Source: Nitrospira sp. MA-1 (GTDB lineage: Bacteria > Nitrospirota > Nitrospiria > Nitrospirales > UBA8639). Taken from it: 64,000 nt of DNA. The position numbers were made by a program, and so were the translations under genes. The notes beneath the pieces are model-generated. The model did no database searches. It saw only the letters and a list, made by a program, of their open reading frames with translations, and was not told where the DNA came from. This document shows positions 1-64,000 of this stretch, piece after piece (the first letter of the stretch is position 1; every line of letters begins with the position of its first letter). The stretch lies in assembly GCA_032139905.1 (NCBI GenBank), contig JAQJDB010000001.1:62001-126000 (forward strand), given 5' to 3'.

Positions 1-108
1 TGCACGAGACTCTATTGTCTGCCCCAAGTAAAAATGTGCTCATGCCTTGGCCGATCTGAAATCATTGCCCCAATCCTCCACATCTGGATTTTCTTCGAAG
101 AATGCCAG
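1..108 (-). pseudogene. 3' fragment of the IS-interrupted TPR protein gene
   Basis: Read on the minus strand from the IS edge, the frame of the large TPR gene at 1353-3392 resumes exactly here once one copy of the 3-bp duplication (CAG) is removed. It gives AFFEENPDVEDWGNDFRSAKA and then TGA at 40-42. The same frame stays open past that TGA to the window edge and still looks coding (AHFYLGQTIESRA). The TGA may therefore be a nonsense change (tryptophan would fit the TPR-like helix) or the genuine end of the gene. The fragment is separated from its promoter by the insertion. Confidence 0.75.
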
Positions 109-170
109 TGGTCTTCCCCCGAATTTACGGACACATCTAAAAAGCCTCATACTAGGCAAGGAGGTGTGTC

Positions 171-458
171 ATGGAGCAACGGAGAAAGTACAGCCAAGAG
201 TTTAAGCAGGAAGCCGTTCAACTGACCAAACAGGCCGGTGGGGCGATTACCCAAGTGGCGAAGGCTTTAGGCCTTAATGCGGCCATGTTGGGGCGGTGGT
301 GTCGGGAGGCCGGACGGCGAGGGGCGAAAGCTTTTCCAGGCACTGGGATGCCTCACGATCAAGAGTTGGCTCGCCTCAAACGTGAATTGGCCCTGGTCAC
401 TCGCGAGCGGGATTTTTTAAAAGAGGCGGCAGCGTTCTTCGCCAAGACCTCCCGATAA
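171..458 (+). CDS. IS3-family transposase OrfA (copy 1)
   Basis: A 95-aa protein with an N-terminal helix-turn-helix of the transposase_8 type (KYSQEFKQEAVQL...AKALGLNAAMLGRW, about residues 5-43) and a C-terminal leucine-zipper-like helix (ELARLKRELALVTRERDFLKEA, about residues 65-87). In IS3 elements OrfA binds the terminal repeats and regulates transposition. The ATG at 171 follows AAGGAGGTGTGTC, a very strong ribosome site. Near its 3' end the run T TTT TTA (413-419) offers a -1 frameshift into orfB. The sequence is identical to the copy at 4781-5068. Confidence 0.93.
   Translation: MEQRRKYSQEFKQEAVQLTKQAGGAITQVAKALGLNAAMLGRWCREAGRRGAKAFPGTGMPHDQELARLKRELALVTRERDFLKEAAAFFAKTSR
413..419 (+). 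promoter_or_regulatory. candidate programmed -1 frameshift site in IS copy 1
   Basis: In the orfA frame the sequence reads GAT TTT TTA AAA. T TTT TTA is an X XXY YYZ heptamer. Slipping back one base enters the orfB frame, which has no stop between 413 and the orfB ATG at 467. An OrfAB fusion, the active transposase in IS3 elements, can therefore be made. I checked this codon by codon; no downstream RNA structure was tested. Confidence 0.6.
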
Positions 459-466
459 GGGATGCC

Positions 467-1336
467 ATGATTCAACGTTGTCGCACCATGTTTCCTCTGC
501 GTCTGATGTGTCGTCTCCTCCACGTCTCCCCGAGTGGGTTTTATGCCCGGCAGCGCCGCTCTCCGAGTCCCTGGGCTCAAGACTGTCAGCGCCTGACGGC
601 CGCCATTCGCATCATCCATGCAGACAGTGATGGGGTCTATGGGAGCCCGAAGATCTGGCAGGTGTTACGCAGGCAAGGCGAGGGCTGTGGGAAACATCGT
701 GTTGCCCGTTTAATGCAACGGGAGCGGTTGCGAGGGATTCCTGCTCCCACGCGTTGGAAACGGCGGAGATCTGGAGACCGACCGGCTGGAATCACGAATC
801 AGTTGGCCCGGGATTTTTCAGCCCCAGGTCCGAATGCCAAATGGGTGACGGATATCACCTATATTCCCACGCAAGAAGGCTGGCTGTACTTGGCGGTGGT
901 GCTCGATTTGTTCTCTCGGCAAGTGATTGGGTGGTCGATGCAGCCACAACTGGGACGGGACCTGGTCCTCCAAGCCGTGCTGATGGCCGTGTGGCAGCGG
1001 ACGAGTGCGGCCCCTGTCATCCTGCATTCCGACCGAGGCACCCAGTATACCTCACAGGAGTTTCAAGCCTTTCTCCAGGCTCATGGGATTGTCAGCAGTA
1101 TGAGTGGCGTGGGAAGTTGTTATGACAATGCCGTGGCAGAGAGTTTCTTTGGCCTCCTCAAACGAGAGCGAGTCCATCGGCGGCAGTACCAAACCCGGGC
1201 AGAGGCCCGCGCCGATATTTTTGACTACATTGAGCGGTTTTACAATCATCAGCGGAGCCACTCCTTTACTCAGGGACTGGCCCCGAAGAATTTTAGGGAG
1301 CAACACGATCCACAGTCTTCTTTAACCCGTCCGTGA
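467..1336 (+). CDS. IS3-family transposase OrfB (DDE catalytic domain, copy 1)
   Basis: A 289-aa protein with an HTH_21-like N-terminus (about residues 30-100) and an rve integrase core (about 115-270). The DDE residues are visible: D in WVTDITYIPT, D in ILHSDRGTQY, and E in NAVAESFFGLLKRE, 35 residues after the second D as in IS3. It lies in the -1 frame relative to orfA and is probably produced mainly as an OrfAB fusion, with free OrfB from this ATG. It is full length and free of stops, so the element may still be active. Confidence 0.94.
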   Translation: MIQRCRTMFPLRLMCRLLHVSPSGFYARQRRSPSPWAQDCQRLTAAIRIIHADSDGVYGSPKIWQVLRRQGEGCGKHRVARLMQRERLRGIPAPTRWKRRRSGDRPAGITNQLARDFSAPGPNAKWVTDITYIPTQEGWLYLAVVLDLFSRQVIGWSMQPQLGRDLVLQAVLMAVWQRTSAAPVILHSDRGTQYTSQEFQAFLQAHGIVSSMSGVGSCYDNAVAESFFGLLKRERVHRRQYQTRAEARADIFDYIERFYNHQRSHSFTQGLAPKNFREQHDPQSSLTRP

Positions 1337-1352
1337 AACTGGGGGAAGACCA

Positions 1353-3392
1353 CAGAATGGAAGCATGTCCAAGCTTTGGATCATGTCGTATGCACTCTAC
1401 TAATCGGCGGGCATTGTGTTTGGTTCGTTCGAATTGGAATAGCTTCTCCGCTAGTGGACGTAATGCCTTCCAATCTCCTGCTCGTTCAATTTCTCGTACA
1501 AGATTCTGGAGGTCTAGTAACACTCCTGTCCGTGAATAGATCTCTTCAAGGGTGGTTCGGGCATCTCCACCCTCCCTTCTGAGAATCACTACACGAAGGC
1601 GATCATAGTCATCATCGAAATCACTCTTGTGCTCCTCCAATACATGCTTTGCTCGGGCAATTTGCCCATCCGCTAGCAGCGCCTCAATTCTTTTCCCCGC
1701 TAGAGTAGCTATTGGGACACCTGTGACTAGGCGACTCTCTTCTTGCTCTAAAAAATCCGCATACTCGCGCGCAGTCATAGTAATCTCGCTCAAAAGAACC
1801 TCGGCAATAATCTCCTGGCCCTTCAGCCCACCCATCTGCGTCCGCTGTATAAGGTAACGTTGGAGCGGGCCTTTATCAAAATCAACGTCAAATGCGAGGG
1901 CGATAGGTAGAAAATTCACCGCCTGTGCAGGATCTTTCATGGCCTCTCCAACTTCTCCACGAGCCACCTTCGAGATTTCTTGTTTTTCTTCCGTGAGTCT
2001 GAGCCACAACAGCCAGCCTTTCGCTACTTCTGCCCGTGTATCCTCACCAATTTCTTTCATCAGTTTTACTGCACGATTGAAGCATTCATAGGAATGAAGA
2101 CGTCGCGGGTCTATATTAGGTCCAATAACTGGCTGTATATGTGGATGGAAGATATTCATTCGAAGAGCCAAGTGCCGTAACTCAGATGGAATTAACATGG
2201 CCGCATTGATGACGCCCTCGACAAATGCAAGGTCTGGCCAATCTTCTAAATGGCCCTGGGCAGCGGCGAGGTAATCGGATGCCTTTTCCCACATGCCAAT
2301 TTCGGCATAAGAAATTGCCAAGTTTGTCCATCCAATACCCGTTAGAAATCTAGCATCCGAGTGTTCTGGCTGTTCCTCAAACCACGAAAGAGCTGCTTCT
2401 TTGCCGCGATTACGAATTAGAACTGTCAATAAAGCAGAATGCCCATCAGGGTCATTTATATCTCTTAATCGAAGAAGCGCCCCATCAACATTTCCCTCCC
2501 TCTCCATAATGTATGCGTCGACAATCCGAGTGTCATACCTAGGATCAAGTTTGCGCAATTGCTCGAGATAGTTTCTTGCCGATAAGATGTGCTGAACATT
2601 AGAAGTGTGAAGGCGCGCCGCCCAGTATAGAATTTTTGTTCTGGTCTTTTGATCCGCGTAACGGAATTCGCCCTCCATGATTTGCTGAACTAGAGCGCGA
2701 ACTTCTTCATGCACGCGATCAGCTCGATATGCACGACTCTTGAGAACCCGGTCCAATTCTTTTGTGGCTAGGTCTGTATGGGCCGTCTCTACAAATTTGT
2801 CTGGTCCAAGTGTATTAAGTTTATCCCTAATGCCACCAAGTTCCTCGCCGGTCTTTTCAAATCCTTCTTTGTTAGCCTTGGCGCCAGCCTGAATCATGCC
2901 AGACAATGGGATTAAATCCCCATGGATACTGGCCTTGTAGCCGGCTATGAGGATATTAACCACTACTTCTATGGCCTCATCGGCGAAGGGATTTTCTTTA
3001 TTAGAAATGTTCCTATGGGTTTTCCTAAGCCGCTCCACGACTTCGTTGTCATCCGCAATCGAACCCACGATTCGGGCAGATGCTAAAGCTTTCAAATCGG
3101 AGCGAACTTGCGGATCGGAGAGCCAATATTTTATTTCTTCTTCCCGAAGGAATTGAGGGGTAACAAGTGGATGTTCGATATGAGATTTAATTTGGCTCAG
3201 AAATGTGTCGTCGACTTCTTCTCCTCGCAAGCGAGCAAGCGTTTTATCGAGCTCTATGTCAATTAACGAGCTTTCATCAATCTGAGATATCCCACTCCCA
3301 GCTTTACGCTCCCTATACAAACGAGAGAGGTCCTTCCAGACTTTGCGGCCCATAGAGAAAAGGGTTTTAAGAAATCCGACTATGTCCAGCAT
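1353..3392 (-). pseudogene. TPR-repeat protein gene interrupted by IS3 copy 1 (5' part)
   Basis: About 680 codons remain, encoding a soluble, mostly helical protein. The first 230 residues are charged and lack a signal peptide; the middle and C-terminus have degenerate TPR-like helices (for example LAISYAEIGMWEKASDYLAAAQ and ARAKHVLEEH). The reading frame runs straight into the IS end, adding a spurious tail ending in ...LKKTVDRVAP. Removing the IS and one CAG duplication restores about 701 codons ending near position 40. The layout resembles large TPR proteins that carry GreA- or PIN-like domains further on, but those domains are not visible here. Promoter and start would lie in the 220-bp gap shared with the divergent DUF488 gene. 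Confidence 0.8.
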
Positions 3393-3611
3393 ATTGTTAT
3401 TTACGCCACTCTTTGGTCTGCAACACTCTTTGAATTAACGTTTTAACAGAAAATTGAAATTTTATTAACATAATCAATCAAAAAGAAAACAGGAAGACGG
3501 AAACAATCTAGGCTTCATCCCATTCTGTGCCAAATCATTCCCTGAGGTATCATAATTTGCATTAGCCGACTTGGGTTCATGTCTATCAAGTGCTGGTGTA
3601 AATTCTGAAAA

Positions 3612-3886
3612 ATGGAGATTGTCCAGCCCCCTGGACCCAACAAGCCTGGCGACACTCACTCGCCTGAGACACCCATGTCTCCGGAGTTGTGGACTATAGG
3701 CCATTCGACGCGGCCTATTGAGGAATTTATCGGGCTTCTAAAAACCGACGGTATTCAATTGCTGGTCGACGTCAGGACGATTCCGTTTTCCCGGCGCAAC
3801 CCTCAGTTTCACCAGGAGGCTCTTGCTCAGAGTCTTCGAGAAGCCGGGATTCAGTATCGGCATATTCCGGCGTTGGGTGCTTGGAG
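3612..3886 (+). pseudogene. DUF488 family gene, 5' part, interrupted by IS3 copy 2
   Basis: The product begins like the intact paralogue at 6835-7449, with LWTIGHSTRPIEEF, LLVDVRTIPFSRRNPQF and a run to about PALGAW, where IS3 copy 2 cuts in. DUF488 is a small protein family of unclear biochemistry; its C-terminal CAE...CHR motif is missing here. The start may be the ATG at 3675 (MSPELWTIGH) rather than 3612, because DUF488 proteins normally begin just before the LWTIGHS motif, but neither has a convincing ribosome site. The upstream DNA is also shared with the paralogue, so this is a segmental duplication. Confidence 0.82.
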
Positions 3887-3902
3887 TGGTCTTCCCCCAG
3901 TT

Positions 3903-4772
3903 TCACGGACGGGTTAAAGAAGACTGTGGATCGTGTTGCTCCCTAAAATTCTTCGGGGCCAGTCCCTGAGTAAAGGAGTGGCTCCGCTGATGATTGTAAA
4001 ACCGCTCAATGTAGTCAAAAATATCGGCGCGGGCCTCTGCCCGGGTTTGGTACTGCCGCCGATGGACTCGCTCTCGTTTGAGGAGGCCAAAGAAACTCTC
4101 TGCCACGGCATTGTCATAACAACTTCCCACGCCACTCATACTGCTGACAATCCCATGAGCCTGGAGAAAGGCTTGAAACTCCTGTGAGGTATACTGGGTG
4201 CCTCGGTCGGAATGCAGGATGACAGGGGCCGCACTCGTCCGCTGCCACACGGCCATCAGCACGGCTTGGAGGACCAGGTCCCGTCCCAGTTGTGGCTGCA
4301 TCGACCACCCAATCACTTGCCGAGAGAACAAATCGAGCACCACCGCCAAGTACAGCCAGCCTTCTTGCGTGGGAATATAGGTGATATCCGTCACCCATTT
4401 GGCATTCGGACCTGGGGCTGAAAAATCCCGGGCCAACTGATTCGTGATTCCAGCCGGTCGGTCTCCAGATCTCCGCCGTTTCCAACGCGTGGGAGCAGGA
4501 ATCCCTCGCAACCGCTCCCGTTGCATTAAACGGGCAACACGATGTTTCCCACAGCCCTCGCCTTGCCTGCGTAACACCTGCCAGATCTTCGGGCTCCCAT
4601 AGACCCCATCACTGTCTGCATGGATGATGCGAATGGCGGCCGTCAGGCGCTGACAGTCTTGAGCCCAGGGACTCGGAGAGCGGCGCTGCCGGGCATAAAA
4701 CCCACTCGGGGAGACGTGGAGGAGACGACACATCAGACGCAGAGGAAACATGGTGCGACAACGTTGAATCAT
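3903..4772 (-). CDS. IS3-family transposase OrfB (copy 2)
   Basis: Identical in protein sequence to OrfB of copy 1: 289 aa with the complete rve DDE core. It lies in the -1 frame relative to its orfA (4781-5068), with the same T TTT TTA slippery run at 4820-4826 on the minus strand. It ends inside the element, 16 bp from the terminal repeat edge. Confidence 0.94.
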   Translation of the reverse strand: MIQRCRTMFPLRLMCRLLHVSPSGFYARQRRSPSPWAQDCQRLTAAIRIIHADSDGVYGSPKIWQVLRRQGEGCGKHRVARLMQRERLRGIPAPTRWKRRRSGDRPAGITNQLARDFSAPGPNAKWVTDITYIPTQEGWLYLAVVLDLFSRQVIGWSMQPQLGRDLVLQAVLMAVWQRTSAAPVILHSDRGTQYTSQEFQAFLQAHGIVSSMSGVGSCYDNAVAESFFGLLKRERVHRRQYQTRAEARADIFDYIERFYNHQRSHSFTQGLAPKNFREQHDPQSSLTRP

Positions 4773-4780
4773 GGCATCCC

Positions 4781-5068
4781 TTATCGGGAGGTCTTGGCGA
4801 AGAACGCTGCCGCCTCTTTTAAAAAATCCCGCTCGCGAGTGACCAGGGCCAATTCACGTTTGAGGCGAGCCAACTCTTGATCGTGAGGCATCCCAGTGCC
4901 TGGAAAAGCTTTCGCCCCTCGCCGTCCGGCCTCCCGACACCACCGCCCCAACATGGCCGCATTAAGGCCTAAAGCCTTCGCCACTTGGGTAATCGCCCCA
5001 CCGGCCTGTTTGGTCAGTTGAACGGCTTCCTGCTTAAACTCTTGGCTGTACTTTCTCCGTTGCTCCAT
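4781..5068 (-). CDS. IS3-family transposase OrfA (copy 2)
   Basis: A 95-aa helix-turn-helix and leucine-zipper protein identical to OrfA of copy 1, with the same AAGGAGG ribosome site upstream of its ATG. Both copies being free of mutations suggests recent transposition in this genome. Confidence 0.93.
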   Translation of the reverse strand: MEQRRKYSQEFKQEAVQLTKQAGGAITQVAKALGLNAAMLGRWCREAGRRGAKAFPGTGMPHDQELARLKRELALVTRERDFLKEAAAFFAKTSR

Positions 5069-5130
5069 GACACACCTCCTTGCCTAGTATGAGGCTTTTT
5101 AGATGTGTCCGTAAATTCGGGGGAAGACCA

Positions 5131-5185
5131 GAGGAAATGGCTGCCGCATTCCAGGAATGTGGGATGTAAAAAATAAAGGGGAGAT
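5131..5185 (+). pseudogene. DUF488 gene remnant downstream of IS3 copy 2
   Basis: Joining 3883 to 5134 across the IS gives a peptide GAWRKWLPHSRNVGCKK and then a stop. It aligns with GGRRKARPDSLNVGWRN of the intact paralogue at the same point. Nucleotide similarity continues a little further (GTGGGATG... and GATACGCGG) but is out of frame, then fades. This copy was therefore already degenerate, or decayed after the IS arrived; it would not work even if the IS left precisely. Confidence 0.6.
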
Positions 5186-5279
5186 ACGCGGTATATAAAC
5201 TAACGCAAGCAGCAGGGCTGTTTGATCTTCTGATCGCCGAGATAGCCGACCGCATAGACGTGGGCACGTTCATGCGTAC

Positions 5280-6575
5280 CTATTGGCAGTAGCCGCCGCT
5301 CGAAGAATTGCGGTCCATCCAGACTCCACCGGCAATATTGCACGAAGACTTGGAGGTGGCCTTTCCCCTTTCAGCCTGCTGTGCACGAGCCTCAGCCTCT
5401 ATTTTGTCAAATTCTTTTCCTTTTTCTCTCATGTATGCCAACCGTTCGTTGTTGTTGCGAAACGTGATGCCGATGGGATCGGCCGGGCAGCGTAGAAATC
5501 CAATCGTCTTCTGCTCTTCCTCATTTCGGAAGCCGATGCAGTTGGAGTAATTGTTGAGCCAGCGTGCCCAATAGTTTCCGTCCGGATGACCAAGGTCTGC
5601 CGCTTTCTTGAATGCTTCCATGGCCAGTGCCCGGTTTTGCGGCACGCCCATGCCGAATTCATACATGCGCCCCAAGGCAAACGCTCCATCCTTGTACTTC
5701 TGGGCGCTCAGGGAATAGAGGCGAAATGCCTCAGCCCAATTTTCCCCTACGCCCTTTCCTAATTCGTACATCAGTCGGAGCGTTTTCTGAGCGATGGCAT
5801 TCCCCTGATCTGCCGCTTTGCGATACCAGGTCACAGCCTGACTTTCGTTTTTAGGGACACCTTCGCCAAACTCGAATTGGACACCGAGTGCGAGTTGACA
5901 TTGATCGTTGCCCATGTCCGCACATTGGCGATATAGCTTGGCCGATTTCTCGAATTGTTTCTGTTTGTATGAGCGATAGGCCTCTTCCTTGATGTCCTGC
6001 CCCGCCTTGGGATGCAGCCGTTCCTGTTCATGCTTCTCAATAAATTTCGGTGCAGCCTTATCGCCCAGGGTCGCGGCCTTGTCGAGAAGCTCCCTGGCTT
6101 TGGCCTCGTCGTGCGGTACGCCCAAGCCCAGGCGGTATAATTCCGCCAGGCGCCGAACGGCGGCGGGATTTCCATTGTCCATTCCTTTTTGATACCACCT
6201 GGCGGCGGTAGCCGGGTTTTCTGGGACCCCGTTTCCTTTTTCATAGAGGATTCCTAGGACCAACGGGGCTCGCGGGTCGCCCCCGTTGGCGGCTTTTTCC
6301 AACCAGGGAAGCGCCTTATTGATATCATGTTGCACGTAGAGATGAATCGCTCCGTCGCAGAACATGGAATCCACCTTGCCCAATTTCGCTGCGACAAGAT
6401 GGTTCTGCAGGGCGATGCCGGCGGGGGATTTCCCAAGACAGTCCTCTTGAAACGAGCCTGCGGCAAAGAGAGGACTCCCGGATACTAATCCGCCCAGCAC
6501 TAACCACGACAGCAAAAATTGGCGCAAAAGCACGGGAGGAAGGAGTTGTAAGCAGAAGGAAACTTGTATTTTCAT
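5280..6575 (-). CDS. exported Sel1-repeat (SLR/TPR-like) protein
   Basis: A 431-aa protein with a Sec signal peptide (hydrophobic stretch about residues 17-38 ending SPLFAAG). It has at least seven Sel1-like repeats in two blocks, for example APLVLGILYEKGNGVPENPATAARWYQKG, AAVRRLAELYRLGLGVPHDEAKAREL and GAFALGRMYEFGMGVPQNRALAMEAF. The C-terminus is Cys-containing (SSCNIAGG...GGYCQ). Sel1 proteins act as periplasmic or envelope scaffolds in protein-protein contacts. The ATG at 6575 follows AAGGCGG at good spacing. No operon partner is visible. Function beyond scaffolding cannot be told. Confidence 0.85.
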   Translation of the reverse strand: MKIQVSFCLQLLPPVLLRQFLLSWLVLGGLVSGSPLFAAGSFQEDCLGKSPAGIALQNHLVAAKLGKVDSMFCDGAIHLYVQHDINKALPWLEKAANGGDPRAPLVLGILYEKGNGVPENPATAARWYQKGMDNGNPAAVRRLAELYRLGLGVPHDEAKARELLDKAATLGDKAAPKFIEKHEQERLHPKAGQDIKEEAYRSYKQKQFEKSAKLYRQCADMGNDQCQLALGVQFEFGEGVPKNESQAVTWYRKAADQGNAIAQKTLRLMYELGKGVGENWAEAFRLYSLSAQKYKDGAFALGRMYEFGMGVPQNRALAMEAFKKAADLGHPDGNYWARWLNNYSNCIGFRNEEEQKTIGFLRCPADPIGITFRNNNERLAYMREKGKEFDKIEAEARAQQAERGKATSKSSCNIAGGVWMDRNSSSGGYCQ

Positions 6576-6834
6576 ACGAGCCGCCTTGGAAGGATGGAGA
6601 ATGAGGCAAAGATTACTGCCGGATATTTAAGGTGTCAATGCAATCCGTTTGAAAAGCAGGTACAACAGAATGGTCCGTTGTCCTCTGAAAAAACAAGAGA
6701 GCCAGGGGAATGTTAAGCGCTGGCCCTCCTCCTTGCATGGCGGATAAAATGATTTGTTGCCTCATCGATCTTCCCTGATTCTGAAAATTAGGCGCTCAAA
6801 GCATTCCTGCGAATGCTGGTGGAAATTCTGAAAT

Positions 6835-7449
6835 ATGGAGATGAACCAGCCCCCAATACTCAGCAAGCCTGGCGACACTCACTCGCCTGAGACACCCATG
6901 TCTCGGGAGTTGTGGACCATAGGCCATTCGACACGGCCTATCGAGGAATTCGTCGGGCTTCTTCAATCGCATGGCATTCAATTGCTGGTCGACGTCAGAA
7001 CCATTCCGTTTTCACGGCGGAATCCTCAGTTCCATCAGGAATCTCTAGCACAGAGTCTTCGTGAGGCCATGATCCAGTACCGGCACATGCCGGAGTTGGG
7101 AGGTCGGAGGAAAGCCCGCCCAGATTCCCTCAATGTGGGATGGCGGAATGAGGGTTTTCGAGGTTACGCGGATTACATGCAAACACAAGAGTTTTGGGAT
7201 GGGCTGGAGGAACTGGTAAATATCGGACAGCAGTCACCATCAGCCGTGATGTGCGCGGAAGCGGTGCCTTGGCGCTGCCACCGGTCGCTGATTGCAGATG
7301 CGTTGGTCATCCGTAGTTGGACTGTCGACCACATCATCTCGGCAAGTTCTCTCAAGACGCACACGCTCACCCCGTTTGCCAAACCTGACGCAGGTCGCCT
7401 CACTTATCCCTCCGAAGAATTCTCGGATTCGACTCTCCGACTATTCTGA
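6835..7449 (+). CDS. DUF488 family protein (intact paralogue)
   Basis: 204 aa in the longest reading. The family hallmarks are all present: LWTIGHSTRPIEEF near the N-terminus, VDVRTIPFSRRNP, a GFRGYADYM segment, and MCAEAVPWRCHRSLIADAL, the conserved CAE-x(4)-CHR-LIAD region. The function of DUF488 proteins is not established. The true start may be the ATG at 6898 (MSRELWTIGH), which matches the usual family N-terminus; the 21-residue extension is nevertheless conserved with the broken copy at 3612. It is a duplicate of that gene, about 3.2 kb away in direct orientation. Confidence 0.85.
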   Translation: MEMNQPPILSKPGDTHSPETPMSRELWTIGHSTRPIEEFVGLLQSHGIQLLVDVRTIPFSRRNPQFHQESLAQSLREAMIQYRHMPELGGRRKARPDSLNVGWRNEGFRGYADYMQTQEFWDGLEELVNIGQQSPSAVMCAEAVPWRCHRSLIADALVIRSWTVDHIISASSLKTHTLTPFAKPDAGRLTYPSEEFSDSTLRLF

Positions 7450-7682
7450 GGGAAGGCTGAAGTTTCTCACGTACCTTCTGCCAGCATCAGGTATATCGCT
7501 TATTTGTCCCCTTCATACCCTGCATCTTCAAAGTGAATAGGCATCATGTCCTGCTGAGGTGAATCCCTTAGAACGGATGAGCTTCCAATAGGGCTAGGCG
7601 AGGGACTTTACAGATTGAAGGTAGATCCAGCCCTGCAGAAAACCGTTTTTTTAAGGCCTAAGCACGAAATGACCCTCAGGCA

Positions 7683-7718
7683 CCTGTGTCCCTGATAATT
7701 GTTCAGGGGCACAGGTTT
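7683..7718. terminator. hairpin between convergent DUF488 and outer-membrane genes
   Basis: CCTGTGTCCCTGA (7683-7695) pairs with TCAGGGGCACAGG (7703-7715) over 13 bp with one T-G pair, a 7-nt loop and then TTT. It sits about 27 bp beyond the stop of the minus-strand gene at 7745 and also after the plus-strand DUF488 gene. A bidirectional terminator is likely. A similar hairpin is found after the BON gene. Confidence 0.6.
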
Positions 7719-7744
7719 AGAGGGAGGAGACTCCGGATAGGATT

Positions 7745-8350
7745 TTAAAAATGATAGTTGAGACCAATGGTGACCATATGACCCTCGTCATGGAAAGATA
7801 CCGAATTTCCACTTTGATCTTTTGAGTGAATTCGCTCCAACCACACCCATCGATAAGACCCATCGACCGACCAGTTCTTGTTCACCATAAGTTGCAGACC
7901 GGCACCACCATGAAGACCAAATCGTTGTTGTGCGTCACTGTAATTATTGGGTCCATTCACATCAGTGTAATACCAGCCCCCACCCCCGATCAGATAAGGG
8001 CTCAACCTCTTTCCCGGCAGGAGATAGGCGAGGCCGGATAACTGTAGTGGAAAAGTCTTGGCCGTGGTAGAACCATAACCATTTTTTCGATAATCCATCG
8101 ATGCTTCAAGAGCAAAGATGTCATTGAGGTACCATCTGGCCTGGGCTCCCCCGTACCAACTGTCCTTTCCTCCAATGGGATCGTAATACATGGCCCGACC
8201 TCCAAGAGAAAAGTCACCTTTGTCGACATTCTCCATAAAAATACTATCTGCAGCCCATAGTGGACTGTGAGCCATGCTGAACCCCAAAACCAAGGCGGAT
8301 ACTGTTCCAAACCACCTGTTTTTTTGTCGACCTTTTTCGAGCACTTTCAT
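7745..8350 (-). CDS. outer-membrane beta-barrel protein (OmpX/OmpW-like)
   Basis: 201 aa starting MKVLEKGRQKN, chosen because AAGGAG precedes this ATG by 6 nt; the open frame extends 24 codons further without a good site. A signal peptide ends about SPLWAADS. The mature part alternates aromatic and polar residues in beta-strands (WYGGAQARWYLNDIFALEAS, SPYLIGGGGWYYTDV, GLHGGAGLQLMVNKNWSVDGSYRWVW) and ends in a terminal Phe (MVTIGLNYHF), the C-terminal signature recognised by the BAM complex. It is probably an eight-stranded small barrel of the OMP_b-brl type. The ligand is unknown. Confidence 0.85.
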   Translation of the reverse strand: MKVLEKGRQKNRWFGTVSALVLGFSMAHSPLWAADSIFMENVDKGDFSLGGRAMYYDPIGGKDSWYGGAQARWYLNDIFALEASMDYRKNGYGSTTAKTFPLQLSGLAYLLPGKRLSPYLIGGGGWYYTDVNGPNNYSDAQQRFGLHGGAGLQLMVNKNWSVDGSYRWVWLERIHSKDQSGNSVSFHDEGHMVTIGLNYHF

Positions 8351-8574
8351 TAGGACTCCTTTCCCTATGACTTCACCATCTTTATTAAAACGAGATTTGA
8401 TCCGATGGTGGTAAGGATTCAAATCTCACCGGCTGTTTTACAGCTCAAAGCTTTTCCCCCCTACACTCTTTTCCCCTCTATCTGTAAAGTGTTGGACACC
8501 AGCCTTCTTCATTTCTGAAATGAAAATTATTGAGCACATTGAAGTTATGGAACATCGAATTCGATGATTATGAT

Positions 8575-8800
8575 CCAATTCGGAATCTGCCATAATTGTT
8601 AAAAACCCTTGCTTTTTTACCTAAAAAAACCTTTTTTTTTTGTGGGCCTTCCTTCAAGGCGGAGAACGGATCGTTAGGGGCTTGGGAGAATGTTTCAGAA
8701 GGCAAATGGGAAGGGGTGTCTTACCCGTCAGAGGTAACCGCAGAAGAGAGATGATTAAACAATTGGATTGTTTAACCCTATTGATCCTTTGTGTATTCGG
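8575..8800 (+). repeat. imperfect direct repeat, copy A
   Basis: Blocks shared in order with 9845-10050 include TTAAAAACCCTTG / ATAAAAACCCTTG, GAAGGCAAATGGGAAGG / GGAAGGCAAAGCGGAAGG, AGGTAACCGCAGAAGA / AGGTGAACTCAGAAGA, and GGATTGTTTAACCC / GGGTTGTTTAATCT. Similarity is patchy, so this is either an old duplicated intergenic unit or part of a dispersed family. Confidence 0.35.
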
Positions 8801-8808
8801 GACGATAG

Positions 8809-9335
8809 GTTCGCTCAATCCGTTTTCTGATTGAAGATTTAATCCCCTCTATCTTTGCAAAAATCGATTTACCCTCGGGTCTCATTGTTGAGCTCTATGG
8901 GTTGCATCCTCGTCCTCCAAGTTTTGGACAGGATACAGAAGAGCGGGATGCGGAATTCCTAGATTACCGGGAGGTCGCCAATGAAGAAAAGCCGACTGTT
9001 GTCGGGCGACTTAAGTGATGTGGCTTGGTCTTATACAAAGTGTGTTTCAAAAATTGAGCGGATTAGTCGATCCCAGAATCGGTCGAGGATTTGACAATAC
9101 CTTTCACGCCAAGTACCCATCTTTCGCCTTCCGGTTGATCACATATTTCATACTCGGTCGTTTCGGGTGTGGAACATGAAGCAATTGGCCCATCTCGGCT
9201 CTGAACATCTGCCGATGTTTCGCGATATTAGCGTACGGAGTTGATAAGCCTCGCTATCCCAGGCCTCCTGAAACAGGCACAGAAGAACGGCAGGATGCTC
9301 AAGAAAAATTCACCAAAGGTAGGAAAACGCAATGA
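8809..9335 (+). pseudogene. degenerate coding-like fragments (unidentified)
   Basis: The frame 8809-9018 has no start codon but reads like protein: FLIEDLIPSIFAKIDLPSG, LYGLHPRPPSFGQDTEERD, AEFLDYREVANEEKPTV, stop. The frame 9210-9335 gives a related piece, LAYGVDKPRYPRPPETGTEE, RQDAQEKF. Both share Y-G...PRPP...TEERxDA. A third frame ahead of it (MKQLAHLGSEHLPMFRDI) also looks coding. They look like two decayed copies of one small gene. I cannot name the family. Confidence 0.3.
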
Positions 9336-9338
9336 CAT

Positions 9339-9388
9339 CCATCAACTGTGCCCCTGACGAGAAGTCCGGGGCACAAAGTTGTTGGATG
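9339..9388. terminator. hairpin downstream of the BON lipoprotein gene
   Basis: TGTGCCCC (9347-9354) pairs perfectly with GGGGCACA (9368-9375) around a 13-nt loop. Outer CAAC and CCATC have partners GTTG and GATGG, giving a long interrupted stem. It lies about 25-70 bp past the minus-strand stop at 9412. There is no T tract, so it may be a processing or stabilising hairpin rather than a classic terminator. The stem resembles that at 7683-7715. Confidence 0.5.
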
Positions 9389-9411
9389 GTTTTGGAATTT
9401 CGATGACCCTG

Positions 9412-9768
9412 TTAACTCTTTTGCGACATCGCTTTGGGTTTAATCGCTAATTTATTGACGACCTTCTGCACTCCCTCCGTCTTTTTGGCGATTTCCACCG
9501 CTCTATCGATCTGATTTTGTGTTTCAACGAATCCACTCAACATGACAGTGCTTCTGTACGTATCAACTTCAATTTCAAACGCATCTACGAGATCATCGGC
9601 AATCAAGGACGACTTCACCGATGAGGTAAGCACCGCGTCATCGACCGTGGTTCCCACGGTCCGGCCATGCGGATCACTGGCACATGCTGAAAATACAAAT
9701 GCACATGCCACACTTAACGCCACTAACATGGATTTGGCTCTCAGTTTGTTTGTGAAGGTGTTGGACAT
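9412..9768 (-). CDS. BON-domain lipoprotein
   Basis: 118 aa. A signal peptide with lipobox VFSAC (Cys at about residue 29) predicts a lipidated, envelope-anchored protein. It is followed by one BON domain (about residues 40-112): DDAVLTSSVKSSLIADDLVDAF, the typical STVMLSGFVETQNQIDRAVEIAKKTEGV and a VVNKL end. BON domains bind phospholipid or outer-membrane components and are common in OsmY-like stress proteins. The ATG has GGGAG upstream. The gene is monocistronic, flanked by a downstream hairpin. Confidence 0.88.
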   Translation of the reverse strand: MSNTFTNKLRAKSMLVALSVACAFVFSACASDPHGRTVGTTVDDAVLTSSVKSSLIADDLVDAFEIEVDTYRSTVMLSGFVETQNQIDRAVEIAKKTEGVQKVVNKLAIKPKAMSQKS

Positions 9769-9844
9769 AGCGTTTCTCCCTTTTTGAAATGAAAGTGTTT
9801 GGACACAGCCTTGATGCCATTCAACAATAGACTGAGTCAGTATG

Positions 9845-10050
9845 ATTCAAAGGGGAGCGAAGCAGAATTGATAAAAACCCTTGATTTCAGGCTTAAAATG
9901 CCTGGGGTTTTGGTTTTCTTTAGGTCAGGGACAAAAAAGATTATTAAAAGGCCTGAGAAAAAGGTTGGGAAGGCAAAGCGGAAGGAGGTAATAGCAGGTC
10001 GAGGTGAACTCAGAAGAACGTCATTTTATAAACCGGGTTGTTTAATCTCC
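9845..10050 (+). repeat. imperfect direct repeat, copy B
   Basis: Partner of 8575-8800 (see there). It lies upstream of the BON gene on that gene's own strand, as copy A lies upstream of the outer-membrane barrel gene. The copies may therefore be duplicated promoter-side DNA. Confidence 0.35.
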
Positions 10051-10359
10051 TTCTGCTTTTATCTGATCCAGGAGAGTTTCAACGGGGGTGGTGAGGTTTT
10101 TGCTGCGGTTGCAGGCCTGACAGGCCGGCACGACATTGCCTCTATTACTTTTTCCTTTCCTGGCCAAAGGCACCACATGATCCATAGTCAGGTTTTCCGC
10201 TCCCACCTGTTGATGACAAAAGTGGCACTCCCCTTTTTGGATTTGGGATTTCCACCATGGGGTCTTCCGTAATTTTTTCCCGCTTTCGCGCTCAATCCGT
10301 ATATGCCTTCGGATCGCGTCATCGTCACCTAGTGAGTAGAATTGTTCTGGTTGGGTCAT
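10042..10359 (-). CDS. HNH endonuclease family protein
   Basis: 105 aa with a complete HNH zinc-finger nuclease motif: CHFCHQQV (CxxC), LTMDHVVPLARKGKSNRGN (the catalytic D-H and the N), and CQACNRSK (CxxC), about residues 45-90. This is the stand-alone HNH type seen near phage and mobile DNA but also as a housekeeping protein. A 157-codon frame on the other strand overlaps it and is rejected. There is no clear ribosome site and no partner gene. Confidence 0.85.
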   Translation of the reverse strand: MTQPEQFYSLGDDDAIRRHIRIERESGKKLRKTPWWKSQIQKGECHFCHQQVGAENLTMDHVVPLARKGKSNRGNVVPACQACNRSKNLTTPVETLLDQIKAEGD

Positions 10360-10585
10360 AAGGGAAGGGAGCCTCTGTTCATATTAATTGATTCGGACTG
10401 GTGATCATGGAAATCAGGTGCCGGGTCAACCTGGTTTGGAAGATTGTAGCGCTTGGGTCGGCGCTTTTTAAAGACAAGGAGGTTTTTAGGCCTGGGCACA
10501 GATCCTTCGCGGGGCCTCAGGATCACAATGTAGGAGAGGTCTACTGCAGTTTGCAGGATTGATGTGGGAATTGAAGGTTGTGTGA

Positions 10586-11386
10586 TTAATCCAGCGCGAG
10601 GGTCAGGCATTTGGCGGAGCCACCGGCCTTGAGGAATTCATCCAGTTCCACAGGATGGGTGATATAGCCCCGTTTGTGTAACCATGCCATCGTTTCCGGA
10701 CATCCGGTCGGCAGAACGACATGGCGGTCGATACAGACCGCATTGCAGGCAAATCGCTCGCCTTCCTGGGATGGGACTGCAAATCGTTTGTCCGGTTCTA
10801 TACGAGAAGCCAGCACAGTTTGGGCGTACGTATCGAAACAGGGGGGATAGTAGAGAAGCTCTCCTCCGCTGAGGGGACAAAAGCAGGTATCCAGATGATA
10901 AAACCGTTGGTCCACCAATTCCACAGGCATGATTTCTTTCTGGAAAATTTCCGACAACTGGACATAGGCGCTGATATCACTCCGTTGCCGGTAGCCGCCG
11001 ATCCAGAAATCCGGAAATCCCAATAAGTCCCCGGCCCCTTCAAAGTTTATGTCGGGGTCAAGGTTGATGACTTCATAGCCCTTTTTGGTGAACCAATCAA
11101 TGAAATGCCGCTCCTCACCCTGCCGTTCCGGGTGGCGGAATTGGCTGGGAACAGCCTTGCCCCCATGGAGGACACCCGCATTGGCGGTAAACACCAAATC
11201 AGGTAGTTTTGGTATCGGTTCCATAAATTCGAGTTTGACTCCAACCTCGTTCTCCAGTACCTGGGTCAGCGTTTTCCATTGGGTTCTGGCGCGATCTCCA
11301 TTGGATTGATTCGACACTCTCATCCATGGATTAATCTCATATTCGATACCAAAATAATCCGGGGGGCACATCAATAAACGGCTCAT
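10586..11386 (-). CDS. arginine dihydrolase-like amidinotransferase-fold enzyme
   Basis: 266 aa of the guanidino-group-modifying (PP-fold) superfamily, cytoplasmic. Its N-terminus MCPPDYFGIEYEINPWM is like the catalytic N-terminal domain of the cyanobacterial arginine dihydrolase ArgZ/AgrE. Candidate active-site residues are N19 (INPWM), N69 (TANAG), H164 (HLDTCFCPL) and C260 (SAKCLTL). Asparagines at the first two positions are what I recall separating dihydrolases (arginine to ornithine, CO2 and two NH3) from deiminases. It starts 15 bp after the LOR/SDH gene stops, on the same strand, so the two form an operon matching the two halves of AgrE. Dimethylarginine dimethylaminohydrolase is the alternative call. 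Confidence 0.75.
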   Translation of the reverse strand: MSRLLMCPPDYFGIEYEINPWMRVSNQSNGDRARTQWKTLTQVLENEVGVKLEFMEPIPKLPDLVFTANAGVLHGGKAVPSQFRHPERQGEERHFIDWFTKKGYEVINLDPDINFEGAGDLLGFPDFWIGGYRQRSDISAYVQLSEIFQKEIMPVELVDQRFYHLDTCFCPLSGGELLYYPPCFDTYAQTVLASRIEPDKRFAVPSQEGERFACNAVCIDRHVVLPTGCPETMAWLHKRGYITHPVELDEFLKAGGSAKCLTLALD

Positions 11387-11401
11387 GGTATGGGTACCCT
11401 G

Positions 11402-12640
11402 CTATCCTTTCCAGCCGAGTTCACGGGCCAATTCCCATAAAAAAGAAGAAGAATCCATCACCAGTCCGACGGCTTGGAAGCTTCCACGGTCACTCAGTTT
11501 TGTGGGAACGGCAGGATTGATATCGACACAGACGGTTGGTGATGACGCCGGTAGCAAATTTCCAGTCGCCACGGCATGCAGGGTGGAGGCCACCAACAGG
11601 GCCAACCCCACGCCGGGAATGGCAGCGCGCATGGCCTCTTGGGCTTTGATGGAATCGGTGATGACGTCAGGCAAAGGGCCATCGTCCCGAATCGTCCCGG
11701 CCAGCACCATCTGGACCCCCTGTCGTATGCAGGCGGCCATGATTCCATCTTTGATTAATCCGCTTTCGATGGCTTTTCGGATGCTTCCCAGGGCCCGCAC
11801 ACGATTGATGGTGCGAAGGTGGTGCTCATGTCCGTGAGGCATGGAACGGCCAATACCCAGATTGTATCCTAAGGACGTTCCATATAGGCTGGCTTCCATG
11901 TCGTGAGCGGCCAGGGCGTTTCCGCAAAACAGAACATGGATGTATCCCGCTTCGATGATCCATGCCAGGGCTTCCCGGCCTCCCGCATGGATGATGGCCG
12001 GACCACCCGCAAACAACACCTTACCGGACCCTTTTCCCTCTTTTCGTTGTTGTTGAATGGCCTTCATCCGTTTGGCCACGTCGGCGATGATATGGTGGTG
12101 AGGACGTTCGGAAGAAACCTGGGCGTCCATGAATCCGAACACATCCCGTTCTTTTGGTCGTTCCAGCGGGAATACCCGAACTCCTTTTCTCCCCGTGACG
12201 ACCAGGTCGCCTTTTTTCACCGAGCCCATGGGAAGCATCTGTGCGGAAAGTGGAGAGGGCTTGAGTCTAATCGCCACATCCATTTCGGGTTGCGGGACAT
12301 CGATCCAGCTTCCTTGCCACCGTATTTGAGTGGCTAGATGAGATGTCGCGTAAAAATCCTCCGGTAAAATCCCATCAGCCGGTGCTGGCTCGACCGTGCA
12401 GTCCTCTTCGGTTTCAACCACTGCCCCATGCGGCTGAATGGTTTTCAGGATTTCCTGTAATAACTCCATGGTGGGAGCTTCAATCAGGATGGTGGCATGG
12501 GATGTGTCCTCCCGCCGGGTTCCCACCGTCACTTCCGAGAGGGTAAAGGTTCCCCCCAACATGACAATCGCATCCAGGACCTTTGCTAAGATCAATGAAT
12601 CAATGATATGCCCTTGGATGGTGATGGGTTGAACGATCAT
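11402..12640 (-). CDS. LOR/SDH-type ornithine cyclodeaminase (TIGR00300-like)
   Basis: 412 aa, cytoplasmic. The N-terminal part (about 1-100) matches the LOR/SDH bifunctional-enzyme conserved region, with two ferredoxin-like units (HIIDSLILAKVLDAIVMLGG and SHATILIEAP). The C-terminal Rossmann-like part has VLFAGGPAIIHAGG (about 206-219), LFCGNALAAHDMEA and GHEHHLRTINRVRALGS (about 268-284). Homologues convert ornithine to proline and ammonia using NAD as a catalytic cofactor, and form the C-terminal half of cyanobacterial AgrE. It is the first gene of the pair with the arginine dihydrolase-like gene. Saccharopine dehydrogenase-related activity is possible but less likely. Confidence 0.82.
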   Translation of the reverse strand: MIVQPITIQGHIIDSLILAKVLDAIVMLGGTFTLSEVTVGTRREDTSHATILIEAPTMELLQEILKTIQPHGAVVETEEDCTVEPAPADGILPEDFYATSHLATQIRWQGSWIDVPQPEMDVAIRLKPSPLSAQMLPMGSVKKGDLVVTGRKGVRVFPLERPKERDVFGFMDAQVSSERPHHHIIADVAKRMKAIQQQRKEGKGSGKVLFAGGPAIIHAGGREALAWIIEAGYIHVLFCGNALAAHDMEASLYGTSLGYNLGIGRSMPHGHEHHLRTINRVRALGSIRKAIESGLIKDGIMAACIRQGVQMVLAGTIRDDGPLPDVITDSIKAQEAMRAAIPGVGLALLVASTLHAVATGNLLPASSPTVCVDINPAVPTKLSDRGSFQAVGLVMDSSSFLWELARELGWKG

Positions 12641-12862
12641 TTTTTTATTTTACCATGAAATTCTGCAAAGGCGTGAAGTGAAAATCGATTGGGGTTTATT
12701 AGCCTCGCATGATGTTGAAAAGGTGTTTGGATAGTGTTCGCTCAAGACGACATGGCAATGTCTATCTGCCCAACATAAAGGAAATCGCAGAAGTATCATT
12801 CTCATGCGTTTCCTTACAGTGCTATACTATGACCATCTATCATTTGCCAGGGGGAACCAAGT

Positions 12863-13492
12863 TTGAATCATCATCTTTGTACTGTTCTTCTCATTGCTGG
12901 ACTCGCGGGGTGCTATGGAGAGCAGATCCTTCAGACTACGGCCTGGGCTTCTTCCGGCACGGATGTCTTTCAATCTTTCACTCAACACATCGGCGCACAA
13001 ATCGGAAAAGATAAACAGGAATTTGCCATCGCTGATTCCTGTACGGTCTATTTTTATCAACATTTGAAAAAGAAACCACGCCCAGAAGTTGAGCGCATTC
13101 ATTTCTCCCCCATCTCCTCAAAAACAGGGCTTGATTATGATTGTGGGAAGCTCTTTCCCGAGGGACTGGAGCAGGCCCGGCAGGCCTTTGGGAACATGCA
13201 ACAGCGGCTTTCCCTCAGCCTCACCTTTTATCAAATGGCTTTAGTGGGAGACGGGGATGATAATCAGGAATATAGTGCGCAGGAAATTCAGGATGTGCTG
13301 GCAGCCTTCGGGCTACCGTATCTTGATGGACTTCCTCATGGAGGGTATGTCATAGCCCTGACCGGTCTGTTCGATACCATTCGCCAGGATCTTCAATTCA
13401 AAATCCTGATGGAGGGGATGCAGGAGTTGATGAACAAGGGGTATCGCTTTACCAAGGCTGATCAGGCGGCATTGAATCGGAAGCTGAATTGA
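12863..13492 (+). CDS. putative lipoprotein of unknown function
   Basis: 209 aa from a TTG start preceded by AGGGGGA at about 8 nt. A short signal peptide with lipobox IAGLAGC puts the lipidated Cys at about residue 17. The mature protein is mixed alpha/beta, with a KPRPEVERIHFSPI segment and a helix-rich C-terminus (MEGMQELMNKGYRFTKADQAAL). No family recognised. It stands alone, upstream of a convergent HEAT-repeat gene. Confidence 0.65.
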   Translation: MNHHLCTVLLIAGLAGCYGEQILQTTAWASSGTDVFQSFTQHIGAQIGKDKQEFAIADSCTVYFYQHLKKKPRPEVERIHFSPISSKTGLDYDCGKLFPEGLEQARQAFGNMQQRLSLSLTFYQMALVGDGDDNQEYSAQEIQDVLAAFGLPYLDGLPHGGYVIALTGLFDTIRQDLQFKILMEGMQELMNKGYRFTKADQAALNRKLN

Positions 13493-13515
13493 TAGGTCAT
13501 GGAGGGGGAATCGTT

Positions 13516-14166
13516 CTATCGTATTCGTTCTAACGCTTCTTGTGAGCGGCTGCGGACAGTCTGGTCCCAGTCTTCTTTCATCTTTTCTTCCAATTTCGCC
13601 TTCGCGTCTTGAGCCCGCATGCGACCCAGGGCTAATGCGGCGCAGGCTCGCACATGGGCATGGTCATCTTCCAACGCCCGGATCAATAAAGGGATCGAGG
13701 GTTGATGTTTCAAGATTCCCAGGTAACTGGCTGACATTCCCCGTATGCGATGTTGTTTGTCACCTATAGCCGTCTTCAACGTCCAAATAAAGAGTTCCGC
13801 CATCGGTTCGGAAACGGTCTCCAATCCTTCTACTTCGAATTGGTTCACTTCAATAAGGGTAAAGGCGAGATCTCGTCGTTTTTGGGCTGAGGGTTCTTTT
13901 TGAAAGCGTTGGAGGAGCCGATCGCGAAGCTGAAGGCGCTCTTTGCGAGCCTGCCATTTTTTTGTGCCAACCCATATGCTTACTCCCAATACGAGAATGC
14001 CTCCGAGTATCGGGAGGATCTCCTCGGTGATGTAATCCTGAGTGTCGAAAGTCAGATGATGCCATGTCCAAATGCCTGCTACGATGAGCCCCAGAACTAA
14101 CAGGCCGAAAAACAGGTTGATGGAACGGGTTGCTTCGGGTTGGGTTGCCATACGGGGGGTAGTCAT
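13516..14166 (-). CDS. HEAT-repeat membrane protein
   Basis: About 216 aa from the ATG at 14166 (MTTPRMATQ); the longer frame needs a TTG. Two transmembrane helices occur near the N-terminus (LFFGLLVLGLIVAGIWTW and ILPILGGILVLGVSIWV), followed by a basic linker (KKWQARKERLQLRDRL). A cytoplasmic domain ends in HEAT-like repeats (HQPSIPLLIRALEDDHAHVRACAALALGRMRAQDAKAKLEEKM). The role is unknown; HEAT repeats bind proteins. It is transcribed divergently from the metallohydrolase at 14200. Confidence 0.7.
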   Translation of the reverse strand: MTTPRMATQPEATRSINLFFGLLVLGLIVAGIWTWHHLTFDTQDYITEEILPILGGILVLGVSIWVGTKKWQARKERLQLRDRLLQRFQKEPSAQKRRDLAFTLIEVNQFEVEGLETVSEPMAELFIWTLKTAIGDKQHRIRGMSASYLGILKHQPSIPLLIRALEDDHAHVRACAALALGRMRAQDAKAKLEEKMKEDWDQTVRSRSQEALERIR

Positions 14167-14199
14167 CAGGGAGTTTTTATTTACCGGCAAGGTCGAACA

Positions 14200-14973
14200 A
14201 TGAAGGTCACCATACTAGGTTCAGGAACGAATATTCATCCTACCCGCGCTGCCGCCGGGTATGTAGTCGAGACGGACCGGCCTATTCTACTGGATTTTGG
14301 TCCGAGAACGCTCTCAAATTTATTACAAACCGGCATAGATCGCCATACGATCCAATACTTACTCTTTACCCATTACCATTCGGACCATTTTTCTGATTTT
14401 ATTCCATTTTTCTTTGATGCGGTGTGCCATTCAAAGTTTGCGGCCGTTCGACCGGACCTCACCATTTATGGTCCACCTGGAACGAAACGACTCTTTCGGA
14501 CGATTTTCCGGACATTCCCTAATTTTTCAGATCCACCTTTTCAGGTGATCCTCAAAGAGGTCAAGGATCGGTCGTTTTTGATTGGCCATACGCAGATCAC
14601 GCCCTTGCCCATGACCCATTCTGAGCAACAGACCTGTCTCGGCTATCGTCTTGAATATCAGGGCCGGTCAGCGGCCTTTTCGGGAGATGCGATGGTTTCA
14701 CCGAATCTAGTGAGGCTCTGTCAGGATACTGATCTGGCAGTCTTGGACTGCTCTTTTTCGTCTCATCAGCCAGGTGGATCGCATATGCATGCGGAAGAAT
14801 GTGGAAAAATAGCAGAACAGGCCAATGCTAAAAAACTTGTGCTTTCGCATTTTTATGAGGCAGCCGACCGGTCGAATGTCGTGGCCCAAGCCCGCCGATT
14901 TTTCTCAGGCCCCATCATTAAAGGAAAAGACCTCCTGACCTTCCAGATAGCAAAGGCCTCCAAGGTGGCCTAG
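14200..14973 (+). CDS. RNase Z-like metallo-beta-lactamase-fold hydrolase
   Basis: 257 aa from MKVTILGSGTNIHPTRAAAGY. The metal-binding motif THYHSDHFSDF (about residues 55-65) and later H residues (MTHSEQQ, SGDAMVS with the bridging Asp, SHFYEAAD) complete a two-zinc site. Overall it resembles the ribonuclease Z/arylsulfatase branch, with the short AFSGDA motif. It lacks the long exosite arm typical of tRNase Z, so the substrate may not be tRNA. It is divergent from the HEAT gene with about 33 bp between starts. Confidence 0.82.
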   Translation: MKVTILGSGTNIHPTRAAAGYVVETDRPILLDFGPRTLSNLLQTGIDRHTIQYLLFTHYHSDHFSDFIPFFFDAVCHSKFAAVRPDLTIYGPPGTKRLFRTIFRTFPNFSDPPFQVILKEVKDRSFLIGHTQITPLPMTHSEQQTCLGYRLEYQGRSAAFSGDAMVSPNLVRLCQDTDLAVLDCSFSSHQPGGSHMHAEECGKIAEQANAKKLVLSHFYEAADRSNVVAQARRFFSGPIIKGKDLLTFQIAKASKVA

Positions 14974-15477
14974 ACTTGAGGGCGATCCTATAACCCTCGC
15001 CTGCAGGTCGGCCAAACGGGCTGAGGCTCAAAGCAAAAAGCGGACCTTGTCCGATCCGCGAGTTGGTCCGCCCCTCCGTGGCTTGCGTCAGCACGATTCC
15101 ATGTGCCGACCTGGGCGAAAATGGTTTTGGGTCCTTTTGCTCCACAACAAAGGTTGCGCCTTTCGGGAGGCGTTAGTGAAAACTCGGCTGCCGCTCCGCC
15201 CCCCCCTTCAAAGTGCCATGGGCAAACCCCAACACATGAAGGAGAAGAAAAATGTCAGGCGGAGAAAACTACCAAAAACAGACCGCAATTTTAAACTGAT
15301 GCTAAGAGCGACATTTCTCCTGTACCAGATTGAGGATTTTTGCTGCACTTCCTCATGCAAGGAAAAATTTTTCTGGAAAATCAAATTGATTCCTTCTAGA
15401 TATTTGGCACAGGTCTTGAGTATTTCAAGTTGTGCAATGTTTCAATAACCGAATTAATCTTTTACAAAGGAGTCTTT
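14974..15477. other. spacer of about 500 bp before the cupredoxin gene
   Basis: GC-rich in its first half, AT-rich in the last 150 bp, where the promoter of the cupredoxin gene should lie. A repeat block at 15205-15270 recurs at 16179-16248. Frames over this stretch have no ribosome site and are not called. Confidence 0.5.
15205..15270 (+). repeat. dispersed intergenic repeat, copy A
   Basis: CCTTCAAAGTGCCATGGGCAA and the following AGGAGAAGAA...GTCAGGCGGAG align with 16179-16248 (CCTTCCAAGTGCCAAGGGCAA..., CGGAGAAGAA...GGCAGGCGGAG), about three quarters identical by eye. The two copies flank the cupredoxin gene in direct orientation. Confidence 0.5.
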
Positions 15478-15948
15478 ATGATTCACATTTCTAAAAGCCT
15501 AACTTCCATTTTGGGCATAATGTTTTTAGTAATGTTTGGATCCACGCTGGCGGTTGCAGGCTCCACGATTAATGTCACGATTAAGGACAACGGCTACCAT
15601 ATTATAGGTAGCTCCTCCGGGACCCGGGCTCCAGGTTTTTCGATGGCGGCTGGTGAGGAAAACGTGATCATTTTAAAAAACGAAAACCATACTAATCATT
15701 CCTTTGTCTCGAAAGCATTTAAGGCAATGGATGTAGTGGTCACTGGAGAAGCGGAGGGGGTAAAAGATGGAGATGCCACCGGGTGGATAGTGGAGCCAGG
15801 CAAGAGCATCCAGCTCAAATTTATCCCTCCGGTGGGGAAGGATTTTTCAGGCAGCTGGGATGTTTTCTATTGCACCATTCACGGGAAAGACAAAATGATG
15901 GGTGAAATAGTCGTTGCCGATACCAGAGGAGGAGCTGGCGCTTTTTGA
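15478..15948 (+). CDS. small exported cupredoxin (type 1 copper-like)
   Basis: 156 aa from the ATG at 15478, preceded by AAAGGAG at 7 nt, which decides against the upstream in-frame start. The signal peptide ends about STLAVAGS. The mature domain is a cupredoxin beta-sandwich with possible copper ligands H in NHTNHSFV and C, H and M in FYCTIHGKDKMMGEIVV (C-x2-H-x4-M). Such proteins shuttle electrons in the periplasm. A strong terminator follows, so it is probably expressed alone. It could be a redox carrier linked to the organism's energy metabolism, but nothing next to it proves that. Confidence 0.82.
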   Translation: MIHISKSLTSILGIMFLVMFGSTLAVAGSTINVTIKDNGYHIIGSSSGTRAPGFSMAAGEENVIILKNENHTNHSFVSKAFKAMDVVVTGEAEGVKDGDATGWIVEPGKSIQLKFIPPVGKDFSGSWDVFYCTIHGKDKMMGEIVVADTRGGAGAF

Positions 15949-15975
15949 TCTTCAATCAGGATGTTGAAACCAATC

Positions 15976-16012
15976 GGGTCGCTGGAATAATAAATTTCAG
16001 CGACCCTTTTTT
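15976..16012 (+). terminator. rho-independent terminator after the cupredoxin gene
   Basis: GGGTCGCTG (15976-15984) pairs with CAGCGACCC (15998-16006), a perfect 9-bp stem with a 13-nt AT-rich loop, followed by a run of T residues (TTTTTTATTT). Confidence 0.9.
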
Positions 16013-16178
16013 ATTTATACCAATGTATTGAAAATGGGGGGTACCCAGTAGCAAGTTCTGACAAGTGAGCACACCACTCCTCTCTCGTTTGTTCTTTTGC
16101 TAAAGCCGTCTGCTTTTCTCTGCCGTGCGGCCTCCGATTCGGGTCTGGGTCTTCATGGATGAGGCGCCGAAATCCGGC

Positions 16179-16248
16179 CCTTCCAAGTGCCAAGGGCAAC
16201 TCCCAGAATACGGAGAAGAAGCTAAACGGCAGGCGGAGGAAAAATCTC
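16179..16248 (+). repeat. dispersed intergenic repeat, copy B
   Basis: Partner of 15205-15270. On the minus strand a frame across it would give a hydrophobic stretch (FFLRLPFSFFSVFWELPLAL), but without a start or neighbours this is treated as chance. Confidence 0.5.
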
Positions 16249-16306
16249 AACAAAGGATTCGAACCCGTTAGTGAGGTAAAGGACTAACGGATATGACCTG
16301 TCGTGG

Positions 16307-17218
16307 CTAGAGGGAAGGATCCTCATCTATGGAAGATTCGTCCAGGACTTGAAGCAGAGTTTGTATCCGACCCGTCATGGGATTCCGTTCTTCCCGTTCA
16401 TAAATACTCAACAGATTCCGGAGCATGCGGGCAAGAATCAGACGCGTCGAACTCTTTTCTAAAAACTCAGGAGTATAGTCCAAACCGGATGCCGTAATAA
16501 ATTGCTCACAGTCCTGTTCCCGTAAGAATGCCCCACCGTTAAAACAATCCACAAATTGCGGGATAGGCTCTCCTTCAATCTTCACCAGGAAATGTCCCGG
16601 CATACCGACTCCGGAGAGGGGCAAATTTAAACGGTTTCCCACAAACACATAGATGGCCGAGAGAGAAATGGGGATCCCTTGCCGGGATTCGATGACCCGA
16701 TGCAGATAGCTATTATCGGGATCATGGTAATGGATGCGGTTGCCGGAAAATCCCTTGTCTTTAAAGAGGAACGCGCTGAGGAGTCTTGCCACTTTCCCTG
16801 GAGGAGCCTCTTCGGAATGCCATTTTTTTCGAAATTCTTCCGTGAGGAGATCTAGGCACTCCTGATAGTGGGGGATATCGACATCCGGATAGGCGATCTT
16901 GGCGATAAGGAATGCTCCCTGCTCCCAATCAATCTGCCGGGAGCAATGGGCAACGAACGTGCTGAATTCCTCTTTGAGTTGCTCAAAACGAATTTCATCT
17001 TTCACAAAAGCAACACGGGATTCCAATGCCGTATCATCAGCGCGGGCTTTTTCCAGAAACGGTAAGGCCGAGGGACCGATTCGGACGAATTCCTGTTGAA
17101 TCGTTTTGGCGACCTGTTCGTTGGGATCGGACAGCAAACGAAGCAGGGCTTGAATTTTTGTCTCTGAAGGTGAGTGCAAGAAGTTTTGTCCCGGGTAGAT
17201 ACGACAATGCCTCCCCAA
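16307..17218 (-). CDS. SirB1/transglutaminase-like family protein
   Basis: About 303 aa, with TTG as the only available upstream start; an internal TTG at codon 14 is equally possible. The N-terminal third is HEAT-like. The middle and C-terminal part matches the SirB1 N-terminal domain family: PDVDIPHYQECLDLL, FKDKGFSGNRIHYHDPDNSYL, VIESRQGIPISLSAIYVFVG, LPLSGVGMPGHFLVKI and FVDCFNGGAFL. The family has a transglutaminase-like fold of unclear enzymatic role. It is the last gene of a same-strand run with LON, ABC ATPase and permease genes. Confidence 0.8.
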   Translation of the reverse strand: MGRHCRIYPGQNFLHSPSETKIQALLRLLSDPNEQVAKTIQQEFVRIGPSALPFLEKARADDTALESRVAFVKDEIRFEQLKEEFSTFVAHCSRQIDWEQGAFLIAKIAYPDVDIPHYQECLDLLTEEFRKKWHSEEAPPGKVARLLSAFLFKDKGFSGNRIHYHDPDNSYLHRVIESRQGIPISLSAIYVFVGNRLNLPLSGVGMPGHFLVKIEGEPIPQFVDCFNGGAFLREQDCEQFITASGLDYTPEFLEKSSTRLILARMLRNLLSIYEREERNPMTGRIQTLLQVLDESSIDEDPSL

Positions 17219-17266
17219 AGAGGAAGAAACGTCTTATTGAGGAGTTGATAATTTGGGGAAAGGCCG

Positions 17267-18046
17267 TTAGCCGACGGAGCGCTTGAACGCGCGGGCTCCC
17301 CCATAGAGACACAGCCCGTCGAAGACGGCGAGAACGACTAGTGCGATGGCCACATGAGGGAGCGCTTCGCTCCAGCCGGTAAGAATCAATGGCCGTATGG
17401 CATCAATGACCCAGGTCATCGGATTAAAGAAAGCCAGTGATTTCATCCAACCCGGCATCGCCCCTAATGGGACGAGTGCGGAGCTGAGAAAGATCATCGG
17501 GAGCGAGAGGAAGCCAAGGACTGAGAAAAAATCTCCGTGACTTTTCACGGAAAACGCCATGGCCATGGAAATGGCGGTGAGCCCGACACCAAATAGCATC
17601 CCGATGACTAAAATGAGGGCGATTCCTAAAATCCCGGTTTCCGCACTCACGCCAAATAAAAAGGCCACTCCCAGAATAACCAGTATTTGCATGGCGGTGA
17701 TGGCCATCACAAAGAGAAACCGACTGAGGATGACGGACGATCGTCGGATGGGAGTTGCCATCAATCGCTCCAGAAACCCGTTTTCTTTATCAAACAGGAG
17801 GTCTACACCCCCTGCCAGCCCGTTATTGAGGACGGTCATCACGACGACGCCGGCTGCAAGGAAACTCATGTAATTCGGGGCTTGGACGACCTGTACATCG
17901 GCAGCACGTTGAAAAAGGTTGCCGAAAAAGATGAGCCAAAACAGCATGGGCTGAATTAGGGTAAACAGCATACTGAATTTTTCCCGGCTCAAACGCTTGA
18001 CCCATCGATTGGTCAGGGCAAGCACCTCTTGAATTTGCTCATTCAT
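17267..18046 (-). CDS. ABC-2 type exporter permease
   Basis: 259 aa from MNEQIQEVLALTNRW; the frame continues upstream into the ATPase gene, but GGAAAGG before this ATG and the family N-terminus favour it. Six hydrophobic segments are visible (for example MLFTLIQPMLFWLIFFGN, ILVILGVAFLFGVS, IALILVIGMLFGVGLTAI and IALVVLAVFDGLCLYGG). The ABC-2 motif LMATPIRRSSVILSR is present. It pairs with the upstream ATPase as a daunorubicin-resistance-type (DrrB-like) drug or lipid exporter in the inner membrane. Confidence 0.88.
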   Translation of the reverse strand: MNEQIQEVLALTNRWVKRLSREKFSMLFTLIQPMLFWLIFFGNLFQRAADVQVVQAPNYMSFLAAGVVVMTVLNNGLAGGVDLLFDKENGFLERLMATPIRRSSVILSRFLFVMAITAMQILVILGVAFLFGVSAETGILGIALILVIGMLFGVGLTAISMAMAFSVKSHGDFFSVLGFLSLPMIFLSSALVPLGAMPGWMKSLAFFNPMTWVIDAIRPLILTGWSEALPHVAIALVVLAVFDGLCLYGGARAFKRSVG

Positions 18047-18089
18047 GGAGAAACCTTTCCAGAACAGTGAAAATCTATAGGATATGATT

Positions 18090-19064
18090 TTAGGTCGTGG
18101 GTTCAGGGGGTTGGTCTGTGAGGGACCGGCCTGTGTGAGCCACAAACACGTCGTCTAGTCGCGGCCGATGATATTCGATTCCGTCGAGGCGACATCCTAC
18201 TCGATTGGTCGTCTCGAGGATAGCAGGCAATGCCTTCTCGGGAGCATCGACACGGATATCAAGACCCTGTGGAGTAGGACGAATGGCACGCACGAAGGGT
18301 AAAGCTTTCAGTGCGGTTGAGAGGGTTTCAACGACCTGAGGCGCAGGATCTCCAAGAGTGAGCCAGACACCATCTCCACCCAGGCTGGCCTTGAGATCCT
18401 TTGGAGAGCCAATGGCGCGAATTTCTCCCCGATCAATGATGGCGATTCGATCACAAAGCTGATCGGCTTCATCCAGGTAATTGGTGGTCATGACAATGGT
18501 CATGCCCTGCTCGCGCAATTGCCGGAGGTATTGCCAAATATTGAGGCGGCTCTGAACGTCAAGCCCAAGCGTGGGTTCGTCCAGAAAAAGTACTTTGGGA
18601 TTCGGCAACAAGCCGCAGGCGATATCTAATTTTCGTTTCATCCCGCCGGAATAGCCTTTAGCCACGCGATCGGCATGTTCCTCCAGATCGACCAGCTTCA
18701 AAAGCGATGCAATCCTGGTGAGGGCTTCATTCTTTGGGAGATGATAGAGATCCGCGAGCAACAGCAGATGTTCCCGTCCGGTAAGAAAGCGGTCGATGGC
18801 CCGTTCCTGAGGCACGTAGCCGATCAGCCGTCGAATGGTATCGGCTTCTTTGACGACATCATGTCCGAAGATCGTTGCGGTTCCGGATGTGGGGCTCAGG
18901 GTCGTAATTAAAATTCGAAGCGTGGTGCTTTTCCCTGCCCCGTTGGGTCCCAGGAGGCCAAAAATTTCCCCTTGCGTGACGGACAAGGAGAGATCCTTCA
19001 CCGCGGTCACGGTGTCGTAGGTTTTCCCCAGCCCTTTAACCTCAATGGCAACGGCATCAGACAT
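18090..19064 (-). CDS. ABC transporter ATP-binding protein (DrrA-type)
   Basis: 324 aa with Walker A GPNGAGKST (about residue 40), Q-loop YVPQERAID, signature YSGGMKRKLD, Walker B VLFLDEPTLGLD, and an H-switch replaced by N in IVMTTNYLDEADQ (TTNYLDEA is common in DrrA-type proteins). A C-terminal regulatory extension follows (about 225-324). It energises the permease encoded next. Its ribosome site AAGGATAA overlaps the stop of the LON gene, implying translational coupling. Confidence 0.93.
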   Translation of the reverse strand: MSDAVAIEVKGLGKTYDTVTAVKDLSLSVTQGEIFGLLGPNGAGKSTTLRILITTLSPTSGTATIFGHDVVKEADTIRRLIGYVPQERAIDRFLTGREHLLLLADLYHLPKNEALTRIASLLKLVDLEEHADRVAKGYSGGMKRKLDIACGLLPNPKVLFLDEPTLGLDVQSRLNIWQYLRQLREQGMTIVMTTNYLDEADQLCDRIAIIDRGEIRAIGSPKDLKASLGGDGVWLTLGDPAPQVVETLSTALKALPFVRAIRPTPQGLDIRVDAPEKALPAILETTNRVGCRLDGIEYHRPRLDDVFVAHTGRSLTDQPPEPTT

Positions 19065-19070
19065 GGTGTG

Positions 19071-19730
19071 TTATCCTTGTGCCGTTCGAAGATCGGCAAG
19101 TTTAAAGCGGATCAGGTCAATCAGGCGGCGAGCTTGCTGGACGAGATGGCCGGATTCAAGTAAAAATTGTTTTTCCACGGGTGACAAATCAAGACCGGCT
19201 GAAAGGTTATGAACAAGAATGGAATCCGTGAGTTTGCCAGAAGCGATCACCTGACACAACTCATGAGCTTTTTTCCAGGTGAGATATTCTTGGGTGACCT
19301 GCTCCAGATTGATGCGGGTCTCAATGTCCAGGGAGGCCGCGCCCCTTTGGGCATAGGGAATAATTTGTGCTTGTCGGTAGGGCGTCGAGACTTCTTGTTC
19401 CTCAAAGGTGCATCGCTGAAGACCTTGCAAGACAATGTTAAACCGGCCGTCAGGGAGTTTGTGTGAGCTGATAATTCGCCCCACACATCCGATAGGGTAA
19501 ATCGGGGGACTTTCCTCATACTCGTCTTCCCAGCCCTCTTTGAGCAGGGCCATCCCGATGCAATCCCCCTGAGCGGATGCCTGTCGAACCATTTCACGGT
19601 ATCGGGGTTCAAAGATGTGTAATGGCAAATAGGTTTCAGGGAAAAAAACCGTGGTGGGTAGTGGGAAAATCGGCACGATGTCCGGTATCGGAAAGGTGTC
19701 GGATTCGGCCGATGGGAAATCTGAAGACAT
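19071..19730 (-). CDS. LON N-terminal (substrate-binding) domain protein
   Basis: 219 aa from MSSDFPSAES; the open frame extends 35 codons further but that part is not family-like. It has the LON/PUA-like domain of Lon protease without ATPase or protease domains: IVPIFPLPTTVFFPETYLPLHIFEPRYREMV, GDCIGMALLKEG, GCVGRIISSHKLPDGRFNIVLQG. Stand-alone LON proteins are widespread; the biochemical role is unknown but probably binding of proteins or peptides. It is first in the run LON-ATPase-permease-SirB1-like. Confidence 0.87.
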   Translation of the reverse strand: MSSDFPSAESDTFPIPDIVPIFPLPTTVFFPETYLPLHIFEPRYREMVRQASAQGDCIGMALLKEGWEDEYEESPPIYPIGCVGRIISSHKLPDGRFNIVLQGLQRCTFEEQEVSTPYRQAQIIPYAQRGAASLDIETRINLEQVTQEYLTWKKAHELCQVIASGKLTDSILVHNLSAGLDLSPVEKQFLLESGHLVQQARRLIDLIRFKLADLRTAQG

Positions 19731-19911
19731 GCGGTACGATAGCGGAGAATTTTCGAGAAAGTCAACGTAAAATAGTGGCTCCACGTGTTTCAATAAAATG
19801 AGAAAATCCTTGCGGGGAAAGGGATTTGTACGCAATGAAAGGTCGTGGTATAACCGGAAGCATGAAGTGGACGAAGGCCTTCACCCACGCGATGGTTATA
19901 CAGGTCAGGAG

Positions 19912-21054
19912 GTGAGAGCGAGATCCTGGTGGTTCGAGATTTCGTTCCTGATCATATTCCCGCTACTGGGGATTTCGTCGGTTTTTGCAGAGACCTCCAA
20001 CGTTGGACTTCACGAATTTGCTCCTGCCCGCCCTGGATACGCCTATGTATTCCCGCGGGATCATGGCAGTCATGAGCAGTTTCAGACAGAGTGGTGGTAT
20101 TTTACCGGACATCTGTCGAGCACGAATGGTCGACGGTTTGGTTACGAACTGACATTTTTTCGTCGCGGAATCGACTCACCTGATGCCTGGAGCAATCCTT
20201 CTGCATGGGCCATGCGACATTTGTACTTTGCCCATTTCGCCTTGACCGACGAAGCGAACGAGCAATTCGGGTTTTCCGAAAAGCTCAGTCGTGCCGGAAT
20301 CAAGAAGGCCGGAGCCGAAGCGGATCGGTTGAATGTGTGGATCGATCGGTGGTCGGTGAAGACGGTGGCCCCCGATCATCGACAATTTCATCTTCAGGCG
20401 AAGGCCGAGGATTTTTCCATTGATTTGACGCTCGAATCAAGTAAACCTCCCGTTACTCATGGCACAGATGGCGTAAGCCGGAAAGGCCAGCATCCAGAAG
20501 ATACCTCCCATTATTATTCATTGACCCGTCTTCAGACGGCAGGATCGGTGGTGGTACAGGGGACACCGCTGGCAGTCAACGGCGTGAGTTGGATGGACCA
20601 CGAGTTTGGATCTGCTGACCTTTCGGAAGGTCTCGTTGGATGGGATTGGTTCAGCCTGCAACTTGAGAATGACTATGACATTATGGCCTATGGGCTTCGC
20701 CGTGCGGATGGAACGTTTGATCCTGCCTCCAGTGGAACGCTGGTGAGACCAAATGGATCGTCGACATCCCTTTCCCTTGAAGAGATTAAGGTAAGCGTAC
20801 ATGGCTATTGGACGAGTCCGCTCAGTGGGGCGCGGTATCCCAATCAATGGACGTTGTCCATTCCTTCTGAAAAGGTTGAGTTGAACATTTCCCCCAGAAT
20901 GGCCAATCAAGAACTCGTAACCAGGCGTAGTACCGATGTGACGTATTGGGAAGGAGCTGTGGATGTCACTGGGCTTTGGAAGGGAGAGGAAATTCATGGC
21001 CAGGGCTATGTTGAACTGACCGGATATGCCGAACCATACCGCCCTGGACAATAA
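19912..21054 (+). CDS. exported CrtC/AttH-like lipocalin-domain protein
   Basis: About 380 aa if started at the GTG at 19912, just before a signal peptide (WWFEISFLIIFPLLGISSVFA); the frame is open from 19798. The body matches predicted secreted hydrolases of COG5621: FPRDHGSHEQFQTEWWYFTGHL, RFGYELTFFRRGI, YFAHFALTDE, VNGVSWMDHEFGS, GWDWFSLQLENDYDIMAYGLR. The family has a two-domain lipocalin fold related to carotenoid 1,2-hydratase (CrtC) and AttH. Many members are periplasmic and of unknown substrate. A plain CrtC call is not justified. No ABC or lol-type partner adjoins it on this strand. Confidence 0.8.
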   Translation: MRARSWWFEISFLIIFPLLGISSVFAETSNVGLHEFAPARPGYAYVFPRDHGSHEQFQTEWWYFTGHLSSTNGRRFGYELTFFRRGIDSPDAWSNPSAWAMRHLYFAHFALTDEANEQFGFSEKLSRAGIKKAGAEADRLNVWIDRWSVKTVAPDHRQFHLQAKAEDFSIDLTLESSKPPVTHGTDGVSRKGQHPEDTSHYYSLTRLQTAGSVVVQGTPLAVNGVSWMDHEFGSADLSEGLVGWDWFSLQLENDYDIMAYGLRRADGTFDPASSGTLVRPNGSSTSLSLEEIKVSVHGYWTSPLSGARYPNQWTLSIPSEKVELNISPRMANQELVTRRSTDVTYWEGAVDVTGLWKGEEIHGQGYVELTGYAEPYRPGQ

Positions 21055-21055
21055 G

Positions 21056-21200
21056 GGGGCTGTTGAAAAAAGCCGCCAGCGGCGTTCTCGTCATTTTTCC
21101 GTGCTCACGTACTGGAAGTACGCTCTGCGCGCAAAAATGACTGCGGCCTTGCTGGACGAACCCTTCGAAAGGCTCAGGGCATGCTTTTTTGAACCGCCCC
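21056..21200. repeat. long palindromic intergenic element (REP/MITE-like)
   Basis: GGGGCTGTTGAAAAAAGC (21056-21073) is an inverted repeat of 21183-21200 (16 of 18 match). Nested inside are TCATTTTT/AAAAATGA, an apical CGTAC-TGGAA-GTACG hairpin and partly complementary CCGCCAGC/GCTGG arms. The whole 145 bp therefore folds into one long hairpin. The right arm carries an extra ACCCTTCGAAAGGCTCAGGGC block with its own small hairpin. It lies directly after a stop codon, as such elements usually do. I recall close relatives as abundant repeats in Nitrospira genomes; that is memory, not a search. Confidence 0.8.
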
Positions 21201-21314
21201 GATGCCTCGTGCACCGTGCTTGTGGGTCAATATGCTCTTGGAAATTATTATTATTATTGAACACTCCCATAAGGTGTGAGCTCTTGCCATTTAATAATGA
21301 AGGATGGTTCTAAG

Positions 21315-22343
21315 ATGTTCCGCGCTCATTGGATTTTCGTTGTTTTTTTGATGTTCGGACTGGCGGCCTGCGGGCAACGAAGCGATACCATTGTGTCCAT
21401 TGCCTTACATCCCACGAAACCCAACATTGTGTATGTTGCGACGGATGAAGCGGTCTATAAATCTTCGGATACGGGAGCCACATGGACCAGATTTGCCGGC
21501 GAACTAGCCCGGACGCGAGTGATTTGTCTTGCCCTTGATCCCCAGTTGTCCGCCACCGTGTTTGCCGGAACGATGGGCGATGGAACCTATAAAAGCCCCG
21601 ATGGGGGAAGAACGTGGCATCCCTATAACTCCGGGATTCAGAAAGGCACGATCTCGGCTATTGTCAATCAGATTGTATTTAATCCTCTGGGAACGGAGAT
21701 GGTATATGCGGGAACGACCGTTGGGGTGTTTCGAAGTTTGGATGGCGGTCGACATTGGACCGAACGGATGCAGGGAATGACGGAGGTGAGTTTTGTGGTG
21801 ACCCTGGCCATCGATCCTCAGCGTCCAAACGTCTTGTATGCGGGGACTACCGGAGGCGTCTATCGCACCATCAATGCCACGGAAAGTTGGGAGAAATCAT
21901 CAACGGGAATGGTGGCTTCAGATGCCAAAATGGCCTCAATGGCGTTGGGAGTCAATGGAATCGTGGTTGACCCAACGAATAGTGACGTGGTGTATGCAGG
22001 GACCACGGACGGGTTATATAAATCAACGGACCAGGCCGAGCATTGGACAAAAATCGGAGGAAGTATTCAACACGCCTATATTAGTGCCATCCAATTGGAT
22101 CCCACTAACCCTTCCATTCTGTATATGGCGACGAGTGATCGGGTTCAAAAAAGTGAGGACGGAGGAGAGACCTGGCAACCGAAAATTAAGGGATTGGAGG
22201 CAGCCAGTATTCGTAGTCTTCAGATGAGCCCCTTGGATCCACGCATTCTGTATGTTGGCACCAATGGAGGGGGGCTGTATCGAAGTATGGATGCCGGAGA
22301 ATCCTGGATCCGATTACCTCTGGTTCCTGCCCCAAGTGAGTAG
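21315..22343 (+). CDS. beta-propeller (BNR/sortilin-like repeat) lipoprotein
   Basis: 342 aa from the ATG at 21315 (AAGGATGG about 8 nt upstream). A signal peptide with lipobox GLAACG gives a lipidated Cys at about residue 18. Six to seven propeller blades follow, each with the pattern P(T/N)NPxxVYAGTxxGxYKSxDxGxTW, for example VYVATDEAVYKSSDTGATWT and LYVGTNGGGLYRSMDAGESW. Such YCF48/VPS10-type propellers in outer-membrane or periplasmic lipoproteins mediate assembly or binding. The substrate is unknown. Confidence 0.85.
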   Translation: MFRAHWIFVVFLMFGLAACGQRSDTIVSIALHPTKPNIVYVATDEAVYKSSDTGATWTRFAGELARTRVICLALDPQLSATVFAGTMGDGTYKSPDGGRTWHPYNSGIQKGTISAIVNQIVFNPLGTEMVYAGTTVGVFRSLDGGRHWTERMQGMTEVSFVVTLAIDPQRPNVLYAGTTGGVYRTINATESWEKSSTGMVASDAKMASMALGVNGIVVDPTNSDVVYAGTTDGLYKSTDQAEHWTKIGGSIQHAYISAIQLDPTNPSILYMATSDRVQKSEDGGETWQPKIKGLEAASIRSLQMSPLDPRILYVGTNGGGLYRSMDAGESWIRLPLVPAPSE

Positions 22344-22368
22344 TCGCCAGGGTTAGATGCTTTTTCCC

Positions 22369-22782
22369 CTACCGTGCTCTGATGCGTATTTGAGGGTGTC
22401 CTTTCGCCCTTTGAAGGATTCCGGAAGCAGAAATGCGAGGTCCTTCATGACTTTGGCTCCCTAGGTTGGGCCGAAGTGTGAGGTTGGTGCTCCATCCTTC
22501 GAGAGAATTGGACCAGTGGCGAGTCCAACTGGTGGTAATCAAATCTAATCCGATGGTTTCACGAATGCCATTGAACCGCTCCCCTTCCCCATTAAATTCA
22601 GTAAAGCGAAATATGGAGAATCCGGTAGCAAAGACCGGTTCCTTATCGGGGCAGTTCAGCGCTCCCCAATGAATACCTGGTGCGGAAATTTCGGCTCTGG
22701 CCGGTTGTGGAGATATCCACCAACTCAAACAGGTGATCAGGATGATGAACAAAGTCAAAGATGAATGAAACCGGCAAGCCAT
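22369..22782 (-). CDS. small exported protein, perhaps C-terminally truncated
   Basis: 137 aa from MACRFHSS. The signal peptide is LFIILITCLSWWISPQPARA. The mature part (GIHWGALNCPDKEPVFATGF, TWTRHWSNS, WSTNLTLRPNLG) has beta-barrel-like alternation, but after about residue 105 it turns basic and unstructured (ILQRAKGHPQIRIRAR). A +1 shift there gives a different acceptable frame, so a frameshift may have occurred near 22450. No family recognised. It is convergent with the propeller lipoprotein. Confidence 0.5.
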   Translation of the reverse strand: MACRFHSSLTLFIILITCLSWWISPQPARAEISAPGIHWGALNCPDKEPVFATGFSIFRFTEFNGEGERFNGIRETIGLDLITTSWTRHWSNSLEGWSTNLTLRPNLGSQSHEGPRISASGILQRAKGHPQIRIRAR

Positions 22783-22964
22783 AGTCAAGGAGATGAGGCG
22801 TTCAATATCAGCGAGGGGTAGTTTGATGATTTCCAGAACAACGGCAATGTCTTGGAGCATCTGCCCTATAGTGGGGGATTACCCTATTGGCAGGCTTACG
22901 CATGAGATGTCCGGACTTTACGAGATATACCCAATATGGGATGAATCAGTGAGGAGGGAGGAAA

Positions 22965-23357
22965 TCAGAAATCGAGAGCCTCGTTTACTTTTTCGACAAG
23001 CTCACGGAAATTACAGGGCTTGTCAATAATCGCATAGGCGCCAAGTCCCATGGCTTTGTGCTTGTGTATTTCGTCAATGACTCCGCTGAGCAGGATTACC
23101 CGAGGGGTTCTGCCGTTCAAGGTCCGGTTGACTCGTTCCAACAGAGTCAGTCCACTCATAATAGGCATGTGATAGTCAGCAAGGACGAGATCTACATGGT
23201 TTTCTTCCAACCATGCGAGTGCAGCCGCGCCGTTTTCCGACTCAGCGCATTCAATTCCCGAGGATTCTAATGCCCCCCGCACAGTTCGGCGGACAGCAGG
23301 TTCATCATCCACAATCAGCACATGTTTTTTGAGAGAGGGAGACCGTTTGTTCACCAC
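22965..23357 (-). CDS. single-domain response regulator
   Basis: About 130 aa from a GTG at 23357 preceded by AGAGGAA; the longer frame would need a TTG. A complete REC domain is seen: acidic pocket VDDEP, phospho-acceptor D in LVLADYHMP, T/S in VILLSGV, K in IIDKPCN. There is no output domain, so it acts CheY-like through protein contacts. No histidine kinase is nearby. The 240 bp upstream are AT-rich and gene-free. Confidence 0.88.
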   Translation of the reverse strand: MVNKRSPSLKKHVLIVDDEPAVRRTVRGALESSGIECAESENGAAALAWLEENHVDLVLADYHMPIMSGLTLLERVNRTLNGRTPRVILLSGVIDEIHKHKAMGLGAYAIIDKPCNFRELVEKVNEALDF

Positions 23358-23649
23358 GATGTGTTCCTCTGAAACACCATAAGAACATTCAACTTTTTCT
23401 CGGGACAAGTCGGCCGGTTGTTTTGGGAAAGTTTATTCTATTTTTGCATACGTAATGTGACTTGGGGAATACCCTCACCATATATCTTGTGTAGATTTTT
23501 ATCAACTACACAATGATTAAATATTCGGCAAAATGATGAAGGTGTAGTGAATGATGCTGCATCACAAATAATCAATAACTTACGCACAGGATTGTCCACA
23601 ATTTTGGTGGATGGGATAAGTTGAAATAATTGGCTAAAAAGCGGGAGAG

Positions 23650-24135
23650 TTACACTTGGGTTTTTTGAAGGCAGGATCCGGACAATTGCGATTTGACTGA
23701 TTCATAAATTTTACTTCCTGGCAGAAGTTCTATCCCAGGTATCCCGGACGCAATCGCCTGCTGGACAGCTAAACGGGCGACTCTCATGCGTGGGATTGTC
23801 TGAGAGGGGAGCGCTTCTTGAAGAGCGATGAAAGTCACAGGAGGAATCTTGACAGAAAAGAGATCCCCGTCAGGTGAGGAAAAGATAAAGCATTCGATGT
23901 TTGAAGACCCGACACGATAGGTCAATTTAAATGTGATGTTGTGGGGCTGGAGGGAGTCATCATCAGAGGGAAATTGCTGAAAGGTGTTTTCGACAATATC
24001 CGGGGATACGCCAGAGGGAATACCAGGGATCCACTCGGGAATGGTTGAAAGGCCACGGTGGCAATAGCCCGTGGGGGTTTTCGCCACTCGCCAGGTGACG
24101 CCTTCGATGAAAAATGACAGAATTCGTAAAGCCAT
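23650..24135 (-). CDS. hypothetical protein
   Basis: 161 aa from MALRILSFF; not exported, mixed composition with beta-rich centre (SLQPHNITFKLTYRV, IECFIFSSPDGDLFSVKIP) and a helical end (RMRVARLAVQQAIASG). Codon use resembles the surrounding genes, supporting expression, but the start has no clear ribosome site and I recognise no family. Confidence 0.55.
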   Translation of the reverse strand: MALRILSFFIEGVTWRVAKTPTGYCHRGLSTIPEWIPGIPSGVSPDIVENTFQQFPSDDDSLQPHNITFKLTYRVGSSNIECFIFSSPDGDLFSVKIPPVTFIALQEALPSQTIPRMRVARLAVQQAIASGIPGIELLPGSKIYESVKSQLSGSCLQKTQV

Positions 24136-24138
24136 CAC

Positions 24139-24657
24139 AATTTTAGGAAGTGAGAGTATATCGTTCCTGCAGGCCTTACGGCCGAATCAGGCAATTCACT
24201 AGCATACTAGGGAAGCGGGGGCTCAAGCAATTCCAGCCACTTTTGATACGATGGAAAGACAATGTGAGAAATGGGTTGGCCTTGTTTTATTTGACCTGTT
24301 TTGTAAGATTAAGGAGAAAAAGTCAGGGAATTTACTCCGTGAAGGCACCATTTGTGGTATTTTAGGAGCTTCCGTTCTCTGTAGCTTGCTTCGGCGTTAC
24401 CGTATGAGAACTGTAATCGATTGATCCCCTGAATACCCAGCTGCTTGAGGGATCTTCTAATTTTACATAAGATTTTCATTTGTAAATTTTCCCCCACCAT
24501 ATGGAAGGTATCTCCAATTTCTTTCCTTATTCTAATGTGACTATTTGGAAAGTAAATCTGGTCCGGACCTTTTTTGAACGGGGTTCAGGAAAAAATTCTT
24601 ATCTGGCCTACACATGCGTATTTTTACAAAAGAAATGATAACGAAGGGAACATTGCT
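24139..24657. other. spacer of about 520 bp
   Basis: AT-rich, especially 24290-24600. A 57-codon frame 24251-24424 (MERQCEKWVGLVLFDLFC...) is coding-like but has no ribosome site, so it is not called as a gene. The promoter of the lipoprotein at 24658 must lie in the last 150 bp. Confidence 0.4.
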
Positions 24658-25848
24658 ATGTCGGGTTTAGGTTGTCGTCACTATAGAAACCTGATCGGTC
24701 TGCTTGGAGCTTTTGGAATGATGTTGGGATGTGTTGGTGGTCCCGTCGGGAATGAAGCCTATAAAAAAGAAGGGTTTCAAGTGACTCGTCCTAATCCGGG
24801 AGCCAGGGTGGTGTTGAGGGGAAATCATGCGGCTGCCGTCAATCAGGCCTTTCATTGGTTAAACGACCATCAACTACTGGTGGTCGATCGGCGGGTGGAT
24901 CCGAACATGACCGCTCAGAAATTTTCCCGTCAAAATGACACCGAACGGCAAACCCAATTTTTAGCAGTCGATCGTATGGTTGGGGCGACTTTATGGGTCT
25001 TTGCCCAGGTCGATGAAACTTCGTTGTTAAATTCCACGGTAGATTCCATGAATGGCGAGTCTCAAAACCTCAACGCGGCTACCGTAGACATTCAAGGGAT
25101 CGATGCGAAAACCGGAGAGGTCATGTTCGGAGCCAAGGCCTGGAATTCTGACCCACTGGTGGTATCCGATCAAGTGATACAAGATTTGACCATCGTTGCC
25201 CTTGAACAGGCTTGGCAGAAATCAGCGGTCCAGCCTTCCTCGCCACAAGAGGTGAAATCAGAGGATACCACCGAGCCTCCGGCACTTCAGGTAGCGCCGG
25301 TATCGGCTGATTCTTCCAGTTCACCCACCACAACTCAGTCGGCGAAGGTATATTCAGAGTCGCCTGGATCAGCCACTGTGGCCCAGTCAGAGCCGGTGGA
25401 ATCAAGCGCGACTTCTCCAGAGCAGACTCCGGTCATTGCAGACCCGGTTTCTGAGGAAATGTCTCCCGTGTCTGTTGAGACACCGGTATCGGTTGAGCCA
25501 TCTTCTGATACACCTATGACAACTCAGCCAGAACCGGCAGATTTGGAGCCGTCTGCTGAGCCAGCCGTGGATCAGCCGGCGGATGCCGAAAATTCAGGGA
25601 ACTCAGACGATTCGTCCTTGGGACTTCAAGTCGCGAGTGGAGCCTTGTCGATTTTGTATACGCCGGTCAAAGTGGTCTATGCCGGCGTGGGTGGGATATT
25701 TGGAGGGTTTGTTTATCTGGTGACCGCAGGGAATGAACGGGCGGCTCAATCAGTTTGGGACGCCAGTCTTAAAGGGGATTATTGGCTCACCCCGGACCAT
25801 TTACAAGGGAACGAACCTGTTCGCTTCAAGGGAGAAACGACGCGTTAA
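24658..25848 (+). CDS. lipoprotein with a long Pro/Ser/Glu-rich linker
   Basis: 396 aa from MSGLGCRHYRN; the frame extends 28 codons further upstream but the signal peptide with lipobox GMMLGC (Cys about 25) fixes the start. An N-terminal domain (about 30-190, with AVNQAFHWLNDHQLLVVDRR and MVGATLWVFAQVDE) resembles domains that compute adhesion or assembly lipoproteins, but no family is named. Residues about 195-330 are low-complexity P/S/E/T/V. The C-terminus has glycine-rich hydrophobic helices (VYAGVGGIFGGFVYLVTAG) that could insert in a membrane. Its stop overlaps the convergent PPTase stop by 4 bp. Confidence 0.7.
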   Translation: MSGLGCRHYRNLIGLLGAFGMMLGCVGGPVGNEAYKKEGFQVTRPNPGARVVLRGNHAAAVNQAFHWLNDHQLLVVDRRVDPNMTAQKFSRQNDTERQTQFLAVDRMVGATLWVFAQVDETSLLNSTVDSMNGESQNLNAATVDIQGIDAKTGEVMFGAKAWNSDPLVVSDQVIQDLTIVALEQAWQKSAVQPSSPQEVKSEDTTEPPALQVAPVSADSSSSPTTTQSAKVYSESPGSATVAQSEPVESSATSPEQTPVIADPVSEEMSPVSVETPVSVEPSSDTPMTTQPEPADLEPSAEPAVDQPADAENSGNSDDSSLGLQVASGALSILYTPVKVVYAGVGGIFGGFVYLVTAGNERAAQSVWDASLKGDYWLTPDHLQGNEPVRFKGETTR

Positions 25849-26597
25849 TCCTTCCAATCCCAAAACAATACTTCAACCGAAGGGCATGCCACGGCTAGTG
25901 CTCCGATGTGGGCCTGGCCTGCATTGATGCGAAAGAGTGAACAGTCGTTCCTCCGATCGGGTTTATGTGTTGACAGCACAGTAGCTTTCCATCCGTCCTG
26001 GTCGAGTGCAATCTCACATTGAGCCATTCCACCCGATAATCCAATTCCCTGCATTTTGAGATACGCTTCCTTGCAGGTCCAGTAGGCCAAAAACTCTTGC
26101 GTCCGCTTGTCAGGTGAAAAGGTGGCAAGGTACGCCGCCTCCCGTGGAGAAAAATACCTTGTGGCGATATCCTGATCGCTGACATTCCGGTCGACCTCTT
26201 CCACATCAATCCCCACAGCATGTTCAACCGTGAAGGCCAGCAATGCCATTCCACTCGTATGAGAGACATTGAATTGTAATGACGGATGGGATGGTTCAGT
26301 CAGAGAGGGTTTCCCTTGTAAGTTGTTCCCAAGTCCGAGAGTACTGGGGGGAATTCCCACATAGTGACCGATCAAATTTCGAAGTATGCCTCTGGTTGAA
26401 ATAAATTGGTATTGGTGGTGAGGAAGCCGATACCGTTCTGCCCGTGCCCGTTCTTCCTCAGATAGGTCGGCACGGTAAAGAGCAGCCTGCCGGGGTGACA
26501 TATCCAGATGAACTCGCCACACATGGACCACGCCTGGCGACAGGCTCCTAAAAATGTCAGGAGAGGAGGGGCAAGCCCAGTGGGTGGAAGGCAGCAT
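25845..26597 (-). CDS. 4'-phosphopantetheinyl transferase (Sfp-type)
   Basis: 250 aa. It transfers phosphopantetheine from CoA to acyl or peptidyl carrier proteins. Motifs are FNVSHTSGMALLAF (about 108-121), VGIDVEEVDR with the Mg-binding D and E, and WTCKEAYLKMQGIGLS. The length and N-terminal domain (RADLSEEERARAERYRLPHHQYQFI) place it with Sfp/Gsp-type enzymes, which often serve polyketide or nonribosomal peptide synthesis, rather than the short AcpS. No carrier-protein gene is in the window. Confidence 0.92.
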   Translation of the reverse strand: MLPSTHWACPSSPDIFRSLSPGVVHVWRVHLDMSPRQAALYRADLSEEERARAERYRLPHHQYQFISTRGILRNLIGHYVGIPPSTLGLGNNLQGKPSLTEPSHPSLQFNVSHTSGMALLAFTVEHAVGIDVEEVDRNVSDQDIATRYFSPREAAYLATFSPDKRTQEFLAYWTCKEAYLKMQGIGLSGGMAQCEIALDQDGWKATVLSTHKPDRRNDCSLFRINAGQAHIGALAVACPSVEVLFWDWKD

Positions 26598-26824
26598 TGA
26601 TTTCAGAGGGATTGTATCGGAAGGGCGGCTTGGCTGAAACCCTTTGAGCCTTCTATAAAGAGTCGATGACCGGTGTGTTCCACGTTCCTATTTTTCATCA
26701 ACTTTCCTATACTGCCGACTTCTGCAAGAATATGAGGGTAGGAACCAGGTATCCTTGCAGAGTTCTCGAGAGGGCAACCACTGACCACACCTGAAAGGCT
26801 TTCCCAGATGACAGCTCGGATCAT

Positions 26825-27259
26825 ATGTTTTATTTAAAATCCCGGGGTGCCACAACTACATTACATTGGTTCTTCGGTTTCGTCGTGTTTACTTTTCTTG
26901 TCTCATGTTCGGAGAAAGGCCTGTCTGATATGACCCCCGAGCAACTGTTAGCCTCAATCGAAATAGGCAGGGCGCCAGTGATCGTGGATGTCCGCTCGCA
27001 AAGTGAATACGATGCCGGGCATGTGCCCGGCGCTGTGCATCTGCCTTTTTACGCCATGTGGAGCCGTCATAAGGAGGCGAATGGCACACCGAAGGACCCG
27101 ATTGTCGTATATTGCGAGCATGGCCCGAGAGCGTGGATAGGCAAATTTGCCCTCTGGACGATGGGGTATAAGAATATTGGGTATCTGGACGGGCACATGT
27201 CAGGCTGGAAACAGCGAGGTATGCCCATGGAAAACCGCGCCGATAAATCGAATAAGTAA
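26825..27259 (+). CDS. rhodanese-domain lipoprotein
   Basis: 144 aa. The N-terminal signal ends in lipobox FLVSC (Cys about 28). A single rhodanese domain follows: PVIVDVRSQSEYDAGHVPGAVHLPF (about 51-75) and the active-site loop YCEHGPRA with the catalytic Cys, ending GWKQRGMPM. It is probably a periplasmic sulfurtransferase or thiol carrier anchored to a membrane. It is divergent from the PPTase gene. Confidence 0.88.
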   Translation: MFYLKSRGATTTLHWFFGFVVFTFLVSCSEKGLSDMTPEQLLASIEIGRAPVIVDVRSQSEYDAGHVPGAVHLPFYAMWSRHKEANGTPKDPIVVYCEHGPRAWIGKFALWTMGYKNIGYLDGHMSGWKQRGMPMENRADKSNK

Positions 27260-27430
27260 GTACTAAGCCGCCGCCTCCACCTTATAGTTAACCCTCTCGC
27301 AGGACTCTATGTTCATGATTGAATCTCCAATTTGTGGATAAATAGGTCTATGAGAAGAACTGCTATTTTTTCGCCTTTGCGTGGTCCTGTTTTACGTGGA
27401 TAAGAGATAGCCAGCCTACCTTCCCTACCC

Positions 27431-28291
27431 TCATTTTCCTTTTGTTTCCTCTGGGGGACCTAGTTTCTCGATCACATAGCCGTGAGGATGTGAGGGATGG
27501 CTCATCTCGGTCCGGAGCCGGGGATGCCGTCGAGGGGGAAGCCACCGCAACGCATTAGCTCGAAGCTTCAGAAGTGAGGGTACCGCCCATCGCATAAATG
27601 TAGACGGTTGAGGAAAGCCAAACGCCTTAAGTAGGGGCGGCTCCAAAAGGGAATAGATAGCGGACTGGACAGAAGGTGCCAACACTTTTGGGAACCATCC
27701 TGAAAACATATTCACGGTCGCCATGCCTGTACGGTAATTTGATAACGCGTACTGAAAGTGGTGGCGTTCATACTCTACATTAAAACGCTCAAAGGTCTGG
27801 TAATCCTCTGGAATTTCCTGGATGTGCATGCGTTGTCCGACGGCTTGCCAGAAGTAAAACAGGCCGAGACGTTCCTGCTCGCACATGATTCGCCAGCCGA
27901 ACCGACGGTTCCACCGAATGGGTTCGAAGAGAAACGTGGACAGAACATAGAGAAAGTCTTCGTTGTTTATCGAGAATCGTCCGTGTAGCTTGTTTATGCG
28001 TTGGATGGCCCGCAGGCCTCGCTCGCTGCTGTATCCCCATTCCAATAATTCGCTGATCAGAATGTCGGTGTCGTCATAGCGTTTTTGAGTTCGTTGCCGG
28101 AATTCTCCGGTCCGATCCAGCAGCCTGGAAATACTCGGAACACAAAAGGTGCGAAACAAGGCCAATTCCAGAGCGCGGGTCGTGTCGAAGGAAAAATCGT
28201 AACAGGTGGACAAAAAGACAATACGTTCATGATCCTTTTGTGGATCGAGCGTTTGGATTTCCTTGAGTATGCGGTCTCGCGCCATCATCAC
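27431..28291 (-). CDS. oxygenase MpaB family protein (DUF2236)
   Basis: 286 aa (a second ATG two codons in is equally possible). It has the helical haem-binding fold of the MpaB/latex-clearing-protein family: ELALFRTFCVPSISRLLDRTGEF, KRYDDTDILISELLEWG, INKLHGRFSINNEDFLYVLSTF with the haem-binding-type His, EPIRWNRRFGWRIMCEQERL. The C-terminal basic tail is poorly conserved. Known relatives cleave C=C bonds of polyprenoids or act in mycophenolate synthesis, but the substrate here cannot be inferred. Confidence 0.8.
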   Translation of the reverse strand: MMMARDRILKEIQTLDPQKDHERIVFLSTCYDFSFDTTRALELALFRTFCVPSISRLLDRTGEFRQRTQKRYDDTDILISELLEWGYSSERGLRAIQRINKLHGRFSINNEDFLYVLSTFLFEPIRWNRRFGWRIMCEQERLGLFYFWQAVGQRMHIQEIPEDYQTFERFNVEYERHHFQYALSNYRTGMATVNMFSGWFPKVLAPSVQSAIYSLLEPPLLKAFGFPQPSTFMRWAVPSLLKLRANALRWLPPRRHPRLRTEMSHPSHPHGYVIEKLGPPEETKGK

Positions 28292-28589
28292 AATCTCTCA
28301 CTTTTCTTACATCCGGTCATATCCCACCATAAACTTCTTAACGGATCAATATAAGAAGTGTGACTTGGAAAGGGTTTTCAGGACTCTCATTAGGACTCGT
28401 TTTTGGATAATGCCATATCAGGGAGGATTCTCCCTCAGCAAGAACTTGGGGAACTGCTGGCGAGGGCTTTGCTTGTGATTCGAAAATTTCTCATTTTTGG
28501 TTAGAATAACTGCGGGGCTGTTCCTCTTTTTAAACCGTGGGAAACCAGGGCAATCTCTAAAGCAAATTGGCACAGCAGGAGGATCCGTC

Positions 28590-28670
28590 ATGCATTCCGG
28601 TCATAGTCATTACCGGAACTTTATGGTTGTGATGGCAGATCGAAATACGACCCTGTCCCGGGTTCGTTGA
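28590..28670 (+). CDS. possible 26-aa small ORF ahead of the GGH gene
   Basis: MHSGHSHYRNFMVVMADRN and a few more residues, with a very good ribosome site (AGCAGGAGG, 7 nt before the ATG) in an otherwise empty 465-bp spacer (28292-28756). It could be a leader peptide or a microprotein. The His-rich start (HSGHSHYR) is notable. No homologue known to me. Confidence 0.3.
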   Translation: MHSGHSHYRNFMVVMADRNTTLSRVR

Positions 28671-28756
28671 ACCATACCGTTTGAGAGACGGGAAAACTGC
28701 ACAGTCCATTGTATATATTAAGGTAGCCTAAAAATTTTTAACGAGGAGATCATCAT

Positions 28757-29830
28757 ATGTCAGCATATCGCAACATCATGGTTCTTCTGGCCGCGCTTCT
28801 GTCTGTCATGGCCTTGTCCGGCGCTGTTGCCCGTGCAGAGGTCGACTTCTATTCCCACGATGAACGGAATCTCCGTCCCGTAATTGGTGTTTTCAGTCAA
28901 GAGACTGAGACGATCACCGGATCGAGCACAATCGACCCCGCAGTGAAAGCGGAGCTCTCCCGGTATCGGTATATGATTCCCGCCAGTTACGTGAAATGGG
29001 TTGGACAGGCAGGTGGACGGGTGCTGCCTATTCTCCTGAATCAGCCAGAGAGGTACTACGATGAAATCTTCGAAAAGACGAACGGGATTCTTTTCCCTGG
29101 TGGGAATCAGGGGATCGATCCGTCAGACATTTATACGGAGGAGGGGGAAATCCTTTGGAACTTAGCCAAGGAGGCGAATGATCGTGGCGACTACTATCCG
29201 ATATGGGGGACATGTCTGGGGTTCGAAGAGCTTTCGGTGTTGGAGACGGGCAACGGCAATGTGATCAACCTCAATGTGGTGGCGACGAATCTGGCCCTGT
29301 CCCTGCGGTTCACTCGTGATGCGAGACAGAGCAGGCTCTTTACGTCGTTTCCCCCAAAGCTCCTAAGGGCGATTCGAACCCAGAGGCTGACCTTCAACTC
29401 CCACGACCACGGGCTGCTGGTCAGCGAATACCGGTCGAACCCATCGCTGTATTCGTTTTTTGACATGCTGTCGTTTAATGAAGCGCCTGCGGGTCAGGTG
29501 TTTGTGAGCACCATGGAGGCACGAGATTATCCATTCTACGGCACGCAGTGGCATCCGGAGAAGAACAATTTCGAATGGAGCCAGAACGCTGACTATTCAA
29601 ACATCCCCCATTCGCCGAACGCCATACTGGTTTCCGAAGCCACGGCCCGGTTTTTCCTTAGTGAAGCGAGAAAGTCAGGGCACATCTTTCCCGAAGCCCG
29701 ACGCGACGAACTGATCTACTCCGCCCCGATCATCTACACGGGTAAGGGCGACTGGATCTACGAGCAGGTCTACGTCTTTTGTCCAACGGACGCGAGGTCT
29801 TGTTCACTGAGTAAAAAATTAGCAGAGTGA
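28757..29830 (+). CDS. exported gamma-glutamyl hydrolase (peptidase C26)
   Basis: 357 aa with AACGAGGAG before the ATG and a signal peptide (MVLLAALLSVMALSGAVARA). It is a class I glutamine-amidotransferase-like hydrolase close to eukaryotic-type folylpoly-gamma-glutamate hydrolase: RPVIGVFSQE, the catalytic Cys in YPIWGTCLGFEELS (about residue 156), and the His in FYGTQWHPEKNNFEW (about 270). It would remove gamma-linked glutamates, from folate polyglutamates or other gamma-glutamyl chains, outside the cytoplasm. No folate genes adjoin it. Confidence 0.87.
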   Translation: MSAYRNIMVLLAALLSVMALSGAVARAEVDFYSHDERNLRPVIGVFSQETETITGSSTIDPAVKAELSRYRYMIPASYVKWVGQAGGRVLPILLNQPERYYDEIFEKTNGILFPGGNQGIDPSDIYTEEGEILWNLAKEANDRGDYYPIWGTCLGFEELSVLETGNGNVINLNVVATNLALSLRFTRDARQSRLFTSFPPKLLRAIRTQRLTFNSHDHGLLVSEYRSNPSLYSFFDMLSFNEAPAGQVFVSTMEARDYPFYGTQWHPEKNNFEWSQNADYSNIPHSPNAILVSEATARFFLSEARKSGHIFPEARRDELIYSAPIIYTGKGDWIYEQVYVFCPTDARSCSLSKKLAE

Positions 29831-30108
29831 TCGAGGGCACCGTGCGAGTGGATTGTGGCAACTGAAGGATTTGTTGTAGATACCATCACGATTTTCCAAC
29901 ACGTAATCTGGTGCTGTCTCAAAGGGGAAGGCTTCGATGAATTGTGGTGCTGGTCCATAGCACCGTTGGTTGTTCGGTTACATTTGACGCAACATCAGCT
30001 TCTCACAATATTTTTGCTCTGCGTGTCACGCGACCAGAGGGGAGCACAAAATCAGATTTTTTTGTGTCCCGACTGATCCTTTTTAGAACCTCCCATCATT
30101 TTAGACAG

Positions 30109-31712
30109 TCACCGGGCCAAATCTTGTGCAAGAAACTGGGGTGGTTTGCGATATTTGGTGGCCTCTTCAAACGCATAGGCTATTTTAATCAGGGTTGGTT
30201 CGCTGTAGGCCCCCCCAATAAAGGAAATGCCGACCGGAACCCCAAGATATATCCGGCGGGAACCGAGATATGCGGATAACCGGCCACAGCCGGAGCGGAG
30301 GGAGTCCACTCTTGGCTCTTCCAAGGTGGAACGAGATGATCGCCTAGAATGAGGTCAATCGGCATAACCGGCCCGTAGGTGGGAGCCACGATGGCGTCCA
30401 GCTCATATTTCTTTATGGTGGCATCAATCCCTTCCGTGGCGGCAAGCCGACGGTTTCGATCCAAGGCATCCAAATAGGTTTTTTCTGTTAACGGACCTGT
30501 CTTGTCAGCCATCTCAAAAATTTCCTGTTCAAAGTACGGCATCTCGAGGCTTCGGTGGTTCTCATTGAAGGCCATAAGATCCTTGATCGTTTGAGGCCCG
30601 GTAGAGGAACGTGTGCGGAGATATTTTTCAAGAGAGGTCTTAAATTCATAGAGCAACACGGTCAATTCGGAGTTACCGAATTGTCCTGCCGTTTCCACAT
30701 TCGCGGGATCAATAATAAGAGCACCCTGTTGTTTCATGACCTCGATGGACCTATTGATGAGCGCGTCAACCTTTTCGTGATACCCAAAATAATTTCTGGC
30801 AATCCCGATACGTGCTCCATGTAATCCCTTGGGGTCCAGAAATTGGGTATAGTCCGAATAGGATTTTCCACGAGACTCTTCAGTACGGGGGTCACGGGGA
30901 TCTATCCCTGTCAACGCGCCGAGCACAATGGCTGCATCAGCCACCGTTCGAGTCAGGGGACCTGCCGTATCCTGGGTCGGTGCAGCAGGAATCATGCCGG
31001 CGCGGCTCACAAGGCCCACCGTAGGCTTGATACCCACGATGGAATTGGCTGATGCCGGACAGACAATCGACCCATCCACTTCGGCCCCGATGGCCACAGC
31101 TACTAAGTTTGCGGCCACGGCTGCCCCGGATCCCGAACTGGACCCGCAAGGATTCCGTGTCAAGATATAGGGATTCTTGGTTTGACCTCCCCGGGCGCTC
31201 CATCCGCTGCTGGCGCGAGTGGACCGCATGTAACCCCACTCCGACATATTGGCTTTGCCGATAACCACGGCTCCGGCTTTCCGGAGTTGTTTGGCCACAA
31301 AAGAATCCCTGGGCACAGGAATGCCTTCCAACGCATAGGAACCGCCCGTGGTACTCAGTTTGTCCGCCGTATCAATACTATCCTTCAACAGAACGGGAAT
31401 TCCGTGTAATGGACCACGAATCTGTTCGTCACGACGTTCTTGATCCAGTTGATCCGCGATGGCCAACGCATCAGGATTGACCTCCAGATATGATCGAATC
31501 GCCGGACCCCTTTTGTCGATTTCTTCTACCCGTTTCAAATACATTTCGACAATTGATCGCGAAGTGTACGTTCCCATCCGCATCCCTTCTTGCAGGTCGG
31601 TGATGGTCGCCTCTTCCAGTTCGAAGGCCCATGGATTCGACGGAATGAAAAGGATGCAAATCAAGCCTACGGTATTGACTAAGAGACGGTACGGCACTTG
31701 ACCAATTTTCAT
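30109..31712 (-). pseudogene. exported amidase (amidase-signature family) with a frameshift near its end
   Basis: Start ATG at 31712 (AGAGAGG upstream), with a signal peptide (LLVNTVGLICILFIPSNPWA). The catalytic triad is seen in VLLKDSIDTADKLSTTGGS (Lys), the GSSSGSGAAVAAN block with the cis-Ser, and DGSIVCPASANSIVGIKP (nucleophile Ser; DGSIV is seen in Bacillus-type peptide amidases). The frame ends in an unrelated tail after SVPAGYILG. One base fewer in a G run near 30238 moves the true ending VPVGISFIGGAYSEPTL...FLAQDLAR into another frame that stops at 30109. Either a real one-base deletion or a sequencing error. Confidence 0.85.
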
Positions 31713-32028
31713 CCGGGTTACCTCTCTCATGGCGTTTGTTTGTGACCCCTCATTTTCAAATTGTTAGGCAGCCGGTCCGACGATAACTATATAGAACAAA
31801 AAAGCCAAGCCATCCGTGGGATCCATACCTACTCGAAACCCTCTCCATAATGTCGAATCTCCCGAAATTATTCCGGTAGAATAGTTACAACGGCAAGGTG
31901 AAATTTTGACTCTTCTCCCTTTTTCCCTCTTACTCTTCTCTTGATTTTGGTCAACCAAGCGGCTTGGGTTTATTCAGGTGATCACAGACTCACTCCAAAT
32001 AGCCTGGGACAGCTTTAAGAAAGGACGA

Positions 32029-33126
32029 ATGATGTATCCTCACACGATCTCTCGTTTCATATTGGTTGTGTTAGTCATGAGTGTTTGTATGGTTGAGGAA
32101 GTTCAAGCATCCTCTCTATGCCAATCCCCTGGTTTTCCACGATGGACATTCGATCAATCGCATATTTTTCCTCAAGATAGACCGTTAGCCCGACCTGAAG
32201 ATGGGAAAGCCTTACCTGATGGTCGCCTGGTCGTGGCGGATGAAAGATTCGGTCTCTACCTTATTGAGCCAAACAATTCCCATCGCCCTTTTGGTCGGTT
32301 CAGCGAGGTGGGATACGTTCATACTCCCCCGGACCCTGCCGGAGGCGTTCAAGCTGTGTTTCTGGAGCATGACACCCGTCATCTGCTTGTAGGGGATATT
32401 TATTCAGGAAAAATTTACAGAGTAAATACTCAAACCGAAGAGACGCGGCTTATTTATGATCACCCGTATGGGGTCAACAGTGTGTATCGAGACCGCAACG
32501 GGACGATCTGGTTTACTCAGTCGACCAACAATATAGAAGCCCGTGGGAAAGAAGATCTCTGGGCCAGCGTAAACTTACCTGTCCCGACGGGAGCTGTTTT
32601 TAAATTGCCGGGGTCGGGGGAGGGGTTTGCTGAGAAAGCCGAAGAAGTTGCCAACAATCTTTACTTCGCCAACGGAATCACGTTCGACAAGACAGAGAAG
32701 TATATGTATGTGTCGGAATCGATGATGGATCGCGTGCTTCGTTTCCGTGTAAATGTTGAGAGCGGCTCGGTCTCGGAGAGCGAGGTCTACCAGAACGTGT
32801 ATGTATCGGACAATCTAGCCGTCGACAGTGACAACAATCTATGGATCGCTTCATTTGTAGGGAATAAAGTCATGGTAGTCGATAATACTTGTCGCGCGGT
32901 GCACACGGTCTTTCAGGCGACGTCGACAAGCCACTCTGACTTTTTGAAGGAATGGACCAAGCGTAGTCATCTTGGTCAGCCTCGTAATGAAGTGTTGACG
33001 CCGGAGGCTTTCAACCCATTACCGAATTTTCTCACGGGGCTGTTCTTTTCTCCTAATTTCGACACCGTCTACTTTACAGGCCTGGGCAACGCCATCCTTA
33101 CATATGCCATGTCGACAGGCCGATAA
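32029..33126 (+). CDS. exported SMP-30/strictosidine-synthase-like beta-propeller protein
   Basis: 365 aa from the ATG at 32029 (AAAGGACG upstream). A signal peptide ends about EEVQASS. Six-bladed propeller repeats include LPDGRLVVADERFGLYLIEP, HLLVGDIYSGKIYRVN, YGVNSVYRDRNGTIWFTQST, NGITFDKTEKYMYVSESMMD and NLAVDSDNNLWIASF. The family includes gluconolactonases and strictosidine synthase-like enzymes. The substrate is unknown. It is convergent with the MFS gene, 27 bp apart. Confidence 0.82.
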   Translation: MMYPHTISRFILVVLVMSVCMVEEVQASSLCQSPGFPRWTFDQSHIFPQDRPLARPEDGKALPDGRLVVADERFGLYLIEPNNSHRPFGRFSEVGYVHTPPDPAGGVQAVFLEHDTRHLLVGDIYSGKIYRVNTQTEETRLIYDHPYGVNSVYRDRNGTIWFTQSTNNIEARGKEDLWASVNLPVPTGAVFKLPGSGEGFAEKAEEVANNLYFANGITFDKTEKYMYVSESMMDRVLRFRVNVESGSVSESEVYQNVYVSDNLAVDSDNNLWIASFVGNKVMVVDNTCRAVHTVFQATSTSHSDFLKEWTKRSHLGQPRNEVLTPEAFNPLPNFLTGLFFSPNFDTVYFTGLGNAILTYAMSTGR

Positions 33127-33153
33127 CGGAGAAAGTCGTGGGCCACGCTCAAA

Positions 33154-34416
33154 TCAGTCAAGTTCGATGAACGCCGTTTCGCGAATAAGGAAGATTGATG
33201 TCAGCAAGGTGACCGCTCCACCCATGGCGATCCAATACGCCGGCATGATCGGATTGCCTGAAGCTGCAATCAGCCAGGCGGCCATCAGCGGCGTAGTGCC
33301 GCCAAACACGCCGATCGAAAGGTTATACGCAAACGCGAGGCCGGTGCATCGGACGGGACCCGGAATCAATTCCACATTGGCGGCGACAATCCCTCCGGCT
33401 AACATTCCGATGATCAACGCGAACCCCAATTCCCCAAGGAGAATAGTTATCGGATGAGTCGTGTGGATCAAAAGGAAAAGCGGAATGGCTCCGAAGGTCA
33501 TCAGCGTACCGGCAGCGATCAATACAGGCTTACGCCCGATTTTATCCGATAGCCAGGCGCCCATCGGAAGGAACAATAACAACAGGGCCATGCTTAACGT
33601 GTTCAGATTAAAGGCCACGCCCTCAGGCAAATGATCGATTTCCTTGATGTAGGTGACGGCATAGACAAAAGCCGCGTAAAAAGAAATGCCATACCCAACA
33701 TTAAGGAGTGCGACCTTCATGACTGATGAGCGGTGTTTCCCAAAGGAATCGAGGACCGGGCTTGTCGTTTCACCGACAGGCCTTTCAGTGTGGATATTAC
33801 GCCGGACAAAATATCCAGTGCCGGCTACCAGCGCACCCAGGATAAATGGAAGACGCCAACCCCAACTGACTACTTGTGCCTCATCAAGCCCATTCGTCAG
33901 GAGTGCCCCGACACCGGAGCCTAAAAGGATCCCGGCTCCTGCCCCCCAGACACCCCAAATGGCACTGAAGGCTCTTCGATTGTGCGGAGAATTTTCTACC
34001 AAAAAGACCAAGGAACTCGTGTACTCCCCGCCCACCGATAATCCCTGAATCATTCGAAAAGCGACCAGCAAAACAGGGGCCGCCAATCCGATTTCCGCGT
34101 GAGTAGGTAAAAGACCAATCAACACTGTGGGAACAGCCATGGTGATGACTGAAAGCGTCAGCGCGCGGGTGCGTCCAATTAAGTCACCGATCCGGCCAAA
34201 CAACAAACCTCCCAAGGGCCGAACCAAAAAGCCTGCGGCGAACGCACCGAAGGCCGTGATCAATGAAACGGCTGGATTATCGGACGGAAAAAATTGGCGT
34301 CCAATGATGGTGGCAAAATAGCCGTACACGGCAAAGTCATACCACTCCATCACGTTGCCGATGAGCCCGGCTAGGATAATGCGTTGCCGGGACGAAGATG
34401 GCGCTTCACTCTCCAA
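33154..34416 (-). CDS. MFS transporter, metabolite:H+ symporter (MHS/ProP-like) family
   Basis: 420 aa from TTG (MESEAPSSSRQ). Twelve membrane helices; hallmarks are GNVMEWYDFAVYGYFA, the loop 2-3 motif GRIGDLIGRTRAL, FRMIQGLSVGGEYTSSLVFLVE, and WLSDKIGRKPVL in the second half. The MHS family imports osmolytes or carboxylates with protons (ProP, KgtP, ShiA). The substrate cannot be set from sequence alone. It is full length and alone. Confidence 0.9.
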   Translation of the reverse strand: MESEAPSSSRQRIILAGLIGNVMEWYDFAVYGYFATIIGRQFFPSDNPAVSLITAFGAFAAGFLVRPLGGLLFGRIGDLIGRTRALTLSVITMAVPTVLIGLLPTHAEIGLAAPVLLVAFRMIQGLSVGGEYTSSLVFLVENSPHNRRAFSAIWGVWGAGAGILLGSGVGALLTNGLDEAQVVSWGWRLPFILGALVAGTGYFVRRNIHTERPVGETTSPVLDSFGKHRSSVMKVALLNVGYGISFYAAFVYAVTYIKEIDHLPEGVAFNLNTLSMALLLLFLPMGAWLSDKIGRKPVLIAAGTLMTFGAIPLFLLIHTTHPITILLGELGFALIIGMLAGGIVAANVELIPGPVRCTGLAFAYNLSIGVFGGTTPLMAAWLIAASGNPIMPAYWIAMGGAVTLLTSIFLIRETAFIELD

Positions 34417-34550
34417 TGACTTGAAATCCCTTCACTCCCACGCGAACCTCGCATGAGCTATTCATTCGCTCTAAATCGTTTTGTATGAGCAGCCATGTCG
34501 ACTTTCTGGTTTTGGTGTTGATGCAAGGGCCCTACCCTTCCATGACTGGT

Positions 34551-35393
34551 TTATACAGTGCCTTGAGGTTGTTGGGGATTTTTTAACGCGTAATTGTAAC
34601 TGGTGTGATGAGCATGGTTACCGGGGACATCCCCGTATTGCGCGGTGAAGGTCACAGGGTAGCCCACATGTTCATACAGGACCTTTTCCGTAAAACCAAG
34701 GTATACTGACGGGGGCACTTCCGGCACCAGATCGCAACTATTCACAATCCGATAAATTTGAGCATGACCGGTATTAAGAAAGGTGGCCAACTTTGGATCG
34801 CAAGCACGGGGACCCGCTAAATTGTATTGGAAGACGTTTGGAGTATGTTGCGTCAACGCGTTGGCCATTAAGTCCGGTGTAGATACCATGGCCAAGGCTG
34901 CACCCAGACTGTGGCCGGTGATGTACAACGTGCGAATGCCTTGCAGCGCATTGAGTTGCGATAAGAGGGGGAGACGAAGGGATTTATACAGGTCAAAGAA
35001 TCCTTCATGCACGAGACCAACATTGGAAATATGTGGCAGCTCATAAGGAACTTGTTTGACTTCCGCATCCTTGTACCAATCCTCCAGGGTTTCCGTCCCG
35101 CGGAAAATGGCATAAGCCTTGTCGTCCCGCTGGGCGACCAAGGCAAAGGGTTCCAAATCCCAAAACACAAGTACCTCGGAATTGCCCCAGATCGGTTCGC
35201 CGAAGCGATACGGCGAGTTATGAGGAAGTTGCCAACGTAAATCATTTGGCGTGTGGGGTTTACCCTGCTGTACCCATTGGTAGTACATACCATAGGCCAT
35301 ATCCACCAGATCGGAACATTCCACCGCCTCGGCTAAATCGAATGGGGCCGGTGGGAAATACATGGGTTTGCTCGACAGGACTGCTCCTACCAT
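34551..35393 (-). CDS. lipase class 3 family protein
   Basis: 280 aa without an obvious signal peptide. An alpha/beta-hydrolase of the lipase_3 family: AYAIFRGTETLEDWYKDAEV, the nucleophile elbow LYITGHSLGAALAMV (Ser about 164), NLAGPRACDPKLATFL, and YRIVNSCDLVPEVPP with the catalytic Asp; the His is probably in GNHAHHTSYNYAL. It would hydrolyse triglyceride or phospholipid esters. No operon partner. Confidence 0.87.
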   Translation of the reverse strand: MVGAVLSSKPMYFPPAPFDLAEAVECSDLVDMAYGMYYQWVQQGKPHTPNDLRWQLPHNSPYRFGEPIWGNSEVLVFWDLEPFALVAQRDDKAYAIFRGTETLEDWYKDAEVKQVPYELPHISNVGLVHEGFFDLYKSLRLPLLSQLNALQGIRTLYITGHSLGAALAMVSTPDLMANALTQHTPNVFQYNLAGPRACDPKLATFLNTGHAQIYRIVNSCDLVPEVPPSVYLGFTEKVLYEHVGYPVTFTAQYGDVPGNHAHHTSYNYALKNPQQPQGTV

Positions 35394-35513
35394 CCATCAC
35401 CAATCAGACTGGCGGCACCGGACGGTAAAGAAGAAAAAGGGCGAGACCTAGGGGGATTGGCTCGGGGCGGGTCGAAAACCTGTAACCGAGATGACTTCCC
35501 CTGGGTATTGACC

Positions 35514-35758
35514 CCGGACTCAAGCCAATGTGATTGATCCAGATGCCACCATCATCTTTACCTATGGGCTGTCGGCGGGTGGTTCGTTGAAGATCGCCAT
35601 GGAGGTCCACCATCCGGAAAAGCCCTATCATCACGTGGATCTGAAGAAGACGACTCGCAAGCAAACGGTTGACGAAATTGTGCGGTAGCTGACAGGAGAT
35701 GAGGAATTGAGTGACCATGATGCGAATAAACCGACACCACCAAAAAGTGGGGTATGCT
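35514..35758 (+). pseudogene. remnant of a putative molybdenum-carrier protein gene
   Basis: A frame without a start reads RTQANVIDPDATIIFTYG, SAGGSLKIAMEVHHPEKPYH, VDLKKTTRKQTVDEIVR, then TAG where Trp is expected, then LTGDEELSDHDANKP and TGA. The pattern NV.D.DATIIFTYG..GGSLK...KPYH.VDL matches the C-terminal half of putative molybdenum carrier proteins (PF12694 as I recall it). The 5' half is gone and an in-frame TAG is present. Frames on the opposite strand are its shadows. Confidence 0.6.
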
Positions 35759-35831
35759 GACAATACCAACAGGGCTGTTAGGCGCAGCTCGTTACGCGGT
35801 ATTTAAAGAATCAACTGAAAATAAGTTTGGG

Positions 35832-36725
35832 CTAAGTGTCTCCATCCGTTTCGGTCTCCAGTAAAGAGGCCATCCATCCTCCAGCCGGAATCGTCAAGAC
35901 CGGGCAGGATGCTTTTCTAAGAACTTGTTCCGTCTGACTGCCCCGCAACGCATCCAAGAATCCGCGACGCCCTGCCGTTGTCATGATTAAGAGATCTGCT
36001 TTATGGTCCTTGACGGTCTTCAGAATAATCTTTGAAATGTCGCCGTCTTCTGTGACCTTGGTCCAACTCCACCCTGGTACTGACGGAAATCGTACGGTCG
36101 GCATTTGGCCGTTCTCGCCGACGTGGAGGACGGTGAACCGACCGGACGGGCAATTGAGTTGTTGCACAAGACGGGCGGCTGCCTGGATCGCAGGTTGGGG
36201 TTTAGGATCAGCTGCCACCGGGATTACAATATGCTTCAATGAGACGGCACCATCTTGCTTAGACACAAAACCTATGATTCCCTTCGGTATCAAGAGGGTC
36301 ATCAAGCGTGATTTCCTCGTAATCGGCTTGGCCACCGACCTGCTCATCCAGAAAACCCGGTTGTTGTCCTGTTGAGTCGCTAGAACAAGGAGATCGGTTG
36401 GGTGATGTTCTAACCACTCCACGACGGATTTAACGGGATCCTTATGTTGGATCGTTAACTTTCTAACATTTATCCCCAATTCCGGTACTGCTGACCGTGG
36501 GCTATTCCTCGGTAACAGTTCCCATCGTTCAAGTATATTTCTGACTCCAGGAAACTCTGTCCAATTCGCCTCCATATCGTCGGCGACGTGTAAAATCGAA
36601 AGCTTTGCTTTGGCAGTTAAGGCTGCTTTAAGAGCATGGGCGAAAGCCGTATGACTGCCTGGGCTAAAATCGGAACAATGAACCACAGGTCGGAGAAGCG
36701 GTTGTCGTAAACGATGGTTGGGCAT
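35832..36725 (-). CDS. tandem universal stress protein (two UspA domains)
   Basis: 297 aa from MPNHRLRQPLL. Domain 1 (about 12-150): VVHCSDFSPGSHTAFAHAL, LSILHVAD, LLVLATQ. Domain 2 (about 165-290): IVIPVAADPKPQPAIQAAARL, FTVLHVGE, ADLLIMTTAGRRGFLDAL and SCPVLTIPAGG. The usual ATP-binding G-x2-G-x9-G(S/T) signature is altered in both, so it may not bind ATP. It is a cytoplasmic stress-related protein. Confidence 0.85.
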   Translation of the reverse strand: MPNHRLRQPLLRPVVHCSDFSPGSHTAFAHALKAALTAKAKLSILHVADDMEANWTEFPGVRNILERWELLPRNSPRSAVPELGINVRKLTIQHKDPVKSVVEWLEHHPTDLLVLATQQDNNRVFWMSRSVAKPITRKSRLMTLLIPKGIIGFVSKQDGAVSLKHIVIPVAADPKPQPAIQAAARLVQQLNCPSGRFTVLHVGENGQMPTVRFPSVPGWSWTKVTEDGDISKIILKTVKDHKADLLIMTTAGRRGFLDALRGSQTEQVLRKASCPVLTIPAGGWMASLLETETDGDT

Positions 36726-36984
36726 GAAACTTCTTTCACGATAGACCTGCAACACTTCGGTCCACGATCATAAGCGGCACAATTGTTCCTCAAATGATCG
36801 TTGAAGAATAATAACGGTTCAACGTGTATTGTCAAATTGACGACATGAGGGCACAATGAAGCAACTTTTCAAAGTCGTTGAGGCACACCTTATGCCTACA
36901 CGATGTCCTGCCAAACTTCGAACGCCAGAGTACGTAACAGACGATGGTTGACCGCTAGTATGAGATGGCGACAGGACAATTTTC

Positions 36985-37851
36985 ATGAGCAAGTGGGTAG
37001 CAATCGTCCTCTTCATTGTGGCAGCGATCGCCCAGTCCATTGGCGGTCTGGCGTCGGGTAAGGCGGCAAAGACGCTTTGTTCCGACTCATGGTATCAATT
37101 CATCGAGGAGAACGTTCCGACGAGCGACGGCCAAGGGCATGGCCCGGACATCGGTTCAGACGAATGGAAGTCGGTGATCGAGTTCAAGCTTGGTATTCGG
37201 GACAAGCCGGATGTTCCGAGTCGTGACACCGAAGCCTGGTGCCGACACATCGATCAAATGGTTCTGGAGAACCGCACGTCATCGAAAAGTGTTGGGAATC
37301 CCGGCGGAGCTGCCAAGGCGCAAGGCCCCTCGTTCGCTTGTATCAATGTTATTGGCGGTAGCATCGAGGCGATGATTTGCAAGGATGAGGAATTATCTGC
37401 GCTCGATCGCAAGCTGTCCGATGTCTACGCTTCTGCATCGAAAAAAGCGAGCAACGAGCATCCTTCTGTCCTCAAGACAGAGCAACGCGGGTGGATCAAA
37501 GGGCGCGACGACTGTTGGAAAAGCGGAGACACACGCGGATGTGTCCGGGATGAGTACACACGCCGCATCGCCGAACTGCAGGCCAGGTATCGGCTGGTAC
37601 CCCACAGTGGGCCGATCAGTTTCCTGTGCGGGGACACCTCCGCCAATGAGGTCGTCGCCATGTTTTTCCAGACCCAGCCTCCAACGTTGATTGCCGAACG
37701 CGGGGATAGCGTCTCGCTGATGTTCTTACAGCCGAGCGGCAGTGGGACTAAGTACCACGGTCGCAACGAGACCTTTTGGGAACATCAAGGGGAAGCGTTA
37801 ATTACCTGGGGTTTCGGTGCGCCGTCGATGCATTGCAAAAAGACATCGTAA
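36985..37851 (+). CDS. exported LprI-domain/MliC-domain fusion (lysozyme-inhibitor-like)
   Basis: 288 aa, AGGA at 10 nt before the ATG, signal peptide (VAIVLFIVAAIAQSIGGLA). After a 90-residue N-terminal region with paired cysteines there is an LprI/DUF1311-like domain (about 113-205): FACINVIGGSIEAMICKDEEL, ALDRKLSDVYASASKK, WIKGRDDCWKSG, CVRDEYTRRIAEL. It is followed by an MliC-like domain (about 210-288): ISFLCGDTSANEVVAMFF, LMFLQPSGSGTKYHGRNE, FWEHQGEALITWGFG, with two Cys. Both domain types are known or suspected inhibitors of c-type lysozyme. Periplasmic location is likely. Confidence 0.82.
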   Translation: MSKWVAIVLFIVAAIAQSIGGLASGKAAKTLCSDSWYQFIEENVPTSDGQGHGPDIGSDEWKSVIEFKLGIRDKPDVPSRDTEAWCRHIDQMVLENRTSSKSVGNPGGAAKAQGPSFACINVIGGSIEAMICKDEELSALDRKLSDVYASASKKASNEHPSVLKTEQRGWIKGRDDCWKSGDTRGCVRDEYTRRIAELQARYRLVPHSGPISFLCGDTSANEVVAMFFQTQPPTLIAERGDSVSLMFLQPSGSGTKYHGRNETFWEHQGEALITWGFGAPSMHCKKTS

Positions 37852-38216
37852 TGCAAGCCCATACAGCTTAAACACCGACACGGGATATCTCAAACTGCCC
37901 ACAGCGTTGTTTTTGGTCGGTAAATAGCAGGAGCAGACTGTCTCCGCGCCAGCTACATGGTCAACGGCGGCATCAACACCGACCCCATTTCCTGCTATGA
38001 CCAACCATTTTTTCTTCTCGTCACTCTCCCTCCCTTAATCGTCGGTTTTTAAAAACGGTTTGACTATGCATTTCGAAAATGTCAGGACATCCTACTTAAT
38101 TGCCTGTTGTTTGATTTGGTCGATCGAGATTTCTTGCTCTTATAATCCCAAATTACTAAACTCCTACCGTTGATTGAAGAAATATATAAATCAATGTTAG
38201 CCCCCACTAAACAGTC
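37852..38216. other. spacer of 365 bp with a possible gene scrap
   Basis: At about 37945-38015 the plus strand reads ASYMVNGGINTDPISCYD in an open frame without a start. This is reminiscent of the end of a short-chain dehydrogenase but too short to assign. The rest is AT-rich and empty. Confidence 0.3.
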
Positions 38217-38732
38217 ATGGGAGAACCGGAAGAAATACTCGATACTACAACGATTGGGCGTAACGATGCGATTCGTTTCGCGTCGCTCACTCTGGCGAAC
38301 CTAGAATTCCTCGAGCAAGCCTGGCGCGCCGACCATAGTCGCAGCGACGGGTCCGGGATTCATCTTGTTACTCAGACCGTGAATTCTCTTCTCGGGCTCG
38401 TGGTGTTCACTTGTGAAAAGAAATACGTCCGGTGCACGTTGAGCGAACGGCTCGTCGATTTGGCCGAAAAGGGTTGGCCGTCATGGACTTTCACATTGGG
38501 TGGCGCCCCAAATCACACACTCGGCGAACTTATTTATCACCTCCGGAACGGCGCAGCTCATGCCAGACTAGCCTTCTCATCTGACAGCTCCCTTCCCGCT
38601 GACGTTCGGATTACGGTCGAGGATGCCTTGTCCAAGACAAGCCCGGTTTATTGGCGGGCATCGATCACCGCGGCCGATCTCTTGAAGTTCTGTCATCTTT
38701 ACGGAAAGCATGTTGACGAAGTCATCGGCTAG
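38217..38732 (+). CDS. HEPN family protein
   Basis: 171 aa, helical. It has the HEPN active-site motif R-x4-H in YHLRNGAAHARLAF (about 115-128), preceded by helices with TLANLEFLEQAW and TQTVNSLLGLVVF. It resembles the HEPN_pEK499-p136 type. HEPN proteins are often RNases in toxin-antitoxin or defence modules, but no nucleotidyltransferase antitoxin is next to it. The role is therefore open. Ribosome site weak. Confidence 0.75.
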   Translation: MGEPEEILDTTTIGRNDAIRFASLTLANLEFLEQAWRADHSRSDGSGIHLVTQTVNSLLGLVVFTCEKKYVRCTLSERLVDLAEKGWPSWTFTLGGAPNHTLGELIYHLRNGAAHARLAFSSDSSLPADVRITVEDALSKTSPVYWRASITAADLLKFCHLYGKHVDEVIG

Positions 38733-39016
38733 TAGTGCGCGGGCTAACACGGAAATGGAGTGGACGGGCGGTGGCTCTAGGACGTGCGCGGCTCATTTGG
38801 AATGTCCAGCCAGCCGCAGGTGGCAACAGGGACATGAAACATAGCTGGATGGGTAGCTGACAGTCCGCAATCTCACTGCAGCTCAACCCCAACGTTCGGC
38901 TGCCATGGTACAGGAGCACTTGGCAGATGCTGAGGGCAGAGGGAGGTTCTCTCTAGTGCTTGATGACCGTTTGGGGAAGATGGGCTGAGTGACGACCAGT
39001 GACAGGAGGAGGAGCC

Positions 39017-39469
39017 ATGATCAAACACTTCGACCACGTCACCATTGTGGTCAGAAATGTCGAGAAGGCCAAGCAGTTTTTCGGCCTGTTGGGGTTCAAG
39101 GAAGACAAGTCCGTCGTGATCGCAGGCCCGCAGTTCTCGAACTATATGGGAGTGGACGGTATCGAGGCTGAACACATCACGCTCGTGCTCCCCAATGTCT
39201 CACCACGAACGGAGGTGCAACTACTCAACTATCGTTCCCCGGATCCTCTCCCGGACCCGGCTATTCGCAATCTCACCAAACTGGGATTCAACCACGTCTG
39301 TTTTGCCGTGGACGATCTGGAGGCCGAGGTGGCAAAACTTCAAGCCCACGGCGTTCAACTCCGGAACGAGGTCATGGACTTCCATGACCGCAAGCTGGTC
39401 TTTCTTTCCGGACCGGAGGGCATCACTGTGGAACTGGCGGAATGGAATCAAAGCCGAAGGAAACGCTGA
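39017..39469 (+). CDS. VOC family (glyoxalase/dioxygenase-like) protein
   Basis: 150 aa from MIKHFDHVTIVVRNVEKAKQ, with a very strong AGGAGGAGG 4 nt upstream. Two beta-alpha-beta-beta-beta units are visible: FDHVTIVVRNVEKAKQFFGLLGF and FNHVCFAVDDLEAEVAKLQAHG. Metal ligands are probably the H of FDH, the H of FNH and the E near the C-terminus (ITVELAEWN), as in vicinal-oxygen-chelate lactoylglutathione lyase or dioxygenase enzymes. It is first of a run with the alpha/beta hydrolase and the truncated small protein. Confidence 0.87.
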   Translation: MIKHFDHVTIVVRNVEKAKQFFGLLGFKEDKSVVIAGPQFSNYMGVDGIEAEHITLVLPNVSPRTEVQLLNYRSPDPLPDPAIRNLTKLGFNHVCFAVDDLEAEVAKLQAHGVQLRNEVMDFHDRKLVFLSGPEGITVELAEWNQSRRKR

Positions 39470-39561
39470 ACCAGCCGCTGCAGCCGACGGTCGGCCGCCA
39501 TGAGGGTCGCTGCGGCTGAGCTTGATCCATATGCGGTCTCGACTTTTCGGAAGGAATTGAC

Positions 39562-40512
39562 ATGAAGCGTGTATATGACCCAACGATTGAAAAGGTGGCA
39601 CAGGCGTTCCCCCGCGTCGATGTCACAGACGTCCTGGGCGCGCGAAAGGTCGTAGCCGAATTCTGTGAGGCATTGCAGAAGTCAACGGGACGCCCCAGGC
39701 ACGACCAAATTGAAGAAGTCGAAAAGACGATTCCAGGTCCCAAGGGTGCACCACCCCTGCCGATCCGCCTCTACGTTCCTAAGGATCGCACCGAGGCGGG
39801 ACCGGCCTTCGTCAACTTCCATGGAGGGGCGTTCATTATGGGCGATTTGGAGAGTGAACATCCGCGTTGCCTCGCGATGACGGCCGATGGAGGAGCCGTC
39901 TCAGTAGGCGTTGATTACCGACTCGCTCCAGAGCATCCCTTCCCTGCAGGGGTGGAAGACTGCTATGCCGCTTTGAGATGGGTCGCCGCCAACGCAGAGG
40001 AACTCCAGGTTGATCCCAACCGTATCGCAATCGGAGGCGGTAGTGCAGGAGGTAATCTGTCTGCGGCTGTTGCGCTAATGGCCCGAGATCGCGGCGGGCC
40101 GAAAATTGCTTATCAGATGCTATTCTACCCGGTGGTTGACGACCGTTCTGAGACAGACTCCATGAAGGCCGGAACCGACCTGTACATCTGGGATTATTGG
40201 AACAATCTCCGCATGTGGGACCACTATATCGGGCGTGACCGCGATGAGGTGTCTCCGTATGCGGCACCGGCGCGGGCGGATAACCTCTCCGGCCTGCCGC
40301 CCGCTTACGTAATGACCTGTGAGCATGACCCTCTGCGTGACGAAGGCATCCTCTACGCGATGAGGTTGATGGCAGCCGGCGTCCCGGTGGAACTCCACCA
40401 CTACCCGGGCACGGTCCACGGCTTTGACTTTCTGGCGCAGTCCGATATTTCCACGCTCGCCATAAGGGAAGGTGTCGAAGCGTTCAAGCGCGCCATGGGT
40501 AGGGCCTCATAA
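39562..40512 (+). CDS. HSL-type alpha/beta hydrolase (esterase)
   Basis: 316 aa; GGAAGGA precedes the ATG. Hormone-sensitive-lipase family IV motifs: FVNFHGGAFIMGD (oxyanion HGG), VGVDYRLAPEHPFPA, nucleophile IGGGSAGGNLSAAVAL (Ser about 154), MTCEHDPLRDEG (Asp) and YPGTVHGFDFL (His about 291). Cytoplasmic esterase acting on short acyl esters or aryl esters. Same strand and about 90 bp after the VOC gene; the next small gene begins 26 bp on. Confidence 0.93.
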   Translation: MKRVYDPTIEKVAQAFPRVDVTDVLGARKVVAEFCEALQKSTGRPRHDQIEEVEKTIPGPKGAPPLPIRLYVPKDRTEAGPAFVNFHGGAFIMGDLESEHPRCLAMTADGGAVSVGVDYRLAPEHPFPAGVEDCYAALRWVAANAEELQVDPNRIAIGGGSAGGNLSAAVALMARDRGGPKIAYQMLFYPVVDDRSETDSMKAGTDLYIWDYWNNLRMWDHYIGRDRDEVSPYAAPARADNLSGLPPAYVMTCEHDPLRDEGILYAMRLMAAGVPVELHHYPGTVHGFDFLAQSDISTLAIREGVEAFKRAMGRAS

Positions 40513-40537
40513 CGTAGATAACTACAATAGGAACGCC

Positions 40538-40764
40538 GTGCCCAGGATCGTCGCCACAGTCCAGGTCGAAGATTTGCCGAAATGGGAGGAGAGTTTTAGA
40601 ACGCATGAAGGGTTGTTCCGCCGACAAACGATCAATGGCCGGCACGATACAATTTTTTGTGCTGGACCAACGGTTCAAGTTCTAAGGTACTTGAACGGCA
40701 TCGGGGGATCCATTGAAAAACCCCAAAACGGATACTTGATCCCGGTTTATTCGATGTTACTTTG
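40538..40764 (+). pseudogene. small protein gene truncated by the IS30 element
   Basis: From a GTG at 40538 (AGGA 7-9 nt upstream) the product starts VPRIVATVQVEDLPKWEESF, RTHEGLFRRQTINGR. This looks like a dimeric alpha-beta-barrel or monooxygenase-like small protein of unknown function. The frame then diverges and runs into the IS30 end at 40765, adding a false tail to 40831. No continuation is recognised beyond the element at 42000. It was third in the VOC-hydrolase operon. Confidence 0.55.
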
Positions 40765-41999
40765 GATTGCGGTTTCAACCGGTCGCTGCAACACATGGGT
40801 TAAATCGTTCAGCAGGTGTTTCAAAGTTTAACGTTTTTCTTGGTCGTTCGTTGAGACGCCGTGCAACGGCGTTTAGCTTGGCTTGTGGAACTCTCGACAG
40901 ATCCATTCCTTTCGGGAAGTATTGCCTTAACAGACCATTGGTATTTTCGTTGGACCCTCGCTGCCAGGGATTGTGTGGATCACAAAAGTATACCTTTATG
41001 TCGGTCGCCAGCGTGAAGCGTTTATGGTCGGCCATCTCTTTGCCTCGGTCCCAGGTGAGTGACTTGTAAAGCTCCCGAGGTAACTTATGCGCTTGCTTGA
41101 TCAAGGCATTGATCACCGTCTCGGTGTCTTTGCTGTCGACTTTGACCAGCATCAGGTAGCGTGTATGACGTTCGACCAGCGTCGCCATCTGGCTGTTATG
41201 ACTACCGAATAGCAGATCACCCTCCCAGTGTCCCGGTAAGGCTCGGTCTGCCGCAGAGGCAGGCCGCTCACGGATCGATACGGTGTCGGTAATCCGGCCG
41301 TGCTCCTCCGTTTTTTGTGTGTGGTGGCGTGAACGACGCATCATTCGTGTGCGCCTCAAATGCTGCATCAACTCTTTCTTCAAGGCACCACGTGCCTGGA
41401 TGAATAGGCTCCTATAGATCGTCTCGTGGGACACCTGGTAACGTTCATCGTCCGGATAGGTGTGCTTAAGCCAACCGGCAATCTGCTCGGGTGACCACTC
41501 CAATTGTAGCTTCCTGGCTACGATTCGAGCCAGTGCACGGTTCTCTACTAGTTTACAGGTTTTGGGGCGATGGGCCCGAGCCCAGGCCGCCTGATCAGCC
41601 TGACTTGCCCGGTAACCGCCTTGCCCATGGTTGCGTTTGATTTCCCGACTGATGGTCGAAGGCGCACGATTCAGGGAGGCTGCGATGGAACGAATGGAGC
41701 AACCTGTAGCTATGCCGCGTGATATTTCCTCCCGCTCCGCCAGGGTTAGTGCGCATGATGATCGTCGACGCTCTGGCGGGCGTATCCCCCCATGCTCTCG
41801 AAGGATACGTTCAATCGACGGATGATGCCGATCAAATAACCGCGCAATCGACTCCAGAGATTCACCTTTCTTCCAGCGATCCCACATTAAGGCCTTTTGT
41901 TCTTCTGTGTAATAAATCCTTGGGCGCCGCTTCATTTTCAACATCCTCCTCTCTATTATTAGAGATTAGATGTTGCAGCGACCGGTTGAAACCGCAATC
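40765..41999 (-). mobile_element. IS30-family insertion sequence (1235 bp)
   Basis: Perfect 29-bp terminal inverted repeats: 40765-40793 (beginning GATTGCGGTTTCAACCGGTC) and the reverse complement of 41971-41999. One transposase gene fills the element and its stop lies inside the left repeat. No matching target duplication is evident (flanks TG and AA/AC), which hints at a later deletion or recombination at one side. Confidence 0.92.
40775..41944 (-). CDS. IS30-family transposase
   Basis: 389 aa. N-terminal helix-turn-helix segments (SIARLFDRHHPSIERILREH and the IS30 signature LTLAEREEISRGIATGCSIRSIAASLNRAPSTISREIKRN). The rve core has DDE residues D in GHWEGDLLFG, D in LTWDRGKEM, E in GSNENTNGLLRQYFPKG, the typical IS30 block. 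It is intact and so possibly active. Confidence 0.96.
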   Translation of the reverse strand: MLKMKRRPRIYYTEEQKALMWDRWKKGESLESIARLFDRHHPSIERILREHGGIRPPERRRSSCALTLAEREEISRGIATGCSIRSIAASLNRAPSTISREIKRNHGQGGYRASQADQAAWARAHRPKTCKLVENRALARIVARKLQLEWSPEQIAGWLKHTYPDDERYQVSHETIYRSLFIQARGALKKELMQHLRRTRMMRRSRHHTQKTEEHGRITDTVSIRERPASAADRALPGHWEGDLLFGSHNSQMATLVERHTRYLMLVKVDSKDTETVINALIKQAHKLPRELYKSLTWDRGKEMADHKRFTLATDIKVYFCDPHNPWQRGSNENTNGLLRQYFPKGMDLSRVPQAKLNAVARRLNERPRKTLNFETPAERFNPCVAATG

Positions 42000-42168
42000 A
42001 ACAGTAGACATACGAGACCGAATCATATGGATATGCCTCCTAACCACAGGTCGGAGTAGACGCCCTACATCGTGCGTTTTAGGCGTTCCTTGCGTTGGAA
42101 AGCTGTGAACTGTTACTCAAACTCGACATTGGAGGGAATCGAAAGGCAAGGAACAGGGTGAAGTTCCT

Positions 42169-42915
42169 TTATGTCTTAATTCCGTCGATCATAATAGCTG
42201 GCGGATACCTGAGGATATCCTCCCAATAGTTTCCCTCTTCACCCGCTTGTGGATCAGGGGCAATGGTCAGGTTATGGAACGTGACGTCGCGAAACCCCGC
42301 TTCGTAAAGCGCCGACTCATGAGCCCCCATCGGCATATAATAGTTCTCGATCTCAATCGTTGAGTCGTCTAAGTAAATTGTCCAGACGAGCGGGGCACCT
42401 TCATACGCTGATTCAGGCAACCGGGCCTGGAAACCATATTTTCGGTAGTCCGGCGGGTTGGCCTGCATTGAGTACAAATCCGGATTGACGATTAAGGTCA
42501 CGTATCGTCCGCCGGATTTGATGCACCGCGCCAGCCCGCCACACATCATACTCAGTTCCTCATGATTGTACGCATAGACGAGTAAGCAAGTGGAAGTTGA
42601 GATATCAAACTTTTGTGCCGAGGTTGGCGCTCGTGCGTCCTCTACACGATATTCAATGCCGAGCGGTTCATAGGCCTCCTGCCGGCGAGCCAGCTCGATC
42701 ATTTCTTCAGAAATGTCGACGCCGACCACCTCAGACGCACCGGCCTTGCGGAGCTCTCGTGTCAGCCATCCTTCCCCGCAAGCCACATCGACCACCGATT
42801 TATCGGCAAGATCCCCGATCAAGTTCATCATTGAATACAGCACGCTCCTGGTCCACCACGGTTGCTCTTTCGCTTTCTTGTATTGATTGGCAATCTGATT
42901 GTAGTCCGTCGTCAT
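42169..42915 (-). CDS. SAM-dependent methyltransferase
   Basis: 248 aa from MTTDYNQIANQYKKAKEQPW, fixed by GGAGG five nt before that ATG; the frame runs on upstream. Class I methyltransferase with motif I VVDVACGEGWLTREL (about 41-55), the acidic VVGVDISEEMIELAR, and VEDARAP. C-terminal region with W and Y residues (YYMPMGAHESALYEAGF) typical of the ToxA-like/UbiE group. Substrate unknown. It stands downstream of MCO and FAD-oxidoreductase genes but on its own transcript. Confidence 0.87.
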   Translation of the reverse strand: MTTDYNQIANQYKKAKEQPWWTRSVLYSMMNLIGDLADKSVVDVACGEGWLTRELRKAGASEVVGVDISEEMIELARRQEAYEPLGIEYRVEDARAPTSAQKFDISTSTCLLVYAYNHEELSMMCGGLARCIKSGGRYVTLIVNPDLYSMQANPPDYRKYGFQARLPESAYEGAPLVWTIYLDDSTIEIENYYMPMGAHESALYEAGFRDVTFHNLTIAPDPQAGEEGNYWEDILRYPPAIMIDGIKT

Positions 42916-43471
42916 ATGCGCCTCCGTCGTTGATGTCTGCACGAACCCTCTTCGTCGCGCCAGTGATCCGACTTTCCCCCTTTTACCGCATTGGTTTCCG
43001 CCATGCCAATTCTCTCGTCTCTTCTTCGATGTGTCATGGCAACACTCCAAGCTGTTGCGTCTGAAAGGAATAATAATCCGTCACCCATTTCAGGTAAAAA
43101 GGTATATCCTTGAGCTGTATGGGTGCACGCTGGATAAGGTGGGGTTCATAAGGAACGTGCATAACCCTTTTTCGGGTACTGGTTGAGCGCGTCCACAATC
43201 GATGAGAGCGGGAAGAGGGTCAACCTGCTGGCAGTCATCCGGGTCACACGGGTTTTTCACCGACCGGGTCTGGATTAAGTTCCAAGATTTGTTCCGTCAC
43301 CTGTGCTTTACCTGTTGTTCAGTTCATAGGCTTTTTTCCCTTATGAAATAGGGTGGTTCATTCCCATCGTTTTGGTTTGCGCAATGAATGTGGTGGAGGA
43401 ATGTCTGCGCCGTCCTGAAAAAAATTGGTGATATTGTTTTCTTTTTAGACAAAGAGAAATGCCTCTGCCAT
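42916..43471. other. spacer of about 555 bp
   Basis: No gene seen. The part adjoining 42915 carries the methyltransferase ribosome site and probably its promoter. 43370-43450 is AT-rich. The stretch follows the stop of the multicopper oxidase, but no T-tailed hairpin was found. Confidence 0.4.
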
Positions 43472-45064
43472 TCATGAGGACAAAATTTCGATTAATTGCA
43501 TCATGCCTCGATCCTCATGGACCAGATTGTGGCAATGCAAGACATACTTGCCGGTAAACACCTCGTACCGGGTTCGCATGGTCACCGTCACAGGGGGATT
43601 GCTTCTGACAAGGATGGTGTCGCGCCAGACCGGGTCCACTGGTTTCCCGTTGATTTTGATCACTTGGAAAGGATTGACGTGAATGTGAAACGGATGGCTT
43701 CCGTTCTTCGAGGATAACGTCCACTCCTGGACCCCATTGAGTGTCATGGTCCGATCCACACGAGTATGGTCGAACTCTTGCCCGTCAATCATGAACTGAC
43801 CGTTGGCGATGTCAAATACCAATTCCGGCTGCTTAGGCGGGTCAGTGAGTTCTTGGTCTGTAATCGGGCGAAATGGAGCCAAAGGCCGAAGCTCGCGGTT
43901 GCTGGGGAGACTCATGTTGATTCGTGGGCCCATTACCTGAATGTTCGCCAAGAGTTGCTCGGATTCTGGATTTCCGTCCAGCCCGACTTCTTCCATCTTT
44001 TTTTTCAATCTGTATATGCCTTTGGGCCCCGCTTTGATCAACACGTCGGCGCGATTGCCGGGGGCCAGAAAAACCTCCTTACTCGTATCGATCTTTCCTA
44101 GGGTAATCCCATCAATGGCAATGACATGGAGATCCTGAGGAATGCCTTCTTCATTCACAAGTTCGATTGTGAGCAATTCATCGATGCCGGCATGGATCAA
44201 TCGCCAACGTTGAACCTCGCCCGGCTGAAGGGTTAGCACCGGTTCCAATAATCCATTGATTGTGGTTGGCAACTGGTTTTCGGGCTTGTCGAACGGAATC
44301 CTGAGCTGCTGAAAAAGAAACACTTGATCGCGAGCCACCTGGATTTCCGGCACTTGATCAATATCGCCTTCAATAATCAACGCGCCGGCCATGCCTTCTC
44401 GCAATTGAGATGCCGTCGATCCATGCCGGTGCGCGTGATACCAGAAGGTTCCGGCATGATGATGGTCAGGAATATCAAACTGGAATTGAAGATCGTTTCC
44501 GGGAGGAATTTCAAGCAGGACATTGTCACTATTGCCCGTCGGTGAGATATGAAGCCCATGCGTGTGTAAATTGGTGGTGTTCGGGCAATTCTCGGTGTTG
44601 GGTGGGCCGCATTCTCCTTGTTCCTGAGGGAGTTGGTTGAACAAGTAGACTTTCATGCGATCTCCGGCTTTGATTCGAAAAGTCGGACCAGTGAGCCCAC
44701 CCTCATAGGATCGATTCGGTGGGAGAGGTTCTCCGTTGAGTGTGTTGTTGGCAAAGGCCACACGCAATTGGGTATTAAGGAGCCCGTGCTTCGATCGACG
44801 CACTTCCGGCTGTGTAAAGTGTGCAATGCCTGACGAATTTGCGGTGAGCCCTGCTTCATCTATCACAGGGGTTGAAGTGGCTAGCCCCATGCCGTTCGAT
44901 CCTGCATCGGACAGTCTCTGAGGCCCTTCAGCACATGCAGCAAGACCGGATGCCAGAAGTCCACCACCCACACCGACTGCTGCCCGTAACAACTGACGTC
45001 GAGTTAAGGGAGATTCCTCTGAGGAGTTTTTTTCGTGTGATAATGCCCTATGGTCCTCGGTCAT
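43472..45064 (-). CDS. Tat-exported multicopper oxidase
   Basis: 530 aa from MTEDHRALS (AGGAGG upstream decides against the earlier in-frame start). A twin-arginine signal LTRRQLLRAAVGVGG is followed by LAAC, so it may also be a lipoprotein. Three cupredoxin domains carry all four copper-binding blocks: HTHGLH, WYHAHRHG, HPFHIHVNPFQV and LHCHNLVHEDRGMMQ (type 1/2/3 sites with a Met axial ligand). Laccase/CueO/bilirubin-oxidase-like; oxidises phenols, Cu(I) or other electron donors in the periplasm. It is divergent from the FAD-oxidoreductase gene. Confidence 0.93.
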   Translation of the reverse strand: MTEDHRALSHEKNSSEESPLTRRQLLRAAVGVGGGLLASGLAACAEGPQRLSDAGSNGMGLATSTPVIDEAGLTANSSGIAHFTQPEVRRSKHGLLNTQLRVAFANNTLNGEPLPPNRSYEGGLTGPTFRIKAGDRMKVYLFNQLPQEQGECGPPNTENCPNTTNLHTHGLHISPTGNSDNVLLEIPPGNDLQFQFDIPDHHHAGTFWYHAHRHGSTASQLREGMAGALIIEGDIDQVPEIQVARDQVFLFQQLRIPFDKPENQLPTTINGLLEPVLTLQPGEVQRWRLIHAGIDELLTIELVNEEGIPQDLHVIAIDGITLGKIDTSKEVFLAPGNRADVLIKAGPKGIYRLKKKMEEVGLDGNPESEQLLANIQVMGPRINMSLPSNRELRPLAPFRPITDQELTDPPKQPELVFDIANGQFMIDGQEFDHTRVDRTMTLNGVQEWTLSSKNGSHPFHIHVNPFQVIKINGKPVDPVWRDTILVRSNPPVTVTMRTRYEVFTGKYVLHCHNLVHEDRGMMQLIEILSS

Positions 45065-45269
45065 TGCGTTCCTCCTTTTCAATAGGTAATCAGGATTTCA
45101 CATACATGATATCTAGAAAAAAACGGAACAGCGGTACTTCTTCTATGGTCCATTGACGACTTCGAGGCGAGTCTGGTGGATCCGCGGGGCATCGCTTTGT
45201 ATACTATCGCCTTGTGGATTTTCAATAAAGAGATATTGGCAAATATCTGAGAGTTTGTGGAGAAAAATT

Positions 45270-46868
45270 ATGCCAGCCAAATATGACGCGATTGTGATTG
45301 GAAGTGGTCATAACGGACTGACATGCGCCTGCTATCTGGCGAAAGCCGGACTCAAGGTTCTTGTGCTGGAACAGTATCATTCAATCGGTGGCATGACCAA
45401 CACGGAAGAGCTCATCCTACCCGGTTTTCAGTCAGACACACATGCGTTCTGCGTTCAGGTTGGAAGCTTTTCCCCGGCGCTCCATGAGCTGCAGTTAGCC
45501 CGATACGGTTTCGAGCTGATCTATTCCGATCCTTGCTTTTCCCACGTCTTCCCGAACGGTCGCTCGATCTCTGTCCGCCGGAATGTCGATGAGACGTGTC
45601 AGAGTATCGCTCAATTTTCAAAAATGGACTCTGCCACGTGGCGTGCGCTATTCGAACGATTTCTCACGGTGAAGGACCAGATTGCCGCCTCATTCAATAC
45701 TCCACCACCTTCTTTTGCGGATCAAGCATCCACATTGCAGAATTTACCGGGTGGCCTGGACGAATACCGCTTTCAACTGCAAACCTTCCGGTCATGGTGT
45801 AACGAGATGTTCGAGGTGGATGAAACAAAGGCTCTATTCGGGTCCTGGGATTTGCATGTGGGGACTTCTCCGGATGATGTGGGCGGCGCGAGTATGGCAT
45901 GGCTCTTCACGATGGTGATTCAGCACTTTGGAAACAACGTGGTGAAAGGGGGTATGCGTAATTTACCCCTGACACTTGCTGGTTTCCTGGAAGCACACGG
46001 GGGAGAAATAAAAACGGAAGCCCGAGTCAATGACATCATCGTGGAGAATGGGAAGGCGATTGCCGTACGGCTTGCTGGAGGGGAAGAGGTGGAGGTTGGC
46101 ACACTGGTCGCTTCAAATGTTGATCCTCAACAACTCGTTCTCCACCTGCTCGGCGAAGACCGGGTAGGGACGAACCTTGCCAAGAAGATGCGGCAGTATG
46201 AGTTGGGGGAATCGGTTATGGTCGTCTACCTTGCGCTTGATAGCCCTGTCGAGTACAAAGCGGGACCGCTGGCCGGGCAATCTGTCTATGTCCATCCCAC
46301 CCCGGCGTCCCTGGATTACTTTTCTCGTCTTTTCCATGAAGTTCGTGGTGGTCGTTTACCAGCAGAGCCATTTTGTCTTGTGTGTAACGACTCTGCCGGA
46401 GACTCCACGCGCGTGCCTTCCGGCAGGGGTTTAATGAAACTCGTCGTGCAACCTGTTCCATATGCCCTGAAGGACGATGCCACCGGCAAGATTAGGGGGA
46501 GAACTTGGAACGAAGCTAAAGAACCCTTTGCGGATTATGTCATCGATAGGTTAACGAGGGATTATATCCCCGATCTTCGAAACAAAATTTTGAAAAGAGT
46601 TGTCCATAGTCCCAAGGATCTCGAGGAGTTGATGCCGAGTGCCCCTCAAGGGACGATTACGCATGGCGCCTTCGTGCCCTATCAGATGGGCTCCATGCGT
46701 CCGATACCTGAGTTGGGACATTATCGGTCTCCGGTTCGCAACGTTTATTTGTGCGGGTCCGGCAGCCATCCGGGGGCGGGCGTGACCATGGCGCCGGGAC
46801 GAAATGCCGCACAAATTATCTACCAGGATCTCAATCTCGATTTTGCAAAAACCCTCGCCACGCATTAA
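45270..46868 (+). CDS. phytoene-desaturase-like FAD-dependent oxidoreductase
   Basis: 532 aa from MPAKYDAIVIGSGHNGLTCA, preceded by GTGGAG. The N-terminal Rossmann FAD motif is complete (GSGHNGLTCACYLAKAGLKVLVLEQ). Amine-oxidase-like fold throughout, with VLHLLGE, and a C-terminal FAD-contacting motif LCGSGSHPGAGVTMAPGRNAA. This group (COG1233) includes CrtI-like desaturases and retinol saturase-like enzymes. With no phytoene synthase nearby, carotenoid substrate is only a guess. Intact. Confidence 0.9.
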   Translation: MPAKYDAIVIGSGHNGLTCACYLAKAGLKVLVLEQYHSIGGMTNTEELILPGFQSDTHAFCVQVGSFSPALHELQLARYGFELIYSDPCFSHVFPNGRSISVRRNVDETCQSIAQFSKMDSATWRALFERFLTVKDQIAASFNTPPPSFADQASTLQNLPGGLDEYRFQLQTFRSWCNEMFEVDETKALFGSWDLHVGTSPDDVGGASMAWLFTMVIQHFGNNVVKGGMRNLPLTLAGFLEAHGGEIKTEARVNDIIVENGKAIAVRLAGGEEVEVGTLVASNVDPQQLVLHLLGEDRVGTNLAKKMRQYELGESVMVVYLALDSPVEYKAGPLAGQSVYVHPTPASLDYFSRLFHEVRGGRLPAEPFCLVCNDSAGDSTRVPSGRGLMKLVVQPVPYALKDDATGKIRGRTWNEAKEPFADYVIDRLTRDYIPDLRNKILKRVVHSPKDLEELMPSAPQGTITHGAFVPYQMGSMRPIPELGHYRSPVRNVYLCGSGSHPGAGVTMAPGRNAAQIIYQDLNLDFAKTLATH

Positions 46869-46879
46869 TTCCTAGACTC

Positions 46880-47182
46880 TCATCCGTTCTCGGGCTTTCT
46901 ACCGAGCAAGAGGCCATTGGCTCCGGGAGAACGAATTGGAATACGGCGGACGTCTGTGAATCCCACTTCCTTCAACCAGGCCGTGTACTCACTCCAGGTA
47001 TAGTTCCTGCTTTTCGTATTGATTAACATGCACAGTGACATCATGGCAGCCGCGAGTGGCCCTGTCTTATCGTCGTCCATCATCAGTTCGCTGACAATGA
47101 TAGAACCACCTGGCTCAAGAGCGTCTAAATATTTCCGCAGAGCAAGTCGAACAGTGATGAGGAATTTTGTGTAGTGGTACAA
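46880..47182 (-). pseudogene. 3' remnant of an O-methyltransferase gene
   Basis: The 100-aa frame contains the end of a dimerising O-methyltransferase (methyltransf_2): ALEPGGSIIVSELMMDDDKTG, AAAMMSLCMLINTKSRNYTW and EYTAWLKEVGFTDVRRI. The N-terminal two thirds, including the SAM-binding GxGxG, are absent. The first 20 residues do not fit the family. The gene is truncated between the FAD oxidoreductase and the M28 peptidase genes. Confidence 0.75.
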
Positions 47183-47254
47183 TTTGAAAAGGTGACTGAC
47201 GTAAGGGTGAAACGAGAGGATAAATGAGAGGTCAGTTTCTCCCCATACCTTTTG

Positions 47255-48250
47255 TCATGGTTGGTTGGCCATATCCCTGATGACATGTTGCAGTCCCGTG
47301 ACCACACGTGCGAGGTGGCCGAAGTGAATGTGATCAGGGGTATCGTTCGAGGTGTGGTAATTCGGATCTCGAAATAGAGCGGTATCCGTGACCATAAGGG
47401 CAGGGAATCCTTCCTGCCAGAATGCCCAATGATCCGACCAGCCCACTCCGGGCAACAATTCAGGTAACGCGGCCCCTTCTGAGGGAAATTGGGTGTGCTG
47501 CCGAAAGAATCCTACCGCCTTCTGCACCCAATCCCTGTTCCCAATGTTACTCACAAAACCGATGAAATTTCCCTTTGATGGGTAAATGAGACTGAGCGGT
47601 GGTGGGTATCTTTGGCTGTTCGGTGCCTCAGAATAGTAGCCAATTGTTTCAAGGCTGAGCATGAGGATAATGCGTTCATTCTGCTGGCGACTGCGTTGGG
47701 CATATACGCGGCTCCCCATACTTGTGGTTTGAAAGAAGGGGGGTTCCTCGTTGGAGAAGGCTACAAACCTGAGGGTGCGAGAAACAGGGGATTGGGCGAA
47801 CTGCCGGGCTAGGACCAACATTGCTGCGATTCCGGTCCCGTTATCATTCGCGCCGGGACTCCCCTTGACCGAATCATAATGCGCGCCAATGACCAGGATG
47901 TCTTCACGTCGATCCGTGCCGGGTACTTCCGCTTCGATGTTTTCACAGATGTTTCCGGAAACGTCGAATTTTTGGTCGAGGACATCATATCCGGCTGCTT
48001 TGAATTCATCGCGAATATATTCGGCTGCAAGCAGGAGTTTGTCGTAGTGAAAGAGATTGCGTTCTCCTATTTGAATGCTCAGCATGTGGACATGGGTGTG
48101 GAGTTTTTGCTCCAGGTCACGTGTTTCGTCGGTCGCTAATGGCAAGGCTCCTTGATAACTACTCCCCGGCATCCAAATCATTCCGTACCATCCTCCTGCA
48201 CACACAACGAACAACGTTCCCGCCATGACGACCCACCGTGAGGTGTTCAT
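47255..48250 (-). CDS. M28 family zinc aminopeptidase, membrane-anchored
   Basis: 331 aa from MNTSRWVVMAG (GAGAAGAAAG upstream). One N-terminal hydrophobic anchor (VMAGTLFVVCAGGWYGMIW). Peptidase M28 motifs for two zincs: VIGAHYDSVKGSPGANDNGTG (H and D), FVAFSNEEPPFF (catalytic E-E), a downstream D/E in MLSLETIGYY, and the last H in YHTSNDTPDHI. Close to bacterial leucine or glutaminyl-cyclase-like aminopeptidases acting outside the cytoplasmic membrane. Confidence 0.9.
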   Translation of the reverse strand: MNTSRWVVMAGTLFVVCAGGWYGMIWMPGSSYQGALPLATDETRDLEQKLHTHVHMLSIQIGERNLFHYDKLLLAAEYIRDEFKAAGYDVLDQKFDVSGNICENIEAEVPGTDRREDILVIGAHYDSVKGSPGANDNGTGIAAMLVLARQFAQSPVSRTLRFVAFSNEEPPFFQTTSMGSRVYAQRSRQQNERIILMLSLETIGYYSEAPNSQRYPPPLSLIYPSKGNFIGFVSNIGNRDWVQKAVGFFRQHTQFPSEGAALPELLPGVGWSDHWAFWQEGFPALMVTDTALFRDPNYHTSNDTPDHIHFGHLARVVTGLQHVIRDMANQP

Positions 48251-48451
48251 CTTTCTTCTCCGACCTCTCAGAATCAGGGTCGATCCATTCCTGCATGTGA
48301 ATTCGCCCACAGAGGTGCGGTGTTATTTGGCATTCTTCAGTAGGATAGGCTTATGTGATGAAATAGCAATGGGATCGCCATTAGGCACAGATGCTTCGCT
48401 TTCGGCTGGGGATGACATATTGGAAATCATCCATCGTTATTTAAGATTCCA

Positions 48452-49279
48452 TTACTTTTCGGGCAACCAACCAGCCATGACACAGCGTTGTGCGAAGAGC
48501 GGCACGAAGCTTTGTGTGTCGAGGGAAATCGTATACATGAATTGGTCTGCCAATGTTTGATCGGCGAAGCATTCATAGACATCATCCAAAAATCCCCCAC
48601 GGAGCAACGGGTGATACAGAAACTCTTGGCCTGGACCGGTCTGCACTTCCAGGGGATATTCGGTCACGTCAATGTTGATCAACCCGCAGGTTTCCAGCCA
48701 TGTTCTGGCATCCAACGCAGAAGGCCGTTCGGCGAGATAGTCCGCAAATTTCTCTCGCTCTTTTGTGAGCCCTTGTTGGGTCATTTCCCGGTCCACGCGT
48801 TTCCATAAAGAATCAAAGGTTCCAAGGGAGGGGAAGGTGAGAACCAATTGCCCTCCAGGCTTGAGAAAACGAGCCAATTGCTGAAGGGCTTCCAGGCGGT
48901 GAGGCCGAAAAAACATGAATGAAAGGTTGCCCGTGATGCGATCAAATTGGCCGAGTTCGGGTGGCAACGTTCGGACATCCCCATGCCCAAATTTCAGCCA
49001 GGGGAAATACGGTCCCTGAACGGCGCGGGCGCGAATGAGTTGGGCGTGATTGGCATCAATTCCGACGACTCGGCCACCTGGTCCAACATGATGAGCGAGA
49101 TAAAAAGCAGGAATCCCATCCCCACAGGCCACATCCAGTATTGTGGCGCCTTCAAAGAGGTTCAGATGGGTCAAGAGGCTTTCGGCAAACGGTCTCGACC
49201 AGGGGTCTTTTTTCGGCAGTTCACAGAGCCATGCCGGCGGGGTCTTCAGCGAGGACGAATGAGAAGGATTAGGCATCAT
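48452..49279 (-). CDS. UbiE-like SAM-dependent methyltransferase
   Basis: 275 aa from MMPNPSHSS. Class I methyltransferase: motif I GATILDVACGDGIPAFYLA (about 40-58), VVGIDANHAQLIRARA, GHGDVRTLPPELGQFD and a post-core GGQLVLTFPS. Broadly like UbiE/CoqG/MenG but substrate not predictable. Minus strand, about 200 bp from the M28 gene. Confidence 0.87.
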   Translation of the reverse strand: MMPNPSHSSSLKTPPAWLCELPKKDPWSRPFAESLLTHLNLFEGATILDVACGDGIPAFYLAHHVGPGGRVVGIDANHAQLIRARAVQGPYFPWLKFGHGDVRTLPPELGQFDRITGNLSFMFFRPHRLEALQQLARFLKPGGQLVLTFPSLGTFDSLWKRVDREMTQQGLTKEREKFADYLAERPSALDARTWLETCGLINIDVTEYPLEVQTGPGQEFLYHPLLRGGFLDDVYECFADQTLADQFMYTISLDTQSFVPLFAQRCVMAGWLPEK

Positions 49280-49475
49280 GAGTTATCGGAGTTAAACACC
49301 TCGGAAACCCTAACATGTTGGGGACGGTCTGGACGAGTGTGCCTGCATATCCACAAATCCTTGATGGCCTATTGTGCAGAACAGATTTTTTAAGGGCCGC
49401 AATGGAATCTTTCCATTTTCCCATTTGGAAGAGCAGAGATTTAAAGTCAGTCCAACGGCTTTCATGCCTTTCTTT

Positions 49476-50804
49476 TTATCGGGAGGTCAACGAGTGGTCC
49501 CGATCATCCTCAATGATGACTTCGTGAAGCAATGTTCTGTTCGCATCGAACCACTCTATGTGGACCGACGGATTGAATTGATCGGATTGAACCGTAATTT
49601 TTCCGAAATTGGGTGAAGTGTTATTCAAGTACTCAAATCTTGGGTCCTCACTAGAAACATCCAGGTGCATCGGGGCAGCCAGTGGGCCGAAAATATATTC
49701 CTTGAGATTAATTATCCCAGGCATCGGACTTACCGCAGCATAATGCACATCTCCGGCAAGAAATAGCAGGCCCGTGATGCCATTTTTTCTTAAAAATTCC
49801 AGAATCTCATCACGTTCTTCGGGATATTCTCCCCATTTATCGACGCGGGGATCTGAAAACGGTACTGAAGAGATAATAAACTTAAATTTGGCGGAAGAAG
49901 CCGCGAGCTGTGCAAACAGCCATTGTTTTTGATCTTCTCCCAACATGGAATTGGTTGCCGGATTTCGATATTGGCGGGTGTCCAAGAGAAAGAGTTCCAC
50001 GGCCTTTCCCCAGCGAACATTTCGATAGAGGCGCGTTGAGTCTTGCCTCTGTCGACGAATTGGCCAATAATCAAAAAAGGCCTGGCGACCAATAGGTAGG
50101 AGGAGATGCGTTGAGGTGAAGTCATTGTCCACCTCGTGATCGTCCCACATCACATAGACACCCGTTTCGGCGAAAAGCCGTTTGGCAAATCCATCCCGGT
50201 TTTCTCGATACTTATTCCAATAGGCTGATAATTCCCTCGCGGGCGGATCTTTATCTGCGTAAATGGTGTCGCCCAAAAACACAAAAAAATCGGGATTCAC
50301 CTGACGCACGCTTTCCAGTATCGAAAACGGCTGAAAACTATGTCGCGTATCGCCGCTAATGACAAAAGTAACCGTTGTGGAATCCTCTGCGAGGGGTGCC
50401 GTAAGGAATTGGCATGGCTGACTGGGATTTTTCCCTTGCATCAGGCTCCGATACCAATACCGGGTTTTTGGTTTCAGAGCTCCTAGGGGAATCTGTTCGG
50501 TGAAATCGGTTTCCGGAGTCGTTGAGACCATTGCGGTTTCTTGAAAGGAAGACCACTGTGGGTCGGTGGAATATTGAATTGTCAGGGTTTGAGCGTCGGA
50601 GGTTTTGATCCAGACGATGGCTTCATCTGGTGTCACATCTCCCACGGCGCAATTGAATTCGATGCTCTCTTGCTCTGCACTATCCGGAAATTCTACGGAG
50701 GCACACCCTCCCAGCGCTCCGCAAAGCCCGAAGAGCAATGCCCATTCTTTTCTGTCAGTCGGGGCAAGTCCCCAACGCCTTAGCCAGTGGGATTTCTGCT
50801 TCAT
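49476..50804 (-). CDS. PhoD-like alkaline phosphatase/phosphodiesterase lipoprotein
   Basis: 442 aa with lipobox GALGGCAS (Cys about 35). An N-terminal Fn3/PhoD-N-like beta domain (about 45-140: FNCAVGDVTPDEAIVWIKT, YWYRSLMQGK) is followed by the metallophosphatase PhoD domain: VISGDTRHSFQP, FFVFLGDTIYADKDP, YVMWDDHEVDNDF, FLLDTRQYR and FLAGDVHYAA. Hydrolyses phosphodiesters or monoesters with Ca/Fe in the periplasm or outer leaflet. It could supply phosphate under starvation; no Pho box searched. Confidence 0.92.
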   Translation of the reverse strand: MKQKSHWLRRWGLAPTDRKEWALLFGLCGALGGCASVEFPDSAEQESIEFNCAVGDVTPDEAIVWIKTSDAQTLTIQYSTDPQWSSFQETAMVSTTPETDFTEQIPLGALKPKTRYWYRSLMQGKNPSQPCQFLTAPLAEDSTTVTFVISGDTRHSFQPFSILESVRQVNPDFFVFLGDTIYADKDPPARELSAYWNKYRENRDGFAKRLFAETGVYVMWDDHEVDNDFTSTHLLLPIGRQAFFDYWPIRRQRQDSTRLYRNVRWGKAVELFLLDTRQYRNPATNSMLGEDQKQWLFAQLAASSAKFKFIISSVPFSDPRVDKWGEYPEERDEILEFLRKNGITGLLFLAGDVHYAAVSPMPGIINLKEYIFGPLAAPMHLDVSSEDPRFEYLNNTSPNFGKITVQSDQFNPSVHIEWFDANRTLLHEVIIEDDRDHSLTSR

Positions 50805-51043
50805 TGTTATGGTGAATCCTTTTAAATTTTTCCAGCCGGTGGGAATCCCCAGTGAGTCATAGAGATAGGAGTCGGAAGGGGATGAAGCCGATTTCGAATA
50901 ATTTCCTGAAACCTTTTAGCGCGCGACAAGCACTCCAGATAAAATGAAAGAGTGAAGGTCTCTCGTCAAAATTTGCGCCTTTGCGCTTGCAACGAATACA
51001 ATTTTGCTAGTCTCCCTGAAAGACGAGGAAAAGAGCAACATCC

Positions 51044-51610
51044 ATGACGCCGTCTCCCTTTCTCTTTATTGCCTTGCTTGGGGCATTCCATCTCACTTTC
51101 CAGGAGGAGGCTGTCTTCGCTCATCAAGCTGATCACCAACCTTCTTACCGGGTTCAGCCTGTGGCGATGAATGCCACGCCGTTTTCTTCCATTCAACCAC
51201 GGACAAAGCTTCCGATTGAGCCGGATGAATTCGACCCTCGGGAAATCAATGCCTACTATGATTGGCGCAACGATATGTTTTTCAGGGAATTCGACCTGAC
51301 CGGTTCCGGGTCCGTGAATTTCATGACGGCACGTCGGACCTATAAGGTCTGGCTTGACGAGTTTGGCACTCCGGTTGTCCTGACGGTTGGCGACCCGGTA
51401 TTTTTTTGGATTGATTTAAACGGAAACGGGAAGTTTGAGCAGGAGTTGGGTGAAATGTTCAAAGATTCCTATGAGGATGGGGTTACCGGGAACGAAGAGC
51501 CCTATGATAATAGCGATCTTCAAGAGCCTGCCGGTCCTGGCCCCCAATGGAATCCTCCACCACAGGGAGGCTTTAAGCAACCGCCCTGTGACCCCCGGTT
51601 CGGGTGTTGA
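51044..51610 (+). CDS. exported small protein with an EF-hand-like motif
   Basis: 188 aa; signal peptide MTPSPFLFIALLGAFHLT... ending about VFAHQ. A central acidic segment IDLNGNGKFEQELGEMF (about 127-143) is a good match to a DxNxNGxxxxxE calcium-binding loop. A Pro-rich tail ends with paired cysteines (PPCDPRFGC). Unknown family. Convergent with the cupredoxin-like protein, 42 bp apart, and grouped here with metal-related genes. Confidence 0.7.
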   Translation: MTPSPFLFIALLGAFHLTFQEEAVFAHQADHQPSYRVQPVAMNATPFSSIQPRTKLPIEPDEFDPREINAYYDWRNDMFFREFDLTGSGSVNFMTARRTYKVWLDEFGTPVVLTVGDPVFFWIDLNGNGKFEQELGEMFKDSYEDGVTGNEEPYDNSDLQEPAGPGPQWNPPPQGGFKQPPCDPRFGC

Positions 51611-51651
51611 AGGCTATCAGATCCCGTGACCATCCAGGCTTCAGGTCCCTT

Positions 51652-52461
51652 TCATTTATCCGCGAACTGAAATACCACCTGCAAATTTGCTTGGGCGTCT
51701 ATGGTGACCACCTGGCGCTGTTCACCCAACACCGGATGCCGGACCAATAAGGTGTACGTTCCCGGAGGAATTTCGTTAATTGTGAACCGACCCTCCTGAT
51801 CGGAAATGGCGAAATACGGATTGTCCACTACATACAGCCAATTCTGCATGAAGTCATGGCGATTACAAATGATCCGCACCACGACACCGTCTTCCATTTT
51901 GTCTGGGGGAAATACCCGTTCGATTGCATCATGGGGCTGAAGGTCCTGATTATGGACCGTACGCAGAATTTTTCCCTTGGTATCCTTGGATACAAAGGAG
52001 TGCAGGACATGCTTGACCGAATCCTGGTTTTGAAATCTGACGGCTTCGTTGGCTGTGATCACACCTGTGAAGGGACCAAAATTACATCCTTTGGTTTTGA
52101 CTTGAAGCCCGAGGGACTCCCCTCCCAGGTATCGAAATGCACCCTCGCCCGGTAAATTCCCCGGGAAGGTTTTTGGGGAGTAAGATTTTCCCATATTGAC
52201 GCCCTCCAGCACGACCACAGCACCGGTCAAGAATCCATCTTGAGTTTCAACTTTCATGAGGCTTCGTTCCTGGCCACAAATCTCCGGATTTTTTTCTACC
52301 TTAAAGTGTGAAGGCTCTGGCGGGGAGCCTAGGAAAGAAACCCTCCCATGGATGGATCCACCAGCCTGGACATTCCCCACTTCATAAGCATGGGACGCAC
52401 CGAGCCCCATGACCAGGGATAGACTAGCCAGTAATATCCACAACACATTGTTGTTCTTCAT
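51652..52461 (-). CDS. exported cupredoxin-like protein with carboxypeptidase-regulatory domain
   Basis: 269 aa from MKNNNVLWI (AAGGAG upstream). A signal peptide ends about GASHAYE. First part (about 25-200): an immunoglobulin/cupredoxin-like sandwich, with GRVSFLGSPPEP, AVRFQNQDSVKHVLHSFV and RIICNRHDFMQNWLYV, holding a plausible His...Cys-x2-His-x2-Met metal set. Second part (about 205-269): a carboxypeptidase-regulatory fold, ISDQEGRFTINEIPPGTYTLLVRHP. It resembles methylamine-utilisation or plastocyanin/azurin-like proteins. Sits next to the outer-membrane gene at 52522, on the same strand, about 60 bp apart. Confidence 0.77.
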   Translation of the reverse strand: MKNNNVLWILLASLSLVMGLGASHAYEVGNVQAGGSIHGRVSFLGSPPEPSHFKVEKNPEICGQERSLMKVETQDGFLTGAVVVLEGVNMGKSYSPKTFPGNLPGEGAFRYLGGESLGLQVKTKGCNFGPFTGVITANEAVRFQNQDSVKHVLHSFVSKDTKGKILRTVHNQDLQPHDAIERVFPPDKMEDGVVVRIICNRHDFMQNWLYVVDNPYFAISDQEGRFTINEIPPGTYTLLVRHPVLGEQRQVVTIDAQANLQVVFQFADK

Positions 52462-52521
52462 GATCCATCTCCTTTTTCCTAGGCTCTCCGGAATCTGAGC
52501 CATCCCTATCTAATCTTTTTT

Positions 52522-53664
52522 CTACATGACCATTTGCCATCCAACCCAAAAAGACCAGGCTTGCCTCAATTGCGGACCGTCGAGATATTGATAAATAGGC
52601 GCGCCGGCTTCAACATTCAAATGATTCTCGAGGCCCATAAACTCCGGAAACAGAATATTCACACCTCCCATAAGGTCCAACCGCTGTCCCCCTTGTCGAT
52701 CAGGATCCGCAGTTGGGACAAGAGGGATTTGTGCCGGTCCGACTGTGGTTTGGAGTTGGCCGTCTTCTCTCTTGATGTTGTACCATTGTTGCCAGTTCAA
52801 TCGCGCAGACGTGCTGATCCAATCAGCCCAACGGTAGGCCCCCCAGGTGTTCACCTTATATCGATTGCCCTCCTTATAACCCTGATTATTGTGTCCAATA
52901 CGAACGGTTCCAAGTGCCTGAAATCCCCACGAAACATCGTTCCGGACCCCCGTATAGGTCAGCCCGGGTAACAGATCGACGGTTCCGGAACCCAAGCGCA
53001 TCGGATAGGGCAGCAATGAGTTATTTCCTAACGGTGTGTTATCCGTAGGAGTGATATCTCCGGTCGGCAGTGATATACCGGTATTCAAATGAAACCGATG
53101 GGATCCGATACTGGGCGTTTCAAAGGCATATAATCGCCAAAGGGCCGCCAACTTGGTATCCCCGAATCCACTGGAGTTGGTCGAAAAATTTGCCCCGGCT
53201 CTGTTTTGATGCTCCATATCTTTCATGAGATACGGAAGCATGGCCATCAGGGTAACCGTATCATTCAAGCCATACATCGCACTGAACATGTGCATCTGCG
53301 TCGTCATGTTTTTGGGAGTCACCGCAAAATCTTTTAACACGTCATTGTTGGACAGGTTGTCGGTACCATTCCGCATCTTGTCCATATACATGTACATATA
53401 CCGGTAGGTGAACATGAATTCACCCTTGTTATGCGTATGGTCCTGCATCACTCCGACCGGAGCGTGGGAATCGGGTCTTTCGGCCTGATAAAAATTCCCG
53501 ATGACGAGCCGTTCCCCTTTTTCTTCGGCCTTCTTCCCTAAGGATTCTTCTACGCCCCCCATGAAACCATCCAATAAGGCGGCTTCAGTAGGTGCAAGGG
53601 CACAGAGCATTCCAAAAATTCCAACGATGAGTCCATTAAATAGATATCGAATATTCCCAGTCAT
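52522..53664 (-). CDS. Met/His-rich outer-membrane protein (MetA-pathway channel-like)
   Basis: 380 aa from MTGNIRYLFNGLIVG (AAGGAT upstream; the longer frame needs a TTG). Signal peptide ending about PTEAALL. Beta-barrel-like with many Met, His and Tyr residues: VMQDHTHNKGEFMFTYRYMY, MTTQMHMFSAMYGLNDTVTL, MLPYLMKDMEHQNRAG. Similar proteins are found in copper- or silver-handling loci, so the Met/His content may bind Cu(I). Ends FWVGWQMVM. Probable role: metal or solute channel, or metal buffer, in the outer membrane. Confidence 0.75.
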   Translation of the reverse strand: MTGNIRYLFNGLIVGIFGMLCALAPTEAALLDGFMGGVEESLGKKAEEKGERLVIGNFYQAERPDSHAPVGVMQDHTHNKGEFMFTYRYMYMYMDKMRNGTDNLSNNDVLKDFAVTPKNMTTQMHMFSAMYGLNDTVTLMAMLPYLMKDMEHQNRAGANFSTNSSGFGDTKLAALWRLYAFETPSIGSHRFHLNTGISLPTGDITPTDNTPLGNNSLLPYPMRLGSGTVDLLPGLTYTGVRNDVSWGFQALGTVRIGHNNQGYKEGNRYKVNTWGAYRWADWISTSARLNWQQWYNIKREDGQLQTTVGPAQIPLVPTADPDRQGGQRLDLMGGVNILFPEFMGLENHLNVEAGAPIYQYLDGPQLRQAWSFWVGWQMVM

Positions 53665-53879
53665 ATTTTTTGCCGATCCTTTTTGGATTAAAATTTTCAA
53701 TTAATCCAGTCACAATAAATAAATGATGTTGAAATATTTTTAAATTAATCGGTATCGGGTAACGGGTTTTTCCAAAGAGCAAATTTCCGCTCGCAAACAA
53801 TTCTCGCGAACGCATACAAAAATAAAAAACGCGTAACACCGAATGTGTTTGAAACCCAAGATATGCGTAATGATAAAAA

Positions 53880-54179
53880 CTACAGGCAGGGAGGAGGAGC
53901 TCGGGAAGCTGGAATAATAACGAGAATGACTTGAGGGGCGATAGGACGCCAATCTTCGATTCGAAGAAGAGACTTAACCGGCCCATCCACCAGCACCCGG
54001 TTGGTCTCTAGTGTTTGCCCTGCAGCACAAAACCAGGTACACAGAAATGTGGAATGAGTCCCTTGATGGTGTTGGGAATGGTGTTGACTGTGTTCAACTG
54101 CCTGAGCGGTGAGGACGGCACTCAGGACCATTAAACAAAAAACCAGACAGGCAACAAATAGGGGTAAAATGCGCTTCAT
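53880..54179 (-). CDS. small exported His-rich protein
   Basis: 99 aa; signal peptide (LPLFVACLVFCLMVLSAVLTAQA). The mature N-terminus is a histidine cluster (VEHSQHHSQHHQGTHSTF) followed by CTWFCAAGQ (CxxxC). This resembles metal-binding DUF2946-type proteins of copper loci. It is the first gene of the minus-strand run His-rich, outer-membrane and cupredoxin genes, though 215 bp separate it from the next. Confidence 0.72.
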   Translation of the reverse strand: MKRILPLFVACLVFCLMVLSAVLTAQAVEHSQHHSQHHQGTHSTFLCTWFCAAGQTLETNRVLVDGPVKSLLRIEDWRPIAPQVILVIIPASRAPPPCL

Positions 54180-54522
54180 TTTGAGAGTGCATAAAGTTTT
54201 AAGGCCTTTAATTTCACTAACAGATATGGAGACCTCACTTCAACCCTATGAGGATGGGGCATTTTTCTACAATGGCCGTATTAACAAGGCTTTAGAAGGC
54301 CTAAGGGAGGGTTTGAGGCGTTGGAATTGTATCGAACGATCCAGCCATTGCCGATTTGCGAGTCCTGCACCCAAAGGGATACTTTTTCAAGATACGGTTG
54401 GGTAACGACTCAAAGAGCATGAAAAGCTCGTGGGCAACCTCACTAAAATAACCTCGATTGCCCGCGAGGCTCTCACTTTATCGGAGTATGAAAAGGAATT
54501 TTCTGAAAATTTATCCGCTGAA
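54180..54522. other. spacer of about 340 bp
   Basis: No gene recognised. A plus-strand frame 54109-54405 crosses the signal peptide of the His-rich gene on the other strand and is not supported. The promoter of the His-rich gene should lie near 54180-54240. Confidence 0.4.
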
Positions 54523-54918
54523 TTAATCCACCCCGATTCTGGGTTCAGAGACACTTCCAAAATAGACCAGAAGATCCCGTGCAGAAATTAATCCAACAAT
54601 TTCCGGTCCATCACATACAACGAGATGGCGAACGCCTAAGTCACCCATCAAATCCAACGCATCGTGCGAAGTTTGGGCCAACTGAATAATAGGGAGAGGG
54701 GAGGTCATGAGACTCTCTACTTTGGTCGCATCCAGGTTTTTCTTGAGGCCAACGGCCTTATGGACAATAGCTGTATCAGTAATGATTCCAACTGGAATTC
54801 CTTTCCGTTCAACCAGCAAGCTCCCGATTCCTTCTGTCTGCATTTTTTCCGCCGCGTGAGTGATTGAAGAACCTTCAGGGATTGTTTTCAATTTCTTCTG
54901 CATAATTTGGACAATCAT
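54523..54918 (-). CDS. CBS-domain pair protein
   Basis: 131 aa, AGAAGGGA before the ATG. Two CBS motifs: about 1-60 (IVQIMQKKLKTIPEGSSITHAAEKM, GIGSLLVERKGIPVGIITDT) and about 65-125 (VESLMTSPLPIIQLAQTSHDALDLM, VRHLVVCDGPEIVGLISARDLL). Stand-alone CBS pairs sense adenine nucleotides or SAM and regulate partners. No partner gene adjoining. Confidence 0.9.
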   Translation of the reverse strand: MIVQIMQKKLKTIPEGSSITHAAEKMQTEGIGSLLVERKGIPVGIITDTAIVHKAVGLKKNLDATKVESLMTSPLPIIQLAQTSHDALDLMGDLGVRHLVVCDGPEIVGLISARDLLVYFGSVSEPRIGVD

Positions 54919-56211
54919 GTATTGTTCCCTTCTAAATGAAGTTTGTGATATTTTTGATTATACCAGTTTTCCCCATACCGTCACCGTACTTTATTCTTTC
55001 CAATCAAATGCCTATCAAGGAGGCAGGACGGGTCAACCTTGCAACGAAATTCAATTTCCAGACCCCAAAAAGCCTCGGAAGCGCTCAAGGTAAGACAAAC
55101 CTCTTTCGATGATAATGGGCGAAATTTTTGGAAAAGCGTTTTTTAATTCGAAGCGGCTTCTTTAGCAATGACTCCATGCCCGGTATTTTACTCCACAATA
55201 ACCCTCTTTTGAATCCCCCAAGACCCATGGTCTTGTAAATGCAGCTTTTGAGAGTCTCCAGATGTTACCCTATTTCTATGCATTCCGAACTCTCACAAAA
55301 AGCCCAAAGTGATCCAGAAGGGGAATCCAGGCCTTCACCCAAAAAAAGGATCCAAACCCAAATTCACCGACGTCAGAAAGCGAAGGCAGTTTCTCCATTG
55401 GAAGACGAGTGGAATGACCAATCTGATAACCCTCCTAATCTTCGAACTCCTTCGTCCGAGATGAAAAAATAGTAGTTATTCCGGTGTTTGTTGGATGATC
55501 GCCAGGGGGGCTGGCTTCCTTGACCATGATGTATGTGCGTAGTTCGAATTCAAGTCAGGCGTGGGATGAAAACCCGCCCCTAAATTTATATCTTTGGGTC
55601 TGTACCTCCACCGCTTCAAATTGTCCATTGTCCCCTGATTCTATCCGTGGCTTTTTCCACTAATTGGGCATTGGTCGGTCATAAAAACATTGCTCCTCCC
55701 ACATTCCAGTTTCTGCGCCCAGCATACTAAACAGGATGAAATTTCTCCTCCTAGATTTCTTGTGATGATTGGAGAAGGAGTTTCGTTGGGAACGGGAATT
55801 TATAGCAAAAAAGATGAAATAGGCATATAATAACCAATAGGCATTTTTCTTAAGCAAAGTAACTTATGTTTGTAGCCATGGCTAATATAACCCAAAATTA
55901 AACTTAAGAAAGAAGGCCACGATAGTCTTACCTTTTTCTGAATTTAACAGAGGATAAATTGTGAATAAATGTATTGAACCCTGACTGAAGCAATAGAGGC
56001 CCAACGCCATTCTCGCTATAGTGGGAAGGAATTTGTCTCTTTTCACTTCGGTTCATCAGCATAGTAATGCTAATAAAACATTTTCAGAGCCATTCCCCGA
56101 ATTTTTTTATGGCCTAAATTGGGATGAAATCTTATGAAAAGTTTCCATTCAATCTCGATTTTGAGTCCAGTTGGTCTAAATGGTCCATCAGTCCGTGGGT
56201 CTTTCGTTCCA
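54919..56211. other. gene-poor stretch of about 1.3 kb upstream of the nuo operon
   Basis: AT-rich overall, with no RNA gene, repeat or IS recognised. One 64-codon frame (55278-55472) is listed separately. A poly-A/T-rich block at 55780-55960 and 56060-56110 is otherwise unexplained. The rest holds short frames without ribosome sites. Confidence 0.45.
55278..55472 (+). CDS. possible small basic protein (64 aa)
   Basis: MHSELSQKAQSDPEGESRPS, then KKRIQTQIHRRQKAKA and an acidic tail. Disordered-looking composition, no ribosome site, no known relative. Its only support is an open frame in an otherwise empty region. Confidence 0.25.
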   Translation: MHSELSQKAQSDPEGESRPSPKKRIQTQIHRRQKAKAVSPLEDEWNDQSDNPPNLRTPSSEMKK

Positions 56212-56241
56212 TTGATTCACAAAAAAATAGGGTGTTACGAT
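56212..56241 (+). promoter_or_regulatory. candidate sigma-70 promoter of the nuo operon
   Basis: TTGATT (56212-56217) and TACGAT (56236-56241) with an 18-bp spacer, ending 54 bp before the nuoA ATG. Each box is 4 of 6 or better to consensus. Found by eye only; other AT-rich sites are nearby. Confidence 0.35.
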
Positions 56242-56295
56242 GCCGGCCTCGGTAGAAGGCTTTGAATTGTAAACTATTTTTAGGGGAGTCCCCAG

Positions 56296-56679
56296 ATGTC
56301 TGGCTCAGACCTTCTCCTTGAGTATCTGACTAAATACCTTCCTATCCTTATCTTCGTCGGCCTTGCTATGGGGTTTGGCCTGGTCACTCTTGTTCTTTCC
56401 CATCTGGTTCAACCTAAATATCCCGAACCGGAAAAACTTTCGACTTACGAATGTGGATCTGAACCATTTTCAGATTCACGAATGCCATTTCCGATTCGGT
56501 ATTATGTTATTGCAATGCTGTTTGTGATTTTTGATATCGAGGTGATCTTCCTTTATCCTTGGGCCATTACGTTCAATCAGTTGGGCGTGATCGGTTTTAT
56601 CGAAATGATGATATTCATTGGATTATTTGTCGTTGCGTATGTGTACGCTTGGCGCAAAGGGGCCTTGGAATGGGATTAA
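56296..56679 (+). CDS. nuoA: NADH-quinone oxidoreductase subunit A
   Basis: 127 aa, AGGGGAG before the ATG. Three membrane helices ([52 protein letters not shown]). Signature [12 protein letters not shown] with the conserved Cys, and FDIEV. A membrane subunit of complex I near the quinone site. First gene of the operon; its stop overlaps the start of nuoB by 10 bp, so translation is coupled. Confidence 0.97.
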
Positions 56680-57185
56680 TTCAAATTGGAAAGCCGCCAA
56701 AGGACGGGGAATTGGGAGTCATGACCCTTTCCCTGGAAAAAGTGGTGAACTGGGCGCGGAAAGGTTCTCTCTGGCCTATGACGTTCGGCCTCGCCTGCTG
56801 CGCCATTGAGATGATCGCGGCGGTGTCATCCCGTTATGATATTGACCGGTATGGTGCAGGAGTGTTCCGCGCCTCTCCCCGTCAATCTGATTTGATGATT
56901 GTGGCCGGAACCGTCTGTCGCAGGATGGCGCCGGTTATTCGCAAAATTTACGACCAGATGCCTGAGCCAAAATACGTGATATCTATGGGATCATGTGCCA
57001 CATCCGGCAATATCTATGATAGTTATAGCGTGGTTCAAGGAGTCGACCGGTTCGTTCCCGTTGATATTTATGTGCCTGGTTGTCCTCCAACCCCGGAAGC
57101 ATTGTTTGATGGGATTTTGAAATTGCAGGATCGAATCATGCAGAAACGGGTGTTCACCAAACAACCCGAACAGGTCAAAGTCTAA
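56670..57185 (+). CDS. nuoB: NADH-quinone oxidoreductase subunit B
   Basis: 171 aa from [13 protein letters not shown]. Carries the N2 [4Fe-4S] ligands: tandem Cys in [11 protein letters not shown] (about 40-50), the Cys in [15 protein letters not shown] and the Cys in [11 protein letters not shown]2 is the last cluster before the quinone. Nothing unusual in length. Overlaps nuoA. Confidence 0.97.
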
Positions 57186-57204
57186 GGAAACCCACGAAAC
57201 ATTC

Positions 57205-57699
57205 ATGCATCCGATCGCAGAAAAAATCCAAAGCCGATTTCCTGAAGGGTTTGTGGGGGCCAATGAATGGCGGGGAGACCTGACGGTTACCGTGAGGCGG
57301 GAAGCTTTGCATGAGGTCTGTTCATATATTCGAAAAGATCCTGACCTGGACTACGATTACATGGTACATGTTAGTTCAGTGGATTGGCCTGATGACGAAG
57401 AACGATTTGAAGTGGTCTATGAAGTGTACTCAATCCGGAAACGCCACCGTATCCGAATCAAAACCCGGGTTCCCGAACACGACTGTCTGGTTGATTCCAT
57501 GACGGATCTTTGGATGGGAGCGGATTTCATGGAACGGGAAGTGTTTGACATGATGGGCATCCGGTTTAATCATCATCCTGACCTTCGCCGCATTTTGATG
57601 CCTGATGATTACACAGAAGGATATCCGCTTCGAAAAGATTTCCCCGTTCAGGGGAAAGGTTGGCGTGATACCTTTGATTTTTTAAACGACCCGACTTAG
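57205..57699 (+). CDS. nuoC: NADH-quinone oxidoreductase subunit C
   Basis: 164 aa, separate from nuoD (unlike the fused NuoCD of enterics). Conserved HVSSVDWPDDEERFEVVYEVYS and the signature WMGADFMEREVFDMMGIRFNHHPDLRRILMPDDYTEGYPLRKDFP (about 110-155). 30-kDa-type peripheral-arm subunit. Confidence 0.97.
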   Translation: MHPIAEKIQSRFPEGFVGANEWRGDLTVTVRREALHEVCSYIRKDPDLDYDYMVHVSSVDWPDDEERFEVVYEVYSIRKRHRIRIKTRVPEHDCLVDSMTDLWMGADFMEREVFDMMGIRFNHHPDLRRILMPDDYTEGYPLRKDFPVQGKGWRDTFDFLNDPT

Positions 57700-57747
57700 T
57701 TATCTGGTCCCTTGCCGGGAAAAGGCCAAAAGGTTTAGGTAGATATC

Positions 57748-58992
57748 ATGAAGCTGGAAGATCAACGTACGACCGTCTACAAAGTCGATCCGAATAACCC
57801 GGAAACGGAGTCTTTGCCGACGCTTCGGACGGAAGAACTGCTATTAAACATGGGGCCACAACACCCGAGTACACACGGGGTATTAAAGGTCATTTTAGAG
57901 CTGGAGGGTGAGCGGATAGTAAAATCCACCCCGGTATTAGGCTTTCTTCATCGAGGAGTCGAAAAACTGGCTGAAGATGGGACATATCACCAGTTTATCC
58001 CTCATACGGATCGGCTGGATTATGTCTGCGCGATGTATAACAACTTCGCCTACTGTCGGGCAGTGGAAAAACTCATGGATATTACTGTTCCCGATCGAGC
58101 AGAGTATCTCCGGACTCTCGTGGCTGAAGTGCAGCGTATTATCGGCCATCTGTTCTGGTTGGGCACTCAGGCGCTGGATATCGGGGCGATGACCGTGTTC
58201 TTTTATACCTTTCGTGACCGGGAGATTCTGTTGGATTGGTTTGACGAATTATGTGGTGCCAGACTGACCACCAGTTGGTATCGCATTGGTGGCGTCGAAC
58301 GGGACTTCACCCCTTCGTTGATAGACAAAGTCCAAAAGTTCCTGGACTACTTTCCTCCCAAGATTGAAGAATATGTAGTGTTTTTGGAAAAAAACCGCAT
58401 CTGGTTAGCCCGGACACGCGGTGTGGCGGTAATCTCCGCAGAAGATGCCCTGAGTTTTGGATTGAGCGGTCCGACCTTGCGAGGATCCGGGGTTGATTAT
58501 GATCTGCGGAAATATGAACCCTATAGTGCCTATCCTAAATGTGAATTTAGCGTGCCTGTGGGAAAAAATGGAGACACCTATGATCGGTACTGGATTCGGA
58601 TTGAGGAAATGCGTGAAAGCGTCAAAATTGTTCAACAATGTTTGAATCAAATGAAACCGGGCCCGATCATGGCGGATGTGCCGAGTGTGACCTTGCCTCC
58701 TAAGGATAGGGTGTTCACAAATCTTGAGTCCATGATCCAGCAATTCAAGCTTTTTTCGCAGGGATTTGATGCGCCGGCCGGGGAAATCTATTGCGGAACG
58801 GAAGCCCATAAAGGCGAACTGGGATTTTATATCGTGAGTACGGGTGGAGGTCGGCCTTACCGTCTGAAAATTCGTGCTCCCTCCTTTATTCATATGGGCG
58901 CCTTCGATTATATGGCCAAAGGCTATATGATTGCCGATGCGGTCACGATTTTTGGCACGTACGATATTGTTATGGGGGAGTGTGATCGGTAG
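57748..58992 (+). CDS. nuoD: NADH-quinone oxidoreductase subunit D
   Basis: 414 aa. 49-kDa-type subunit forming the quinone site with NuoB: LLLNMGPQHPSTHGVLKVILELEGE (HPSTHG), FLHRGVEKLAEDGTYHQFIPHTDRLDYV with the quinone-contacting His, and the C-terminal DPVMGECDR-type end (YDIVMGECDR). Full length and regular. The gap to the next gene is only about 60 bp, leaving no room for nuoE, nuoF or others. Confidence 0.97.
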   Translation: MKLEDQRTTVYKVDPNNPETESLPTLRTEELLLNMGPQHPSTHGVLKVILELEGERIVKSTPVLGFLHRGVEKLAEDGTYHQFIPHTDRLDYVCAMYNNFAYCRAVEKLMDITVPDRAEYLRTLVAEVQRIIGHLFWLGTQALDIGAMTVFFYTFRDREILLDWFDELCGARLTTSWYRIGGVERDFTPSLIDKVQKFLDYFPPKIEEYVVFLEKNRIWLARTRGVAVISAEDALSFGLSGPTLRGSGVDYDLRKYEPYSAYPKCEFSVPVGKNGDTYDRYWIRIEEMRESVKIVQQCLNQMKPGPIMADVPSVTLPPKDRVFTNLESMIQQFKLFSQGFDAPAGEIYCGTEAHKGELGFYIVSTGGGRPYRLKIRAPSFIHMGAFDYMAKGYMIADAVTIFGTYDIVMGECDR

Positions 58993-59053
58993 TGTTGTCT
59001 GCTGTACCATGCTTTGAAGCTATGTTGTTGGTTTTTTCTAGAAAAGGACATCA

Positions 59054-61744
59054 ATGGGATTAAAGCCTGTCACCACGCCTGACGTCGAGGCGGCGACGAT
59101 TGAACTCACCTTGGATGGCGAAGTCGTCCAGGCCAAGGAAGGAGTCTCCCTCTATGACGTCATTTCCAGCACGGGTAAAATTGTGCCCGCGATGTGTTAC
59201 CACTATACTTTCGACCCCTTCGGATCCTGTGGAATGTGCCTTGTTCTTCAGGAGGGAAAGAAAGCACCTGTCCGGTCATGCACTGCGAAGGCCGCGGCCG
59301 GGATGGTCATCCAGACCGAAGGAGAAGATCTGTTTCTCGCCAGGAAAAAAGCGGTGGAGAAACATCTTTCCGTCCATCCGCTGGATTGTCCGGTGTGCGA
59401 TGCCGATGGTCATTGCGAACTGCAGGACATGGCCTTTCAACATGGCGTAACCAACTTAGCCAACGCGAAGCAAAAAAATATTCCAGAAGATACACGCAGC
59501 CTGGTTCTTGATTTTAACATGAACCGCTGCATCGCCTGTGGAGAATGCATCAATATTTGCAAGGACGTACTACGAATTGATGCTTTGCAATTTATGAAAA
59601 AGGGCGGTTTTACTCAGGTGGTGGCGAAGGGTGATCAAGCCTTGGACTGTGAATTCTGCGGTGATTGCCTGGCGGTGTGTCCAGTTGGGGCCATCACCAA
59701 TAAATTCTCAAAATATGCCTATAAACCCTGGCAGCTCAAAAAAACGACCACGACGTGCAATTATTGCGGCGACGGTTGCCAAATTTATGTGGAAACCAAA
59801 GATACGGAAGTTGTTCGGGTGACTTCCCCTCTTTCCTGGAAGAACAAATGGGGAGATCGGACAGATACGATAAATGGGCACGACGGAATCTGTGTGCGTG
59901 GCCGCTTTGGGTTTCAATTCATCGATAGTGCCACTCGCCTCAAAACCCCGTTGGTTCGTACCGAATCCGGATTGCAGCCATCCCCCTGGCTTGATGCCTT
60001 GGATATGGCCTCAGGGCGCTTAGCCCATGTCAAAGCGCAATATGGGGCGCAGGCAATTGCCGGGCTCATTACAGCCCGGTGTACCAACGAAGATCTGTAT
60101 GTATTTCAAAAATTTATGCGATCGGTTATTGGCACGAATCATTTGGACAGCAGTGCCAGATATGGGCATCTGAATTTTGTCAGGGCCATAAAACATGCTT
60201 TGGGCCTTCATCGTATGATGAATACCTCGGAAGAGATTAATAAAGCGAAGGCAGTCCTCATCATTGGAGCCAACATTACAGAGACCAATCCGGTCGCGAG
60301 TTTGCGGGTGAAGTCGGCTATGGGGCTGTATAAGGCTCAAACTATTGTTGTGGATTCAATGCAAACCAATATCGCGAAATTGGCCTCTCACCCTATGATG
60401 GTGAAGCCAGGGACCGAGGGCCTGTTTATTCAAGGTCTAGTGAAGTCGGTCATGGATCAGGATTTGATCGACGAAGAAGCCACGTCGGCATTTCCAGAAG
60501 CCTTGAATTCACTAAGACAGGCTGTTGGTGTGCTCTCCCTTGAGAATGTTGCCAACCAGACCGGTGTGAATCCTGACCAAATCCATGAGGCTGCTCGAAT
60601 TTTTGCAGAGGCGTCCCGGTCGATCATCATTTGCGGGGAGGGCATTCTCCGACATGCCGGAGGCTATCAACATATGTTGAATCTTATCGATCTGGCCTGG
60701 GTAACAGGAAAGCTCGGTCGAAAGGGATGCGGCATAAACACTTATACCGAGGAAGCCAATGAACAAGGAGCGGTTGATATGGGCGTCGCACCGGAGTTTC
60801 TTCCCGGTCCGGTTTCCTTCACTGATTCTCAAGCCCGGGAGACATTTGCTCGTATCTGGGGCAACAATCTTCCGGATGTTGACCGTGGAGCCAATCTCAC
60901 GGAAATCCTTGACCGCTGTCAAATTGGTGAAATTAAGGCGCTCTATCTGGTTGGCGAAAATCCATTGGAGACCCTTCCCGCCTCCTATGATGTTACAAGT
61001 GCATTAGCGAAGTTGGAAGTTCTCATTTGCCAGGACCCCTTCATGACGGAAATCGCCAAAATGGCCCATGTCGTTTTTCCTGCTTCAACATTTGCGGAAA
61101 AAGACGGCACAGTGACCAATCAGGAGGGAAAGGTCCAATTTCTCCGTCCGGCTCTAGATTCTCTTGGCGAAAGTACTTTGGATTGGCACATTATGGTCGG
61201 AATGGCCAACGGGTTGGGCTCGCCCATGGAATACGAAACGACCCAGGATATTCAAAATGAAATCCGAAAAGTCCTACCGGGTTATTACAATCTGGGGAAG
61301 GTTGCCCACGAAGCTCCAGACCTTTCGGGATATTTCTCGAAGGCTTTTCCAGAGGAGGTTGCCTCGCGGTATTCCGTAGTGAGGAAGAGTCCCACTCAAC
61401 GGACTTTTGCCTTACGCATGATTCAATTAATTTATCATTCGGGAAAACTTTCCACCCGGGCATCCGGCCTCATGGAAATTTCACCAAATTCGTCACGTCT
61501 TCGAATGAGCGCCCAGGACTTCAATGATCTTGGTCTGAGTGCTCATGATCGGGTGCGGATCACTTCAGAGCAGGGCGAAGTGGAGATGGGAGTGGAAGTG
61601 GATATGTCTATGATGTCAGGGACTTGTGCGGTTCCCGAACATTTCAATGATCCACCGGTGAAAGACCTGATGTCGCATCAGGTCGATCCTGTCACAGGGG
61701 TTCCCTATTTCAAGTTGACCTATGTTTCTATTGAAAAGGCCTGA
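59054..61744 (+). CDS. nuoG: NADH-quinone oxidoreductase subunit G
   Basis: 896 aa. N-terminal [2Fe-2S] ferredoxin domain (YHYTFDPFGSCGMCLV), His-Cys-type cluster HPLDCPVCDADGHCELQ, two [4Fe-4S] sets (CIACGECINICKDV and CEFCGDCLAVCPVGAI), then the molybdopterin-oxidoreductase-like part, starting with an N7-type set (CNYCGDGCQI ... GICVRGRFG). The C-terminal domain resembles a formate-dehydrogenase MopB end (PEHFNDPPVKDLM). It relays electrons to NuoI/NuoB. As nuoE and nuoF are not beside it, the electron donor to this NuoG is uncertain. Confidence 0.94.
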   Translation: MGLKPVTTPDVEAATIELTLDGEVVQAKEGVSLYDVISSTGKIVPAMCYHYTFDPFGSCGMCLVLQEGKKAPVRSCTAKAAAGMVIQTEGEDLFLARKKAVEKHLSVHPLDCPVCDADGHCELQDMAFQHGVTNLANAKQKNIPEDTRSLVLDFNMNRCIACGECINICKDVLRIDALQFMKKGGFTQVVAKGDQALDCEFCGDCLAVCPVGAITNKFSKYAYKPWQLKKTTTTCNYCGDGCQIYVETKDTEVVRVTSPLSWKNKWGDRTDTINGHDGICVRGRFGFQFIDSATRLKTPLVRTESGLQPSPWLDALDMASGRLAHVKAQYGAQAIAGLITARCTNEDLYVFQKFMRSVIGTNHLDSSARYGHLNFVRAIKHALGLHRMMNTSEEINKAKAVLIIGANITETNPVASLRVKSAMGLYKAQTIVVDSMQTNIAKLASHPMMVKPGTEGLFIQGLVKSVMDQDLIDEEATSAFPEALNSLRQAVGVLSLENVANQTGVNPDQIHEAARIFAEASRSIIICGEGILRHAGGYQHMLNLIDLAWVTGKLGRKGCGINTYTEEANEQGAVDMGVAPEFLPGPVSFTDSQARETFARIWGNNLPDVDRGANLTEILDRCQIGEIKALYLVGENPLETLPASYDVTSALAKLEVLICQDPFMTEIAKMAHVVFPASTFAEKDGTVTNQEGKVQFLRPALDSLGESTLDWHIMVGMANGLGSPMEYETTQDIQNEIRKVLPGYYNLGKVAHEAPDLSGYFSKAFPEEVASRYSVVRKSPTQRTFALRMIQLIYHSGKLSTRASGLMEISPNSSRLRMSAQDFNDLGLSAHDRVRITSEQGEVEMGVEVDMSMMSGTCAVPEHFNDPPVKDLMSHQVDPVTGVPYFKLTYVSIEKA

Positions 61745-61767
61745 TCAGAAAGACCAGTCACCAGACA

Positions 61768-62337
61768 ATGAGTAGGTCTAGCGAGACAAAAAAGTTTTTC
61801 GACGCCGTGCTGTTCAAAGAAATCTGGACTGCCATGAAGGTGACGTTTAAGCATATGCTGCATCGCCCTATCACCTTTCAATATCCACGGGAGAAACGAA
61901 CGATTCCTGACGCCCATCGTGGCGCACTTTGCCTGCTACGCTATGAAGATGCGACAGAACGCTGTGTGGGTTGCGATTTGTGTGAAGCGGCTTGTCCTTC
62001 ACGCTGTATTAAGGTTATCAGCGAAGAAGACAAAACTCTCCCCCTCCAACGGTATGCCTCCGAATTTTACATCGACATTACGAAGTGCGTGTTTTGTGGA
62101 TACTGTGTCGAAGCCTGTCCGGTAAATGCCCTGGCGATGACGAAGGTCTATGAATTTTCGACTCATGATAAGAGGACCCTCCTCTTTGACAAGGCGCGGC
62201 TCTACCAAATTGGAGAGCGTCATATAGATGATGCCAAAAAGTACCTCTATGCTCATAACCAAGAGAAGGAAGGGGAGGAAGGCCGCGCCTACCGCTACCA
62301 TTTCCCTGTTTCAATAAAAAGCACCCAGGAACCGTAG
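61768..62337 (+). CDS. nuoI: NADH-quinone oxidoreductase subunit I
   Basis: 189 aa. TYKY-type ferredoxin subunit with two [4Fe-4S] motifs: CVGCDLCEAACPSRCI and CVFCGYCVEACPVNAL (clusters N6a and N6b). Starts 23 bp after nuoG, exactly where nuoH would normally intervene. Amphipathic N-terminus (AMKVTFKHMLHRPITFQYP) for membrane contact. Confidence 0.97.
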   Translation: MSRSSETKKFFDAVLFKEIWTAMKVTFKHMLHRPITFQYPREKRTIPDAHRGALCLLRYEDATERCVGCDLCEAACPSRCIKVISEEDKTLPLQRYASEFYIDITKCVFCGYCVEACPVNALAMTKVYEFSTHDKRTLLFDKARLYQIGERHIDDAKKYLYAHNQEKEGEEGRAYRYHFPVSIKSTQEP

Positions 62338-62344
62338 TTTCATC

Positions 62345-62887
62345 ATGATATGGCTTCTTTTTGGATATTTTGCCACGGTAAGTGTCGTGGCAGGGGTTTT
62401 GACTGTGGCATTGCGAAATGCCGTGCATTGCGCTATGGCCTTGCTGACGCTCCTGCTCCATGTGGCGGGTCTGTTTGTCCTGTTGAATGCGGAATTCCTT
62501 TTTGCGGTGCAAATCATCGTGTATGCCGGAGCGATTCTTATTTTGTATCTTTTCGTGTTGATGTTGATGAATTTAAAAACGGAGGACCAGCATCTTCATA
62601 AAAAATATGCCCTCCTGTTGTTTGCCGGAATGGCAATTTTTGGAGAACTTCTGATTCTTTTGGTGCAATCTCCCTATGGAGGTGTGATTGGAACGGCGAC
62701 GCCTGACCTCATCCTGCAAACGGGGCCCAGCCACGCCATTGGAATCACGATGTTTAGTGATTATTTGTTGCTTTTTGAAGTGATTGGGATTTTCCTGTTA
62801 GGGGCCGTGATTGGCGCAATCGTCCTTGCTAAAACACCGGCGAAGACTGACCCCCAAGAAGAACCCGTCGTTTCTTCCATGCCCTAA
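62345..62887 (+). CDS. nuoJ: NADH-quinone oxidoreductase subunit J
   Basis: 180 aa with five membrane helices, e.g. MIWLLFGYFATVSVVAGVLTV, HCAMALLTLLLHVAGLFVLL and the family signature VQIIVYAGAILILYLFVLMLM. Membrane-arm subunit near the quinone-site channel. Only 7 bp from nuoI. Confidence 0.96.
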   Translation: MIWLLFGYFATVSVVAGVLTVALRNAVHCAMALLTLLLHVAGLFVLLNAEFLFAVQIIVYAGAILILYLFVLMLMNLKTEDQHLHKKYALLLFAGMAIFGELLILLVQSPYGGVIGTATPDLILQTGPSHAIGITMFSDYLLLFEVIGIFLLGAVIGAIVLAKTPAKTDPQEEPVVSSMP

Positions 62888-62899
62888 AGCCCGGTAACG

Positions 62900-63202
62900 A
62901 TGATTCCCCTTTCTGCCTATGTGGCACTCAGCGCAATTTTGTTTATGACCGGACTCGTCGGCGTCCTGATCCGGAGGAATTTCATTGTCGTCCTGATGTC
63001 CGTGGAGATTATGTTGAACGCTGCCAATATCAATTTGGTGGCTTTTTCTCATTACCTTCATTCCATGTCAGGGCAAATGGCCGCACTCTTTATCATTGCC
63101 GTGGCCGCAGCGGAAGCCGCGGTAGGATTAGCGATTATCATTGTGGTGTTTCGTGGAAAAATGGCCACGAACGTCGATCAAATTAATATTTTGAAGTGGT
63201 AA
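62900..63202 (+). CDS. nuoK: NADH-quinone oxidoreductase subunit K
   Basis: 100 aa, three helices with the conserved Glu in MSVEIMLNAANINLVAF and the second Glu in AVAAAEAAVGLAIIIVV, both needed for proton translocation. Standard length. Confidence 0.97.
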   Translation: MIPLSAYVALSAILFMTGLVGVLIRRNFIVVLMSVEIMLNAANINLVAFSHYLHSMSGQMAALFIIAVAAAEAAVGLAIIIVVFRGKMATNVDQINILKW

Positions 63203-63203
63203 C

Positions 63204-64000
63204 GTGTTCGATCTGCTCGTTCTCCTGATTCCTCTTTTTCCTTTGCTGGCCGTATTGGCCAATGGGCTTTTGGGCTCTCGCTATTCTTCCGATCTGGCGG
63301 GGCGGCTGGCTTTTGGGTCTGTAGGCCTGTCGTTTCTGTGTGTACTCGGCGTCTTTGTTTCGTTTCTCGGAGATTCAACACCGCGCGAAGTCATTGCCTA
63401 CTCCTGGATTTTCGGGGGAGATCTCTCCGTAAATCTTGCCTTTCTCATCGACCCGCTGACCGTCATTATGCTGTTAGTGGTGACCGGAGTCGGATTCCTC
63501 ATCCATGTCTATTCTGTGGGCTATATGCATGGGGAAGAAGGCTTTACCCGCTTTTTCACCTATATGAACCTCTTCATGGTTTCCATGCTCTTGCTCGTCA
63601 TGGGAAATAATTATGTGGTGTTGTTCATCGGGTGGGAGGGCGTGGGCCTCTGCTCCTACCTGTTGATCGGGTATTACTATGAAAAAGTCTCAGCGGGGAA
63701 GGCAGCGACCAAAGCCTTTGTCGTGAACCGGATTGGGGACGCCGGGTTTTTACTGGCAATATTTTTGATCTTTTCCCATTTCGGCACACTCGATTACACG
63801 GCGGTTATGGCCCAGGCAGCGACTCTTTCAACTGAAATGGCCACCGCAATCTCATTCTGTTTGTTGGTCGGCGCGATTGGCAAATCGGCGCAATTACCGT
63901 TGTACACATGGTTGCCGGATGCGATGGAAGGCCCAACTCCGGTGAGTGCGCTTATCCATGCAGCCACCATGGTCACAGCGGGCGTCTATATGGTGGTGAG
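63204..64000 (+). CDS. nuoL: NADH-quinone oxidoreductase subunit L (runs off the window)
   Basis: Starts at GTG 63204, one base after the nuoK stop, and stays open to the window end (265 codons seen of about 600). VFDLLVLLIPLFPLLAVLAN opens helix 1. The antiporter-like core follows: LAFLIDPLTVIMLLVVTGVG, FFTYMNLFMVSMLLLVMGNN, the conserved Glu in LFIGWEGVGLCSYLLIGYYY, the Lys in GAIGKSAQLPLYTWLPDAMEGPTPVSALIHAATMVTAG. A distal proton-pumping subunit. nuoM/nuoN would be expected beyond 64000. Confidence 0.95.
   Translation, partial: MFDLLVLLIPLFPLLAVLANGLLGSRYSSDLAGRLAFGSVGLSFLCVLGVFVSFLGDSTPREVIAYSWIFGGDLSVNLAFLIDPLTVIMLLVVTGVGFLIHVYSVGYMHGEEGFTRFFTYMNLFMVSMLLLVMGNNYVVLFIGWEGVGLCSYLLIGYYYEKVSAGKAATKAFVVNRIGDAGFLLAIFLIFSHFGTLDYTAVMAQAATLSTEMATAISFCLLVGAIGKSAQLPLYTWLPDAMEGPTPVSALIHAATMVTAGVYMVV

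Follow-up and report, generated by a model that had tools for sequence, protein, structure and literature searches.

The cyanobacterial enzymes ArgZ and AgrE unite an arginine dihydrolase and an ornithine cyclodeaminase, and two adjacent genes in the genome of Nitrospira sp. MA-1 appear to encode the same two activities as separate proteins. The locus thus raises the question whether the two proteins together take arginine to ornithine and on to proline, which cofactor the second step would use, and how the pair relates to the cyanobacterial fusion. We analysed it within a stretch of 64,000 nucleotides (contig JAQJDB010000001.1, positions 62,001 to 126,000), referred to here as the window, from a source genome of 4.76 Mb in 7 contigs. 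The reading that we prefer, at a probability of about 0.7, is a two-gene operon for arginine breakdown via ornithine and proline.

Layout and identity of the gene pair

Both open reading frames lie on the minus strand, with the gene of the cyclodeaminase (OCD) first and that of the dihydrolase-like enzyme (ADH) second (Table 1). This is the order claimed in the original prediction, which gave no strand and placed a gene for a guanidino-modifying enzyme 15 bp after a cyclodeaminase gene, and both frames are found where it had located them. In many relatives the two reading frames overlap by a few bases. Its reading of the products as arginine dihydrolase and ornithine cyclodeaminase is supported by the protein families, the fold, the catalytic residues and the pairing of the genes, and the pair very probably converts arginine to ornithine and then to proline with release of ammonia. 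The analysis establishes the identity of the genes, their residues, predicted fold, conservation and pairing, as well as the occurrence of larB, larC, larE, a proline dehydrogenase of PutA size, proB and proC in the genome, whereas the reaction products, the cofactor, the cotranscription and the physiological role of the pair are inferred.

Table 1. Coordinates of the OCD/ADH pair and of candidate catalytic codons in the window.
Feature	Position	Strand	Description or basis
OCD, ornithine cyclodeaminase, LOR/SDH type, upstream gene	11402..12640	-	412 aa; TIGR00300; PF04455 + PF21571 + PF21570
ADH, arginine dihydrolase-like guanidino-modifying enzyme, downstream gene	10586..11386	-	266 aa; match to ArgZ N-terminal domain
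Spacer of 15 bp from the OCD stop to the ADH start	11387..11401	-	ORF coordinates
N19 codon of ADH	11330..11332	-	aligned with ArgZ N22; no Asn here in DDAH-like paralogues
N69 codon of ADH	11180..11182	-	aligned with ArgZ N71; Asp in DDAH-like paralogues
H164 codon of ADH	10895..10897	-	aligned with ArgZ H168
C260 codon of ADH, nucleophile position	10607..10609	-	aligned with ArgZ C264

Elsewhere in the window, two transposase ORF copies with identical translations lie in inverted orientation at 467-1336 (+) and 3903-4772 (-) and flank a 699-aa ORF (1293-3392), an arrangement resembling a composite transposon. Further downstream, the ORF at 28757-29830 (+) resembles, as we assume from recognition by eye only, a secreted gamma-glutamyl hydrolase, an enzyme better known from eukaryotes.

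Conservation and spread of the pair

Within a phylum sample of 148 genomes, the ADH search matched 46 genomes and the OCD model scored over its cut-off in 36. OCD was located directly upstream of ADH in all 30 loci fetched from this sample, so the pairing is not due to chance, and G119, a genome of another family, has the same arrangement. A single motif-based scan of named genomes contributed 80 further loci from Planctomycetota, Verrucomicrobiota, Chloroflexota, Omnitrophota, Nitrospinota, Methylomirabilota, Myxococcota and other records. Of the 44 loci with both genes complete, 43 have the two on one strand with OCD upstream, mostly within 250 bp of ADH, and a TIGR00300 gene was present in 46 of the 50 ADH genomes outside the phylum sample. 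The distance matrices of ADH and OCD from 55 genomes match (Mantel r 0.84, with 0 of 999 permutations as high), as expected if both genes travel together.

The closest relatives among named records are Nitrospirota, including one labelled Nitrospira defluvii (L135). The spread over many phyla rules out a speciality of nitrite oxidisers; the original prediction had linked the ammonia release to nitrogen-based energy metabolism, but the pair is widespread across bacterial phyla rather than special to nitrogen oxidisers. The pair of a Nitrospinota record (L114:8724-10783) falls within the Nitrospirales clade in the ADH tree as well as in the OCD tree, suggesting a transfer of the pair between the Nitrospinota and Nitrospirales lineages. 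Two degraded copies were also encountered: a member of the Gastranaerophilales, non-photosynthetic relatives of cyanobacteria, carries an ADH (L132:9782-10798) that is immediately preceded by no more than a remnant of OCD (positions 3-76, with one stop), which is the unfused order, and the Nitrospirota genome G133, a close relative that has no OCD, contains a disrupted piece of ADH in which a TGA occurs (C53:26212-26415).

The upstream protein and its cofactor

With 471 bits over 405 residues, OCD exceeds the cut-off of TIGR00300 (410.8) and belongs to this family, which carries the NCBIfam title 'ornithine cyclodeaminase, nickel-pincer nucleotide-dependent'; all three ArgZ-C/LOR-SDH Pfam domains are likewise over their cut-offs. 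Its best solved relatives are the Methanococcus maripaludis protein 3c2q (327 bits) and the C-terminal half of AgrE (320 bits), its identity to ArgZ/AgrE is 34-40%, and its AlphaFold model (pLDDT 86.9) reaches a TM score of 0.81 to ArgZ. The polar residues that it has in common with both AgrE and 3c2q are H218, N241, H246, D247, E249, H271, H273, H274, N279, R318, D319, D320, D329, H355, N361, D373, K381, D384 and R385; K20 and Q389, also conserved in the family, differ in AgrE. The substrate of the family is ornithine, not citrulline. OCD would accordingly be expected to form proline and NH3 from ornithine by transient abstraction and return of a hydride, and we give a slightly better than even chance to the nickel-pincer nucleotide (NPN) as the hydride carrier, and hence to an NPN-dependent OCD, with NAD+ as the other candidate.

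The genome has profile matches to larB (291 bits), larC (191 bits) and larE (308 bits), of which larB and larC are close together (L032), and LarA was not found in this genome carrying the pair. Throughout the phylum sample larC was detected in 36 of 36 OCD genomes, 25 of them without LarA, and the TIGR00300-positive controls M. jannaschii and Haloferax volcanii also contain larC and no Lar_N. If OCD were instead NAD+-dependent, a serious competitor at somewhat less than even odds, larB, larC and larE would serve another, unrecognised client. The crystal structure of AgrE in complex with ornithine and NAD+ (6lrg) fits this explanation, and so does the distribution of larC beyond the order, where 34 of 46 OCD genomes have the gene and 12 lack it. 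These 12 genomes rule out that larC always accompanies OCD. Many of the larC genomes outside the order also possess LarA as an alternative client. Several genomes have larC but neither OCD nor LarA, namely the closely related Nitrospirota genomes G105 and G133 and, among the controls, Synechococcus elongatus and Corynebacterium glutamicum, so that the presence of larC is not specific.

Gene neighbourhood bears on the same choice from both sides. In 29 of the 30 genomes of the sister family f2 that have the pair, larC lies on the strand of ADH, 3.7-6.8 kb further downstream, with gpsA and larB in between, and two planctomycetes, L078 and L093, also have larC close to the pair, which speaks against NAD+. 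The window's own family, by contrast, shows no such linkage. Upstream of the pair it has the same genes as f2 (HEAT repeat, transglutaminase-like and ABC transporter genes, and in some cases a gene of the metallo-beta-lactamase fold), but its gpsA-larB-larC block lies elsewhere; the lar linkage is therefore a feature of a single clade that synteny alone may explain.

A further argument for NPN comes from the Verrucomicrobiota, in which larC and LarA were absent from all three genomes checked. Their OCDs have H273 replaced in 13 of 13 sequences and H218, H246, K381, D384 and R385 in most, whereas these six residues are invariant or nearly so in 45 other OCDs. It is possible that cofactor or function has changed here, but these OCDs form one clade and thus count as no more than a single event, and the residues persist in other genomes that lack larC. 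The loci with an altered OCD (L105-L108, L111, L116, L118, L124, L126-L129 and L134) have an otherwise normal ADH. In the open-access literature we found no link between the nickel-pincer nucleotide and ornithine cyclodeaminase.

Probable fate of ornithine and proline

The genome encodes a proline dehydrogenase in a frame of 1004 aa, the size of a bifunctional PutA, as well as proB and proC. In cyanobacteria, the AgrE-PutA route leads from arginine via ornithine and proline to glutamate (PMC8262935), and the pair together with a proline dehydrogenase of PutA size indicates that the same sequence of steps is encoded here, with a PutA-type enzyme that would take proline to glutamate. OCD as the sole source of proline is ruled out by proB and proC, and proline synthesis need not depend on it. 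This last point also fits a different role of the pair, namely that it mainly runs an arginine-ornithine cycle as nitrogen overflow or store, as described for cyanobacteria (discussed in PMC8262935), in which ornithine returns to arginine synthesis and OCD is only a relief valve. We consider such a role unlikely, as the PutA-size frame fits full catabolism to glutamate and OCD almost always accompanies ADH.

The product of the downstream protein

Arginine breakdown through OCD presupposes that ADH releases ornithine. The best PDB matches of ADH are ArgZ and AgrE (232-244 bits, about 42-45% identity), followed by dimethylarginine dimethylaminohydrolase (DDAH) at 31 bits. Its AlphaFold model (pLDDT 97.3) superimposes on ArgZ with a TM score of 0.96, an rmsd of 1.1 A and 42% identity, and on DDAH structures with TM scores of 0.81-0.83. 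Against the arginine dihydrolase model NF052232 (Arg_dihydro) it scores 285 bits (E 4.8e-85), below the curated cut-off of 450 and hence outside that family as curated, which is equally true for the unfused relatives checked (252-290 bits); against NF045659, the model of mycobacterial-type dimethylargininase, it scores 229 bits with a cut-off of 300.

The four candidate residues that the original prediction likened to cyanobacterial dihydrolase are correctly positioned and align with their counterparts in ArgZ (Sll1336), i.e., Asn at 22 and 71, His at 168 and Cys at 264, with the ArgZ numbering fixed by the N71S and C264S mutants, which are known from PDB titles and sequences; according to its PDB title, 6jv1 is the C264S mutant with substrate bound. 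N19, N69, H164 and C260 are kept in 38 of 38 ADH-like sequences, ArgZ included, from a homology search without motif selection. They are also invariant in a larger set (n=94), a number that is partly built in because most of these sequences come from the scan with Asn-containing motifs. Asp in place of Asn had been named as the observation that would speak against a dihydrolase; ADH and all 38 homologues have Asn at both sites, and the reading stands. In comparison, three DDAH-like paralogues (L052-L054) have Asp instead of N69 and lack Asn at position 19. These Asp-motif paralogues occur in the window's family (G081:C1:119059, G065:C22:250237 and G125:C16:3780), and the homology search detected none in the window's own genome.

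Judged by its sequence, ADH probably functions as arginine dihydrolases do and falls into their branch. By analogy with ArgZ, Cys260 would attack the guanidinium carbon of arginine with the assistance of His164, and hydrolysis of both C-N bonds would yield ornithine, 2 NH3 and CO2. Asn19 and Asn69, whose positions are occupied by acidic residues in the related deiminases and DDAH, may favour this double hydrolysis over the release of citrulline. The score of ADH below the NF052232 cut-off, together with that of its relative L042, which at 299.5 bits just misses the dimethylargininase cut-off of 300, means that sequence alone leaves the substrate unfixed.

L042 (6365-7165) is one of four loci, with L043 (5790-6626), L047 (2120-2923) and L049 (2454-3254), whose proteins reach 250-299.5 bits with NF045659 and carry the dihydrolase Asn pair; the name 'dimethylargininase DdahMtb' may be wrong for part of the score range of this model.

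That ADH is instead an arginine deiminase or DDAH-type hydrolase, stopping at citrulline or freeing dimethylamine while the neighbouring OCD belongs to a different arginine-derived route, would accord with the shared superfamily fold, the score below the dihydrolase equivalog cut-off and the 229 bits with NF045659, but is improbable given the invariant Asn at both positions as opposed to Asp at 69 in the DDAH-like paralogues, a DDAH match some 210 bits weaker than that of ArgZ, the presence of OCD in 46 of 50 ADH genomes and the use of ornithine, not citrulline, by OCD.

Significance

A dihydrolase and cyclodeaminase pair of this kind extends a cyanobacterial pathway to many phyla, including Planctomycetota, Verrucomicrobiota and relatives of nitrite oxidisers. 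Annotation is unlikely to recognise the dihydrolase there, because its scores stay below the curated cut-offs. Since each protein carries a single activity, the questions of citrulline versus ornithine as product and of the OCD cofactor are easier to test here than in the fused enzyme. Moreover, where a genome produces the nickel-pincer cofactor but lacks LarA, OCD is suggested as a client of this cofactor.

Comparison with known systems

The DDAH enzymes (1h70, 3rhy and human DDAH-1) share with ADH the fold and the catalytic Cys and His, yet their structural identity to it is just 16-18%, and the DDAH-like paralogues of related genomes differ from it at positions 69 and 19 as described above. 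The mycobacterial Rv2323c belongs to the same superfamily and is annotated as DDAH and required for growth on arginine (PMC4569260), and NF045659, the model of the mycobacterial type, matches ADH below its cut-off; unlike the locus studied here, the mycobacterial cluster has an ornithine aminotransferase gene. For OCD, the M. maripaludis LOR/SDH protein (3c2q) and MJ1480 are stand-alone proteins of the same type, with the same residues and in the same curated family, but they are archaeal.

The closest counterparts are ArgZ (Sll1336) of Synechocystis and AgrE (Alr4995) of Anabaena, which share with the pair both activity domains, their folds, the catalytic Asn, Asn, His and Cys and nearly all conserved polar residues of OCD. 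However, the cyanobacterial enzymes are one polypeptide with ADH before OCD, as the bifunctional model NF052231 describes, whereas the window holds two ORFs separated by a stop codon and the short gap, with OCD before ADH. The description of the pair as an unfused AgrE/ArgZ equivalent therefore holds for function and fails for collinearity: splitting AgrE would not by itself give the pair, and the fusion cannot be derived by mere loss of the stop codon between genes ordered as here. Quick trees place the ADH clade of the window near ArgZ (support 87, weak) and join AgrE's OCD part to the methanogen protein (96), apart from the unfused bacterial OCDs; both are long branches, which makes this a lead only. 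Tentatively, and with a chance that we put just under even, the Nitrospirales keep larB, larC and larE, mostly without LarA, to serve a stand-alone OCD, and the OCD-first two-protein form is the widespread bacterial version, while the cyanobacterial fusion was assembled separately in the other order.
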